Of a DNA stretch of 43,788 nucleotides, positions 1-43,788 are shown in pieces. The DNA is taken from IMG/VR virus record IMGVR_UViG_3300023222_000040, positions 1 to 43,788 of that record. One strand, written 5' to 3'. The position numbers were made by a program, and so were the translations under genes. Positions within the stretch are counted from its first letter, which is position 1. Every line of letters begins with the position of its first letter. Origin of the DNA: a virus. The notes beneath the pieces are model-generated. The model ran no database searches and was not told where the DNA came from. It was given only the letters and a program-made list of their open reading frames with translations.

Positions 1-59
1 GGGCAATTGAAAGCGTCAAACCTCCGACCATGCAAGAATGGCTCGTTGAAAATAGCTGA
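1..59 (+). CDS. 3' end of the TGT/DpdA-like gene (duplicate of 43645-43703)
   Basis: This is the carboxy-terminal fragment (last 19 codons and TGA at 57-59) of the gene that is complete at 42921-43703. It appears here only because the contig ends overlap, so it should not be counted as a separate gene. Confidence 0.9.
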   Translation, partial: AIESVKPPTMQEWLVENS

Positions 60-115
60 CATTAACGATAATTAACCAGCATTTATGTTAAATAGTGCTA
101 ATATTAATTGTTAAT

Positions 116-140
116 AAAGCCAGCCTCGCGCTGGTTTTTT
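116..140 (+). terminator. Rho-independent terminator after the DpdA-like gene
   Basis: Stem CCAGC (120-124), loop CTCGC, stem GCTGG (130-134), followed by six T. Flanking A and T runs extend the stem. It closes the rightward early transcription unit that ends at base 59. The identical copy lies at 43760-43784. Confidence 0.85.
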
Positions 141-176
141 ATTGCCAAAAATATGATGAATGATTGCATAATTAGC

Positions 177-204
177 TTTACATTAAACTCAAATGGGTTA
201 ATAT
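177..204 (+). promoter_or_regulatory. Candidate promoter for the Cro-like gene
   Basis: TTTACA (177-182), 16-bp spacer, TAATAT (199-204), lying between the upstream terminator and the Cro-like gene. The match is moderate and the region is AT-rich, so chance is possible. Its position, directly after a terminator, is the best support. Confidence 0.4.
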
Positions 205-236
205 GTTAAATACAAACTGAGTAACGAGGTAAACCA

Positions 237-446
237 ATGAAGATTGAAGATGTAATTAAAAAGCTTAGGGTTCACATTGCAGAAAGCTTTAATGGTAAGC
301 AGGCTTTGTATGCAAAATCAATGGACGTTAGTAACGCTCATGTATCAGCTGTTATGACGGGTAAGAAATTGCCTACTGAGGAAATGCTTGGTCATGTTGG
401 CGTGATTAAAGTTAAGAAAATTGAATACAGATTGGCCGTTGCATAA
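237..446 (+). CDS. Cro-like helix-turn-helix regulator
   Basis: This is a 69-residue protein with an XRE/Cro-type helix-turn-helix spanning about residues 18-50: the segment around QALYAKSMDVSNAHVSAVMTGKK has the spacing of a helix, turn and recognition helix with the usual xGxxxP-like end. The ATG follows a good ribosome-binding site (GAGGT). It is the first gene after the terminator and precedes the replication gene, the place where P22 and lambda carry cro and cII near the replication genes. It is likely a DNA-binding transcription regulator. No partner CI repressor is visible in the window, so whether it takes part in a lysogeny switch is unknown. Confidence 0.65.
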   Translation: MKIEDVIKKLRVHIAESFNGKQALYAKSMDVSNAHVSAVMTGKKLPTEEMLGHVGVIKVKKIEYRLAVA

Positions 447-503
447 ATAAAAAAGCCCCGTGTCAGCGAGGCGTAATTAATAAACTTAGAAGGTAATAGT
501 AAC

Positions 504-1643
504 ATGGCTAGAGCCAGAAACATAAAACCTGCTTTCTTTGACAATGAAGATTTAGCAGAGCTTCCAGCATTAAACAGACTTTTATTTATCGGCCTTTGGT
601 GTCTTGCTGATAGAGAGGGTCGAGTTGAATTAAGGCCTAAAAGAATTAAAGCTCAACTGTTTCCGTATGACAATTGCGACATGATCGAGATGGTAAATTC
701 TCTATCTGTGTATAAATTCATAGAAATATATACAGTTGAAGATAAAGAATACCTTCAAATTAACAAGTGGGCAAAGCACCAAAACCCACACCATAAAGAG
801 ATAGCAAGCATATTGCCAGCTCCACTTAACCACAAGGATACTGTTTGCGCTGGATACATTGCAATGAACAATACCATAAGAAATAGAACGTATGATCGTT
901 GCGGTAGGGTATGTGCTTGCTGTGGCGCTGTTGAGAATCTTGAGGTAGATCATAAGATGCCAATATCTAAAGGTGGTAACTCGATTGATGATAACCTTCA
1001 GATTTTATGCAAAAGGTGCAATGTTAAGAAATTTAACAATTATATAGATTTCAGCAAGTTACCAGTAGATAAGTCAAGCATGGTTCAAGCATGGTTCAAG
1101 CATGGTTCAAGCATAACTCAAGAACAGTTTAACGAGATCGCATCTTGCCACACTGATTCCCTTAACCTGATTCCTGATTGCGGATACCCTATTACTGATT
1201 CCCCTATCCTGAATCCTGATACCCCTATACCCGAATCGGTCGCTAAAGCGAGTCAGAAATCAATAGATTTCTCGATGTTTAATATGACCAAGGATGATAT
1301 TTCAGAAGTTAGACGGATCAGAACCAAAAACAAAGGCGGCGCATTAACTCAAAGAATTGTAAACGCACTGGCTAAGGAATTTAACGCTGGTGGTCAACTT
1401 GGTTACTCACTGGATGACATGTTAACCGAGTGGGAAGTTAGAGGCTGGAAATCATTCAAGGCAGAATGGATGAAAGGCTACAGCAACTCGAATAATACGC
1501 CTAGCGCGACCCGTAAGGACGATAACTTGAACAAGGCGTTAAATGATATGGGTATCAGCAAACTTAACGTCACAGCGCCGCACAGTTCGAATCAGGTAAT
1601 TGAGATAAACCCGATTGAACAACTTTCAGAATTTAAAAACTAA
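504..1643 (+). CDS. Replication-initiator-like protein with embedded HNH motif
   Basis: The protein has 379 residues. The first 90 or so (MARARNIKPAFF..., ADREGR, RPKRIKAQLFP, INKWAKHQNP) match the amino-terminal domain common in phage replication-initiator/replisome-organiser proteins of the lambda O functional class. Residues about 130-176 form an HNH endonuclease motif: CACC, then VDHKMPISKGG, then a CKRC pair that completes a zinc site. A Pro/Asp/Ser-rich linker (about 210-250) leads to a carboxy-terminal helical region that could recruit a host replication factor (inference). No phage helicase or polymerase is present, so host machinery would be needed. The linker includes an 11-bp tandem repeat (1080-1112). 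The HNH may give DNA nicking activity or be a domesticated homing-type insertion; I cannot tell which. Confidence 0.7.
   Translation: MARARNIKPAFFDNEDLAELPALNRLLFIGLWCLADREGRVELRPKRIKAQLFPYDNCDMIEMVNSLSVYKFIEIYTVEDKEYLQINKWAKHQNPHHKEIASILPAPLNHKDTVCAGYIAMNNTIRNRTYDRCGRVCACCGAVENLEVDHKMPISKGGNSIDDNLQILCKRCNVKKFNNYIDFSKLPVDKSSMVQAWFKHGSSITQEQFNEIASCHTDSLNLIPDCGYPITDSPILNPDTPIPESVAKASQKSIDFSMFNMTKDDISEVRRIRTKNKGGALTQRIVNALAKEFNAGGQLGYSLDDMLTEWEVRGWKSFKAEWMKGYSNSNNTPSATRKDDNLNKALNDMGISKLNVTAPHSSNQVIEINPIEQLSEFKN
1080..1112 (+). repeat. Three tandem copies of an 11-bp unit inside the replication gene
   Basis: ATGGTTCAAGC occurs three times head to tail at 1080-1090, 1091-1101 and 1102-1112, with a partial unit just before. 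Three units equal 33 bp, so the frame is kept, but gain or loss of one unit would shift it. Confidence 0.95.
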
Positions 1644-1655
1644 TAGGAATTAATT

Positions 1656-1907
1656 ATGCAATTTTACGTAAATATAATTTTAGTTAAAAACTTAAACGAT
1701 AATGATGTTGCTAAGTATCTAGACGAGGGGGCAACTCGGATTTCAGGGAGCCTATTTGCAATTGAAGGTGATATTGAATTTATTGATGTTGAATGCGAAT
1801 CGATAGATTTTGATGTCATTGATGAAAATGTGATCGTTGGTTCGCTGGGCGGGTTGACCGAAGTTGAGCTAAAAGAAATATTCTGTGGGTATGCAGACCA
1901 CTTTTAA
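1656..1907 (+). CDS. Small acidic hypothetical protein
   Basis: This is an 83-residue, strongly acidic, beta-rich-looking protein with no motif I recognise. It follows the replication gene by 12 bp and has a weak purine-rich site (TAGGAATTAATT) before the ATG, so it is probably co-transcribed. Acidic small early proteins in phages often act as inhibitors or DNA mimics, but nothing specific supports that here. Confidence 0.55.
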   Translation: MQFYVNIILVKNLNDNDVAKYLDEGATRISGSLFAIEGDIEFIDVECESIDFDVIDENVIVGSLGGLTEVELKEIFCGYADHF

Positions 1908-1925
1908 AAACTAATAGGTGATGAT

Positions 1926-2129
1926 ATGAGTAAGCGTGACGAATATGAGCAAAATGGAACGTGCAATAAATGCGGCGGGTTAAATGATCTAAAACCTGTA
2001 AGTTGGATTGAAAGCACTTTATGCGAGGCTGATGTTAAATGCACTAAATGCGGATTTGAAGATTATTGGGCTTATGGTCACTTGGAATCAACGGCCGAAA
2101 TTGGCCGTGTTAAATGTGAAACTTACTAA
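1926..2129 (+). CDS. Small zinc-ribbon protein
   Basis: The 67-residue protein has two CxxC pairs: CNKC near residue 13 and CTKC near residue 39, the spacing of a zinc ribbon. The second is followed by GFEDYWAYG. Such ribbons are common in small phage early proteins (for example Lar-like restriction-alleviation proteins), but the resemblance is only to the fold. It has a ribosome-binding site (AGGTG) 5 bp ahead of the ATG and lies in a string of same-strand small genes. Confidence 0.6.
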   Translation: MSKRDEYEQNGTCNKCGGLNDLKPVSWIESTLCEADVKCTKCGFEDYWAYGHLESTAEIGRVKCETY

Positions 2130-2174
2130 TAACTAGAACAAATTGGGCGAGATGCCTGTTAAAAGGAAATTGAG

Positions 2175-2435
2175 ATGACTGAATTAAACTGCATGTTCCA
2201 ATACGGAACAAAACATAGAATGCTTGCTGATACTGATTTGATTACGCAAGAGGATGCGTTGTCATTGTTTAATAAAAACAAAGATGACTTCATCAAGCGT
2301 ATGGATGATGACGAGGAGCCTCAAATGTGCGTATGGACTAACTGCAAGGCGGCTGGCAATTACGGCGACACGCTGAACAACTGGTACGCTGATGACTTCA
2401 AAGTTATTGATGGTGAGCTATATCAGAAAGTGTAA
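2175..2435 (+). CDS. Hypothetical protein
   Basis: This 86-residue protein has no recognised domain. It is acidic in the middle (DDDEEP) and ends in a WYADDFKVIDGELYQ segment that looks like a beta hairpin. A clear AAGGAAA site precedes the ATG. It is followed by an untranslated structured spacer. Confidence 0.5.
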   Translation: MTELNCMFQYGTKHRMLADTDLITQEDALSLFNKNKDDFIKRMDDDEEPQMCVWTNCKAAGNYGDTLNNWYADDFKVIDGELYQKV

Positions 2436-2442
2436 ACAGAAA

Positions 2443-2491
2443 GCCGCCCTCTGAAAGTTGGTGCTAGCCGACTAATGATTAAGAGAGCGGC
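2443..2491 (+). other. Nested inverted repeat, possible RNA structure
   Basis: Outer arms 2443-2452 (GCCGCCCTCT) and 2482-2491 (AGAGAGCGGC) pair with one mismatch. Between them GTTGG (2457-2461) pairs with CCGAC (2468-2472) with one G-T pair. No T run follows, so it is not a simple terminator. It lies 26 bp upstream of the next start codon and could affect translation or RNA processing. Confidence 0.5.
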
Positions 2492-2517
2492 CATTTAAGG
2501 TTAGCAGGGGTGGGTGA

Positions 2518-2790
2518 ATGGACCAGAAAGAACTAATAATCAGCAACGTTAAAAAGCATTTAATAGCCAACAAGCTGTGTGAACCAAAGGCTAGTCGATG
2601 TGCCAATGATGCTTATCAGTATTACTTAAAAAAGGTGGGTAACTCTAAGGACCCGTTCAAGGAAACTTGCGACCACGCTGGTAAGCTAGCCATGGGAATG
2701 GATGCGAAGTTTAAGTATAAATCGCCAGTTTGCAAAACAGGTAGGCGAGTTAAGAAGCCGCAAGACGCATTTGATTTTGGGGGTGGTTAA
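2518..2790 (+). CDS. Hypothetical protein
   Basis: The 90-residue basic protein has an amino-terminal helical half (KELIISNVKKHLIANKLCEPKASRCANDAYQYYLKKV) and a glycine end. The start ATG follows an AGGGGTGGGTG purine site. It has no recognised family. It is followed immediately by the HTH gene at 2792 with the stop and start 4 bp apart. Confidence 0.5.
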   Translation: MDQKELIISNVKKHLIANKLCEPKASRCANDAYQYYLKKVGNSKDPFKETCDHAGKLAMGMDAKFKYKSPVCKTGRRVKKPQDAFDFGGG

Positions 2791-2791
2791 G

Positions 2792-2980
2792 ATGAACAAA
2801 GGCGGCAGAAAATTAGAACGGCGAGTTCGCAACTTGAAAATGTACATAATAAACAATCCAAGTGTGCGTAATTATGAACAGCTGGCTGATATGTTTGATG
2901 TGTGCAAGGCAACTGTTTTCGCAGCATTGAGAGATTTGAATATACAGCCACGTAAACGACCAAAATTTTGCAGGGGGTAG
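2792..2980 (+). CDS. Small helix-turn-helix protein
   Basis: This is a 62-residue basic protein. The segment NYEQLADMFDVCKATVFAAL (about residues 29-48) reads as a helix-turn-helix: a short helix, a turn at FDVC, and a recognition helix beginning KATV. I chose the ATG at 2792 rather than upstream in-frame starts because it directly follows the previous stop and GGGGGTGG. It is probably a small DNA-binding regulator or accessory protein. Confidence 0.5.
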   Translation: MNKGGRKLERRVRNLKMYIINNPSVRNYEQLADMFDVCKATVFAALRDLNIQPRKRPKFCRG

Positions 2981-2984
2981 GGTG

Positions 2985-3680
2985 ATGAAGAAAGCAGTGT
3001 TCTTATTTGACGTAACCGGCCTAATGGCAAAGCCCTGGGCTGATGCAGGTTATCTTTGCTGTTGCTTCGACGGGCAGCATCCTAAAGGTGTAACGAAGTC
3101 CGATCATCCTAATATTTTAAATGTGGGCATGTGGTTTAGTAATCAACCCGGTAATGATGACGTTGATAAAATAAAACTAATTACCGGGGGTGATGTATCG
3201 ATCGTGTTCAGCTTCCCGGAGTGTACTGATTTAACTGTTGCCGGGGCTAGACACTTTAAGGTTAAGGCTGAAGCTAACCCGGGCTTTCAAATTGAAGCGA
3301 TGCAATTAGTCTACTTGGCTAAAGATTTAGGTGAGTCGCTGGGATGTAAGTGGGCACTTGAAAACCCTGTAAGTGTAATAAGCTCGATGTGGAGAAAGCC
3401 GGACTTTAAGTTTCATCCGTGTGATTACGCTGAGTATTTACCGGGTAATGACTATCACCCATTCTATCCAGAGATATATCCAGAGCGTGACAGATACAAT
3501 AAAAACACGTGCATATGGTCAGGCGGTGGATTTTCTGAACCTGAAAAGAGGCGCCTGGAACCATTTAGCAAAGATAATCCAGGCTGGAAGTTGTGCGGCG
3601 GTAAATCGTTACGAACTAAAAACATACGCAGCGCAACACCTCGCGGATTTGCTCAAGCGGTATTTGAGGCCAATCAATGA
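2985..3680 (+). CDS. DNA (cytosine-5)-methyltransferase-like protein
   Basis: The protein has about 231 residues; a GTG at 2982 is an alternative start. It starts with a Rossmann-like strand (AVFLFDVTG) and carries two segments that resemble cytosine-5 methylase motifs: SFPECTDL (near 75, like the catalytic proline-cysteine loop) and WALENPVS (near 124, like the ENV motif). Later come an HPCDYAEY segment and a KNTCIWSGGGF segment typical of short phage Dcm-like proteins. If active it would methylate phage DNA and protect against restriction. It is shorter than bacterial Dcm enzymes and the PC motif is altered to PEC, so it may be divergent or inactive. It overlaps the next gene by 4 bp (ATGA). 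Confidence 0.5.
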   Translation: MKKAVFLFDVTGLMAKPWADAGYLCCCFDGQHPKGVTKSDHPNILNVGMWFSNQPGNDDVDKIKLITGGDVSIVFSFPECTDLTVAGARHFKVKAEANPGFQIEAMQLVYLAKDLGESLGCKWALENPVSVISSMWRKPDFKFHPCDYAEYLPGNDYHPFYPEIYPERDRYNKNTCIWSGGGFSEPEKRRLEPFSKDNPGWKLCGGKSLRTKNIRSATPRGFAQAVFEANQ

Positions 3681-4123
3681 GAATAAACATGATTAAACAG
3701 GCGGGCGGTGCATTGGTGCCAGCTTCTGACATTGAAGCCGACAGGATGAAACGGTTTAAGAATTTTGAGCATTACGAGATTAATATTAAATTAAGTCGAA
3801 CACCTGGATTCCTCAGAAAGATGTTCGTGTTCTTTAATTTCTGTTTCGCTCATTGGTGCGCCGATAGAACACATTGGCAGTTTATGGATGAGAAAGCCCA
3901 GTTTGAAACGTTCAGGAAGGACTTGACAATTCAAGCGGGATTTTATGTTCAAACATGGGATATAGGCGGCAATTTAAAAATAGAGGCTGAGTCATTGGCT
4001 TTCGAGAATATGGAGCCTGAGCGGTTTAGCCAGTGTTATAACGCATTGATCAATTGTGCAATGGCTAAAATATTCAGGGGAACGGATAGGGAGATATACG
4101 ATAAATTGCACAGTTTCTTTTAA
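3677..4123 (+). CDS. DUF1367-family phage protein
   Basis: The protein has 148 residues. The pattern RMKRFKNFEHYEINIKLSRTPGFLRKMFVFFNFCFAHW matches the amino-terminal half of DUF1367, a family found in lambdoid phages and prophages (for example YdfU of Escherichia coli) in the nin/recombination neighbourhood. The function of the family is unknown. The start overlaps the preceding stop (ATGA), which implies translational coupling. Confidence 0.6.
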   Translation: MRINMIKQAGGALVPASDIEADRMKRFKNFEHYEINIKLSRTPGFLRKMFVFFNFCFAHWCADRTHWQFMDEKAQFETFRKDLTIQAGFYVQTWDIGGNLKIEAESLAFENMEPERFSQCYNALINCAMAKIFRGTDREIYDKLHSFF

Positions 4124-4131
4124 AATAAACA

Positions 4132-4161
4132 TTGCAATAGTCCCGCAGCGCGCCCATACTA
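4132..4161 (+). promoter_or_regulatory. Candidate promoter before the RHH gene
   Basis: TTGCAA (4132-4137), 18-bp GC-rich spacer, ATACTA (4156-4161), in a 66-bp gap before the RHH gene. The -10 match is weak. The jump in GC of the spacer against its AT-rich surroundings is notable and could also be an operator. Confidence 0.3.
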
Positions 4162-4189
4162 GGTTTATCAAGTTTGTTCGGAGGTTTAA

Positions 4190-4348
4190 ATGAAAGTTAA
4201 AAGAATTAAGGAAGTTGCACACTTGCCTAAGGAATTATCAGACTGGCTTCAAGAGCATTCAGATAAGACTTTCGCAAGTAAGTCGTCAATCATGGGTAAG
4301 GCATTACGCCAGTATCGAGATAACAAGAAGGTGAGCGGGAATGATTAA
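4190..4348 (+). CDS. Ribbon-helix-helix-like small protein
   Basis: The 52-residue protein reads like a ribbon-helix-helix (Arc/CopG type) unit: a short basic strand (VKRIKEVAHL), helix A (PKELSDWLQEHSDKT) and helix B starting at SKSSIMGKALRQYRD. It has a strong GGAGG site 7 bp before the ATG. Its last 8 bp overlap the next gene. It is likely a dimeric DNA-binding repressor, possibly of its own promoter. Confidence 0.55.
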   Translation: MKVKRIKEVAHLPKELSDWLQEHSDKTFASKSSIMGKALRQYRDNKKVSGND

Positions 4349-5129
4349 TTGTAAAGAAGATTTAATGAATAAGCATATTGAAAATGACAACGGAGAATTG
4401 CGGGAGTTGTTTTTTAATTACTGCATCAAATTTGGGCTTCATGATAATAGTAGATGCCCCATGTTGGGTTACGACCAGTTAGGATCTATCATATCTAAAT
4501 GGCCTAAGTTCGACGTTCTTCAATATGGTCCATCGCCTAAATCTAAACAACTAACCCTCGCCGACTTCCAGGCGGGTTGTGATAGCGCCAAGCCTGCCGA
4601 CGTTGAAATGGAAGCGTTTAACGATGAGTATAACAGGGGTATGTATAATTGCGTCTGCGACATTGCTGAGTCAGTAGGTTATAAGTTTGGCGTTGATATT
4701 GGATTTGATGATTTGCCTGATAAAGTTGAATCTGTATTGAGCGGATTAACTGCTACCATCGATCAGTTAGTGCCACCATCTAAGCCAGTTAAAACTAAGG
4801 TTGAGTATGTTTTTATTAAATGTGGTGAGACGCCATTTTGGGAGGTTGCAAAAGAGTTTGCAGAATCAGAACTTAACACGATTCATTTTATAAATGTTCA
4901 CTGTGAGCAATGTGAAGTTAAGTGTAACAACATGCTTCTCAGCAATTACAAGTCAGGCAACCTTTACCGTAAAGTTGAAACTAAGGTTACATGGCAGGAT
5001 GAGGCTAGTGATAAGCATCCCAAAATGATGGAGTCGCTGCGTGATAGTTTTTACAATGAAGATATAATTAAATTCTCTCACCTTGTAGCATCAATGACCG
5101 ATAAACCAACAGGTGCTAATCATGAATAG
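4341..5129 (+). CDS. Hypothetical phage protein
   Basis: The 262-residue protein has no catalytic motif that I recognise. The central part (LTLADFQAGCDSAKPADVEMEAFNDEYNRGMYNC) has the look of the modular early proteins that tile Gammaproteobacteria phages. The carboxy-terminal half contains several cysteines (HCEQCEVKC near 193), a possible metal site. It overlaps the preceding RHH gene by 8 bp. Confidence 0.5.
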   Translation: MINCKEDLMNKHIENDNGELRELFFNYCIKFGLHDNSRCPMLGYDQLGSIISKWPKFDVLQYGPSPKSKQLTLADFQAGCDSAKPADVEMEAFNDEYNRGMYNCVCDIAESVGYKFGVDIGFDDLPDKVESVLSGLTATIDQLVPPSKPVKTKVEYVFIKCGETPFWEVAKEFAESELNTIHFINVHCEQCEVKCNNMLLSNYKSGNLYRKVETKVTWQDEASDKHPKMMESLRDSFYNEDIIKFSHLVASMTDKPTGANHE

Positions 5130-5325
5130 ATCAGGCTTAAGCCTAATGGAGTTCAAGAAAAACTCAGAATGCGAAGCAAGTAATCAAGTAGTTACTTATG
5201 CGGGTTGTCAGTTCATAGCAAGCAATGTTGATTTTACAGCGAATGTAGTTGATTTGTATTCTACGATAGGGGCAGATCAGCCGTGCCATAGTTCGATAGA
5301 TATTTGTTTGGTAGAGTTCGTTTAA
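5122..5325 (+). CDS. Small hypothetical protein
   Basis: This is a 67-residue protein read from the ATG at 5122, which overlaps the previous stop and has AGG 9 bp upstream; a GTG at 5113 is an alternative. It is not recognised. Composition is mixed, with four cysteines and no membrane segment. Confidence 0.4.
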   Translation: MNRSGLSLMEFKKNSECEASNQVVTYAGCQFIASNVDFTANVVDLYSTIGADQPCHSSIDICLVEFV

Positions 5326-5343
5326 TAAGGTGGAGTGAGCGTT

Positions 5344-5496
5344 ATGAGTAAATCAAACAAATTAGATAAGCAAGCGGCTAAAATCAAGGAGCTAAGCACA
5401 ACAACCAAAATCGACAGGCTGAAAGAGAAGCTAAAGCTTGATAGGAAGTTGGATGAGTTTAGTTACGGCAAGAACTATTTTAAAGGCGTAGTTTGA
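5344..5496 (+). CDS. Small lysine-rich helical protein
   Basis: The 50-residue protein is almost wholly helical in look and very basic (LDKQAAKIKELSTTTKIDRL and following). AAGGTGGAG lies ahead of the ATG. It is likely a small coiled-coil or nucleic-acid-binding protein; no family is assigned. Confidence 0.45.
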   Translation: MSKSNKLDKQAAKIKELSTTTKIDRLKEKLKLDRKLDEFSYGKNYFKGVV

Positions 5497-5502
5497 ATGG
5501 GT

Positions 5503-5527
5503 GCCCCTTGGAATGGTAACAAGGGGC
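5503..5527 (+). other. Perfect 7-bp inverted repeat (hairpin) between genes
   Basis: GCCCCTT (5503-5509), 11-nt loop, AAGGGGC (5521-5527). No T run follows, so it is not a typical terminator. It sits inside a 13-codon reading frame (ATG at 5497, TGA at 5536-5538), which could be a leader peptide but is too short to call a gene. Confidence 0.5.
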
Positions 5528-5585
5528 TAAGCGCGAGGTGAGTGAGCTTTGGCTTATAGTATCATAAATTTAACAGGGTGATGAA

Positions 5586-6491
5586 ATGAATAAGCAAAAT
5601 GTAAAAGTAATGGTAGGGCAAACTTGGGATACAGATTTCGGTGAGCGAAGCGTATTTGAAATTAAAGGTGAATTAATAAGTTATAAGATGATCGACCGTG
5701 GTGACTATAACGTGTACACACTGTCTCTTAATGATTTTAAAAGCGCCAGCAAATTCAAACCAGCTAACGATTTAGAGTGGCTTGCCTGCAATTGTGATAA
5801 AGAGTTCATACCAACTGGTGATTTATCTGCCAACTTGAATTTAGCCAAACAAGGAAATAAGGCTGTACTTGGTGACTACCGCTACCTCAGTAACTCGTAC
5901 ACGCCAAGGCAGGTTATCGACATGCGCATACACCTCGGCCTTGAGCCTGAAAACTGGTCTGGATGCAAGGTTATAAATAACCCTGATGTGGGGGTTGTTC
6001 TTAACAATCCTGATATTGCGGAGGAGGGTAACTTTAACATAAGCGGAAGTTCTGAGTATGGAAAAGCCTTATTGGAATCAAGAGGCTTTGGTTTGGCGGA
6101 TATATCGGCTGAGGATGGGGTTAGCCCGTTAAAATTTGGAGCTATACCTGATGTTAAACCAGTATATACCAAGGCGATGAGTGACGCGGGTGATCGGCCA
6201 TTAGTTGGGATGGAGTGCCACGTTAAATTTCTCAATTCAAATTACGATTGTAAAATACTTGGGTATGATGGTGATGAAGTTTGGTTTAAAGGTGTGCATT
6301 TGATGGTGCACAAAACAATTAGCATTCATGGCTGCGTGTTTTCAACCATCGACACTCGCACCGATGAAGAAAAGCTGATTGATGATATTGTAAGCCTAGT
6401 CGAGCACGCGCAATCAAAAGGTAATTCACCAGCGGCGTTAGTTAAAATGCTATTTGATGCTGAATCGATCAACATAACTCGCAAGTCATGA
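5586..6491 (+). CDS. Hypothetical phage protein
   Basis: This 301-residue protein seems modular. The first 90 residues are beta-rich and contain a CNCDKEF patch. A linker follows, and a carboxy-terminal module (PLVGMECHVKF...ILGYDGDEVWFKG, then RTDEEKLIDDIVSLVEHAQ) resembles SH3-like or small-barrel segments seen in other phage early proteins. GGGTG precedes the ATG. It overlaps the next gene by 4 bp. No function is proposed. Confidence 0.5.
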   Translation: MNKQNVKVMVGQTWDTDFGERSVFEIKGELISYKMIDRGDYNVYTLSLNDFKSASKFKPANDLEWLACNCDKEFIPTGDLSANLNLAKQGNKAVLGDYRYLSNSYTPRQVIDMRIHLGLEPENWSGCKVINNPDVGVVLNNPDIAEEGNFNISGSSEYGKALLESRGFGLADISAEDGVSPLKFGAIPDVKPVYTKAMSDAGDRPLVGMECHVKFLNSNYDCKILGYDGDEVWFKGVHLMVHKTISIHGCVFSTIDTRTDEEKLIDDIVSLVEHAQSKGNSPAALVKMLFDAESINITRKS

Positions 6492-6676
6492 AAATCATGA
6501 TTAAAATACTTATCTGCGCGATGGTGGCGGGTGCAATAGGTCAATATACATCAACCATGATACGAGAAACAATCAGGCTTAGACGCAAGATAAGCAGGCG
6601 GGAGATTGCTGAGATGTCTGTTGCGGCTAATTTGAATTATGGCAAATTAGGCGTGAATACGGGGTTGGTGGTATGA
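6488..6676 (+). CDS. Small single-span membrane protein
   Basis: The 62-residue protein has an amino-terminal hydrophobic segment (residues about 3-20, IMIKILICAMVAGAIG) followed by a basic cytoplasmic tail (RLRRKISRR). It could be an inner-membrane anchor or an uncleaved signal. It is translationally coupled on both sides by ATGA overlaps. Confidence 0.5.
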   Translation: MKIMIKILICAMVAGAIGQYTSTMIRETIRLRRKISRREIAEMSVAANLNYGKLGVNTGLVV

Positions 6677-7122
6677 ATATACCAGACGGATTAGAAAGCT
6701 TTGTTATAGGTAAGCATATTGGTAGCGGTCAAACGCGTGACGTTTATGAGTGGCTACCTGATGACAATCTTGTCGTTAAAGTTGCACAAGATACGCGGGG
6801 GATCATAGATAACACTGCTGAGTTTTCATTGTGGGAATCGGCTGTATCACCGGGTAGTTTCTACAAGGATTTAAAGTTAATCCTAGCGCCTATTGATTGC
6901 ATTAGTGACTGCTGCAAATTCCTACTTATGAAGAAAACGGTGCCAGTCAGTCCGGATGAGGTGCCTCCAGTGGTGCCGTCATTCATGACTGACTTAAAGC
7001 TTAGTAATATTGGGTTTTACGATGGGCGGGTAGTGTTTCACGATTACGCAATGACGCTATTAGTTGAAGACGCGATATCATTGAGAAAGGCGAAGATAGT
7101 TAAAAAAGACTCGTGGACGTAA
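6673..7122 (+). CDS. Compact protein-kinase-like protein
   Basis: Only 149 residues long, the protein keeps the ordered landmarks of the protein-kinase fold: a glycine loop (G17-S-G19 with V24-Y25), the strand-3 lysine in VVKVA (K36), a candidate helix-C glutamate (E50), a catalytic loop D107-L-K109-L-S-N112 and a metal-binding D124 in HDYA, which stands for DFG. Normal kinases are about 250 residues or more; the missing part is the carboxy lobe beyond the DFG position. Similar short kinase-like proteins occur in phages and are usually left as hypothetical. It may phosphorylate a host or phage target, or be a pseudokinase that binds nucleotide. It overlaps the preceding membrane-protein gene by 4 bp. 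Confidence 0.6.
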   Translation: MNIPDGLESFVIGKHIGSGQTRDVYEWLPDDNLVVKVAQDTRGIIDNTAEFSLWESAVSPGSFYKDLKLILAPIDCISDCCKFLLMKKTVPVSPDEVPPVVPSFMTDLKLSNIGFYDGRVVFHDYAMTLLVEDAISLRKAKIVKKDSWT

Positions 7123-7159
7123 TAAGCATGTAGAATAAGAGTATAACCAAGGGGGTGGT

Positions 7160-7345
7160 ATGTATGATTTAGAATTGTGGCAGCAATTATTGTTAATTGC
7201 ATGCATGGTGGTTTTATTATTGGCGTGTTGTGTAATGTTGGCATACGCTATATTAAGCCCAGCTAAGGCGTTCAAGGAAGATATAGAATTTAAGCCACTG
7301 GAACAAGTGGAGGTAAAGCGTGTTAGAAACAACAGTCCTAATTGA
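7160..7345 (+). CDS. Small membrane protein
   Basis: The 61-residue protein has one long hydrophobic segment (residues about 8-30, LLLIACMVVLLLACCVMLAY) and a charged cytoplasmic tail. AGGGGGTGG precedes the ATG. The end overlaps the next gene by 26 bp. Position before other membrane proteins makes a role in host-envelope modification or lysis possible. Confidence 0.55.
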   Translation: MYDLELWQQLLLIACMVVLLLACCVMLAYAILSPAKAFKEDIEFKPLEQVEVKRVRNNSPN

Positions 7346-7766
7346 GAATGCGTTATTGTTTGTAGTTCTTGGTTATTCATACAGTAAATCAAGAAAGCTA
7401 CCATTGTTAATATACCTTTTTGTGGTTGTTGGTCACATGACAGCTGATTACGCGCTTATTAACTCATTAGGTGATCGAAGCTTGCCATATGAAAATATGG
7501 TTTACTATTGGGCTTTGTCGATACTCTTCCTACTTTCGTTTGGTATCATGATGATAAGAGTGACAAGGATATCTCAAATATTTGCAGCCTGCCTACTGCC
7601 GCAATCACTCATAAGTTTTATGATGGCGATAAACGGCGCGGAGCTAAATGGATTAACACTGCCACATTATGATATCATACCAACTATTCATGAGGTTTTT
7701 AACTCTAAAATATGGGGCGTTGAGTGTATAGCGGCTTATATTGCAATGAAAACTAATTATAAATAA
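7320..7766 (+). CDS. Multi-pass membrane protein
   Basis: The 148-residue protein has about four hydrophobic segments (near residues 5-20, 28-48, 62-80 and 88-106). It starts with GTG 5 bp after TGGAGG, which is why I prefer this start. No family is recognised. It could be a holin, a superinfection-exclusion protein or a transporter-like moron; the sequence does not decide. Confidence 0.55.
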   Translation: MLETTVLIENALLFVVLGYSYSKSRKLPLLIYLFVVVGHMTADYALINSLGDRSLPYENMVYYWALSILFLLSFGIMMIRVTRISQIFAACLLPQSLISFMMAINGAELNGLTLPHYDIIPTIHEVFNSKIWGVECIAAYIAMKTNYK

Positions 7767-7786
7767 ACGCCAATTAATGAGGTTTT

Positions 7787-8167
7787 ATGGCTGAAAGTGG
7801 TGGAGTGCCGGCTATTTTAACTGCGTCAGGAAGTGCTTTAATCCTGCTCCCTGAAATTGTTAAAGCGGGTGATAACGACGGTGTTAAACTTGCGTCCGCC
7901 ACTGCCGAAGCGTCAGTTACGTTAACCCCGATGTTAATAATTCAGCTGGCAGGCGTTGCAATAGGCGTCGCAGGGGTTGTGATTGGTTACCTTAGATGGC
8001 GAGAGCATCAAATAACAAATAGAGAAAACGTAAGATCTAATGACCTAACAGAGAAAAGACTGGAGTACGACATTGCCAAGAGTAACAACAATAAAGAAAA
8101 AGCAGCCGAAAAACAGCAAGCATCCGGTAGTAGTGGTAAAGGTAAAAAAACCAGCAAGAAAGCGTAA
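7787..8167 (+). CDS. Holin-like membrane protein
   Basis: The 126-residue protein has a weak amino-terminal hydrophobic segment (about 8-24), a strong one at about 48-68 (MLIIQLAGVAIGVAGVVIGYLRW) and a long, highly charged lysine-rich carboxy tail ending GKGKKTSKKA. That arrangement is typical of phage holins. It is separated from the endolysin, which lies on the other strand with its own holin candidate, so the role is uncertain. A terminator follows directly. Confidence 0.45.
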   Translation: MAESGGVPAILTASGSALILLPEIVKAGDNDGVKLASATAEASVTLTPMLIIQLAGVAIGVAGVVIGYLRWREHQITNRENVRSNDLTEKRLEYDIAKSNNNKEKAAEKQQASGSSGKGKKTSKKA

Positions 8168-8181
8168 AGCTACTGCTTAAT

Positions 8182-8209
8182 AAAAAGCCTCAGTTAATGG
8201 GGCTTTTTT
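8182..8209 (+). terminator. Rho-independent terminator upstream of the ter module
   Basis: Stem AAAAAGCCTC (8182-8191), loop AGTTAAT, stem GGGGCTTTTT (8199-8208) with the T run in the stem and after it. It separates the early genes from the ter module. The A-rich arm would also let it act on the opposite strand. Confidence 0.85.
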
Positions 8210-8236
8210 ATGTTCACAGTAAAATAAATGATTTTA

Positions 8237-8270
8237 ACGGTTGACACGGTTATAACGGTTGTAGTAGTAT
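8237..8270 (+). promoter_or_regulatory. Promoter of the ter module with three 9-bp-spaced ACGGTT repeats
   Basis: TTGACA (8241-8246) is a perfect -35 box; an 18-bp spacer leads to TAGTAT (8265-8270). ACGGTT occurs at 8237, 8246 and 8255, exactly 9 bp apart, running through the -35 box and the spacer. Direct repeats placed like this usually bind a regulator in tandem, so the promoter is probably controlled rather than constitutive. The small protein encoded 25 bp downstream is a natural candidate regulator. Confidence 0.7.
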
Positions 8271-8294
8271 TATCAATATTGAAGAGGAAGCCAA

Positions 8295-8444
8295 ATGAAG
8301 ACCATGACAATAACAGAGGTTTCTCGCAAACCTAACTCTCTAAGAAAAGCCCTTGAACAGGGTGATGTTAGAATAATCTGGAAAGAAGCAAAGCCAAACG
8401 GACTTGTAACACTTTCTGCAATCGCAAAAAAAGAAGGAAAATAA
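8295..8444 (+). CDS. Phd/YefM-antitoxin-like small protein
   Basis: The 49-residue protein (MKTMTITEVSRKPNSLRKAL..., then DVRIIWKEAKPNGLVTLSAI) follows the plan of the Phd/YefM DNA-binding domain: an opening strand, a helix around NSLRKALEQG, then two strands with the Pro-x-x-hydrophobic pattern. It is shorter than full antitoxins (usually 70-90 residues) and lacks a toxin-neutralising tail, and no toxin gene is adjacent. It has an AGAGGAAG site and ends 1 bp before terD. It likely autoregulates the ter module by binding the repeats upstream (inference). Confidence 0.5.
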   Translation: MKTMTITEVSRKPNSLRKALEQGDVRIIWKEAKPNGLVTLSAIAKKEGK

Positions 8445-8445
8445 A

Positions 8446-9009
8446 ATGTTAAATATTATCGAGAAAGGAATTACATTCGAGTTAAGCGTTAAATCAAAGC
8501 AGGAAAACAGCGGTACATTCTATTTTGGTGCTGGTTGGGACAACCCGACAGGGCCAGTTGATTTAGATATCGTTTGCGCAGTCCTTACTGACGGTAAACT
8601 TAAAACCGGAAGTGACTTTGTTTACTTTGGCAATAAGTCAACAGCGGGTGTTTTACTATCGGAAGATAATACTACCGGTGAAGGTGAGGGCGACGATGAG
8701 GATATCGTTATCAATACCGCTAAACTGTCAAAAGATGTTGATAAAGTCGTTATCGGTCTTGTTGCTTATGCTGGTGCTGACTTGCACGGAGCTGTAAATA
8801 CTCACTTCCGTGTTTGTGATGGCGATAATGAAAATAGCGATCAAATTGGTGACATCTTGCTTTCTGGTGCCGCTGCTGGTGATACCGTGTTGGTTGCATT
8901 CTCACTTATTAAGACTTCAAGTGGATGGGTTATTGAAAATGAAAGTGAATTCCATAAAAAAGGTCAAGGATCAAACGCCATCAAAGCCTTTGGTGAAATG
9001 TTTCAATAA
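8446..9009 (+). CDS. terD: TerD-family calcium-binding stress protein
   Basis: The 187-residue protein is near the usual TerD length. It carries the family hallmarks: GWD (30-32), DLDIV (39-43), a VYFGN segment, then SEDNTTGEGEGDDEDI (about residues 72-87), which holds the acidic residues that coordinate calcium. TerD proteins are cytoplasmic and, with TerB and TerC, are linked to tellurite resistance, resistance to phage and colicins, and envelope or metal stress. Here it lies in one unit with terB and terC, with a Phd-like protein ahead. A terminator-like hairpin follows, so terD may be made in excess over terB and terC. Confidence 0.93.
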   Translation: MLNIIEKGITFELSVKSKQENSGTFYFGAGWDNPTGPVDLDIVCAVLTDGKLKTGSDFVYFGNKSTAGVLLSEDNTTGEGEGDDEDIVINTAKLSKDVDKVVIGLVAYAGADLHGAVNTHFRVCDGDNENSDQIGDILLSGAAAGDTVLVAFSLIKTSSGWVIENESEFHKKGQGSNAIKAFGEMFQ

Positions 9010-9025
9010 TAAATAAAGTAACGAC

Positions 9026-9051
9026 AAAAGGGGCTGTTAAGCTCCTTTTTT
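9026..9051 (+). terminator. Intrinsic terminator/attenuator between terD and terB
   Basis: Stem AAAAGGGGC (9026-9034), loop TGTTAA, stem GCTCCTTTT (9041-9049, one G-T pair), then more T. The next start codon is only 17 bp on, so the hairpin is likely a partial terminator that lowers terB-terC expression relative to terD. Confidence 0.8.
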
Positions 9052-9067
9052 ATATAGAGAGGTTTGT

Positions 9068-9508
9068 ATGTTTGATAAAATTAAGAATTTAGCAAAAAGC
9101 GCAATTGTTAATGGCGAGGTTGCTTTATCTAGAGTTGTTGATAAGGCTGCTTTTAAACGTGTAATAGAAGCAAGCTACCTGATCGCAAATGCTGACGATG
9201 ACTTTGATAGTGATGAAAAGAAAGCTGTATCCAAAATCATTGCAAAAGAATTACCTCAGTTTAAATTGAATGACATTCTCGCAGAGATAAAAGCATGCGA
9301 TGAAAAGGTTGGTTTTGACAAGGGTATGGCAACACTTGAAATGCTTGATTCAATCTCAAAAGCCAAGGGGACGCCAGAAGCAGAGATGATCATGAGAATA
9401 GTCTGTTACATTGGCGAGGCTGATGGTAGCTTTGATGGTTGCGAAAAGCTAGTAGCAAGAGATATTGCAGTTAGACTTGATCTACCAATGAAAAGGTATG
9501 GACTATGA
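9068..9508 (+). CDS. terB: TerB-family tellurite resistance protein
   Basis: The 146-residue all-helical protein matches TerB (usually about 150 residues). The duplicated acidic metal-binding signature is visible: ANADDDFDSDEKKAV (about 41-55) and GEADGSFDGCEK (about 118-129). TerB associates with membrane TerC and cytoplasmic TerD and probably senses or binds metal (family knowledge). GAGAGG precedes the start. It overlaps terC by 4 bp, so the pair is translationally coupled. Confidence 0.93.
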   Translation: MFDKIKNLAKSAIVNGEVALSRVVDKAAFKRVIEASYLIANADDDFDSDEKKAVSKIIAKELPQFKLNDILAEIKACDEKVGFDKGMATLEMLDSISKAKGTPEAEMIMRIVCYIGEADGSFDGCEKLVARDIAVRLDLPMKRYGL

Positions 9509-10377
9509 TCGACACTCAGACTCTAATTGTATTTATCGTATCAGTTTGCTTGATGATAATGCTGGATCTTTACTTGCACAGAAAAGATGCTGAAGTGTCA
9601 TTTAAGTCTGCCGTTTGCTGGTCACTATTTTATATTGCTTGCGCGTTTGCATTCGCGGGTTACATATACCTAACTAGGGGTGCTGGTGATGCAAGCTTAT
9701 TCCTAACTGGTTACTCATTAGAAAAGGTTTTAGCGTTCGATAATCTTTTTGTATTCAGTTTGATATTTACATACTTTAAAATACCAGACAGAAAAAAACA
9801 TGCAGCTCTACACTGGGGTATTGCTGGCGCGATAGTGTTCAGGCTTGTATTTGTTATCATCGGTGCCAAGTCGATAGAATACATAGGTGGCACTGTAGAA
9901 TTGGTATTTGCATTTATCATACTGTTTACGGTTTATCTAATGGCTAAGTCTGACGGTGATGATGATGTTGATTATGATAAAGTTTGGTATGTTAGATTAA
10001 TTAGAAAGGCTTACCCTGGTGCTAGCGTGTTCTTTATTGCTGTATGCGTTATTGAGGTGAGTGATATAATATTTTCGTTTGATAGTGTTCCAGCTATCAT
10101 AGCGGTGACTAAGGATCCAATGCTAATTTATAGCTCCATGATATTCGCTATACTTGGTTTAAGGTCTATGTTCTTCATCATTGAATCACTCAACAAATAC
10201 TTTGTTAACATGGATAAGGCTGTTATGTGCGTCCTAGTATTCATATCTGCAAAGTTAATACTAAGCTCATTGATCTCGTACCATATTGATCCGAATATAA
10301 GTTTGATAGTGATCATAATCATGCTTACTGTGGGCGCTGTTAGCTCACTGTTCACAAATAAAGTTAGTGAGGTTTAA
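9505..10377 (+). CDS. terC: TerC-family integral membrane protein
   Basis: The 290-residue protein has about eight or nine membrane spans. Both family signatures are intact: EKVLAFDNLFVFSLIF (about 73-88) and SFDSVPAI followed by FAILGLRSMFF (about 190-225), each with a conserved membrane-embedded aspartate. TerC/Alx proteins export or handle manganese and serve in tellurite and alkaline stress responses (family knowledge). A phage copy would act in the host inner membrane during infection. It overlaps terB (ATGA), and its stop abuts the next small gene. Confidence 0.93.
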   Translation: MIDTQTLIVFIVSVCLMIMLDLYLHRKDAEVSFKSAVCWSLFYIACAFAFAGYIYLTRGAGDASLFLTGYSLEKVLAFDNLFVFSLIFTYFKIPDRKKHAALHWGIAGAIVFRLVFVIIGAKSIEYIGGTVELVFAFIILFTVYLMAKSDGDDDVDYDKVWYVRLIRKAYPGASVFFIAVCVIEVSDIIFSFDSVPAIIAVTKDPMLIYSSMIFAILGLRSMFFIIESLNKYFVNMDKAVMCVLVFISAKLILSSLISYHIDPNISLIVIIIMLTVGAVSSLFTNKVSEV

Positions 10378-10470
10378 ATGACAGGTTTATTTTTAATTGC
10401 ACCAGCCTTGATCGTTGGGTTTATGATTGGTCGAAGGTGGGAACGTATAACCAACTGGTTTAAAAAGTAG
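10378..10470 (+). CDS. Small membrane peptide at the end of the ter module
   Basis: This is a 30-residue peptide with a hydrophobic segment (LFLIAPALIVGFMIG) and a basic tail (RRWERITNWFKK). The start codon follows the terC stop directly, with GAGG inside the end of terC as the binding site. It could be a small TerC partner or an unrelated membrane peptide. Confidence 0.5.
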   Translation: MTGLFLIAPALIVGFMIGRRWERITNWFKK

Positions 10471-10476
10471 ATTTAT

Positions 10477-10500
10477 AGCCTCGTATATCGGGGCTTTTTT
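10477..10500 (+). terminator. Rho-independent terminator closing the ter module
   Basis: Stem AGCCTCG (10477-10483), loop TATAT, stem CGGGGCT (10489-10495, one G-T pair) followed by six T. With the terminator at 8182-8209 it isolates the ter module from the surrounding phage units. Confidence 0.88.
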
Positions 10501-10526
10501 GTTTCGGTAAAAAAAAGTGTTATAAT
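10499..10526 (+). promoter_or_regulatory. Late promoter candidate before the terminase genes
   Basis: TTGTTT (10499-10504), 16-bp spacer, perfect TATAAT (10521-10526) preceded by TGT, an extended -10 element. It directly follows a terminator and precedes the packaging and head genes, so it probably drives the late operon. An antiterminator acting from earlier genes, as in P22, is the alternative. Confidence 0.6.
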
Positions 10527-10538
10527 TAAGGGGTGAGC

Positions 10539-10661
10539 ATGTTAGTAATAGCGTTAATGGTTACAGGTTTTAGTTTTGTATATTACAACGCAGGATTACA
10601 CACTGCGATTGGAGTATATTTAATGGTGCTAGCAGTAGCGGCAAATAACAAACAATCCTAG
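10539..10661 (+). CDS. Small membrane protein ahead of the terminase genes
   Basis: The 40-residue protein is hydrophobic over most of its length, with two short hydrophobic segments split by YYNAGLHT. GGGGTGAG precedes the ATG. It is the first gene after the late promoter. Function unknown. Confidence 0.45.
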   Translation: MLVIALMVTGFSFVYYNAGLHTAIGVYLMVLAVAANNKQS

Positions 10662-10672
10662 AGGGGGTTATT

Positions 10673-11257
10673 ATGGCTAAAGAAAATGCCATCAAAGACC
10701 TTACCGAGAAGCAGAAGCAAATGCTTGAAGGTATGACGCCATTAAGACGAAAGATGGCAATGAACACACTAAAGGGAATGAAGCCCGCTCAGGCTCACAA
10801 GAAGGCTGGCGGTGATTGCAAGAACGAAGATAGGCGGAGAGCCTTAGGTAATCAAATCCTGTCTAATCCTGCCGTAAAGCAATTTCTAGACTCAGTCAAT
10901 CAAGATGTAGCCCATGAGTCCAAAGTAGACGCGACATACGTGCTTAATCGACTCTATGAAGTGGATAACATGGATGCGATAGATATACTCAATGACGACG
11001 GCTCTCTGAAGCCTCTGAGTGAATGGCCTAGAATATGGCGGTTAGAGCTAACTGGGTTTGAAATTGCAGAAATGTTTGAGTTTAGGAACGATGAGAAAGA
11101 GTTAGTCGGACTTCTAAAGAAAATAAAATGGACTGATAAAGCCAAGAACCGCGAAATGTTAGGTAAGCACAGGGCTGTAAATGCATTCAAGGAAACCATT
11201 GAGCATAAGCATGAAGTGGTGAATTTCAATATGCAATTCGGTGGTGGTAATGGTTGA
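10673..11257 (+). CDS. Terminase small subunit
   Basis: The 194-residue protein recognises the packaging site in phage DNA and regulates the large subunit. The amino-terminal part has the helix-turn-helix layout of the XtmA/Terminase_2 family (LTEKQKQMLEGMT, then MKPAQAHKKAGG, then ILSNPAVKQFLD, the usual helix before a coiled coil). The carboxy part carries WTDKAKNREMLGKH, common to this family. It lies directly ahead of the large subunit, whose start overlaps its stop. AGGGGG precedes the ATG. Confidence 0.85.
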   Translation: MAKENAIKDLTEKQKQMLEGMTPLRRKMAMNTLKGMKPAQAHKKAGGDCKNEDRRRALGNQILSNPAVKQFLDSVNQDVAHESKVDATYVLNRLYEVDNMDAIDILNDDGSLKPLSEWPRIWRLELTGFEIAEMFEFRNDEKELVGLLKKIKWTDKAKNREMLGKHRAVNAFKETIEHKHEVVNFNMQFGGGNG

Positions 11258-12890
11258 TATAACTTACATAGCATCGGCAACGGGCGCTAAGCTCCATTCA
11301 TCCAATAAGGTTGTGCGGGGCTTCCTTGGCCCAGTAGGTAATGGTAAGTCGGTAACCTGCATCAATGAAATGCATAGACTAGCCGTACTGCAAGAGCCCA
11401 ACTGTGATGGCATACGTAAAAGCAAGTGGGCTATCGTCCGTAACACTTACGACATGCTTGAAACTACAACACTTGCAACCTTTAAGCAGTGGATACCACA
11501 CCAAATATGCGGGATCACGTTAAAGCCTATGCGTGGTGATATGCAGTATCCGCTTGCTGATGGCACTAGGGTTGAATGTAAGTTTATATTCTTGGCATTG
11601 GATAGACCTGATGACGTTAAGAAGCTTCTATCACTGGAGGTAACGGGCGTATTCATGAATGAAGCGCGTGAGCTACCTTACGCAGTGGTTAAAGGTAGTC
11701 GTGAGCGTATCGGGCGCTATCCTTCACAGGTTGACGGTTACACGGATGTTTATGACGACAACGGAAAGCTTATCTATGACGCACCGAAAGAGCTAGATGA
11801 TAACGGTGATGTTGTTATCAATCCTGATGGTTCGCCAAAATACAAGCCTTGCACACGTAAATCATTGCTGATGGATAGTAACCCGCCGGACGATGACCAC
11901 TGGTGGTATCAACTAGCTGAAGATGGCTGCCTACGTTCAAACCAATCCAAAGAGGCGAAGATAGCCGTTGCTGAGATCTTTGACTTCTTCCGTGGACCTG
12001 CCCCATTTATCAAGAATGGCGAAACATACACCGATAACCCACTAGCTGAAAACATCAAATTCTTACCAGGTGGCTATAAGTACTATCGAGATATGTTAGC
12101 CGGTAGTGAAGAAGATCATATAAACGTAATGGTAATGGGTAACTACGGCACTATTAAAGACGGTAAACCAGTTTATCCGCAATACAATGACCGTTTACAC
12201 TGCCCTGAAAAACCATTGGGCGTTATCGAAGATCTGCCAATCGGCCTTGGCTGGGATGGCGGTCTAACTCCATCATGTATCATTGGTCAGCAAACTAGAC
12301 GCGGGCAACTTCGTGTTATTGCTGAATTAGTCAGTGAAGATATGGGCGTTAGGCAGTTTGCACGTGACATTGTTAAGCCATTCCTACAGCGTAATTTCTA
12401 CGGCATTGAGGTTGCATTTAGCTATATTGATCCAGCGGGTAAAGGTCGTGGTGAAGCAGAAGCTAAGTCAGCAATGGGTATACTTAACGATGAGTATGTG
12501 GAAGATAACATGGATGGTGATATAATCCAGCCTCTTAACATGGGCTTTGAAACTGAACCAGCACCAACGAATGACCCATCAAAACGTATTGACGCGGTAA
12601 ACTCGTATATAATTAAGCTTGTTGACGGTGAGCCAGGTTATCTAGTTAGCCGTAAATGTCCGATGATACGCAAAGGCAAGATCGGCGGCTATCAATACAA
12701 ACGAATGCAAATGTCGGGCGAGGCTAGGTTTAAGGATAAACCGGACAAGAACAGGTTTTCACATCCAGCAGATGCAGAACAATACATGGCGCTTGGCTTT
12801 GCTGGCGGTTATGTTAACGATTTAAAGGATAACTTTGATGATGACTATGATGATTTTAACATAGACGACGTTGGAGTGATGGGGTATTGA
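11250..12890 (+). CDS. Terminase large subunit
   Basis: The packaging ATPase and nuclease pumps DNA into the prohead and cuts the concatemer. The amino-terminal ATPase has a Walker A (GPVGNGKS near residue 27) and a Walker B position in TGVFMNEARELP, where N replaces the usual D before E. The carboxy-terminal RNase H-like nuclease shows GWDGGLTPS, YIDPAG and HPADAEQYMALGF, with acidic metal ligands. It has about 546 residues from the ATG at 11250; in-frame GTG codons at 11241 and 11244 are alternatives. The start overlaps the small-subunit stop. Confidence 0.9.
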   Translation: MVDITYIASATGAKLHSSNKVVRGFLGPVGNGKSVTCINEMHRLAVLQEPNCDGIRKSKWAIVRNTYDMLETTTLATFKQWIPHQICGITLKPMRGDMQYPLADGTRVECKFIFLALDRPDDVKKLLSLEVTGVFMNEARELPYAVVKGSRERIGRYPSQVDGYTDVYDDNGKLIYDAPKELDDNGDVVINPDGSPKYKPCTRKSLLMDSNPPDDDHWWYQLAEDGCLRSNQSKEAKIAVAEIFDFFRGPAPFIKNGETYTDNPLAENIKFLPGGYKYYRDMLAGSEEDHINVMVMGNYGTIKDGKPVYPQYNDRLHCPEKPLGVIEDLPIGLGWDGGLTPSCIIGQQTRRGQLRVIAELVSEDMGVRQFARDIVKPFLQRNFYGIEVAFSYIDPAGKGRGEAEAKSAMGILNDEYVEDNMDGDIIQPLNMGFETEPAPTNDPSKRIDAVNSYIIKLVDGEPGYLVSRKCPMIRKGKIGGYQYKRMQMSGEARFKDKPDKNRFSHPADAEQYMALGFAGGYVNDLKDNFDDDYDDFNIDDVGVMGY

Positions 12891-12892
12891 TA

Positions 12893-13042
12893 ATGGAAGT
12901 TGATCACAACAAGTGCAATAGGGAGGCCGCAAGGATAGCAGAGTCCCTCGCTGACAGTTGCCGCCCAACCAAGGATGAAGAGTGGCGTGAAATATACTGG
13001 CGCGAATTTAAGTACCAATTTAAATCTATGACGAAAGGTTAG
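12893..13042 (+). CDS. Small hypothetical protein between terminase and portal
   Basis: The 49-residue protein is charged and helical (EVDHNKCNREAARIAESLAD, then EEWREIYWREFKYQF). It starts 2 bp after the terminase stop and ends 5 bp before the portal start, which supports a real gene. No function is known. Confidence 0.5.
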   Translation: MEVDHNKCNREAARIAESLADSCRPTKDEEWREIYWREFKYQFKSMTKG

Positions 13043-13047
13043 ATAAA

Positions 13048-15213
13048 ATGGCAGATCCAATTATAGAACTAGTTGAAGAAGATGAAGGCACGGTTGAAGC
13101 GCAAGGCGTTGAGCTTCTTGCGTCCTACTTCACGGTTAACAATGGCGTAGCAATACCCAAGGCAAACATAGCTGACATGTTTGGCGAGCAAACTTTGATG
13201 TTGCTAGGTAAAAGCGTCATTGAAGGGTTTGAAGCCGATCTTGATTCGATGGAGGAATGGCTAGACTTCGTTAAAACGGGTATGAAACTCGTTAAGCAGG
13301 AGAAGCAAGCCAAGTCAACACCGTGGGAAGGTGCGAGTAACTTCAAGTCGCCAACACTCATGCAAGCCGCGCTTAAATTTAGTGACAGGGCATCGACTGA
13401 GCTTTTACGTCAAGAAGATGTCGTAAAGACTGCGGTCATTGGCCGTGATACTAACGGCGAAAAGGCCAAGCAAGCAGACCGTGTTGCTGAGTATTCAAAC
13501 TACCAACTTAATGTTGAAATGGAAGAGTGGCGCGACGAGCACGAGAAGCTTCTGTACAAACTACCGTATGATGGCACCGTGTTTAAGAAAACATTCTTTG
13601 ATTCACGATTAGGCCGACCAGTATCAAACGTCATCACTCATCCTAACTTTGTTGTCAACAATGCGTCTGATAGTATTACGCGTTTACGCCGATTTAGTGA
13701 AACGTTCGATCTATCTGAGAATGAGGTCATTGAGCGTCAACGTCAGGGTATCTGGTTAGAGGTTGAGTTGTCACTTGGCACGACTGTTGAAGAAGTTGAT
13801 CAAGAGCATGAAGCAGAATCGGATAAATTCACCACGTTCATTGAGCAACAAGGCTACTTTGATTTAGATGGTGACGGTTATGAAGAACCGTATACATTCG
13901 TAGTTGAAAAGGCATCGCAAACAGTTGTCCGTATCACTCCACGCTTTGAGCCTTCTGATGTACTGGTTAAGGATGAGGTTAATCTACGAGCTGCCAAGTT
14001 ATCATCGCTAATTGGTGACGATGGTGAATTAGCTAAAACTGATGGTAAGCGTGAGATTGTACGCATTAAGGCTATCAACAACATTACTAAGTATGGTTTC
14101 CTTCGTGACCCTGAAGGTGGATTCTTGGATGTAGGCTACTCGTATATTCTAGGCGCGTTAACTGCAGGTATTAACGCCACGACTAATCAGTTAGTTGATG
14201 CTGGTACATTGTCAAACCGTCAAGGTGGTTGGCTAGCTAAAGGTTTCCGTCGCAAGATGGGCGATTCAGCATTTAAGCCTGGGCAGTGGAAACAAACGGG
14301 AATATCCGCAATAGACTTGCGTAATGGCATCGTACCGCTTCCGGTTAAAGAGCCGAGTCAGGCGTTATTCTCATTGATGCAATTTATGATTAGTTCATCA
14401 CAAGAGCTATCAGCATCAGCAGATTTAACACAGGCGCTAGGTGCCAACGCTCCGGCGACGACAACACTTGCATTAGTTCAAGAGCAGCAGCAATCAGCGG
14501 GCGCCATTATCCTCCGTGTCTATCGCGCTATGAGTGCTGAATTTAAGAAGCTATTTGAGCTTAACGCTAAGTTTCTAGACCCTGAAGAATATCAAGAAGT
14601 TTTGGACGATCCAGAGGCTAATTTTGAAGCTGATTTTGATATCCGAAAGATGAATATTGTCCCTATTGCAAACCCTGAAATTTCTAGTAAAATACAACGT
14701 ATACAGCAAGCGCAAGCCGAACTTAGTCAGGTTCAATTGGTGCAAGCTGCGGGTGGTGATATTAGACCTGTTGTTAAAAGTTTCTTTGAAGCTATTGGGA
14801 CGCAGAATATTGATGAGATATTCCCTGATTTACAGCCACAAGAACAGTTACAAAAACTATTATCAGAAAATCCAGATTTAGCCGAACTGATTAGCGGTGA
14901 GGCTGAACGAGCGGATTTAATAGCGGCTAGCCAAGCTGATGCATTAGAGCGTGAAGAATCACGTAAAGACGCTGAAACAGCTAGTAAATTAGATAAAGAA
15001 GCATCTGAAGTTGAGAAGAATAACTCAGCAACAGTTCTGAATCTGGAAAAAGCAGAGACGGAAGATTTAAACAATCAAATCTCGACCTACACAGCAGCAG
15101 GTCAGATTGATCAGCAAGCACTGCAAAACGAGCAAACTTTGCAGCAACTACAGCAGCCACAGGAGCTGAATAATGCCAGTATTAACCAAGCAAGACCTAC
15201 AGGATTGGAATAG
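13048..15213 (+). CDS. Portal protein
   Basis: The 721-residue protein is close to the P22 portal (about 725). It forms the dodecameric ring at the packaging vertex. The first third (PWEGASNFKSPTLMQAALKFSDRASTELL, then LLYKLPYDGTVFKKTFFDSRLGRPVSNVI) is typical of portal proteins in this podophage group. The last 180 residues are glutamine- and glutamate-rich and strongly helical, matching the helical barrel that projects into the P22 head. It follows the terminase and precedes the scaffold, as in P22. Confidence 0.85.
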   Translation: MADPIIELVEEDEGTVEAQGVELLASYFTVNNGVAIPKANIADMFGEQTLMLLGKSVIEGFEADLDSMEEWLDFVKTGMKLVKQEKQAKSTPWEGASNFKSPTLMQAALKFSDRASTELLRQEDVVKTAVIGRDTNGEKAKQADRVAEYSNYQLNVEMEEWRDEHEKLLYKLPYDGTVFKKTFFDSRLGRPVSNVITHPNFVVNNASDSITRLRRFSETFDLSENEVIERQRQGIWLEVELSLGTTVEEVDQEHEAESDKFTTFIEQQGYFDLDGDGYEEPYTFVVEKASQTVVRITPRFEPSDVLVKDEVNLRAAKLSSLIGDDGELAKTDGKREIVRIKAINNITKYGFLRDPEGGFLDVGYSYILGALTAGINATTNQLVDAGTLSNRQGGWLAKGFRRKMGDSAFKPGQWKQTGISAIDLRNGIVPLPVKEPSQALFSLMQFMISSSQELSASADLTQALGANAPATTTLALVQEQQQSAGAIILRVYRAMSAEFKKLFELNAKFLDPEEYQEVLDDPEANFEADFDIRKMNIVPIANPEISSKIQRIQQAQAELSQVQLVQAAGGDIRPVVKSFFEAIGTQNIDEIFPDLQPQEQLQKLLSENPDLAELISGEAERADLIAASQADALEREESRKDAETASKLDKEASEVEKNNSATVLNLEKAETEDLNNQISTYTAAGQIDQQALQNEQTLQQLQQPQELNNASINQARPTGLE

Positions 15214-15397
15214 CCATCCAGTAACGCAGCAAATATTTAAAGAAATCAACGAAGCGGTGGTTAACCTCAAGAGCGTGTCAGTTGTTCGCGACACAGTTGA
15301 TCAGACAGCAATGCAAGCCTCGTATAATGAAGGTGTTTTTGAAGGTGTTAAAACCTTAAAAGAAACCTATGAAGATTTATTGGAGGGTGCGGAATGA
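15173..15397 (+). CDS. Small hypothetical head-region protein
   Basis: The 74-residue helical protein overlaps the portal end by 41 bp in another frame. AGGAG sits 9 bp ahead of the ATG, which supports the call. The protein is rich in helix formers (QQIFKEINEAVVNLK) and has no known family. It overlaps the next start by 4 bp. Confidence 0.55.
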   Translation: MPVLTKQDLQDWNSHPVTQQIFKEINEAVVNLKSVSVVRDTVDQTAMQASYNEGVFEGVKTLKETYEDLLEGAE

Positions 15398-15657
15398 ACT
15401 CTAAATCCTTACCTTTGCCAGTTGTAGATACAAGCGATTGGAGCGATGCCGAAGCAAAAGACGGAGTAGCTTACAGTCGGGAAAATGCAGGACCAGTTGT
15501 GACATATAAGATGATAGATCTTGAAAATGGGTTTAAAACTCAGCCATTTTTTGGCATGTCCATAGATGGATCGGCTTGGGTGCGCGTTAGCCGTGTTATG
15601 GAAGTCGCGATTGAAAGAGCTGAAATGGGCTTTAATAACTTGGAGGTGAGTAAATGA
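15394..15657 (+). CDS. Small hypothetical protein in the head gene cluster
   Basis: This 87-residue, beta-rich-looking protein is not recognised. It is coupled on both sides by ATGA overlaps with neighbours in the portal-scaffold interval. It is likely an accessory assembly protein, by position only. Confidence 0.5.
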   Translation: MNSKSLPLPVVDTSDWSDAEAKDGVAYSRENAGPVVTYKMIDLENGFKTQPFFGMSIDGSAWVRVSRVMEVAIERAEMGFNNLEVSK

Positions 15658-16025
15658 GCCATCCAGTCAAGCCACTAGGACACCATGTACTAATTGAGAT
15701 CATCCCTGTTCAGTTTAAATCAACTGGCGGTATTATCTTAACAACTGAAAAAGATACAGAGCGTGAACGCAAAGGCCGTGATTTAGGTCGAGTGTTAGCG
15801 TTTGGTCCCACTGCTTATAAGGGCTTCTCAGGTTGCGAATGTGCATCTGATTGGGGCGTTAAAGAAGGTGACGTTGTAGAATTGAAAGGGCGCTACGACG
15901 GCAAATTTAGCTCAGTTGTAGATTACGACGAGAGTTATAAAAACTTACGTTACGTTAGTGATAGCGACATTATCGGCGTATTTAGTGATGAAATAGTTAA
16001 ACAACTTATTGACGAGGATAAGTAA
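15654..16025 (+). CDS. GroES-like co-chaperonin
   Basis: The 123-residue protein matches the Cpn10/GroES fold: PLGHHVLIEIIPVQFKSTGGIILTT is the opening strand and mobile-loop region, where GroES binds GroEL. RDLGRVLAFGP and KEGDVVELKGRYDG are the later strands, and VSDSDIIGVF is the closing strand. In T4, gp31 replaces GroES so GroEL can fold the coat protein, so a phage copy beside scaffold and coat genes suggests the same job (inference). It contains a short insertion with two cysteines (GCECASDWG) not found in GroES. Confidence 0.75.
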   Translation: MSHPVKPLGHHVLIEIIPVQFKSTGGIILTTEKDTERERKGRDLGRVLAFGPTAYKGFSGCECASDWGVKEGDVVELKGRYDGKFSSVVDYDESYKNLRYVSDSDIIGVFSDEIVKQLIDEDK

Positions 16026-16874
16026 ATGGACGAATCAGAATTTTTAGGCCAAGTAAATGCCGATTTAGACGATCAACTCAAAGATGAAGGTGTTGATACT
16101 GAAATCATTAAAGATGCCATCGTGGATGATAACGAGCCTGATGAGCTCAAGTTATCGCCAATCGAGCAGAAAGCTTATGATCAGGGTTGGCGACCACAAA
16201 AAGATTTTACCGGTGATGAAGATAGCTGGAAAACTGCCCGCGAATATGTGCAGTACGGCGAAATCATATCGCTGGTTAAGCAGAATAAGAAAGAGTTGGA
16301 CAATCAAAAGCGTGACTTTGATGACCGACTTGAAAACACCAACAAGTTAAACGAAGCTCGACGCAAGTCAGAAATAGCAGATTTGAAAACAAAGCAGCGT
16401 GAAGCTGTTGACCTTGCAGATACGGACGCTTACGACAGTACTCAGAAAAAGATTGACGAGTTAGAGTCTCAAACTGTAACCACGCAACCAGCGCAACAAG
16501 GTAAAGATCCCGATATTGTCGATTGGGAAGCTAAAAACCCTTGGATTAATGACGTAAACGACGAACGTACCGTAGTTGCTCAAAGTATGTTTAACAACTA
16601 CACCGCTCAGAATAAAGGCGCGTCCGCCGCACAAGCACTGGCGCATATCGATAGTAAGTTAAGTAAGCTTTACCCCACCGAAAATACTAATGCTCGACGT
16701 GATCAACCAAACACGACTGAAAGTGTTGCACGTAAACCGCAGCGCCGTAGTAAAGAGTTATCCATGTCAGATCTTACTAACGAAGAGAGTAAAGAGTGGC
16801 AAATGTTCGGGCGTACAATGTTTAAAACTGAAAAGGCTTTCTTAAAAGCTGTTAAAGACGCGAGGGTTAAATAA
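16026..16874 (+). CDS. Scaffolding protein
   Basis: The 282-residue protein has the character of a P22-type scaffold. The first 60 residues are acidic. Next comes a RPQKDFTGDEDSWKTAREYVQYG segment seen in scaffolds of this phage group. A coiled coil fills about 85-150 (NKKELDNQKRDFDDRL and on). The end is basic and helical (TMFKTEKAFLKAVKDARVK), matching the coat-binding helix-turn-helix at the end of P22 gp8. It would guide prohead assembly and leave the capsid before packaging. Confidence 0.7.
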   Translation: MDESEFLGQVNADLDDQLKDEGVDTEIIKDAIVDDNEPDELKLSPIEQKAYDQGWRPQKDFTGDEDSWKTAREYVQYGEIISLVKQNKKELDNQKRDFDDRLENTNKLNEARRKSEIADLKTKQREAVDLADTDAYDSTQKKIDELESQTVTTQPAQQGKDPDIVDWEAKNPWINDVNDERTVVAQSMFNNYTAQNKGASAAQALAHIDSKLSKLYPTENTNARRDQPNTTESVARKPQRRSKELSMSDLTNEESKEWQMFGRTMFKTEKAFLKAVKDARVK

Positions 16875-17071
16875 TGTCTAAACCAATTATCAAATATTTT
16901 AAATACGATCATTTACCAGAAAAACTACAGGTTATCAGTAAGCCTTTCGGTGATTTAGCTGCGAAAATGGATAGCGAACTTATTGCTAGTGATGAGAAGA
17001 CTGCTGGTCTTCGTAAGTTATTGGAAGCGAAAGATTGCATGGTAAGAGCTTCTATGGAAGGGCGCAAGTAA
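16874..17071 (+). CDS. acb2: Acb2-like anti-CBASS cyclic-nucleotide sponge
   Basis: The 65-residue helical protein shows the Acb2/Tad1-hairpin signature: YDHLPEKLQVISKPFGDLA (residues 11-29), then LRKLLEAKDCMVRA (46-59). Acb2 proteins form hexamers that bind cyclic di- and trinucleotides made by CBASS and related immune systems, so the effector is never activated (published for Pseudomonas phage PaMx33 and for T4 Vs.4). A tyrosine at residue 11 and lysines near 23 and 31 are candidates for the ligand pocket. The start overlaps the scaffold stop (ATGTC reading from TAATG), so it is made with structural proteins. Length is shorter than many family members, near the core domain size. Confidence 0.78.
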   Translation: MSKPIIKYFKYDHLPEKLQVISKPFGDLAAKMDSELIASDEKTAGLRKLLEAKDCMVRASMEGRK

Positions 17072-17520
17072 TGGGTAATAAAGTTAACATTCGTGAATGC
17101 ATAGAAAGCAAATTAATGAGCCATGTTGACATGGTTAAGTTTAAATGCTTCAAAGAGGTTCATGCCATCCCTATGACTGCTGGCGTGTACTTCTCAATTA
17201 AAGACAAGCCAGTCCCGCCTATTCACAATCATGATACTGATGGTTATTTGGTTTGCTACAGTCGAGGCTTGGTTGATGAATATGTGTCATGGTCTCCTAA
17301 TGGCGCGTTCGATAGTGGATACAGAGTGATATCGGGTGATAAATATTCTAACGATATAGAATCAATAAATAATTTTGAAATTGAATTGCAAGATCTTATC
17401 GACTCAGCTTCAAATATACCCCTTGTTACCGTTTACGGCGTAGTGAAACTTATAGCTTCAGACATGTTAAACAAGGCATCAATGGCTAGAGTTATGTTAA
17501 TGAGTGGAGGTAATAAATAA
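17071..17520 (+). CDS. Hypothetical protein with putative Cys/His sites
   Basis: The 149-residue protein is read from the ATG at 17071, which overlaps the acb2 stop (TAATG). An in-frame start at 17035 lies inside acb2 and is less likely. The sequence has IHNHDTDGYLVCYSRG and WSPNGAFDSGYRV segments, suggesting a beta-rich fold. The nearby acb2 and its absence from the P22 plan suggest an accessory gene (inference). Confidence 0.5.
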   Translation: MGNKVNIRECIESKLMSHVDMVKFKCFKEVHAIPMTAGVYFSIKDKPVPPIHNHDTDGYLVCYSRGLVDEYVSWSPNGAFDSGYRVISGDKYSNDIESINNFEIELQDLIDSASNIPLVTVYGVVKLIASDMLNKASMARVMLMSGGNK

Positions 17521-17912
17521 TGACTAAATCACGAGATTCACAAGCACACGCTAATAAAGATCGCCCTGCACGTATTCCAATGACAGGCGGCAATAAGCTG
17601 CATGTACCTGAAACAATCAAAGAGGAAGGATATCATTACTATTGGGCGGTTGATCGCAAAGGTATGATTGAACAACTTGAAGCTGCTTGGTATGAAAAAG
17701 TAAAAGACGAACGCGGCGAAGATTTCACGGTCGCGGCTGGTAATGATGAAACTCATTATCTAATGCGTATCGAGTTAGCTTACTATAAAGAAGATATGGC
17801 TAAACAGCAGAAGCAAAATCTCAACACCACCAACTCACAAGCTCAGAAACTCGGTGAAGAAGAATACGTTCCAATGGGTCGTGAAAAAGTTACAGAACGC
17901 GAGCTTATTTAG
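17520..17912 (+). CDS. Hypothetical protein of the head region
   Basis: The 130-residue protein begins with a charged stretch (KSRDSQAHANKDRPARIPMTGGNKLHVPE), followed by GYHYYWAVDRKGMIEQLEAAWYEKV. This pattern (a short P-E linker, then YxWxxD, then a helix) is common in small proteins next to phage coat genes, where they may be coat or vertex accessory factors. It overlaps the previous gene by 1 bp and precedes a 203-bp leader. Confidence 0.5.
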   Translation: MTKSRDSQAHANKDRPARIPMTGGNKLHVPETIKEEGYHYYWAVDRKGMIEQLEAAWYEKVKDERGEDFTVAAGNDETHYLMRIELAYYKEDMAKQQKQNLNTTNSQAQKLGEEEYVPMGREKVTERELI

Positions 17913-18115
17913 CGGTAGTTTGTAAACATTCACATAATGAGTTAAAATTCAAGTATACAGCGGTTTAACAAGGTTAGGCCGCTTAACTAATTTCAAAGAG
18001 ATCGCCTGTTAAGCAACGCAAGCCGTCCCAAGTCCACAGGTAAGAAACCCTGATTGATTTGTAAAATAACGTCCATAGAGGGCATTACGCTACTTTTTAA
18101 ATTAAGGATTTTATT
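17913..18115 (+). promoter_or_regulatory. Untranslated leader of the coat operon with a candidate promoter
   Basis: This is the longest gap in the late genes. A promoter candidate is TTGTAA (17920-17925), 17-bp spacer, TAAAAT (17943-17948). Two potential stems follow: AGCGG (17959-17963) with CCGCT (17979-17983), and CCTGT (18005-18009) with ACAGG (18036-18040). The ATG at 18116 has AAGGA ahead. A dedicated promoter or structured leader would give coat proteins their high yield. Confidence 0.5.
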
Positions 18116-18682
18116 ATGGCTGGTGGATTTCGCCCCATTCAAGACCGATCAGGTCACCCGTATACAGGTAAGATTGAAACTTACGCTGTAGACGCTGCCC
18201 ATGCAACCCTGTTGTCAGTCGGTGACTTAGTTGCCGAAACTGGTAACTTAGACGCTGCGACGGGTATCTCAGAAGCCGATGCAATCAGCGCTGGTACTGG
18301 TAATTTGATTACTGGTGTTATCGTCGGTATTGACTTTAATATGTCAAATCTAGAACAAAAAGGCTTGCCCGCTTTAATTGCTGGCACCATTAAGGTTGCT
18401 GTCGATAAGGATATGCTGCTTGAAGCTGAAACACTTGGCGGCACATTTGCGCTAACAGATGTTGGTGGTAACTTGCCTGTAACGGTAACCGCTGCAACTC
18501 AATCAGGCGGTCTTGTTAATTCCAATATGGTTGTTAATACAACTGGTAACGCAATTAGCGCAACTGAACAGGTTCGTGTTGTTGGTGTGAAAGACTCTGG
18601 TTCAATCACGTATCCAGCTCCAGCGGGTACAACCTTAATCGTTCGTATCAACGAATCAACCAACGATGCGGTAGGAGTATAA
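18116..18682 (+). CDS. Head decoration-like structural protein
   Basis: The 188-residue protein is alanine-, glycine- and threonine-rich, low in cysteine and beta-rich (GDLVAETGNLDAATGISEADA, then TTLIVRINESTND at the end). It lies 1 bp before the coat gene and follows the head leader. Proteins at this place in related phages are capsid decoration or co-expressed head proteins. The specific role is not shown by the sequence. Confidence 0.6.
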   Translation: MAGGFRPIQDRSGHPYTGKIETYAVDAAHATLLSVGDLVAETGNLDAATGISEADAISAGTGNLITGVIVGIDFNMSNLEQKGLPALIAGTIKVAVDKDMLLEAETLGGTFALTDVGGNLPVTVTAATQSGGLVNSNMVVNTTGNAISATEQVRVVGVKDSGSITYPAPAGTTLIVRINESTNDAVGV

Positions 18683-18683
18683 T

Positions 18684-19607
18684 ATGTCAGGTGTAATTAC
18701 AACCGGTAACATCTCGCGTCTACTCGTCGAAGGTGTAAAAAACGTATTTGGTCAAGCTTATGAAGCTCATTCGGTTCAATGGAATCAGCTTTTTGATACT
18801 GAAGACTCACGCAAAGCATTCGAACAAGATCAACAATTCGAAGGTTTCGGACTAGCGCCAGTTAAAAATGAAGGTGCCGGCGTTGCTTATGATTCACAAC
18901 AAGAAGGTTTTAGCCCTAAGTTTAAAAACTTAACATACGCTAAAGGTTTTATTGTGACTAAAGAAGCAATGGCCGATAACCTTTACAACTTGTTTGATCG
19001 TCGTGCTCGTGCGCTTGCTTTCTCAATGCAGCAAACGAAAGAGAATGTCGGTGCTAACATCTATAACCGCGGTTTTAACCCAGCTTTCTTGATGGAAGGC
19101 GGTGACGGTGTTGAACTGTTTTCACAAGCTCACATCAACGGCCCATCTGACTCAACTACTTTTAGTAATGAATTAGCGGTTGCCGCTGCACTGTCTGAAG
19201 CATCGTTGGAAGATCTGCTAATCCAGATTAATGAAGCTACCGATCCGCGTGGTCTGCGTATTGCCTTACGTGGCAAAAGTCTGATTGTCCCGCCTAAGCT
19301 AGGTTTTGAAGCGGAGCGTATTCTTAACTCTGTACTGCAAAACGATACAGGCAACAACGCGATCAACGCTGTACGTTCAACAGGTATGTTACCTGGTGGC
19401 CATATGGTTAATAACTATCTAACTTCAAGCACAGCATGGTTCATTAAAACTAACGCGCCTGATGGTATGAAATACTTCACACGTCAAGGTGTAGAGTTTG
19501 ATCAAGATATGGACTTTGGCACAAGTAATGCCCGATTTAAAGCAGATGAACGGTATTCATTTGGCTGGAGTGATCCAAGAGGTGCATACGGGAGTTCTGG
19601 CGTCTAA
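18684..19607 (+). CDS. Major capsid protein
   Basis: This is the coat protein by position (after portal and scaffold, before gp4- and gp10-like genes) and by content: 307 residues with few cysteines. Segments recall the Mu-like/HK97 fold coat family: an amino-terminal extended arm (GNISRLLVEGVKNVFGQAYE), YAKGFIVTKEAMADNLYNL in the spine-helix region, and GLRIALRGKSLIVPPKLGFEAERIL before the A domain. It is shorter than the P22 coat (430) because it has no large inserted domain. A strong terminator-like hairpin follows. Confidence 0.8.
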   Translation: MSGVITTGNISRLLVEGVKNVFGQAYEAHSVQWNQLFDTEDSRKAFEQDQQFEGFGLAPVKNEGAGVAYDSQQEGFSPKFKNLTYAKGFIVTKEAMADNLYNLFDRRARALAFSMQQTKENVGANIYNRGFNPAFLMEGGDGVELFSQAHINGPSDSTTFSNELAVAAALSEASLEDLLIQINEATDPRGLRIALRGKSLIVPPKLGFEAERILNSVLQNDTGNNAINAVRSTGMLPGGHMVNNYLTSSTAWFIKTNAPDGMKYFTRQGVEFDQDMDFGTSNARFKADERYSFGWSDPRGAYGSSGV

Positions 19608-19641
19608 GGTCTAGGTTATTTCCATGTAAAAGTATAACAGT

Positions 19642-19660
19642 GGGGGTTCGCCCCCTTCTT
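19642..19660 (+). terminator. Terminator or attenuator after the coat gene
   Basis: GGGGG (19642-19646), TTCG tetraloop, CCCCC (19651-19655), then TTCTTTCCT. The stem is short but very stable, and the T run is interrupted, so partial termination is likely. It would lower the output of the genes after coat. Confidence 0.7.
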
Positions 19661-19687
19661 TCCTATAATTGCGTTCATGTTGGTCAA

Positions 19688-19706
19688 TCACGGTTAAATT
19701 CCGTGA
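19688..19706 (+). other. Perfect 6-bp inverted repeat before the next gene
   Basis: TCACGG (19688-19693), loop TTAAATT, CCGTGA (19701-19706). It lies 20 bp upstream of the ATG at 19726, just before GGAG, so it may shape initiation of that gene. Confidence 0.5.
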
Positions 19707-19725
19707 CAGCGCTTTGGAGTATAAA

Positions 19726-20136
19726 ATGTCAGAATTTTCTAAGCTTCGCTTAACCGTCATGCCTAACGGATTTGCAACTTTCATTGTAGATAATAACGCA
19801 GAAATCAAAACAGAAAACTATACGGTAATTGTTAATGATGACTCAGGTAAAACACTTGTATCAACACTTGACGGTATTGTATTTACGCTTCCCTCCATTG
19901 CCATTGGTGAAACCATTACCTTTGTAAACATGGCTGATGATGGTCAAGCTGAATTAAGCATTAGCCCTGCTGCATTGGATGGCATTACTTACGCCGGTAG
20001 CTCAACCGATGATTTGGATCTTATTAACACCAAAGCAACAGCTAAAAAAGGCGATTATGTGACGCTTGCAAGTCTTGATGGCGTAGTGGCGTGGCAAGTT
20101 GTAGATGCTCGCGGTATTTGGGTTAAAGAGACTTAA
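19726..20136 (+). CDS. Virion structural protein, function unknown
   Basis: The 136-residue beta-rich protein is read from ATG 19726 after TTTGGAG; longer in-frame starts lie in the terminator region and are unlikely. It has the threonine-, aspartate- and glycine-rich composition of head or neck proteins (FTLPSIAIGETITFVNMADDG, and a WQVVDARGIWVKE end). It is probably a head surface protein. Confidence 0.55.
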   Translation: MSEFSKLRLTVMPNGFATFIVDNNAEIKTENYTVIVNDDSGKTLVSTLDGIVFTLPSIAIGETITFVNMADDGQAELSISPAALDGITYAGSSTDDLDLINTKATAKKGDYVTLASLDGVVAWQVVDARGIWVKET

Positions 20137-20146
20137 GGGGTGATTT

Positions 20147-20476
20147 ATGAGACCAGTAACTGTAACGGTTAGCTCGGCGGCAACTTCCGAACCGATTCCT
20201 GTTAATTGGAGGTGTACCCCGTTCTCTATGGCGATCGGTGTCGATCTTAATCCAGGCGTGTTGACATACACAGTCGAGCATACATTTGATGATTCTACCG
20301 ATTTTGCCAGTGCGACTGATTATAATTCTAACGCTACGTGGCGAACAACCACAGGATTATCGGCGTTAACAGCAACAGATGAGGGGAATATAGCTTTCCC
20401 TATTAGAGCGGTTAGATTAAACGTTACTGCGTTTACTTCTGGCAGCGCTGAAATGACCATAATACAGGCTAACTGA
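20147..20476 (+). CDS. Virion structural protein, function unknown
   Basis: The 109-residue protein is rich in threonine, serine and alanine with alternating beta patterns. The segments TPFSMAIGVDLNPGVLTYTVEHTFDD and AVRLNVTAFTSGSAEMTIIQAN are typical of small head or neck structural proteins (beta sandwich). AGGGGTG precedes the ATG. Overlaps the next start by 1 bp. Confidence 0.55.
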   Translation: MRPVTVTVSSAATSEPIPVNWRCTPFSMAIGVDLNPGVLTYTVEHTFDDSTDFASATDYNSNATWRTTTGLSALTATDEGNIAFPIRAVRLNVTAFTSGSAEMTIIQAN

Positions 20477-21150
20477 TGGGAACTATAAGCAGAGGTCAAG
20501 GATTAAGTTTGATTCACGGGGGCGACTTCGGTGTTGGCGCTCGTGGTGTTTCAAATCCACCACGAGGAATATCGGCAATCGAGGTTGAATTCCGTTTTTT
20601 TACTAACTTAAAATCAACTAGCTCTCAGCATTATACATTCCCCGCAGCCGTATTGACTGGAGATTACAAGGAGGAGGTAAGTGTCGTTTTTTATGGTGAA
20701 TTGATAATATGTATAGGAAACGCATCTAACACTAATAACAGGGTAGAAGTAAATCCAGACGGCTCTATCGATTGGAAGGTTGCGGATTTATCGTTAATAG
20801 TTTCCGCACCAGTTGGATCCGTTCCTTTGAATCAGCCAACAGATATTATTGTTGAAAGAATTGGAAACGCTGGCACAATAAAAGTAAATGGCGCAACCGT
20901 CTTTTCTGGAACAGTTATCACAAGCACATGCACAGTAAGCAGTATCGGGGAAACTGGCGGGGTCTTATTTTCAGATGGCATCATTTCCAATGTAATAATA
21001 ACTGACGCCGGAACAGTGGTTAGAGATTACCCAATTAATGAGGATTGGGTTTCTAACCTAATACTTAACGATAACTCTGTAAGTGCACAAGATGGATTGG
21101 CGGTTAATATTACATCTGACGATGCGCGGTTGCTTCCAACTGTAGGCTAA
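20476..21150 (+). CDS. LamG/concanavalin-like structural protein
   Basis: The 224-residue protein is beta-rich. Residues about 30-160 read like a laminin-G/concanavalin jelly roll (IEVEFRFFTNLKS, then YGELIICIGNAS, then PTDIIVERIGNAGTIKVNGATVFSGT). Such domains on virions often bind carbohydrates at the cell surface. It is not part of the P22 gene set, and its composition is more AT-rich than that of coat or portal, so it may have been acquired separately. Confidence 0.5.
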   Translation: MGTISRGQGLSLIHGGDFGVGARGVSNPPRGISAIEVEFRFFTNLKSTSSQHYTFPAAVLTGDYKEEVSVVFYGELIICIGNASNTNNRVEVNPDGSIDWKVADLSLIVSAPVGSVPLNQPTDIIVERIGNAGTIKVNGATVFSGTVITSTCTVSSIGETGGVLFSDGIISNVIITDAGTVVRDYPINEDWVSNLILNDNSVSAQDGLAVNITSDDARLLPTVG

Positions 21151-21168
21151 ATTAAAGAGGCGGGTAAT

Positions 21169-21414
21169 ATGAAAGGGAAATTAAAGCTTGGTGATCACTG
21201 GGCGATTAGCGATATATCGGGCTTTAAGTTCCCATCCTCAGAAATGAAGAGGTTGACCGGAGAGCAGGCAGGTTTACTTGTTCATATTTCCGAGTGGAAT
21301 CCAGCCCACCCCCAACTTAAAATCAAAGCTAGAGAAGATGATCAGTCTGTAACAAACGTAAGATTAAGAGCTCCGGATGAATTCCCACCACCAACAACAC
21401 AGGATGATTTATAG
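21169..21414 (+). CDS. Small hypothetical structural-region protein
   Basis: The 81-residue protein (LKLGDHWAISDISGFKFPSSEM, then RDEFPPPTTQDDL-like end) looks like a short linker or adaptor. Similar proteins with an SDISGFK motif lie near neck genes in phages. It abuts the gp4-like gene. Confidence 0.5.
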   Translation: MKGKLKLGDHWAISDISGFKFPSSEMKRLTGEQAGLLVHISEWNPAHPQLKIKAREDDQSVTNVRLRAPDEFPPPTTQDDL

Positions 21415-22359
21415 ATGGCAACAAGCGGAGAGGTAAGCTTCACTATGACAGCTTTAGAAGTTGTCAATAAAGCTTTCGGTAAAATAGGCGTGAAGGTAGC
21501 TGAGCAAGCGCTAGAGGCTGACGAGTATCAAGACGGACAAGATACATTAAACCTTATGATTAAATCATGGGGCGCTCAAGGCTTGCATCTTTGGACTAAA
21601 GACGAAGGCGTCTTATTCTTGGATATTGGCAAAGCTGATTACAATTTAGGGCCACAAGGTGATGAAGCTTGTCAATTAGATGATTTTATCGGCACCACTT
21701 CAACGGCTGCAAATGTAGCAACGGACGCGATCATAGCAGTGTCATCAACAACTGGCATGGTTGCTCTTGATAACGCAGGTGTTGAACTTGATGATAAAAC
21801 TCGACACTGGACAACCATTGTTAGCGTTGACAGTCCAACTCAGATAACCATCACTGACAGCTTACCATCTGATGCAAAATTAGGCTCTACAGTATTCACA
21901 TTTACCAACTTAATTCAGCGGCCGCAGCGAGCATTGTCATATCGTCGTAAAACTTTTAATGATGATAATGAGATCCCCGTTATTAGCTGGAGCCGTGATC
22001 AATATTTCAACCAAGTTAATAAAAACTCAACTGGCACAGTAGTAAACGCTTATTACTCACCACAGCTAGAAAATGGCCGAATGTATGTATGGCAAACTGC
22101 AAGCAGTATTAATGATCTTGTGCGGTTTACATTTGAAAGACCATTGCAAGATATCACCGATTCAACCGACACGTTAGATTTCCCTGTTGAATGGCTTGAG
22201 GCAATTATATACAACCTTGCCGCTAGACTAGTTGATGATTATGACGTTCCGCCAGCGAAAGGCGACAGAATTACACAGAAAGCCGTTTCTTTCCTTGATG
22301 ATCTACTTGGATGGGATGAGGAAATGGAGTCGTTAAACTTACAACCGGACTTTAGCTAA
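21415..22359 (+). CDS. P22 gp4-like head-completion/tail-accessory protein
   Basis: The 314-residue protein starts (LEVVNKAFGKIGVKVAEQALEADEYQDGQDTLNLMIKSW) like P22 gp4, which forms the first ring below the portal. P22 gp4 has 166 residues, so the carboxy half here is an added module (DLVRFTFERPLQDITDSTDTLDFPVEWLEAIIYNLA). Position immediately before the gp10-like gene agrees. Its stop overlaps the next start (TAATG). Confidence 0.7.
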   Translation: MATSGEVSFTMTALEVVNKAFGKIGVKVAEQALEADEYQDGQDTLNLMIKSWGAQGLHLWTKDEGVLFLDIGKADYNLGPQGDEACQLDDFIGTTSTAANVATDAIIAVSSTTGMVALDNAGVELDDKTRHWTTIVSVDSPTQITITDSLPSDAKLGSTVFTFTNLIQRPQRALSYRRKTFNDDNEIPVISWSRDQYFNQVNKNSTGTVVNAYYSPQLENGRMYVWQTASSINDLVRFTFERPLQDITDSTDTLDFPVEWLEAIIYNLAARLVDDYDVPPAKGDRITQKAVSFLDDLLGWDEEMESLNLQPDFS

Positions 22360-23807
22360 TGCCTAGAACCCCATTAACACTACCATTAGGTTTTTACATC
22401 TCACCTAGTCGTCCAATGTCGGTTCAGCGGTGTATTAACTGGATACCAACAGTTGCACAAGGGCTGGCACTTAATAATTCGGCATTATTTCAGCGTCCGG
22501 GCATCACTCAGTTTGCATTAGCTAATACAGTTTGCCGCGGGTCTTGGGTTGTTGACGGCTTACCATTTTTCGTAAACGGTAACACTCTGAACTCTGTAAG
22601 CTCGTCGGGTGTTGTGACTGCTATCGGCACAGTTGAAGGCGCTAACCGTGTGTGGATGGCTGACAATGGCACTATATTGGTAATAGTTGTACCAGGCGGC
22701 AAAGCTTACGTTTACGACGGCACTACATTTTCACAGATAACCGACCCTGATTTTCAAACATCTGACACTGTGATTTTTTATCGCGGTTTCTTTGTGTTCA
22801 CAACTTCAGACGGCAAACAGTTGTTTGTATCAAACCTCAATCAACCTTTAATATTCGACGCACTAGATTTTGGCAGCGCTGAAGGTGATCCCGATAGAAT
22901 AATAACTCAAGTGTTAGATCATGATGAGCTGTCAATTATTGGTGAGCGGACAACGGAAGTATTTAGATTGGTTGGCGGTGCAGGTTTCCCGCTTGCAATT
23001 ATACCTGGTGCTTACACCGAAAAAGGCGCGGCCAGTAAATACGGCGCGGTTAAATTTGATAATACTTACCTATTCATAGGCGGCGGTGTTAATGAGTTAC
23101 CGGCAATCTGGCGACAAACGTCAAGCGCTCAAGCAACTAAGATTTCAACTGATGCAATTGATAACGAAATCCAAAAGTACACCAAGGAAGAAATAGCAGA
23201 AGCGTTCACAATGACTTATTCAGCTAAAGGGCAGATATTCGCGATATTCACGTTTAACTCTACCCGAATACCTGGTAAAACGTTTGTGTTCAATGGCACG
23301 GCTTCGGTGCTGGCTGGTCAGTTGGTATGGTTTGAGATGCAAACAGGCGTAACAGATGCACAATGGCGAGTTAACACAATCACCAAGGCTTATGGAAAAT
23401 TACTTCTAGGTGACGATCAGGGCGGTAATATCGGCGAGTTTAAAGATGATGTATTTACTGAATATGACAATCTGATATTTAGACAAGTTGCAACATCACC
23501 ATTTAGTGAAAACGGTACATCCTTATTTGCGGGTGAATTCGAGGCGACATTTGAAAGCGGTGTAGGTTTAACGGTTGGTCAAGGTTCAGATCCCATTGTT
23601 CGCATGGACTTTTCTGATAATGGCGGTAGGACGTTTAGCAGCGAGTTTAGCCGGACTATTGGCAAGATTGGCGCTTATGAGCAGCGTTCGATATGGCGCA
23701 GGCAAGGCCGTTTCCCAGTTTCCCGTACTATCCGGATAACAATAACGGATCCCGTTAAGGCCAATCTAATTAGGCTGGCAGCAACACCAGAATTAGGTAC
23801 GCAATAA
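22359..23807 (+). CDS. P22 gp10-like packaged-DNA stabilisation protein
   Basis: The 482-residue protein is close to P22 gp10 (about 472). It forms the second neck ring and retains packaged DNA. The start (FYISPSRPMSVQRCINWIP, then QRPGITQFA) and repeated beta-propeller-like blades (GLPFFVNGNTLNSVSSSGV, TTEVFRLVGGAGFP, SFMTYS-like segments) fit the family. It is followed by the needle region, as in P22. Confidence 0.8.
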   Translation: MPRTPLTLPLGFYISPSRPMSVQRCINWIPTVAQGLALNNSALFQRPGITQFALANTVCRGSWVVDGLPFFVNGNTLNSVSSSGVVTAIGTVEGANRVWMADNGTILVIVVPGGKAYVYDGTTFSQITDPDFQTSDTVIFYRGFFVFTTSDGKQLFVSNLNQPLIFDALDFGSAEGDPDRIITQVLDHDELSIIGERTTEVFRLVGGAGFPLAIIPGAYTEKGAASKYGAVKFDNTYLFIGGGVNELPAIWRQTSSAQATKISTDAIDNEIQKYTKEEIAEAFTMTYSAKGQIFAIFTFNSTRIPGKTFVFNGTASVLAGQLVWFEMQTGVTDAQWRVNTITKAYGKLLLGDDQGGNIGEFKDDVFTEYDNLIFRQVATSPFSENGTSLFAGEFEATFESGVGLTVGQGSDPIVRMDFSDNGGRTFSSEFSRTIGKIGAYEQRSIWRRQGRFPVSRTIRITITDPVKANLIRLAATPELGTQ

Positions 23808-24268
23808 TGGCCGACCCGATTATCGTTCCAAGAAGGCGTGAGGATTTCTTTGATGAAAGAGGAGATCCAACGCTTCGATTCATCAGGTGGATTGAGCTTG
23901 TAACAGGTCAAACAAACCAAACTGTTGTTGATGTTATTGATACTGGAAGTGAGGTAACAAGTTCAGCGTCTAGAATTTCAAGAAACGGAGTTAACATTAA
24001 CTCAATTGAGCTAAAAGAGTTTGAGATTATTAACACAACAGTTGGTTTAACGACAAGTAGAAACCAGATATTAATATGCAAAAACTCTAACCCGATTGAA
24101 ATAACGTTAGACACACAAGCAATCGAAGGTGATGAGGTGCATATCAAACGAAGAAATGCAAAAGTCAACGTGCTAGGATCTATTGATGGCGTTACCAACA
24201 AAGTAATCAACATTAAAAATTACAGTATGCACGTTGTTTTTGATGGTCTTGACTGGAGTGAAATATAA
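23807..24268 (+). CDS. Tail adaptor/needle-region structural protein
   Basis: The 153-residue protein begins with a signature found in phage tail proteins (RREDFFDERGDPTLRFIRWIELVTGQTNQTV), followed by a beta-rich carboxy-terminal domain (HIKRRNAKVNVLGSIDGV). It lies where P22 has gp26, the tail needle, but has no long coiled coil, so it is more likely an adaptor than the needle itself. Confidence 0.5.
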   Translation: MADPIIVPRRREDFFDERGDPTLRFIRWIELVTGQTNQTVVDVIDTGSEVTSSASRISRNGVNINSIELKEFEIINTTVGLTTSRNQILICKNSNPIEITLDTQAIEGDEVHIKRRNAKVNVLGSIDGVTNKVINIKNYSMHVVFDGLDWSEI

Positions 24269-25735
24269 ATGAGTAACAACGTAGTAAAAAACCCGGCAAC
24301 AACTGCCTTTGGTGATGCTAAAGTAGAGTCAATGACCCCTGTATATCAGGTCTCTGCTCAATATGGCTTGCTTAATAACGTATTGACTATTTCTGACAGT
24401 GCGTCAAGCGGAACAACATCAATTGTAGATGGGATGTACACATCAGAGACCGGGCTTGCATCGAATGGGCTCGCAAGCATATTAACATTAAGGCAATTGG
24501 CATACAGAGCAGGTCAGGGAGCAGTGGCTCGACTTACAGGTTTGTTTACAACCGGTGTTGCAGATAACAACCAGGTTTGTGGATTAATAACAGCCGAAAA
24601 CATTTACGGTTTTGGTTTTATTGGAGCGTCATTTGGAATAATTTACGGTCACGATGGAAAGTCTGAACAGCAGGAGCTTACTTTAACTGTTGCAGCGGGG
24701 CTTGCTGAGACTGTAGACGTGACTATTGATGGAGTGCTATATAATGTGTTATTGACGGGTGGAGCAACTACTAGTATTGACGCATATGAGTTGTCAGTAA
24801 ACCTAAATTCTCAAGTTCCAAATTACACTTTTACATCCAACGAGAACACGGTTGTTGCGCAAGCTGTTATATCCGGACCTCAAGCAACGCCATTTATTTA
24901 TTCAAGCGCTGGGTCTAGTGTCGGTGCATGGGTGCAGATTTCCGCTGGTGTATCTATAACCATAGATTTCACACCGCAGGCAAGTTGGAATGTTGACACT
25001 AGAGAAAGCGCTGATGCGCAGATAGACCTCGATCCTACAAAAGGCAATGTTTACCAAGTCCAATATGAGTATTTAGGATTCGGTGGTATAAACTTCTTTC
25101 TTGAAGACTCTGAAAGTGGGGAGTTCGTTATTGTTCATCGCATAGAATATGCTAACCAGAATATTAAACCTAGTGTTACGAACCCGACATTTAGAGCTGG
25201 ATGGCTAGTTCAAAACACTGGAAATATTACCAATGTGAAGATTCAGGGTGGATCTGTCGGGTTGTTCATAGAAGGGAAAATTGTAAGGCATGCTTTGCCT
25301 AGAACCGATTTTGTTGACGCTCCGACAATAGGAAACGTATTAACAAACATAGCAGCCACAAGAAACAGAATTAGCTTTTCAGGGAAAATAAACAGGGCCG
25401 AATTCTTCCCTGTTTTAGCAAACGTATCAACACAAGCGAATAAGTTGGCATTCTTCAGTATAATACTCAACCCAGTGTTTGCGGACCCGGTCGTGTATTC
25501 CTACGTTGATAAAGACAATTCTATCACTGAGATAACAATGGATCACGTTGAGATAACAGGAGGTATAGATCTTGGCTCATTTACCGTCGTCGATGGTAAC
25601 CCTGGAACTATAACTTTTGAGGGCAAAAATGAGATTGTTGTTTTCCCTGGGGAAACGTTAGCTATGGCCGCAATAGTACCCAGCGGAGCTGCGGCAGACT
25701 GTCAAGCTGCACTTACATGGCAAGAGGATATATAA
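24269..25735 (+). CDS. Large virion structural protein, tail or fibre type
   Basis: The 488-residue protein is beta-rich and has no cysteine-rich or enzymatic motif. The segment SETGLASNGLASILTLRQLAYRAGQGAVARLTGLFTTGVAD, followed by GFIGASFGIIYGH and LTLTVAAGLAETVDVTIDG, recurs in large phage structural proteins of unknown function. It lies between the neck and the gp14-like gene, a place where P22 has no such gene. A receptor-binding or fibre role is possible but not shown. Confidence 0.5.
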   Translation: MSNNVVKNPATTAFGDAKVESMTPVYQVSAQYGLLNNVLTISDSASSGTTSIVDGMYTSETGLASNGLASILTLRQLAYRAGQGAVARLTGLFTTGVADNNQVCGLITAENIYGFGFIGASFGIIYGHDGKSEQQELTLTVAAGLAETVDVTIDGVLYNVLLTGGATTSIDAYELSVNLNSQVPNYTFTSNENTVVAQAVISGPQATPFIYSSAGSSVGAWVQISAGVSITIDFTPQASWNVDTRESADAQIDLDPTKGNVYQVQYEYLGFGGINFFLEDSESGEFVIVHRIEYANQNIKPSVTNPTFRAGWLVQNTGNITNVKIQGGSVGLFIEGKIVRHALPRTDFVDAPTIGNVLTNIAATRNRISFSGKINRAEFFPVLANVSTQANKLAFFSIILNPVFADPVVYSYVDKDNSITEITMDHVEITGGIDLGSFTVVDGNPGTITFEGKNEIVVFPGETLAMAAIVPSGAAADCQAALTWQEDI

Positions 25736-26086
25736 ATGAGTTCATCACCGCTAACGCCCATTGTGGTTGCGTTTGATTTAACAACTACTTACCAGCCAAT
25801 ATACCAAGTGCCAGCTACGGCGCTGCGAACGGGTATAGACGCTTCGACGTTTAATAATTACAGTGAGTCAAAAGTTACCTATAGCGTTAGAATTGTACAA
25901 GAAGGTGTTGGTGGCGTATTGAATGAGTTAATAACCGATAATCCTATACGCTCAATATCAAGCGATTTATCACCGGCAATAATTGGACAGTCGATATTAA
26001 AAGGCGGCGTTATTGAGGCTAAATGCAGTGCTAATAATTCGGTGTCAGTTAACGTGACGGGTACAGTGATCAATGATGATATATAA
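25736..26086 (+). CDS. Virion structural protein, function unknown
   Basis: The 116-residue protein is beta-rich. It opens with SSSPLTPIVVAFDLTTTYQPIYQVPATALRTGIDASTFNNY, a pattern of small structural proteins that attach to the larger one beside it. It starts directly after the previous stop (ATAAATG), so the two are probably co-translated. Confidence 0.5.
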   Translation: MSSSPLTPIVVAFDLTTTYQPIYQVPATALRTGIDASTFNNYSESKVTYSVRIVQEGVGGVLNELITDNPIRSISSDLSPAIIGQSILKGGVIEAKCSANNSVSVNVTGTVINDDI

Positions 26087-26101
26087 ATTCATGGTGATTA
26101 A

Positions 26102-26545
26102 ATGATTATAAAGCAAACATCTGATATTGACTTAATAAAGCAAGTGCTTGGCAATTCAGATATTTGCGAAAGACTGACTAGTGATAATTCAAAGTGGAAC
26201 GTTGACGATATACCAATAAGCGATGATTACACTTATATAGTCGGATTGGATGGCGATAAATTAATAGGACTTAATGTGTTTTGTGATAAAGGCGATCACT
26301 TAATAATTCATTTTAATGTGCTTTCGGAGTTTAGATTTAAATACGCCGTTGAGTTTGCAAGGTTATGTTTGCAGGCTAAAGGTGATAAACCCTTATATGC
26401 CATAACTCCAAATTGTTACAGATCGGTTATAAATTTTTGCCTTAAGATGGGGTTTAATGTGATCGGAGAGCATGACGTGCCATTTATAAAAAAAGGCGTT
26501 GAATACAAACAAACCATAACGAGGTTTAACGATGAGTTTCTTTGA
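26102..26545 (+). CDS. P22 gp14-like GNAT-fold protein (DUF2824)
   Basis: The 147-residue protein shows the GNAT acetyltransferase core pattern: an opening helix, YIVGLDGDKLIGLNVF, HFNVLSEFRFKYAVEFARLCLQ, then KPLYAITPNCYRSVINFCLKMGFNVIGEH. This is the P22 gp14/DUF2824 family, a head-assembly or infectivity protein placed between gp26 and gp7 in P22, and it has the same position here. The acetyl-CoA loop is poorly kept, so enzyme activity is doubtful. Confidence 0.7.
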   Translation: MIIKQTSDIDLIKQVLGNSDICERLTSDNSKWNVDDIPISDDYTYIVGLDGDKLIGLNVFCDKGDHLIIHFNVLSEFRFKYAVEFARLCLQAKGDKPLYAITPNCYRSVINFCLKMGFNVIGEHDVPFIKKGVEYKQTITRFNDEFL

Positions 26546-27410
26546 TGATTTGGGTTTGGGTGCGGCAAAGCCGGGCACTTTAACCTCAGTATTTGATCCG
26601 GGTGATCTGCTCGGCACAAAATCCGGTAAAGACGCGAGAGAAGCGGCTAAAAAAGCCGCAGCTATACAAGAGGCATCCGCACAGGCTGGCATAGCAGAGC
26701 AGCGGAGGCAGTTTGATGTAACTCAAGAAAGCTTTAAACCATTTAGAGAGGCGGGAGTCAGCGCTCTAGAGCAGCAGCAATCATTACTAGGGTTATCTGG
26801 TGAAGAGGCTCAGCAGGCCGCTTTTGCAGGTTTAGTTGATTCGCCGGGGCAAAAGTTTTTGCGAGACAGGCAAGAGCGGGCGCTAGTTAGAAATGCAGCA
26901 GCGACAGGTGGAGGACTTGGCGGCAATGTTAAAACTGCATTGCAACAGCAAGCTGTTGGATTTGCTCAGCAAGATTTGCAAAACCAATTCGGTAGACTAG
27001 GCCAACTTGCAGGGCAAGGGCAATCTGCCACTACGTCACTAGGTCAGTTTGGAGCTCAAGCATCTGGTAACATACAGAGAGGGCTGTCAGAGTCAGGTCA
27101 AGCGAGGGCTTCAGGTATTTTAGGGCAGCAACAGGCTAGAGCTCAGCAACAGCAACAGCAAACTGGGTTAGCTGCTACTGTTGGTTCTTTCTTCCTGTCA
27201 GATCCTAAATTAAAAGATGACGTGGAAAAAATAGGTGTCGCCAACGGTTTCAACTGGTACACATGGACTTGGAATGCATTAGCTAATAAAATTGGCCTAT
27301 TTGGTGATTCGTGGGGGGTTATGGCCGATCAGGTTAAAGCTATTAAACCTGAATTGATAACAGAGAAAAATGGTTACATGATGGTTAATTACAGTGGATT
27401 AGGGGCTTAA
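26532..27410 (+). CDS. Internal virion (ejection) protein, gp7-like position
   Basis: The 292-residue protein starts with the short hydrophobic-glycine segment typical of ejection proteins (SFFDDLGLGAAKPG). Alanine- and glutamine-rich helices follow (KDAREAAKKAAAIQEASAQAG) with a run of six glutamines. The carboxy-terminal end (residues about 220-285: FLSDPKLKDDVEKIG, then WGVMADQVKAIKPELI) resembles the S74-type intramolecular-chaperone domain used by tail fibres. P22 gp7 is shed into the cell to help DNA cross the envelope; this gene has the same place. It overlaps the previous gene by 14 bp. Confidence 0.65.
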   Translation: MSFFDDLGLGAAKPGTLTSVFDPGDLLGTKSGKDAREAAKKAAAIQEASAQAGIAEQRRQFDVTQESFKPFREAGVSALEQQQSLLGLSGEEAQQAAFAGLVDSPGQKFLRDRQERALVRNAAATGGGLGGNVKTALQQQAVGFAQQDLQNQFGRLGQLAGQGQSATTSLGQFGAQASGNIQRGLSESGQARASGILGQQQARAQQQQQQTGLAATVGSFFLSDPKLKDDVEKIGVANGFNWYTWTWNALANKIGLFGDSWGVMADQVKAIKPELITEKNGYMMVNYSGLGA

Positions 27411-27411
27411 T

Positions 27412-28545
27412 ATGGCGTTAGTTACAGCGAATCAATTTCAATTGCAGCCAAATACTGCCGGCGCGATAAGTGGTGGTTTACAGTTGGGCGGACAGATACG
27501 ACAGTTTAGATCTGATAGGCAGCAGGAAGAATTAAGCCAGCAAGTATCAACATTAAGACAGCAGGCGCTTGGTGGCGATCAAAACGCTTTAAGTCAATTG
27601 GCTGGGATAGCGCCGGAGCAAGCTCAGCAGGTGCAGCAGTTTCAGTCAGGGCAATCCAAAGCTAAAGCCCTAGTCACAGATGCGAGAAAGAAATCAGTGT
27701 TCGAGGCAGCTTTAAATTTAAGCAACCTACCTGATGATGATAGTAAGCTTTCTTTTTTAAAACAGCGAGAACAAGACTTAATCTCTCAGGGCGTCACAAC
27801 ACAAGATACGTCACCCTTAATTAAGCTTTTCGAGTCAGGTCAAGCTGAACAGGCTAACTTACTAATTGAGGCGGGTGTTCAGACAGGTACGCAATTAGGT
27901 TTCATTAAGCCTTCACAGCAAGCAGCGTTTCAGAAGGGCGAAGGTGGATTAGTATTTAACCCTAACACTGGCGACTTCACCATTAACCCTGCTGCCAAGC
28001 GGCGTTTTGATGAATTAGCAGTTAAAGCTAATACTCAAGGTAGCCTTGACTTCAAAGATCGACAATCACTTAATAAAGATGTTACATCACTACTTAAAAA
28101 CACGGTCATGATTAACAACACAGCTAAGGACTTGGAAAAGCTAGGCAAGCTAGGCACCGGCCCTGCTTCGATAGCGTTAGTGTTTAAGTTTATGAAAGCG
28201 CTAGATCCTACCTCAGTTGTTCGTGAAGGTGAGTTTGCCACGGCTGAAAATAGTGCGGGCGTCCCTGAAAGCATAGGTAACATCTATAATAAATTAGTCA
28301 GGGGTGAGCGTCTTGGTGATGTTCAAATTGAGCAATTCATACAAACGGCTAAAGATCTTTCTGATTCTTCGGTTTCAGCTTCAAAATCAGAGGTTGGCAA
28401 TATGCTAACTACATTCGGGGATACCATACCTGAAAAATTCAAAGGTAATCTTTTAGGCAGAATACCAGAATTATTCAATAAAGAGGGGGCAGGTAAAGTA
28501 CGAAACCTGACCGCGTTATCCGATGATGATCTACTGGACTTTTAA
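27412..28545 (+). CDS. Internal virion (ejection) protein, gp20-like position
   Basis: The 377-residue protein is strongly helical and glutamine-rich in its first 120 residues (QQEELSQQVSTLRQQALGGD, then QAQQVQQFQSGQSK), matching the ejection proteins of P22-like phages. It follows the gp7-like gene after 1 bp and precedes the gp16-like gene, the same order as gp7-gp20-gp16. It probably forms part of the periplasmic or inner-membrane DNA conduit. P22 gp20 is larger (about 470). Confidence 0.65.
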   Translation: MALVTANQFQLQPNTAGAISGGLQLGGQIRQFRSDRQQEELSQQVSTLRQQALGGDQNALSQLAGIAPEQAQQVQQFQSGQSKAKALVTDARKKSVFEAALNLSNLPDDDSKLSFLKQREQDLISQGVTTQDTSPLIKLFESGQAEQANLLIEAGVQTGTQLGFIKPSQQAAFQKGEGGLVFNPNTGDFTINPAAKRRFDELAVKANTQGSLDFKDRQSLNKDVTSLLKNTVMINNTAKDLEKLGKLGTGPASIALVFKFMKALDPTSVVREGEFATAENSAGVPESIGNIYNKLVRGERLGDVQIEQFIQTAKDLSDSSVSASKSEVGNMLTTFGDTIPEKFKGNLLGRIPELFNKEGAGKVRNLTALSDDDLLDF

Positions 28546-28547
28546 AC

Positions 28548-30374
28548 ATGGCGACTAAAGAAGAAAACTTAGCGAGATTTCAAGAGATATCAGATCGAGG
28601 TTTGCAAGGTCGGTTAAGCCCTGAGAAACGCGCAGTATTTGACGAGGTGTTAAGCCGTGGGCTTATCTCAGTAGGTCAGCAACAAGCGCAACCTCAAGAT
28701 GTACAGCGGCAATCTCAGCCAGTAACGCAACAACTTGCGCCACAGCAAGTGGTGCAGACTATACAACAAACACCAGTACAGCCAATTGAAGCGCGGCCAG
28801 AAAGTACAATAGGCGAAAAAATATTAGGTGGTCTTGAGGCTGCGGGAACGGTTGTGAGTAGCGCTATTGCACAGCCAGTCTCGGGACTTGTCGGATTGGC
28901 GTCGTTACCTTTTGATGACTTATCAGTATCAGCTGAGAATATAGCGGCAACTCAAGACGCTTTGACATTCCAGCCTAAAACTAAAGAGGGCAAATCAGCA
29001 CTTGAGGGGCTTGGTAAGTTCATTCAAGGTGGCGTTGATTTAGCTAATATACCTATATCTGGACTAGCTGGATTGGTTGAGTTGATATCAGGGCAAGGAC
29101 TGGAACAGGCGGCCGAAACAGTTGAGCGAGTTAAGAAGGAGGGTGTTTCAGAGGTGTTAGCCGGTCGAGTTCTAGAAGAAACTGATAGCCCTGTAGCTGC
29201 CACTATAGCGCAGACAATACCGGCGCTTTCACTTGAATTGATCGGACTAAAAGGCTTAAGGGCTGCAAGGATTGCAGATCCTAAGTTATCATCAGATGTT
29301 GCCAAGGCTATAACGCAAGCAGCGCCCGACATACAAACAATAAAGAAAGCAACCACTGAAGCCTATAAAGCTTTGGATAATACAGGCATCAAAGTAAGGG
29401 CGGAAGTGTTTGACAACTTCGCTGACAGTCTAGCTCAAAAGCTAAAAAAAGAAGGATTAGACAAGGATCTAACACCAAAATCAAACGCTGCTTTAAATAG
29501 AATACTAGAAAGCAAAGGTGCTAACAAAGCGCCTAGCGAACTGGAAACGCTCAGAAAGATTGCTGGTTCTGCAGCTAAAAGCATTGAAAAGCCAGATGCA
29601 AGACTTGGTAATATAATCATAAATGAAATAGACGATGCTTTAGATAAAATGTCTAATCAAATAGGTGGTGAGTTTAAAAATGCAAGAGCGCTTGCTCAAC
29701 GTGGATTTAAGTCTCAAGCTATAACCGACATGATAGAAAACGCAAGTCATACGGCTAGCGGACTAGAAAACGGGTTAAGAATAGAAGCTAGAAAGATATT
29801 AAAAAACCCTAAAAAAAGGAAAGGCTTCACCAAAGACGAGTTGTCAGCGTTAAAGCAAATTGAGCAAGGGACGAGTGCATCTAATGCAGCTAAGTTTCTA
29901 GGCAAGTTCGGTATATCTGAAGGTCAAGCAACCAGCATGTTAGGCGCTTCAATTGGTATCGGCGGTGGCGGCGCTTTAGGCTCATTCTTTGGCCCTGGTG
30001 GTGCAGCTGTCGGAGCGGTTACAATACCGCTGATTGGTCAAATAGCTAAAAAAACAGCTCAAAAATTAACACTAAACAGCACAAAGTTTGCTGACGATTT
30101 AGTTAGATCTGGCAAGAATTCCAAGGATGTTGTTAAATCATACTTAAAACACACGCCAATAAAAAATAGAAATGTTTCAGACCTAACGGATTTGTTGATG
30201 GATACAAATCTAAAACCTTCTGATATAAGATCTCTATCAACATCAAGCTCCACAACTGGCAAGATGATAAGTGATGCAGTGTTTTTTGCTAATGAAATAA
30301 AACGCAAGGCAAAACAAGTTGGCTCAGCTGCTTTAATAGCGCAACCTAAATTAGACAAAGAGGATAAACGATAA
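28548..30374 (+). CDS. Internal virion (ejection) protein, gp16-like
   Basis: The 608-residue protein matches the size of P22 gp16 (about 609). It has an amino-terminal helical Q-rich part, hydrophobic helices near 95-115 (GLEAAGTVVSSAIAQPVSGLVG), and a glycine-rich hydrophobic hairpin near 465-500 (LGASIGIGGGGALGSFFGPGG) that could insert in a membrane. It is likely to travel ahead of the DNA into the cell. It follows the other two ejection genes and ends at the tailspike start. Confidence 0.7.
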   Translation: MATKEENLARFQEISDRGLQGRLSPEKRAVFDEVLSRGLISVGQQQAQPQDVQRQSQPVTQQLAPQQVVQTIQQTPVQPIEARPESTIGEKILGGLEAAGTVVSSAIAQPVSGLVGLASLPFDDLSVSAENIAATQDALTFQPKTKEGKSALEGLGKFIQGGVDLANIPISGLAGLVELISGQGLEQAAETVERVKKEGVSEVLAGRVLEETDSPVAATIAQTIPALSLELIGLKGLRAARIADPKLSSDVAKAITQAAPDIQTIKKATTEAYKALDNTGIKVRAEVFDNFADSLAQKLKKEGLDKDLTPKSNAALNRILESKGANKAPSELETLRKIAGSAAKSIEKPDARLGNIIINEIDDALDKMSNQIGGEFKNARALAQRGFKSQAITDMIENASHTASGLENGLRIEARKILKNPKKRKGFTKDELSALKQIEQGTSASNAAKFLGKFGISEGQATSMLGASIGIGGGGALGSFFGPGGAAVGAVTIPLIGQIAKKTAQKLTLNSTKFADDLVRSGKNSKDVVKSYLKHTPIKNRNVSDLTDLLMDTNLKPSDIRSLSTSSSTTGKMISDAVFFANEIKRKAKQVGSAALIAQPKLDKEDKR

Positions 30375-32257
30375 TGGCTCTATCAAGATTTGTATTACCA
30401 TTTGCTGATGTAGGTTCTGGAATTATACCCAGCTCAGGCGCTCAACTGTTCTTTTTTGAAACTGGTACCAGTACGCCCAAAGATACCTTTTCAGATTCAG
30501 CGGGATTAATCGCAAACTCAAACCCTGTTATAGCTGATTCAACAGGCCTTTTTAGTGATATTTTTATCTCTGGATCATACAAGGTCGTATTAGATGACGC
30601 AAAAGATTCTCAAAAGTGGGAAGCCGATCCAGTGAACTCTATTAGTTCAGCTGAAGATGTATCTCAAAGTTTTATTTTTCACGACACTTTAGCGGGGGCT
30701 AAATCACGCATTGACGTGGTTGAAGGATCTGAAATTGAAATATCAGATCTAGGTAATGGTAAGTATAAATACGTAACTGGCGAGGCCGTTGACATAGACG
30801 TGTACGCACATGATACTTTACCTTTGCAATTTAAATATCAACCAGACAGTGCATACATAGCCTCACAAGTCGGAGCTAAACACGACGTATCTGACAGCGC
30901 GGCCATATTAAACTTCATCATGGCTAAAAATAATTACGTATTTGATGGTAATTACTCCGTTGCATCATCTTTATCTATACAGAATAACACGTCCGGTGAG
31001 ATGCAAGGTGCCGAGATAACCGCGTTAACTGATGATTTTGACGTTCTAACAGCTACGAGTAAAAGTAAGTTTGAGATGGTTGGCAACCTAAAAGTAATAG
31101 GTTCTAGCAAAGCAGGTACTGGTAAGGGTGTAAACTTCTTTGATTGCTTTGGTTACAAAATGGATTGCAACATTGATGTAAGTGAATTTGAGACTGGCAT
31201 TTTTTGTGATGGAACCACGATACTAGTAGGCGGTTTAGCTGGCAATCGAGGGAGGCAGGGCAGATGGACGAATCCAACATCACATAACAACCAGAACGGA
31301 GTGCAAGTACTCAGACGGGCTGAATATACTATTTGGTCAGACGTGCAAGTATCTCAAAACACTGTTCAAGGTTGGACAAATACAGCAGGTAACACAAATG
31401 TAACTGGTGGTAATATCCAGGACAATCAAAACGGTGTTTTATTAAAAGAAACTGGTACCACTAACGCAAATCACGGCATGTTTACAAGTGTCAACATCAA
31501 TCACAATATCGGCCATAACCTAAGGTGTGAGGATGCGTCTCTAGGTCACACATTTAACGGTTGCCATATGTACGGAGATAGTGCGACCGCTGGGGTTATC
31601 GAGTTGATAAGATCGAGCGGTATCAATATAATTAACGGTATTATTGATGCAAAAATAATTATTGACGGAAATGTAGTGCCAACAGCAGCAGTTACAGGCT
31701 GGAACCGTATTGCAGGTAATCAGATGGACGAGACGTTCACGGAGTTCGAGTCTACGAATAACGGCAGAGAGCAGACAATTGTCAGCGGAAATTTCCAGCG
31801 TAACGGGGACGCGTGGGGACTTAATGATCGTGCTTTCATTGAAGCCAGGGCAACTGGATTAGCAACCACTCAAACTCTGACTAGCAATGTGACCACTGTG
31901 CTCCTATTTCCTACAGAGAAGTCCGACAACCGTGGCTTTTTCGATACTGCAACGGGGATATTCACAACCGAGCAGGCCGTTAACATGACAATTGAGTTTA
32001 ACATCCAGATCAGTATCAATGGCGGTACGTATATAGACGGTTTCGTCTCCGTGAACGTTAACGGGTTCCCTCAGGCTCTCGCGCCGCTGGGCGTGTTCAA
32101 TGCTGCTAACTTTTCGCTTGGTGCTAACGCAAGTTTAACGATAGCCCTGCCTGCGGGTGCCACTGTTGACATCAGGGCGAATGTAGAAGCGACGGGCGGG
32201 ATTATATTAGTCGGCCCTGACGATTTAACTAATGTCAGCTTTACATCAAGTAACTAA
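30374..32257 (+). CDS. Tailspike (beta-helix receptor-binding protein)
   Basis: The 627-residue protein is close to the P22 tailspike (about 667). The amino-terminal head-binding segment (LPFADVGSGIIPSSGAQLFFFETGTSTPKDTFSDS) is the common attachment module of podophage spikes. From about residue 165 to 450 the sequence has short repetitive beta strands with N and G turns, the pattern of a right-handed parallel beta-helix that binds and often cleaves surface polysaccharide. The last 175 residues form a separate beta-rich domain. It starts with the overlap ATAATGG of the gp16-like stop. Confidence 0.75.
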   Translation: MALSRFVLPFADVGSGIIPSSGAQLFFFETGTSTPKDTFSDSAGLIANSNPVIADSTGLFSDIFISGSYKVVLDDAKDSQKWEADPVNSISSAEDVSQSFIFHDTLAGAKSRIDVVEGSEIEISDLGNGKYKYVTGEAVDIDVYAHDTLPLQFKYQPDSAYIASQVGAKHDVSDSAAILNFIMAKNNYVFDGNYSVASSLSIQNNTSGEMQGAEITALTDDFDVLTATSKSKFEMVGNLKVIGSSKAGTGKGVNFFDCFGYKMDCNIDVSEFETGIFCDGTTILVGGLAGNRGRQGRWTNPTSHNNQNGVQVLRRAEYTIWSDVQVSQNTVQGWTNTAGNTNVTGGNIQDNQNGVLLKETGTTNANHGMFTSVNINHNIGHNLRCEDASLGHTFNGCHMYGDSATAGVIELIRSSGINIINGIIDAKIIIDGNVVPTAAVTGWNRIAGNQMDETFTEFESTNNGREQTIVSGNFQRNGDAWGLNDRAFIEARATGLATTQTLTSNVTTVLLFPTEKSDNRGFFDTATGIFTTEQAVNMTIEFNIQISINGGTYIDGFVSVNVNGFPQALAPLGVFNAANFSLGANASLTIALPAGATVDIRANVEATGGIILVGPDDLTNVSFTSSN

Positions 32258-32264
32258 AGCCAAC

Positions 32265-32283
32265 CCCCAGCTCATAACTGGGG
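32265..32283. terminator. Terminator hairpin between converging operons
   Basis: CCCCAG (32265-32270), loop CTCATAA, CTGGGG (32278-32283), with a modest T-rich stretch after it on the plus strand. It stands between the tailspike and the leftward lysis genes, where both transcripts must stop. Confidence 0.7.
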
Positions 32284-32292
32284 ATCTTTCAT

Positions 32293-32811
32293 TTACTTCT
32301 TACTTTTACTACCCAAACTTGACCCGAAGTAAAAGCCACAAACCTGCAACCGCTCATCAAGCAAGCCTTTGATAATCCAACCGCATACATTGCCGATCAC
32401 AACAATCGCGGCATCAGGTAAGTCCGTCATTGTTATTGCTAATATCTGAGCGAGCGCAACGGCAACAACGTACATTATATTAAAGGTTATAATGCTGTGA
32501 GCTATATTGTCGGCTTGCTCATTGTGCTTGCCATACATACCCCTCGCGTTTTGAGTATCATCGAGGTAAGCCTCAGCTTCCCTTAGCTTGATTCTCTCAA
32601 GGTCATATTTATGCGTAACTTCGAGCTCTTTAAGTTTAATAGCAGCTTCTGGATCTGCTTTAATAGCCTTTAGTATCGCATCTGGCTTATCTTCAACACC
32701 AAATGCTGACGCAATTAAACTACCGATACCAGCACCAGCGGGACCGCCTACAACGCCACCGAGTAATGGAGCGTATTCAGCAATTGTTTTACCTATGCTT
32801 GACCAGCTCAT
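32293..32811 (-). CDS. 3TM-type phage holin
   Basis: The 172-residue protein has an amino-terminal glycine-rich hydrophobic segment (residues about 11-33, APLLGGVVGGPAGAGIGSLI), a charged middle with a coiled-coil look (KAIKADPEAAIKLKELEVTHKYDLERIKL), and two further membrane spans (about 105-130 and 133-152). This is the layout of the GTA-type 3TM holin family. It would open the inner membrane at lysis. It is last in the leftward unit and overlaps the zinc-ribbon gene by 1 bp. Confidence 0.65.
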   Translation of the reverse strand: MSWSSIGKTIAEYAPLLGGVVGGPAGAGIGSLIASAFGVEDKPDAILKAIKADPEAAIKLKELEVTHKYDLERIKLREAEAYLDDTQNARGMYGKHNEQADNIAHSIITFNIMYVVAVALAQILAITMTDLPDAAIVVIGNVCGWIIKGLLDERLQVCGFYFGSSLGSKSKK

Positions 32812-32978
32812 TACTCTCCACCCTCTTTACATTTAGGGCATTCTGGATTTACATTATGTTGATTCCATTTATGCCCGCATTCGCATTGCCACGTACCTTT
32901 ACCGTCAATGTAATCGCCTTTAATACTTTTCTTACCGTTATTTTTAATGGTTGAATTAATCATTGTAAATTTAATCAT
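32811..32978 (-). CDS. Small zinc-ribbon protein in the lysis unit
   Basis: The 55-residue protein has CECGHKW (about 32-38) and CPKC (about 47-50), a zinc-ribbon pattern after a basic amino end (KNNGKKSIKGDY). It lies between endolysin and holin with close spacing (endolysin stop and this ATG 1 bp apart), so it is a real gene of the unit. Function unknown. Confidence 0.6.
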   Translation of the reverse strand: MIKFTMINSTIKNNGKKSIKGDYIDGKGTWQCECGHKWNQHNVNPECPKCKEGGE

Positions 32979-32979
32979 A

Positions 32980-33357
32980 TCAATACACCCACATAACTAA
33001 TTTCTGGCCTTTACGATAGCCAAGGTGAACAAATTCTTTAGCTACCCCGATTGCATTAAATCCATGCACCATACCAAGCCGCACAATTTCACCACGCTCA
33101 ACACCGCCACTAACCGCAATGTCAATACCAATACCTTGCTGGTGGTCTGCTGGCGTAGTTCGGTGAGCTTCATCCTTGTGCATAGGGCAGCGACCGCCTG
33201 ACGTTACCGTTAACGGGCGATTAGCGTCAAGCCTAACCAGTTGCATTCTATTAAGCGTAGACTGGTTAACGCTTCGCTTGTCGCAGTTTAAATTACCGCA
33301 TGTGCACAGCAATTTATAATCGTGCGCAGGGTGAAAATTATCGGTTTGAATTATCAT
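32980..33357 (-). CDS. Endolysin, peptidase M15 family
   Basis: The 125-residue protein is a zinc peptidase of the D-Ala-D-Ala carboxypeptidase/M15 type that cuts peptidoglycan peptide bridges. Visible zinc ligands are H72 and D79 in DHQQGIGIDI and H111 in FVHLGYR. The amino part (FHPAHDYKLLCTCGNLNCDKRSVNQ) is like other phage M15 endolysins. No signal peptide is seen, so a holin must release it. Neighbours are a holin and small membrane proteins. Confidence 0.82.
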   Translation of the reverse strand: MIIQTDNFHPAHDYKLLCTCGNLNCDKRSVNQSTLNRMQLVRLDANRPLTVTSGGRCPMHKDEAHRTTPADHQQGIGIDIAVSGGVERGEIVRLGMVHGFNAIGVAKEFVHLGYRKGQKLVMWVY

Positions 33358-33487
33358 CTAAACCCCCTATATCAAAGCTAATATCATTAACATCATTAAT
33401 CACATCGACAAATAACACTGAGTAAGTAATCGATGCAAACGAAATCCCGGTAACGCATACAGCGCCAAAAAAAGCTAAAATATTCAT
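33338..33487 (-). CDS. Small membrane protein in the lysis unit
   Basis: The 49-residue protein has one hydrophobic segment (residues about 2-30, NILAFFGAVCVTGISFASI) and an acidic tail. Its end overlaps the endolysin start by 20 bp and its start overlaps the upstream stop (ATGA). By position it could be an antiholin, a pinholin or a spanin part. Confidence 0.5.
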   Translation of the reverse strand: MNILAFFGAVCVTGISFASITYSVLFVDVINDVNDISFDIGGLDDNSNR

Positions 33488-33693
33488 AATTTAATCCCCA
33501 GTTTTAATTTCAATTTATCAACGGCAAATTTTTCATCCTGCCCTTTGTGCGTTTTCCATGAGACAGCCTCACATTTGCTATCATCGGTACCACATTCAAA
33601 GCACCCCGTAGCTTCGATCATGCCGCCTGATGGGTAAAGTGTTATCTCAATATGGTAACCTTTTAGCTGATCTCTAATTTCCTGAATTGTCAT
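33484..33693 (-). CDS. Small hypothetical protein with paired cysteines
   Basis: The 69-residue soluble protein has a central CFECGTDDSKC metal-site-like cluster and a basic end. It is joined by ATGA overlaps to both neighbours. No recognised family. Confidence 0.5.
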   Translation of the reverse strand: MTIQEIRDQLKGYHIEITLYPSGGMIEATGCFECGTDDSKCEAVSWKTHKGQDEKFAVDKLKLKLGIKL

Positions 33694-33872
33694 AATTCTA
33701 CCCCGCCGTGGCTATTTTCGAATAATTCAAATATTGATGATATTGTATTTTTAAACCCTTCTTCTACCAGATACATAATACCAACGCATAACGCTGAAAA
33801 CCCAACAACTGCAATCATCGCCAGTATGAAAAATAATAGCTGTATTGCTTCGCTTAATAGATAATTATCCAT
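33690..33872 (-). CDS. Small membrane protein
   Basis: The 60-residue protein has a strong hydrophobic segment (about 11-34, LLFFILAMIAVVGFSALCVGIMYL) followed by an amphipathic tail. It is translationally coupled to both neighbours (ATGA and a 1-bp gap). It may belong to the lysis set. Confidence 0.5.
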   Translation of the reverse strand: MDNYLLSEAIQLLFFILAMIAVVGFSALCVGIMYLVEEGFKNTISSIFELFENSHGGVEL

Positions 33873-33873
33873 G

Positions 33874-34086
33874 CTAACCCCTGTTCGCGCTACCTTTGCG
33901 CTTTAATTTAATGCCGTTACGCTGGCAAAATGTATATATTGCACTTGTTTTACGCCCTAGATGATCGCCTATTTCAAGCGCTGTCATATGGGTATTTTCC
34001 TGTATAAACTTTTTCTCTAAAGTCGTATAAGGTTTCGCTTTTTTGGGTGCAATTTGTTGCCCGCAAGACTCGCATATTTCACACAT
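33874..34086 (-). CDS. Zinc-binding helix-turn-helix protein
   Basis: The 70-residue protein starts with a C-x2-C-x2-C cluster (MCEICESCGQQIAPKK) and then has an HTH (TTLEKKFIQENTHMTALEIGDHLGRKTSAIYTFCQRNGI, about 22-60) like GcrA or a small sigma-type helix. I chose the ATG at 34086, which overlaps the exonuclease stop by 8 bp and follows GGGGTGAG. An upstream in-frame start at 34119 is less likely. It probably regulates the leftward unit. Confidence 0.55.
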   Translation of the reverse strand: MCEICESCGQQIAPKKAKPYTTLEKKFIQENTHMTALEIGDHLGRKTSAIYTFCQRNGIKLKRKGSANRG

Positions 34087-34726
34087 GCTCACCCCACTGC
34101 TGACCGAATGCAACGCCAAGGTTTTCTAGTATCATATCCATTTCAATTATAAACTTAGGCATTTCAGTTTCAAACTCATGCATTACATCTTCATCACGCT
34201 CTATTCGTATAACGTGAATTCGCTTTGATGACTCGCCGATCATGCGAGGATCATAACTGCAAAAGTCCATCCAGTAACGACCAGTCACCCACATAATGAA
34301 ATGCATCTGAGTTAGATATTCTGGCTTAATGGTGTCGTTGATAATAGTATCTAGGTGAACAACTGTTGTGAAAGGGCATTTGATCTCAATGCCACCATCG
34401 TCACCGACTAAACCATCTGGACTAGCGCCGAAACGCTTTGATTCATCCTTATAAATTAACCCTGATTCCTCGACTATATCAAAGTTAATGGCCTCGTATG
34501 CATCACGGGCAAGCGGTTCATTATCATTACCCCAGCGCAAAGGCGCGCCACTTATCTCGGGTGAGCCAGCTGTGCAAACCTCAGCAACCAATTGCATCAT
34601 GTAAGTGTTGCGAGCTGCTGAATAGCCTTTCCCGCCTCGGCCTTTCTTAATTACGTTATGCGCTTTTGATGCGGTGATCACGCCAAGTCTTTGCGCTAAC
34701 CATTCTTTAGTGCCTTGTTCAATCAT
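34079..34726 (-). CDS. YqaJ/lambda-exonuclease-like recombination nuclease
   Basis: The 215-residue protein degrades one strand from double-strand ends to feed the RecT annealing protein. The YqaJ family motifs are complete: QGTKEWLAQRLGVITAS (residues 4-20), E70 in RWGNDNE, D104 in ASPDGL, and E114-x-K116 in GIEIKCP, which form the metal site. It overlaps RecT by 4 bp (ATGA), as the pair usually does. Confidence 0.88.
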   Translation of the reverse strand: MIEQGTKEWLAQRLGVITASKAHNVIKKGRGGKGYSAARNTYMMQLVAEVCTAGSPEISGAPLRWGNDNEPLARDAYEAINFDIVEESGLIYKDESKRFGASPDGLVGDDGGIEIKCPFTTVVHLDTIINDTIKPEYLTQMHFIMWVTGRYWMDFCSYDPRMIGESSKRIHVIRIERDEDVMHEFETEMPKFIIEMDMILENLGVAFGQQWGEHV

Positions 34727-35589
34727 TTTTTAGCCTCCATTTTTAGGATGACTGAATTGGCATCAACTTCTGAAAGTTGGCTTATATCCGTAATCACCTT
34801 GCCAACACCTTTAGAAACCCAAGGTAAAAACGCTTTCATATCACGGCCTTCAAGCAGTGTTGTAAGCTTTTCAATTGGATTGTCATAATAAGCCGTAACG
34901 TCCTTTTCATTATTAACAACGCCCTCGCCACCGTCAGTATTAAGATGATTAATAGCAGTATCAAGGCGATCAACTTTGGGCCAGTATTTTGACTCACGCT
35001 TAACAACTGTTTTCTTCCACATTTCAAGCGCGTCAGTTTTCCACGGGCAACTTCGCCCAGCCTTCCACGCTTCAGATCTATTTCGAATAGCTTCAACTTC
35101 ATCCTTTGACATTTCACCAGTAAGGTATGCGCCGGATGGTAATTTTACAGTACAGTAAACACCTACAGGGTCGCCTCTATCGCCAAATGGTGAGTAGTCA
35201 TGCTGTGGAGCTTTATCTATTCCGTGACGTTGATACACGTCATTTTTGCAAACAACAACGGCCTGACACCATTCAATCGATCCAGTTTCTTGAGCTAGAT
35301 GAATAAGCCCCATGTATGAAATATCAAGACACACTACACCTTTTCGAGGGACTAAGTATGCAAGTTTAGATGCTGGGTTTAATGTAATACCAATTGCAGC
35401 AATGTTAACAATTGCATTTTGTAGGCTGATGGGGTTTTGAGTAGCTATTTTAGTTAGGTACTCATTAGAGCCAAGCGCCTGTATTGCAAACTGGCTTTCT
35501 TTAGACCACTTTATTTTATCGCTTGATAGAGCTGGCATGAAAAAACTTTCTTGCTCAGTCACGTATTGGACAATGTTAAAATTACTCAC
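34723..35589 (-). CDS. recT: RecT-family single-strand annealing protein
   Basis: The 288-residue protein binds the 3' strands made by the exonuclease and anneals them to complementary DNA. The family core is clear: NPISLQNAIVNIAAIGITLNPASKLAYLVPR (about 53-83), LDISYMGLIHLAQETG, and CPWKTDALEMWKKTVVKRESKYWP. The start is GTG (35589), preceded by AAGGGG. The gene is first but one in the leftward unit and overlaps the RHH gene by 8 bp. Confidence 0.9.
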   Translation of the reverse strand: MSNFNIVQYVTEQESFFMPALSSDKIKWSKESQFAIQALGSNEYLTKIATQNPISLQNAIVNIAAIGITLNPASKLAYLVPRKGVVCLDISYMGLIHLAQETGSIEWCQAVVVCKNDVYQRHGIDKAPQHDYSPFGDRGDPVGVYCTVKLPSGAYLTGEMSKDEVEAIRNRSEAWKAGRSCPWKTDALEMWKKTVVKRESKYWPKVDRLDTAINHLNTDGGEGVVNNEKDVTAYYDNPIEKLTTLLEGRDMKAFLPWVSKGVGKVITDISQLSEVDANSVILKMEAKK

Positions 35590-35719
35590 ATTTCAACCCC
35601 TTCTTAATTAAAACTCTAACTGCCAGTGATAAGTTACCTTCACAATTCTTATCTGCGTACTTCTGAACAACTTCTTTCAACTCTTTAAGTCGAATGTTTT
35701 GACCTGTATTCTTTTTCAT
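35582..35719 (-). CDS. Ribbon-helix-helix-like regulator, first gene of the leftward unit
   Basis: The 45-residue protein has an opening strand (TGQNIRLKEL) and helices (KEVVQKYADKN, NLSLAVRVLIKKGLK) in the manner of a short CopG/Arc regulator. It lies directly under the leftward promoter and beside a 7-bp inverted repeat, so autoregulation of the recombination unit is plausible. Overlaps recT by 8 bp. Confidence 0.5.
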   Translation of the reverse strand: MKKNTGQNIRLKELKEVVQKYADKNCEGNLSLAVRVLIKKGLKCE

Positions 35720-35721
35720 AT

Positions 35722-35781
35722 TGTAACCCGTTGTATGTTGACTTGGTTACATTGTAGTGCTAAATTATAATCACTGTCAAC
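35722..35781. promoter_or_regulatory. Face-to-face early promoters with operator-like inverted repeats
   Basis: Rightward: TTGACT (35738-35743), 17 bp, TAAATT (35761-35766) with a TGC extension. Leftward: TTGACA (reverse of 35775-35780), 18 bp, TACAAT (reverse of 35751-35756). Both promoters overlap. TGTAACC (35722-35728) and GGTTACA (35745-35751) are a perfect 7-bp inverted repeat, and GTTGAC/GTCAAC (35737-35742, 35776-35781) form a second that contains both -35 boxes. One bound repressor could silence both units. Confidence 0.65.
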
Positions 35782-35798
35782 CACAAAAGAGAAATAAA

Positions 35799-35933
35799 AT
35801 GAAGTTTGAAGAATGGTTCTTAACTTATCAAGATGATCTTCACGATGCTTATATAGATGCAGATTATCACGGCACGTTTGAAAGTTATTTGAATGAACAG
35901 TTTGAAATCCGTAAACAGAGCGAGGAAATATAA
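35799..35933 (+). CDS. Small acidic protein, first gene of the rightward early unit
   Basis: This is a 44-residue acidic helical protein (KFEEWFLTYQDDLHDAYIDADY). AGAG precedes its ATG and its stop overlaps the RusA start (TAATG). It is unrecognised. Confidence 0.5.
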   Translation: MKFEEWFLTYQDDLHDAYIDADYHGTFESYLNEQFEIRKQSEEI

Positions 35934-36322
35934 TGGCTGATTACAAATTCACACTACCTTGCTATGTAAAATACAAAGGTAAGAAAATATCTATAAATTT
36001 AAATTGGTATAGAAACTGCCACTACTACCAGTCGAACAAAGTAAAAGCAGCGTTTAAGGAGGTAATAAAATCTCAGTTTAAAGGGTTGCCAACTATACAA
36101 ACCAAGATAAAAATTAAGTTTGTTTACTATGCAGCTCGTAACAACAACCCAGACTTGGATAACTTTACATCGGTATCTAAAAAGTTCTTTCAGGATGCGA
36201 TGGTTGAGCTCGGCTTTATTGAGGATGACAATGTTAACTGTATCGTTTCAACCTCTGAATATTACGGTGGAGTTGACAAGATCAATCCTAGGGTCGAAGC
36301 TTTTATAACACTGGTGGAGTAA
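35933..36322 (+). CDS. RusA-family Holliday-junction resolvase
   Basis: The 129-residue dimeric endonuclease cuts four-way DNA junctions. The catalytic aspartates are visible: NNNPDLDNFTSVSKKFFQDA (D74, D76, N77) and the EDDN segment at 97-100, as in RusA. The amino part carries basic residues for junction binding (KYKGKKISINLNWYRN). It belongs functionally with RecT and the exonuclease on the other side of the promoters. Confidence 0.8.
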   Translation: MADYKFTLPCYVKYKGKKISINLNWYRNCHYYQSNKVKAAFKEVIKSQFKGLPTIQTKIKIKFVYYAARNNNPDLDNFTSVSKKFFQDAMVELGFIEDDNVNCIVSTSEYYGGVDKINPRVEAFITLVE

Positions 36323-36325
36323 ATT

Positions 36326-36523
36326 ATGAGATTAAATAACAGCGAATTTGAAACAGAAGTTACTGACGGCATGTTTTGCATATCAATAACGCAGGAGAGT
36401 GATTGTTCCGCTGATGGTGGTTACTCGTTTGAAGATGTAACAAACATGATGGAATTAACGCAGCAAACCGCTAAAGACTTACGTGATGAGTTGAATGAGT
36501 TTTTAGGGGTGAATAATGCCTGA
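36326..36523 (+). CDS. Small acidic hypothetical protein
   Basis: The 65-residue protein is acidic and contains SADGGYSFEDVTNMMELTQQTAKDLRDELNEFL, a helical carboxy half that may dimerise. GGTGGAG lies ahead of the ATG. Not recognised. Confidence 0.5.
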   Translation: MRLNNSEFETEVTDGMFCISITQESDCSADGGYSFEDVTNMMELTQQTAKDLRDELNEFLGVNNA

Positions 36524-36626
36524 AATCTTATGCTACAAAGAATACACGCACACTGAGAACCTAATAACCTTAGCGTTTTTCGGTGCTGTGATAGCGCTTA
36601 TAATTATGATAGGAGTCATGATGTGA
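36516..36626 (+). CDS. Small membrane peptide
   Basis: The 36-residue peptide has a hydrophobic carboxy half (LITLAFFGAVIALIIMIGVMM). TTAGGGGTG lies ahead of the ATG, which falls inside the end of the previous gene. Its stop overlaps the next start (GTGA). Confidence 0.45.
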   Translation: MPEILCYKEYTHTENLITLAFFGAVIALIIMIGVMM

Positions 36627-36874
36627 CAGAAGATCTTAAAACAACCAGCGCGCACTGGTGCCAACTGGCAGAAATGCCACCTTGGGCTGATAATGAATCA
36701 TTTAATTGCGAGTTAATCAGTCATGAGGAGTTTCAAGCTAGAAGGGCTGAATCGACGACTATGACAGACTACCAGCAAGACTTAATCAACTACGTCATGA
36801 AGTATAATCACATGAGTCATGATGAAGCTGTTGTTTACTGTGGGACTAATTTAATTAGATGGGGTGAAATGTAA
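36623..36874 (+). CDS. Hypothetical phage protein
   Basis: The 83-residue protein starts at GTG overlapping the previous stop, with AGGAG ahead. The SAHWCQLAEMPPWADNESFNCELI segment and the later helix are typical of small phage early proteins. No function is known. It overlaps the next start by 1 bp. Confidence 0.5.
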   Translation: MTEDLKTTSAHWCQLAEMPPWADNESFNCELISHEEFQARRAESTTMTDYQQDLINYVMKYNHMSHDEAVVYCGTNLIRWGEM

Positions 36875-37176
36875 TGACGATAATTAAAGCGACGAAGAAA
36901 CCTGTAACGCTTGACTGTGTACAGCTAACTAAAAATAATGTAACCGAGGTTTATCAGTTTATTTATGGTGATTTAGATGTTAATAACCTACCTTCATCAG
37001 ATCGCTGGCATGACTACGTTGACATGGTGTGTCGTGACGGGTTTAAGCTAAAAACACTTGAAAGCGACGGTCAAACTCAAGTTGCTGATATTGGCGATTG
37101 GATTATGAAAGGCGTCAAAGGCGAGTTCTACCCAGTAAAGCCGGATATATTTCCATTACTATATAACATTAACTAA
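36874..37176 (+). CDS. Conserved phage protein of the KATKKPV type
   Basis: The 100-residue protein has the signature of a widely spread phage family: KATKKPVTLDCVQLT at the start, LKTLESDG, then ADIGDWIMKGVKGEFYPVKPDIF near the end. The family is common in phages of Gram-negative and Gram-positive hosts, has no known function and is usually an early gene. Confidence 0.65.
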   Translation: MTIIKATKKPVTLDCVQLTKNNVTEVYQFIYGDLDVNNLPSSDRWHDYVDMVCRDGFKLKTLESDGQTQVADIGDWIMKGVKGEFYPVKPDIFPLLYNIN

Positions 37177-37187
37177 CGAGGTGATTT

Positions 37188-37319
37188 ATGAACCATCAAA
37201 AAGCAATACAAGATTTTATCCTGGCATTATGGAATGCTGAAAAAACGTTTGAATACCATTGCGGTGAGACACTTTGGAAACTTAACGGTGAAACTGTCGC
37301 GATATCGGGCAGTAATTAA
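37188..37319 (+). CDS. Small hypothetical protein
   Basis: The 43-residue protein (HQKAIQDFILALWNAEKTF, then LWKLNGETVAISGS) appears helix plus beta hairpin. ACGAGGTG lies ahead of the ATG. Not recognised. Confidence 0.45.
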   Translation: MNHQKAIQDFILALWNAEKTFEYHCGETLWKLNGETVAISGSN

Positions 37320-37327
37320 GGGGATGT

Positions 37328-37510
37328 ATGAAGGACCATGAAATAGCGGAGTTAGTCAACGAGCTAACAAATATAGCTAAGCTACATCACGACAAGCAAT
37401 GCTTGAGGACCATAATATCAAGAGCGGTTAGCAATAAGCTTAACGGTGAGTCAACTGAGATTATCACCGATATTAAAATCAAGCCTATGCCTCATTGCAT
37501 AGGTGGGTAA
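37328..37510 (+). CDS. Small hypothetical protein
   Basis: The 60-residue protein is helical in the first 45 residues and ends MPHCIGG. AAGGGGATG context supports the start. Not recognised. Confidence 0.45.
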   Translation: MKDHEIAELVNELTNIAKLHHDKQCLRTIISRAVSNKLNGESTEIITDIKIKPMPHCIGG

Positions 37511-37522
37511 CCAGGAGGATAT

Positions 37523-37582
37523 ATGACAAGGCAAATTAACCGCAGGCGACTCATGCAGTGGTGGATGAATCAAGGTAAATAG
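37523..37582 (+). CDS. Possible 19-residue basic peptide
   Basis: An AGGAGG site 4 bp before the ATG is the best ribosome site in this region, followed by a short arginine- and tryptophan-rich frame (TRQINRRRLMQWWMNQGK). It may be a real micropeptide; length alone leaves doubt. Confidence 0.3.
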   Translation: MTRQINRRRLMQWWMNQGK

Positions 37583-37604
37583 GTGGTGATCATATCTTTA
37601 AGAC

Positions 37605-37630
37605 AAGGCTGCTTACGAGTGGCCTTTTTT
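37605..37630 (+). terminator. Rho-independent terminator before the Rha unit
   Basis: Stem AAGGC (37605-37609), 12-nt loop, stem GCCTT (37622-37626), then a T run. It separates the first early unit from the Rha unit. Confidence 0.65.
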
Positions 37631-37661
37631 AATGCTTGCTGAAAATAAAACCAACTCTTAC

Positions 37662-37696
37662 TTGTTAATCTCAATAGTCAATGCTACTATTGAGAT
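37662..37696 (+). promoter_or_regulatory. Promoter of the Rha gene with a perfect 11-bp operator palindrome
   Basis: TTGTTA (37662-37667), 17-bp spacer, TACTAT (37685-37690). ATCTCAATAGT (37668-37678) and ACTATTGAGAT (37686-37696) are exact inverted repeats around a 7-bp centre, filling the spacer and the -10 box. This is a clear repressor-site geometry. AAGGAG lies ahead of the ATG at 37719. Confidence 0.75.
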
Positions 37697-37718
37697 GTAT
37701 TAATAAGGAGTTAATCGA

Positions 37719-38411
37719 ATGAATGAATTGGTAGTTATGCACGAAGGTAAGCCGATGGTTACATCTGAACTGGTATCTAAAAAGTTTGGTAAAGCTCATC
37801 GAGATGTAATGCGGGCAATCAAGAATATTGACTGCAGCGAGAAATTCTCAGTGCGCAATTTTGCGCAGTCAACTTTTCAGAATGAGCGTGGTCGAGAGTA
37901 CGATTGTTACATGATGACTCGAGACGGATTTTCTTTTCTATGTATGGGTTTCACTGGTAAAGAAGCTGCGAAATGGAAAGAGGCCTATATTGAAGCTTTT
38001 AATTCAATGGAGAGTAAATTATCTCGAGTCACTGATAACGTAGAATGGAAACAAGCACGACTGCAGGGTAAAGCTGCTAGAAAGTCAGTATCAGATACCA
38101 TTGGAGAATTTGTTAAGTATGCAACGAGTCAAGGCTCGAAGTCTGCAGTAATGTATTTCAGCAATATAACCAAGATGGAATACAAGGCGCTCGAGTTAAT
38201 CAGCAAAAACGAAAAGATACCTGCAGGTTTTAGGGACACTTTAGACACTATGGATTTATCGTTCCTCACTACTGCAGAGTACATCGCAAGAAAGGCTATT
38301 CAAAAAGGCATGAATGATAACTTGCATTACAAAGAGGTTTACATTCTGGCTAAAAATTTAGTCTGCAGTTATGCGGATACGGTTAATATTTTAAAATTGG
38401 AGAGTAAATAG
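37719..38411 (+). CDS. Rha-family phage regulator
   Basis: The 230-residue protein begins with a Rha domain: VVMHEGKPMVTSELVSKKFGKAHRDVMRAIKNI (winged HTH, residues 4-36), then NERGREYDCYMMTRDGFSFLCMGFTGKEAAKWKEAYIEAFN. Rha proteins are phage regulators that, in P22-like and other phages, affect growth in certain hosts. The second half is a different helical domain. The gene is first in its unit, under a palindromic operator. Confidence 0.85.
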   Translation: MNELVVMHEGKPMVTSELVSKKFGKAHRDVMRAIKNIDCSEKFSVRNFAQSTFQNERGREYDCYMMTRDGFSFLCMGFTGKEAAKWKEAYIEAFNSMESKLSRVTDNVEWKQARLQGKAARKSVSDTIGEFVKYATSQGSKSAVMYFSNITKMEYKALELISKNEKIPAGFRDTLDTMDLSFLTTAEYIARKAIQKGMNDNLHYKEVYILAKNLVCSYADTVNILKLESK

Positions 38412-38412
38412 A

Positions 38413-38625
38413 ATGAGCGCAAAAAAGCAAAGAATCAGTAATCTAATCGGCATTAGAAATGCGATAAACAACACTGAAATGTCAGCAGACGGTAAATGCA
38501 CGTATGACTTAAATCTAATCAAGCAAGTGCTAGCGACAATTGATGCAACTTTAAAGATGGATAACATCATGCCAATGCCAGCGGATAGTAAAGTTGAAGT
38601 AACCCGACTAAATAAGGAGAAGTAA
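38413..38625 (+). CDS. Small hypothetical protein
   Basis: The 70-residue basic protein (SAKKQRISNLIGIRNAINN, then YDLNLIKQVLATIDATLK) is helical and shows no family. It follows the Rha gene after 1 bp, so the two are likely co-transcribed. Confidence 0.5.
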   Translation: MSAKKQRISNLIGIRNAINNTEMSADGKCTYDLNLIKQVLATIDATLKMDNIMPMPADSKVEVTRLNKEK

Positions 38626-38626
38626 G

Positions 38627-39055
38627 ATGACTAAATTAAAAACTGCCAATGAACTATTGATGATGTTTATTAAAGACTCTTATAACGGCACTGGTAAGCC
38701 CACCAAGAAAACGGCAATGGCACTAATGAAATTCGTTGGTTCGGATAAAGAACTACAGTCAGCGGTTGGCAGTGGCGATAACAAAGCTATTTTAAATCAT
38801 AAATCCGAAATGCAACGAGAGTTAGAGCATTTAGAAATGGTTAACGGTGAGATTGAGGAGCATTGCCAGCAGCATGAGCTTGACTTGTGTATCATGGCGA
38901 TTAATCGAGACACGCTTCAAAAAACCAACAAAGCCCTCATCGCACTAGCCCGCTTCGTATCAACAACACTGAACGGCAACAGTCACAATGCCGCAGTAGC
39001 AAAACGAATGGCGACAGAGTTGCTTGATAAAATTAAGGCAGAATCTAATGAGTAA
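38627..39055 (+). CDS. Coiled-coil hypothetical protein
   Basis: The 142-residue protein has a central charged helix (EMQRELEHLEMVNGEIEEHCQQHELD) that may form a coiled coil, and a basic amino-terminal helix bundle. AAGGAG-like site before the ATG. The carboxy end is helical. Function unknown. Confidence 0.5.
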   Translation: MTKLKTANELLMMFIKDSYNGTGKPTKKTAMALMKFVGSDKELQSAVGSGDNKAILNHKSEMQRELEHLEMVNGEIEEHCQQHELDLCIMAINRDTLQKTNKALIALARFVSTTLNGNSHNAAVAKRMATELLDKIKAESNE

Positions 39056-39422
39056 ATACGACTTAAGTTTTACCGAAAATGTTGACAAAATATTCACGGT
39101 CGGCATAGAAACAAAGACGGGTATCGTTGAACAGAATATGAAATTTCAAGATGCTTTCCAGCGTATGCCTAATAGAGACTATCTTCGAATAGCGTACGTT
39201 CGTGATTATCAACATAGCAATAACGGCTGGATTAGCATTGATAATGCAAACAATGAAAACTTAGGGGAGGTGCTATGTATCAGTAATCAGAATGAACAGC
39301 TAATCGGCTACCTATGCCTTGATAGCAAGGTGTGTGAAAGTGAGGGTGAGATTATTGACAATGTAACCCATTACCAACCAAAACCCAAACCACCTAAGGC
39401 GTCACAATGCTCTCACGAATAA
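39048..39422 (+). CDS. Hypothetical protein
   Basis: The 124-residue protein is read from the ATG that overlaps the previous stop; a start 24 bp upstream lies inside the neighbour and has no ribosome site. Beta-rich, with KPKPPKASQC tail. It is not recognised. Confidence 0.5.
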   Translation: MSKYDLSFTENVDKIFTVGIETKTGIVEQNMKFQDAFQRMPNRDYLRIAYVRDYQHSNNGWISIDNANNENLGEVLCISNQNEQLIGYLCLDSKVCESEGEIIDNVTHYQPKPKPPKASQCSHE

Positions 39423-39508
39423 TGCTAGCTTTACTTTTCTTCTGTATCGGCTTTATTGTCGCTAAAGATAGGTATCACATGAATATATTTGATTTTATTT
39501 GGGAGTAG
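39407..39508 (+). CDS. Small membrane peptide
   Basis: The 33-residue peptide has a hydrophobic segment (ILALLFFCIGFIVA-like, about residues 5-18) then a charged end. It overlaps the previous gene by 16 bp. No strong ribosome site is visible, so confidence is modest. Confidence 0.4.
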   Translation: MLSRIMLALLFFCIGFIVAKDRYHMNIFDFIWE

Positions 39509-39511
39509 GTT

Positions 39512-39697
39512 ATGGAAATACTAAAAAGAATGATTGTTTTAATAGGTGGTACACCCTTGCAATTTAATGAACCCGAAGTGCATTACATTCACGCACCAAC
39601 ACCAACTAGACAGGATTATTACATCGCACCAAGTGAGCCAAGCCCGCATCATGTTAAAAAGCGCAGCAGAGGATTCAACGGTTATCACGGCGGGTAA
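39512..39697 (+). CDS. Small hypothetical protein
   Basis: The 61-residue protein is rich in proline, histidine and tyrosine (HYIHAPTPTRQDYYIAPSEP) and ends in a glycine tail. GGAGTAGG precedes the ATG. No family is known. Confidence 0.45.
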   Translation: MEILKRMIVLIGGTPLQFNEPEVHYIHAPTPTRQDYYIAPSEPSPHHVKKRSRGFNGYHGG

Positions 39698-39753
39698 CGC
39701 TTACTGCTATTAACAAACATCATAAGAACTTAAACAAAATTTGAGGAATTAAA

Positions 39754-39945
39754 ATGAGTCAAGATAAACTAATGAAATTCGACCCAGCTACAAGAGAAGA
39801 AAAACCGTATCCTTCACACTCTACCCAGTATAGGGACCATCACGGTGGAAATGCATGGTTATACAACCCTTGGACGGGTGATAAAAGGCATCCACTTGAC
39901 ATTGGTAGTGACGTGTTCGGTGTTGCCATTCTATGTCGAGATTAA
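39754..39945 (+). CDS. Conserved small phage protein with HGG-W motif
   Basis: The 63-residue protein has the pattern YRDHHGGNAWLYNPWTGDKRHPLDIGSDVFG, which I recognise as a recurrent small phage protein of unknown function. GAGG precedes the ATG. Confidence 0.55.
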   Translation: MSQDKLMKFDPATREEKPYPSHSTQYRDHHGGNAWLYNPWTGDKRHPLDIGSDVFGVAILCRD

Positions 39946-39973
39946 ATTAACCCCACTAAGCAGAGGTGAGAAG

Positions 39974-40336
39974 ATGAAATTAACTAAGAAAGATATCGGC
40001 ACTGAATTGGCAATGAAGTCCTGGAATCGCGGTTTTAAATGTGGCGATGAGCTTAAGTGTGTAACCGTAGATAAAGTTGGAAGGGTTAATATTACCCTAT
40101 CAGGCGTAGATTACAGAATTGTTAGATCTGGCGAATTTTCAATAATGGCGTCACGAGGTCATCATAGTGATAGCTGGATTAAGATATACAAACAATATGA
40201 TGATGTCACCAAGGATGTTGAGTTAAACAGGTTATCACTTTATTTCTCATCGCCATGCAGGACTGTTAGCCACAAGATTGAATCGCTAACCCTCGACCAA
40301 CTAAAGAGAATGGAATTGATAGTTAACGAGAAGTAA
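39974..40336 (+). CDS. Hypothetical protein
   Basis: The 120-residue protein is read from the ATG at 39974, which has GAGGTGAG 4 bp ahead; a longer frame runs back into the previous gene but lacks a ribosome site. Beta-rich, ends in a helix (LDQLKRMELIVNEK). A terminator follows. Confidence 0.5.
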   Translation: MKLTKKDIGTELAMKSWNRGFKCGDELKCVTVDKVGRVNITLSGVDYRIVRSGEFSIMASRGHHSDSWIKIYKQYDDVTKDVELNRLSLYFSSPCRTVSHKIESLTLDQLKRMELIVNEK

Positions 40337-40370
40337 CAATCAACAACCCGACCACCCCGCCGTAATAACT

Positions 40371-40393
40371 AGCCTCTTAATTGAGGCTTTTTT
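40371..40393 (+). terminator. Rho-independent terminator
   Basis: AGCCTC (40371-40376), loop TTAATT, GAGGCT (40383-40388), then six T in total. Perfect stem. It ends the Rha unit. Confidence 0.9.
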
Positions 40394-40435
40394 ATACCTG
40401 CGATAAATTAATTTAAACTAATTGACTAACGCCAC

Positions 40436-40464
40436 TTGCGTCACTCACGTATGTTTGCTATATT
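40436..40464 (+). promoter_or_regulatory. Promoter of the last early unit
   Basis: TTGCGT (40436-40441), 17-bp spacer, TATATT (40459-40464) with a TGC extension. It follows a terminator and starts the unit that runs into the contig junction. A second TTGACT at 40422 has no good -10 at the right distance. Confidence 0.55.
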
Positions 40465-40514
40465 TAACTCATCGGAGCGATACAGCTTCACAATCAATAC
40501 TTTAAGGGTTAATC

Positions 40515-40826
40515 ATGAAAGCATATAAAGCAAATTTAACATACCTACTCGATACACTAGCAAGCTATGAATCTGCTGACATTGAAGATGACATATTCGA
40601 AGTTGCTGTTAATGACGATCAGTTCGGCACTTGCAGAATTACAGTCTTGGCAGCAGTTGCGAGCAAAAGAGTTACAGAGCTTGAGCGGCATGTTGAATTG
40701 CTTAGATCTGCATTAATTGGGGCTAAGGAGAATCAGTGGCGCGGGCTTGTTCATAACGGTAGAGATGAAGATCACCCTAAGTGGGTGGCTACTGTTGAAG
40801 CTTTATCTAAAACTGAGGCTAAATAA
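40515..40826 (+). CDS. Hypothetical protein
   Basis: The 103-residue helical acidic protein includes a possible short coiled coil (KRVTELERHVELLRSAL). TTAAGGG lies ahead of the ATG. It is the first gene of its unit and unrecognised. Confidence 0.5.
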   Translation: MKAYKANLTYLLDTLASYESADIEDDIFEVAVNDDQFGTCRITVLAAVASKRVTELERHVELLRSALIGAKENQWRGLVHNGRDEDHPKWVATVEALSKTEAK

Positions 40827-40827
40827 C

Positions 40828-40998
40828 ATGAAAATATCATGGACAGTTAACTCATCAAAATTCATAAAGAATCCAGGTCCAGTTTACGACGATGTATTAA
40901 GCGGTGAAATCATTGAAATCACAAACCGATCACGCAAGCCAATGGTACTACTCACTAAGGCTGACTTTCTTGAAATGGCTAAAAAGGCGCAGGGGTAA
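40828..40998 (+). CDS. Phd/YefM-antitoxin-like small protein
   Basis: The 56-residue protein is read from the ATG at 40828, 1 bp after the previous stop. It contains GEIIEITNRSRKPMVLLTKADFLEMAKKAQ, the hallmark Phd strand-loop-strand-helix (EITxRxKPMVLL). The amino-terminal helix is short, so it may be a truncated DNA-binding protein. No adjacent toxin gene is visible. It is the second Phd-like protein in the genome (the first is at 8295-8444). Confidence 0.5.
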   Translation: MKISWTVNSSKFIKNPGPVYDDVLSGEIIEITNRSRKPMVLLTKADFLEMAKKAQG

Positions 40999-41000
40999 TT

Positions 41001-41201
41001 ATGAAATCAGAATCAAGGGTTCATCCAGCATACAAAAAAGGAACTAAGGATTTTGACTCTGAATTAAACATGCTTTTAGATGACGGCGTGAAGTGCGGCG
41101 ACTGTGTTAACTCGAATAAATGTGAAAAAATATTCGGCGGCGATGATGATAATACCAGCTGCCAATGGTTTCCTAATAGATTTAAGGCTAAACAATCATG
41201 A
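41001..41201 (+). CDS. Small cysteine-rich phage protein
   Basis: The 66-residue protein has CGDCVNSNKCEKIFG, then CQWFPNRFK, a recurrent phage cysteine motif that likely binds zinc. It follows the previous gene after 2 bp and overlaps the next by 4 bp. Confidence 0.55.
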   Translation: MKSESRVHPAYKKGTKDFDSELNMLLDDGVKCGDCVNSNKCEKIFGGDDDNTSCQWFPNRFKAKQS

Positions 41202-41479
41202 TTAACTTAACAAGCAAAATTCAAATGACTTACAACGCAGGTTTCATCGTTATCAAGCTGATCAAAACCAACAAAGATAATGTTGAAACTCTATCTAGCG
41301 GCTTAACCTATTTGACGCCTGAATCAGCGCGTAAAGGAATCTTGAAACATACTGACGCATTTCTACCAGTCGAGCAGATTAAGCGGGCTAAGGCTGATTT
41401 GATTAAGCAGCATGGCATTGAATCAGGCGTTGCTAGAAAAGAAGCTGCATTGGCTAAATTGAATGAGGCGGAGGGGTAA
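41198..41479 (+). CDS. Hypothetical protein
   Basis: The 93-residue helical protein is unrecognised; it is coupled to the previous gene (ATGA) and to the next by close spacing. The middle holds SARKGILKHTDAFLPVEQIKRA. Confidence 0.5.
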   Translation: MINLTSKIQMTYNAGFIVIKLIKTNKDNVETLSSGLTYLTPESARKGILKHTDAFLPVEQIKRAKADLIKQHGIESGVARKEAALAKLNEAEG

Positions 41480-41481
41480 TT

Positions 41482-41769
41482 ATGGAAAAGTTTACAAAAG
41501 GTAAGTGGGAAGTTGCAATCAATAAAAACTGGCGTAACGATAACTGCATTTGCAAGATGAGCGATGATACAGCGGTTGTTACTGACGTTTACACTTACAG
41601 CGGGTCTATTGATGCTGACGCCCATCTAATCGCAGCAGCACCGGAAATGTACAGACTAATAAGCGATCTTTCCGCTTTTAATTGTCCATTTGAATACATG
41701 ACTCCCGATGAGATGATCGCGTTCACTAAGATTGAAAAATTACTAGCTAAAGCCCGCGGTGAAAAATAG
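41482..41769 (+). CDS. Conserved phage protein of the LIAAAPEM type
   Basis: The 95-residue protein has the recurring phage signature KGKWEVA near the start and ADAHLIAAAPEMYRLI in the middle, known from many phages with unknown function. AGGGG lies ahead of the ATG. Confidence 0.6.
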   Translation: MEKFTKGKWEVAINKNWRNDNCICKMSDDTAVVTDVYTYSGSIDADAHLIAAAPEMYRLISDLSAFNCPFEYMTPDEMIAFTKIEKLLAKARGEK

Positions 41770-41799
41770 CTACTGGCATAAATAAGGTGGAAGTATGAA
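41767..41799 (+). repeat. 33-bp direct repeat flanking a gene (copy 1; copy 2 at 42666-42698)
   Basis: The 33 bp starting TAGCTACTGGC and including AAGGTGGAAG and the start codon ATGAA is found unchanged at 42666-42698. Each copy carries a stop codon of one gene (first copy) or spacer, a ribosome-binding site and the start of the next gene. The 866 bp in between hold one gene. Confidence 0.95.
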
Positions 41800-42643
41800 C
41801 GATAAAAATATAATACACGTAAGCATATACGATCCGACAAGCGGTAATTTTTTATTCAAGCAGAAAGCTAACGAAAAATCTGTGTTAACTATTTTTTCAT
41901 GTAGTGATAGTAACTCATGTGACGCATTTAAAAATGGTACATGCATTAATGTTGGTAACGCTTTTGGCTCTAAATGCCCAATTGGTAAAGCCACGAAGCA
42001 GCGTGGGTATACAAAGCGAGCAAATGGGTTTTACAAGCAAATTAAGGGATGGAAAGAAAAGTACTCGCAGACACTAAACGCTCTAAAGTCAGCACCACAG
42101 AGGATCACAAATGTTCCAGGCGGTTGGATGTTCCCGTATAGCTTTATCAACCTAAGTGAAAAAATACCTTTCCAATCTACTGGTGGGTTATTTTCGAACG
42201 GAACCCCATTCATTACCAATGATGTTCTTAACAGTAATATTATAAAAAATATATTATCACAAAGGCCACAAGCTATGATGGGCGGTGAAATTACAGACTA
42301 CCGAAAAAAAGTTGTACCAAAGATAATTATGGATATAAAGGAATATTACCCTGATTTGTTCAATGATATTCCTGATGATTTCATCTCTACATTTATTGAT
42401 TCTTACAGCTACAAAGGAAGGACTGCATACATTCACACCATTAAGCCAAATGTCAATGTGACAATATCAAAAGACGTCTGGTTTTGGGATGGTCGAAAAT
42501 TATCAAGTACAAATAGAAAATTTATGATATTCGAACCTTGCAAGTGGGAAAAATGTTACGCAGAGTTCACCCCGAAAGCTGGTGAGACCATTAAAATTGA
42601 AAGTAACGACCAAGTTATTTCAACAACTAAATTCTCAGACTAG
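41795..42643 (+). CDS. Hypothetical protein of a repeat-flanked cassette
   Basis: The 282-residue protein has a cysteine cluster C36, C42, C50 and C61 (CSDSNSCDAFKNGTC, then CPIGK), suggesting a zinc or iron-sulphur site, then aromatic-rich beta segments (GGWMFPYSFINLSEK, FWDGRKLSSTNRKFMIFEP). No family is recognised. It is clearly AT-rich relative to the DpdA-like gene. The flanking 33-bp repeats mark it as an inserted cassette. Confidence 0.6.
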   Translation: MNDKNIIHVSIYDPTSGNFLFKQKANEKSVLTIFSCSDSNSCDAFKNGTCINVGNAFGSKCPIGKATKQRGYTKRANGFYKQIKGWKEKYSQTLNALKSAPQRITNVPGGWMFPYSFINLSEKIPFQSTGGLFSNGTPFITNDVLNSNIIKNILSQRPQAMMGGEITDYRKKVVPKIIMDIKEYYPDLFNDIPDDFISTFIDSYSYKGRTAYIHTIKPNVNVTISKDVWFWDGRKLSSTNRKFMIFEPCKWEKCYAEFTPKAGETIKIESNDQVISTTKFSD

Positions 42644-42658
42644 CATATTAATTTGAAA

Positions 42659-42676
42659 GCCAGTCTAGCTACTGGC
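42659..42676 (+). other. Perfect 6-bp inverted repeat at the cassette junction
   Basis: GCCAGT (42659-42664), CTAGCT, ACTGGC (42671-42676), spanning the edge of the second 33-bp repeat. The first copy lacks the left arm. It may be a junction trace or a hairpin in the leader. Confidence 0.5.
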
Positions 42677-42698
42677 ATAAATAAGGTGGAAGTATGAA
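42666..42698 (+). repeat. 33-bp direct repeat flanking a gene (copy 2)
   Basis: Identical to 41767-41799. It carries the ribosome site and start codon of the gene at 42694. Confidence 0.95.
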
Positions 42699-42921
42699 AA
42701 CAGAATTAGCAATAGATTTATCTAATAAAATTATAGGCAAGCTAATCGACACAGCTCTAACTGGAAGTAAGGCGACTGTGATTTATTTCGGTAGCGCTGA
42801 GTTTTCAATGTTAACCGAACTAAAGGCTTTAGGCGTGGCAACTAAAATTCAGAATGGGACGTTTATACACGGTGTTCGAATGATTCGAACTGTTGAAACT
42901 TCACACTGCGAGGTTTACTAG
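42694..42921 (+). CDS. Hypothetical protein coupled to the DpdA-like gene
   Basis: The 75-residue protein has an alpha/beta look (ATVIYFGSAEFSMLTELKALGVATK). Its TAG overlaps the next start (TAGTG), so the two are made together. It may be an accessory factor of the next gene, but only coupling supports this. Confidence 0.5.
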   Translation: MKTELAIDLSNKIIGKLIDTALTGSKATVIYFGSAEFSMLTELKALGVATKIQNGTFIHGVRMIRTVETSHCEVY

Positions 42922-43703
42922 TGGAAACCGCTGAAATTATTCACCACATGGGCACACCTGTATGGGGTAATAAAGGCGAAGTTTTGGCTGCTTGTGTAAG
43001 AAGTGGCGGCGCCTTTGTTTCATACGCCAGACCTGACCAGATAAGGCAGTGCATTAGGCAGGCTATATCTGTATGGATTGATAACGGCGCATTCAGTGCT
43101 TGGAAGAGTGGATTGGTAATAGACTGGCCTGATTTTTACGACTGGCTATTTCAGTATTATTACCATCCAACGGTTAAGCACTTCATAATTCCTGACACAA
43201 TAACTGGTAGTGAGGGGGAGAACGATAAGCTTGTTGATTCAGTGCCATTTTGGGCCAAAGAAAAAGCGGTTCCCGTTTGGCATTTACATGAGTCAATCAA
43301 TCGTCTAATAAGGCTTTGCAAAAGGTTTGACCGTGTAGCGTTTGGCAGTTCTGGCGAGTACGCAACCATTCGCACGAAGAAATGGCACGCAAGAATGAAA
43401 TTGGCATTTTTAGCCATGGACAAGCTAGGCGTTGGTAATACTAAGATACATGGGTTGAGAATGCTGGATGGTCGAGTGTTGGGTAACTATCCTTTAGCCA
43501 CTGCTGATAGCACCAACCTAGCGTGCAATGTGCCTAAGTATAAAGTTAAGTATCCGAATTTAGGCGGCCATATACTAAATAGAAACCCGTTCACCATTTC
43601 AGATAAGCATGAGCTATTGGTTTATCGAGCTGCCTCATTGCGTGGGGCAATTGAAAGCGTCAAACCTCCGACCATGCAAGAATGGCTCGTTGAAAATAGC
43701 TGA
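42921..43703 (+). CDS. TGT/DpdA-like TIM-barrel protein (candidate DNA 7-deazaguanine transglycosylase)
   Basis: The 260-residue protein, GTG start, shows a pattern like that of phage DpdA proteins, relatives of tRNA-guanine transglycosylase: VWIDNGAFSAWKSG (51-64, like the nucleophile strand), HFIIPDTITGSEGENDKLV (87-105), VPVWHLHE (117-124), RVAFGSSGEY (138-147) and KIHGLRML further on, each ending a beta strand of a barrel. DpdA swaps guanine in DNA for a 7-deazaguanine, which protects against restriction. No deazapurine synthesis genes (FolE, QueD, QueE, QueC) are in the window, so substrate would have to come from the host. The similarity is judged by eye. Confidence 0.45.
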   Translation: METAEIIHHMGTPVWGNKGEVLAACVRSGGAFVSYARPDQIRQCIRQAISVWIDNGAFSAWKSGLVIDWPDFYDWLFQYYYHPTVKHFIIPDTITGSEGENDKLVDSVPFWAKEKAVPVWHLHESINRLIRLCKRFDRVAFGSSGEYATIRTKKWHARMKLAFLAMDKLGVGNTKIHGLRMLDGRVLGNYPLATADSTNLACNVPKYKVKYPNLGGHILNRNPFTISDKHELLVYRAASLRGAIESVKPPTMQEWLVENS

Positions 43704-43788
43704 CATTAACGATAATTAACCAGCATTTATGTTAAATAGTGCTAATATTAATTGTTAATAAAGCCAGCCTCGCGCTGGTTTTTTATTG
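43645..43788. repeat. 144-bp terminal direct repeat (copy 2)
   Basis: Identical to bases 1-144. The overlap closes the circle at the end of the DpdA-like gene. Confidence 0.95.
43760..43784 (+). terminator. Terminator (second copy from the terminal repeat)
   Basis: This is the same CCAGC/GCTGG hairpin and T run as at 116-140. It ends the unit that starts at 40436. Confidence 0.85.

Follow-up and report, generated by a model that had tools for sequence, protein, structure and literature searches.

A compact terD-terB-terC cassette with its own promoter and leader gene in a 44-kb phage genome

Background

Tellurite is seldom met in nature, which makes the very existence of ter genes a puzzle. 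Ter genes of jumbo phages and of some smaller tailed phages have been proposed to act against superinfecting phages, and xenobiotic resistance during pseudolysogeny has been suggested as another role for phage ter genes (PMC7824862). Here we describe a unit of terD, terB and terC in a viral genome, together with its promoter, its leader gene and its relatives in other phages, and weigh the explanations for its presence.

The phage genome

The window, meaning the whole stretch of DNA that was analysed (43,788 nucleotides), is a virus contig of ~44 kb. It represents a complete, circularly assembled viral genome, since the 144 bases at its start recur unchanged at its end (1-144 = 43645-43788). 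The best matches of its large terminase (TerL) are small podovirus terminases at 30-39% identity, and annotated TerL relatives include BcepC6B and the podoviruses vB_ValP_VA-RY-3 (Vibrio) and vB_CsaP_Ss1 (Cronobacter). The phage is thus probably short-tailed, an assignment based on terminase relatives, with tail genes only coarsely assigned. DNA-level comparison with known phages returned short matches in terS and nothing more. The genome also encodes a replication initiator, NinB, RecT, a YqaJ exonuclease and a Rha/antirepressor protein. A search confined to tyrosine integrases gave none, either in the window or in three cassette relatives described below.

Several other features of the genome deserve mention. 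Residues 137-178, midway along the replication-initiation protein (504-1643), form an HNH endonuclease domain, with matches to PHROGs replication families before the domain and to one after it. The gene at 42921-43703 encodes a queuine tRNA-ribosyltransferase-like protein (phrog_887, 4.8e-72) and is a second accessory gene, possibly for DNA or tRNA base modification. An exact 33-bp direct repeat (41767-41799 and 42666-42698) encompasses, in each of two genes, the ribosome-binding site and the gene start.

The ter genes and their products

The first-pass annotation recognized TerD, TerB and TerC as intact from their family signatures, and profile searches agree, placing all three above the curated Pfam cut-offs: TerD at 2e-19 (70 bits, cut-off 25), TerB at 3.6e-10 (41 bits, cut-off 24) and TerC at 1.5e-37 (130 bits, cut-off 28). 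Chance or misannotation is ruled out by these matches. TerC also exceeds the cut-off of NCBIfam TIGR03718, named 'TerC/Alx family metal homeostasis membrane protein' (263 versus 246 bits). Solved structures are matched by TerD (3ibz, 1.8e-12; 2kxt, 4.5e-11) and by TerB (2jxu, 2e-6). Metal-binding-type residues are kept both in the acidic loop of TerD and in the E/D residues of TerC, where D21, E73, D79, E184, D187 and D193 are conserved; E73, D79, D187 and D193 never vary and E184 hardly does, these five each being present in 34-36 of 36 TerC sequences. The genome encodes only one TerD, and its content of terC and terD with terB corresponds to the minimal tellurite-resistance sets terCD and terBCD.

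In a tree of the 36 TerC sequences, the window protein belongs to a viral clade with six members (support 100/99). This clade lies inside a group holding plasmid ter-operon TerC and phage TerCs, and apart from the chromosomal TerC rows included in the tree. Recent capture from a known bacterium was also considered and is rejected, as a pattern scan of 84,980 genomes gave no TerD relative. TerC matches in these genomes are just 29-36% identical, and plasmid TerC reaches ~42% over nearly full length.

Organization of the unit

The features of the unit are listed in Table 1. As the first-pass annotation had proposed, it has its own promoter and is bounded by terminator-like hairpins at both ends, and both hairpins are more stable than shuffled sequences. 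The upstream hairpin would isolate the unit from the preceding genes. TTGACA-N18-TAGTAT has a single match in the window, and 3 of 100 shuffles contain one. The promoter spacer contains an 8-bp palindrome, GTTATAAC, and TTATAACGGTTG in the promoter region partly repeats TTTTAACGGTTG 18 bp upstream; together, the partial repeat and the palindrome are a possible operator. No Mn riboswitch or other Rfam element was found near the unit.

Table 1. Features of the ter unit (window positions)
Feature	Position	Strand	Remarks
Upstream intrinsic-terminator-like hairpin	~8182..8214	+	AAAAAGCCTCA/TGGGGCTTTTT + T-run; -13.6 kcal/mol, z -4.2 vs shuffles
Predicted sigma70-type promoter	8241..8270	+	TTGACA-N18-TAGTAT
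P49 leader gene	8295..8444	+	49 aa; conserved
terD	8446..9009	+	187 aa; acidic (Ca2+-type) motif DNTTGEGEGDDE intact
Terminator-like hairpin between terD and terB	9026..9053	+	T-run; -13.2 kcal/mol, z -3.1
terB	9068..9508	+	146 aa
terC	9505..10377	+	290-aa membrane protein; 4-nt overlap with terB
30-aa membrane peptide gene	10378..10470	+	begins directly after terC stop
Downstream intrinsic terminator	~10477..10501	+	hairpin + T-run, z -2.6 vs shuffles

Describing these genes as one unit calls for some qualification, since a third hairpin, absent from that first account, lies between terD and terB. The layout is hence better written as [49-aa gene-terD]-hairpin-[terB-terC-30-aa peptide]. Hairpin-forming sequences that differ in sequence occupy the corresponding position in the four D-B-C relatives described below (loci L050, L052, L053 and L077), and one sits between terD and terC in L081; the case of L052 is weaker, as the minimum-energy fold of its whole terD-terB spacer uses other pairs. 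The internal hairpin likely lowers expression of terBC relative to terD, in which case TerD would be made in excess over TerB and TerC. The 30-aa membrane peptide has no family match, and other small membrane proteins occupy its place in the relatives.

Relatives of the cassette and its mobility

To survey phage genomes for the same gene order had been a suggestion of the first-pass annotation. Scans of IMG/VR for TerC and TerD revealed the cassette in four other contigs (3300022690_000347, 3300023222_000094, 3300037628_000359 and 3300023223_000319), all with the order terD-terB-terC, a hairpin after terD and a small membrane protein after terC, as in the window. The first three also share the promoter and the 49-aa leader, so that leader-terD-terB-terC occurs in three other viral contigs, and D-B-C without leader in the fourth. 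Identities to the window are 67-73% for TerD, 48-61% for TerB and 58-64% for TerC, and a membrane protein of 76-96 aa with an ESG-x-x-YKY motif replaces the 30-aa peptide. The 4-nt overlap of terB and terC is common to the window, L050, L052, L053 and L077. It should be noted that the collection scans rely on exact short patterns, and hence all counts derived from them are lower bounds.

The cassette does not occupy one fixed site. It precedes terS in the window and in 3300023222_000094 (terS of the latter named by eye), and lies downstream of the portal gene in 3300037628_000359 and 3300023223_000319 (portal named by eye). In 3300023222_000094 it is split across the contig ends, and the overlap of these ends (575 bases at 91%) suggests a nearly complete genome. 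The corresponding ends, L051 1-584 and the end of L077, overlap at 91% and not 100%, which reflects either mixed strains in the assembly or a tandem pair of terB copies. Directly behind the ter cassette of L053, positions 7534-11339 contain genes that, judged by eye, resemble those for an RtcB RNA ligase, a PRPP synthetase and a nicotinamide phosphoribosyltransferase.

L081, a fifth contig, lacks terB: its terD is followed by terC, and this by a different membrane peptide, of 49 aa. It also contains a palindromic element, GTACACC-N6-GGTGTAC, and a near copy (~7915-7940 and ~9680-9705). As the element reaches into the promoter regions of both terD and a gene further on, terD may there share a phage-wide regulator.

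Of 26 records whose terminase is related, many of them fragments, not one contained TerC, and neither TerD nor TerB was found in any of the six larger TerL-related records tested. A module standard among the relatives of this phage is rejected on the TerC count in these 26 records. The lack of TerC in them, together with the presence of the cassette at other sites in other phages, is the pattern of a moron, an architecture that the first-pass annotation had recognized and to which the promoter and terminator predicted for the unit also conform. The sequence evidence therefore points to a self-contained mobile accessory cassette of small, probably short-tailed phages.

The leader protein P49

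The 49-aa product of the first gene, here called P49, had been described as Phd-like. Its place in the set is well founded. Its stop codon lies 1 nt before the start of terD, with identical spacing in L050, L052 and L077, and a scan for P49 alone recovered the three D-B-C relatives with a leader and another three contigs, of which two show no difference across the compared stretch. In six of six distinct viral genomes P49 is directly 5' of a ter gene. Two distinct P49 cassettes (L101 and L102) consist of P49, then a lone TerB from a different lineage (18-22% identity with window TerB), then a small membrane protein, with no TerC or TerD above cut-off in the record. TerB is the one Ter partner common to all six genomes. 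Judged by this conservation, the leader is a real protein family and a true member of the cassette. No P49 was found by tblastn against phage records; in the collections searched it occurs only beside phage ter genes, which makes this small conserved protein a new handle on them.

The promoter is equally constant. TTGACA-N16-18-TA(G/C)TAT occurs at most 75 bases upstream of P49 in all six distinct genomes, an arrangement reached by chance in 3-8 of 20,000 shuffles each (about 3 in 10,000). The exact TAGTAT form is present nowhere else in the first 95 loci, where about one chance match is expected. Palindromes of at least 6 bases occur in five of the six promoter spacers (shuffle p 0.001, in a post-hoc test).

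The likeness to Phd is suggested by the predicted fold and not by sequence profiles: searches of Pfam, PHROGs and NCBIfam gave P49 no match to Phd, and PF02604 is absent even at E 10 in Pfam. An AlphaFold2 model from six sequences (pLDDT 92) has the arrangement beta-alpha-alpha-beta-beta; an earlier model from four sequences had pLDDT 77 and no useful fold matches. In Foldseek, ranks 2-5 (E 0.35-0.47, TM 0.47-0.59) and several lower ones went to YefM and Phd chains, none of them significant. The modelled fold may resemble the N-terminal, DNA-binding-type domain of Phd/YefM, and it is plausible that P49 is an autorepressor of the cassette.

Possible roles of the cassette

The role that we consider most likely, with a probability of roughly one half, is that the cassette protects the infected cell, above all from a second phage. 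The host-type promoter and the lack of a tyrosine integrase lead to this choice, the latter making action during infection likelier than lysogenic conversion. The host-type promoter would drive P49, a probable autoregulator, and TerD; a partial terminator after terD would then pass less message into TerB, TerC and the small membrane peptide. The products may form a reduced Ter complex, with TerC in the inner membrane together with TerB, and Ca2+-binding TerD in the cytoplasm. Such a complex could make the envelope and the metal and redox balance of the infected cell more resistant during infection. The resident phage would most probably gain against a second phage, with tolerance of tellurite, Zn and Mn as by-products. 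The gene identities, architecture, conservation and mobility come from the present analysis, and the complex, the resistances and phage inhibition from the bacterial Ter literature; that P49 regulates its own cassette, that the hairpin attenuates and that the phage gains against superinfection is what we infer beyond them.

Support from bacteria comes from E. coli MG1655, which grows with terBCD at 1-5 ug/mL tellurite and weakly at 10-20, terCD being the functional core (PMC8779313), and from Klebsiella pneumoniae, where deletion of terC reduces resistance to Te, Zn, Mn and several phages (PMC12054061). In the latter source, older insertions in terC, terD or terZ are recorded as reducing phage inhibition, and a TerC-TerB complex is described, from cited work, as the central unit. 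Several points count against protection. No PADLOC model matches the unit. TerZ is absent from the window although its loss in bacteria also reduces phage inhibition. The two P49 cassettes with TerB alone imply that a C-D core is not always needed. Finally, a single superinfection-blocking effector protein would be simpler.

The strongest rival, to which we give a clearly smaller chance, is metal homeostasis for the phage's own replication: TerC and TerB would shift Mn2+/Zn2+ across the inner membrane, or load metal into membrane or exported proteins, so that the infected cell stays productive and any effect on rival phages is incidental. The match of TerC to the metal homeostasis model, its conserved acidic residues and the changes in Zn and Mn tolerance of the terC mutant are consistent with this. 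However, K. pneumoniae TerC did not function in Zn/Mn efflux when expressed heterologously (PMC12054061), the neighbourhood of the unit lacks a Mn riboswitch or other Rfam element, and window TerC clusters with TerC of the ter-operon type, not with the chromosomal rows included in the tree. Neither TerD nor the lone-TerB cassettes would be explained.

Lysogenic or pseudolysogenic conversion, through which the carrier bacterium would gain tellurite or oxidative-stress resistance as from plasmid or genomic-island ter clusters, seems improbable. The gene content is that of terBCD, which confers the partial tellurite resistance of E. coli noted above (PMC8779313); the promoter is of constitutive type; and the pseudolysogenic resistance suggested in PMC7824862 would be of this kind. 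Set against these are the missing tyrosine integrase in the window and three cassette relatives, from a search for this class, and a TerD without relative in the genome collection.

Less credible still is a toxin-antitoxin or addiction unit in disguise, with P49 as its antitoxin. P49 stands first in the unit, as antitoxins do, its model has some likeness to Phd/YefM N-terminal domains, and expression of terCD slows growth of E. coli (PMC8779313), but its 49 residues amount to a DNA-binding-type domain without the C-terminal toxin-binding segment of Phd, and no recognisable toxin adjoins it in any of the six genomes. Equally hard to credit is passenger DNA, picked up by chance and drifting without function. 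In its favour, the G+C of the unit lies below that of the genome (38.2% versus 41.4%); against it, all the genes are intact, their motifs are conserved, and relatives at 48-73% identity keep the order, the 1-nt and 4-nt spacings, the promoter and the hairpin.

Returning to protection of the infected cell, the P49 cassettes allow a broader and tentative proposal, about which we have more doubt than confidence. They may form an autoregulated family in which a fixed TTGACA/TAnTAT promoter and P49, a lone Phd/YefM-type repressor domain, make up the head, behind which the Ter payload is exchanged (TerD-TerB-TerC, or TerB alone of another lineage, plus a small membrane protein) and blocks competing phages; P49 would then be a new Ter-specific regulator. 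That ~2 kb of a 44-kb genome is spent on a B-C-D core with its own promoter and a small partner suggests that the core alone is useful during infection, and the cassette is a small, naturally occurring set on which the long-standing connection of Ter with phage inhibition can be put to the test.

Comparison with known systems

The first-pass annotation regarded this set of genes as unusual, a view that does not extend to phage-borne ter sets as such. Relatives of TerC, TerB and TerD are present in 172, 130 and 33 phage records, respectively, and the short-tailed Vibrio phages vB_VpaP-MS02 (OR102882) and BUCT194 (MZ447858, Schitoviridae) have complete sets, with TerD, TerC and TerB genes together. 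The MS02 order is TerD-TerD-orf-TerC-TerB, unlike D-B-C in the window. These two phages have 73-77-kb N4-like genomes with an extra TerD or TerB, their TerC and TerB are ~40% and ~32% identical to those of the window, and P49 was not found in them. Jumbo phages (Acinetobacter ME3 and Caulobacter, PMC7824862; also Brevundimonas) likewise carry TerC and TerD, but in jumbo genomes and in operons with TelA or other Ter parts, or in abbreviated forms without TerB. Ter genes are also carried by Pseudomonas syringae phages (PMC11256456). The lone TerB behind P49 in L101 and L102 can be compared with TciA, a TerB of phage P1 and of podophage Pollock (PMC4319500), alongside which no TerC or TerD is named; tciA, tciB and tciC of P1 are non-essential in CRISPRi (PMC10695390).

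The plasmid terZABCDE operon (IncHI2; L097) shares the adjacency of TerB and TerC and the same three families, with TerC 42% identical. There TerD is downstream of terC, whereas in the window it is upstream of terB, so that the gene order of the operon is not reproduced; TerZ, TerA and TerE are missing from the window, and neither P49 nor its promoter was seen at the plasmid operon. Among catalogued anti-phage defence systems, no PADLOC model matches the unit.

Phage-borne ter genes, including D/B/C sets in short-tailed Vibrio phages, are thus already known. The compact cassette family is without precedent in the databases and papers searched, and two of its aspects appear to be new. One is that phages of 44-54 kb carry D-B-C as a small mobile cassette with a promoter and leader protein of its own; the other is that the Ter payload is exchanged behind the promoter-P49 head.
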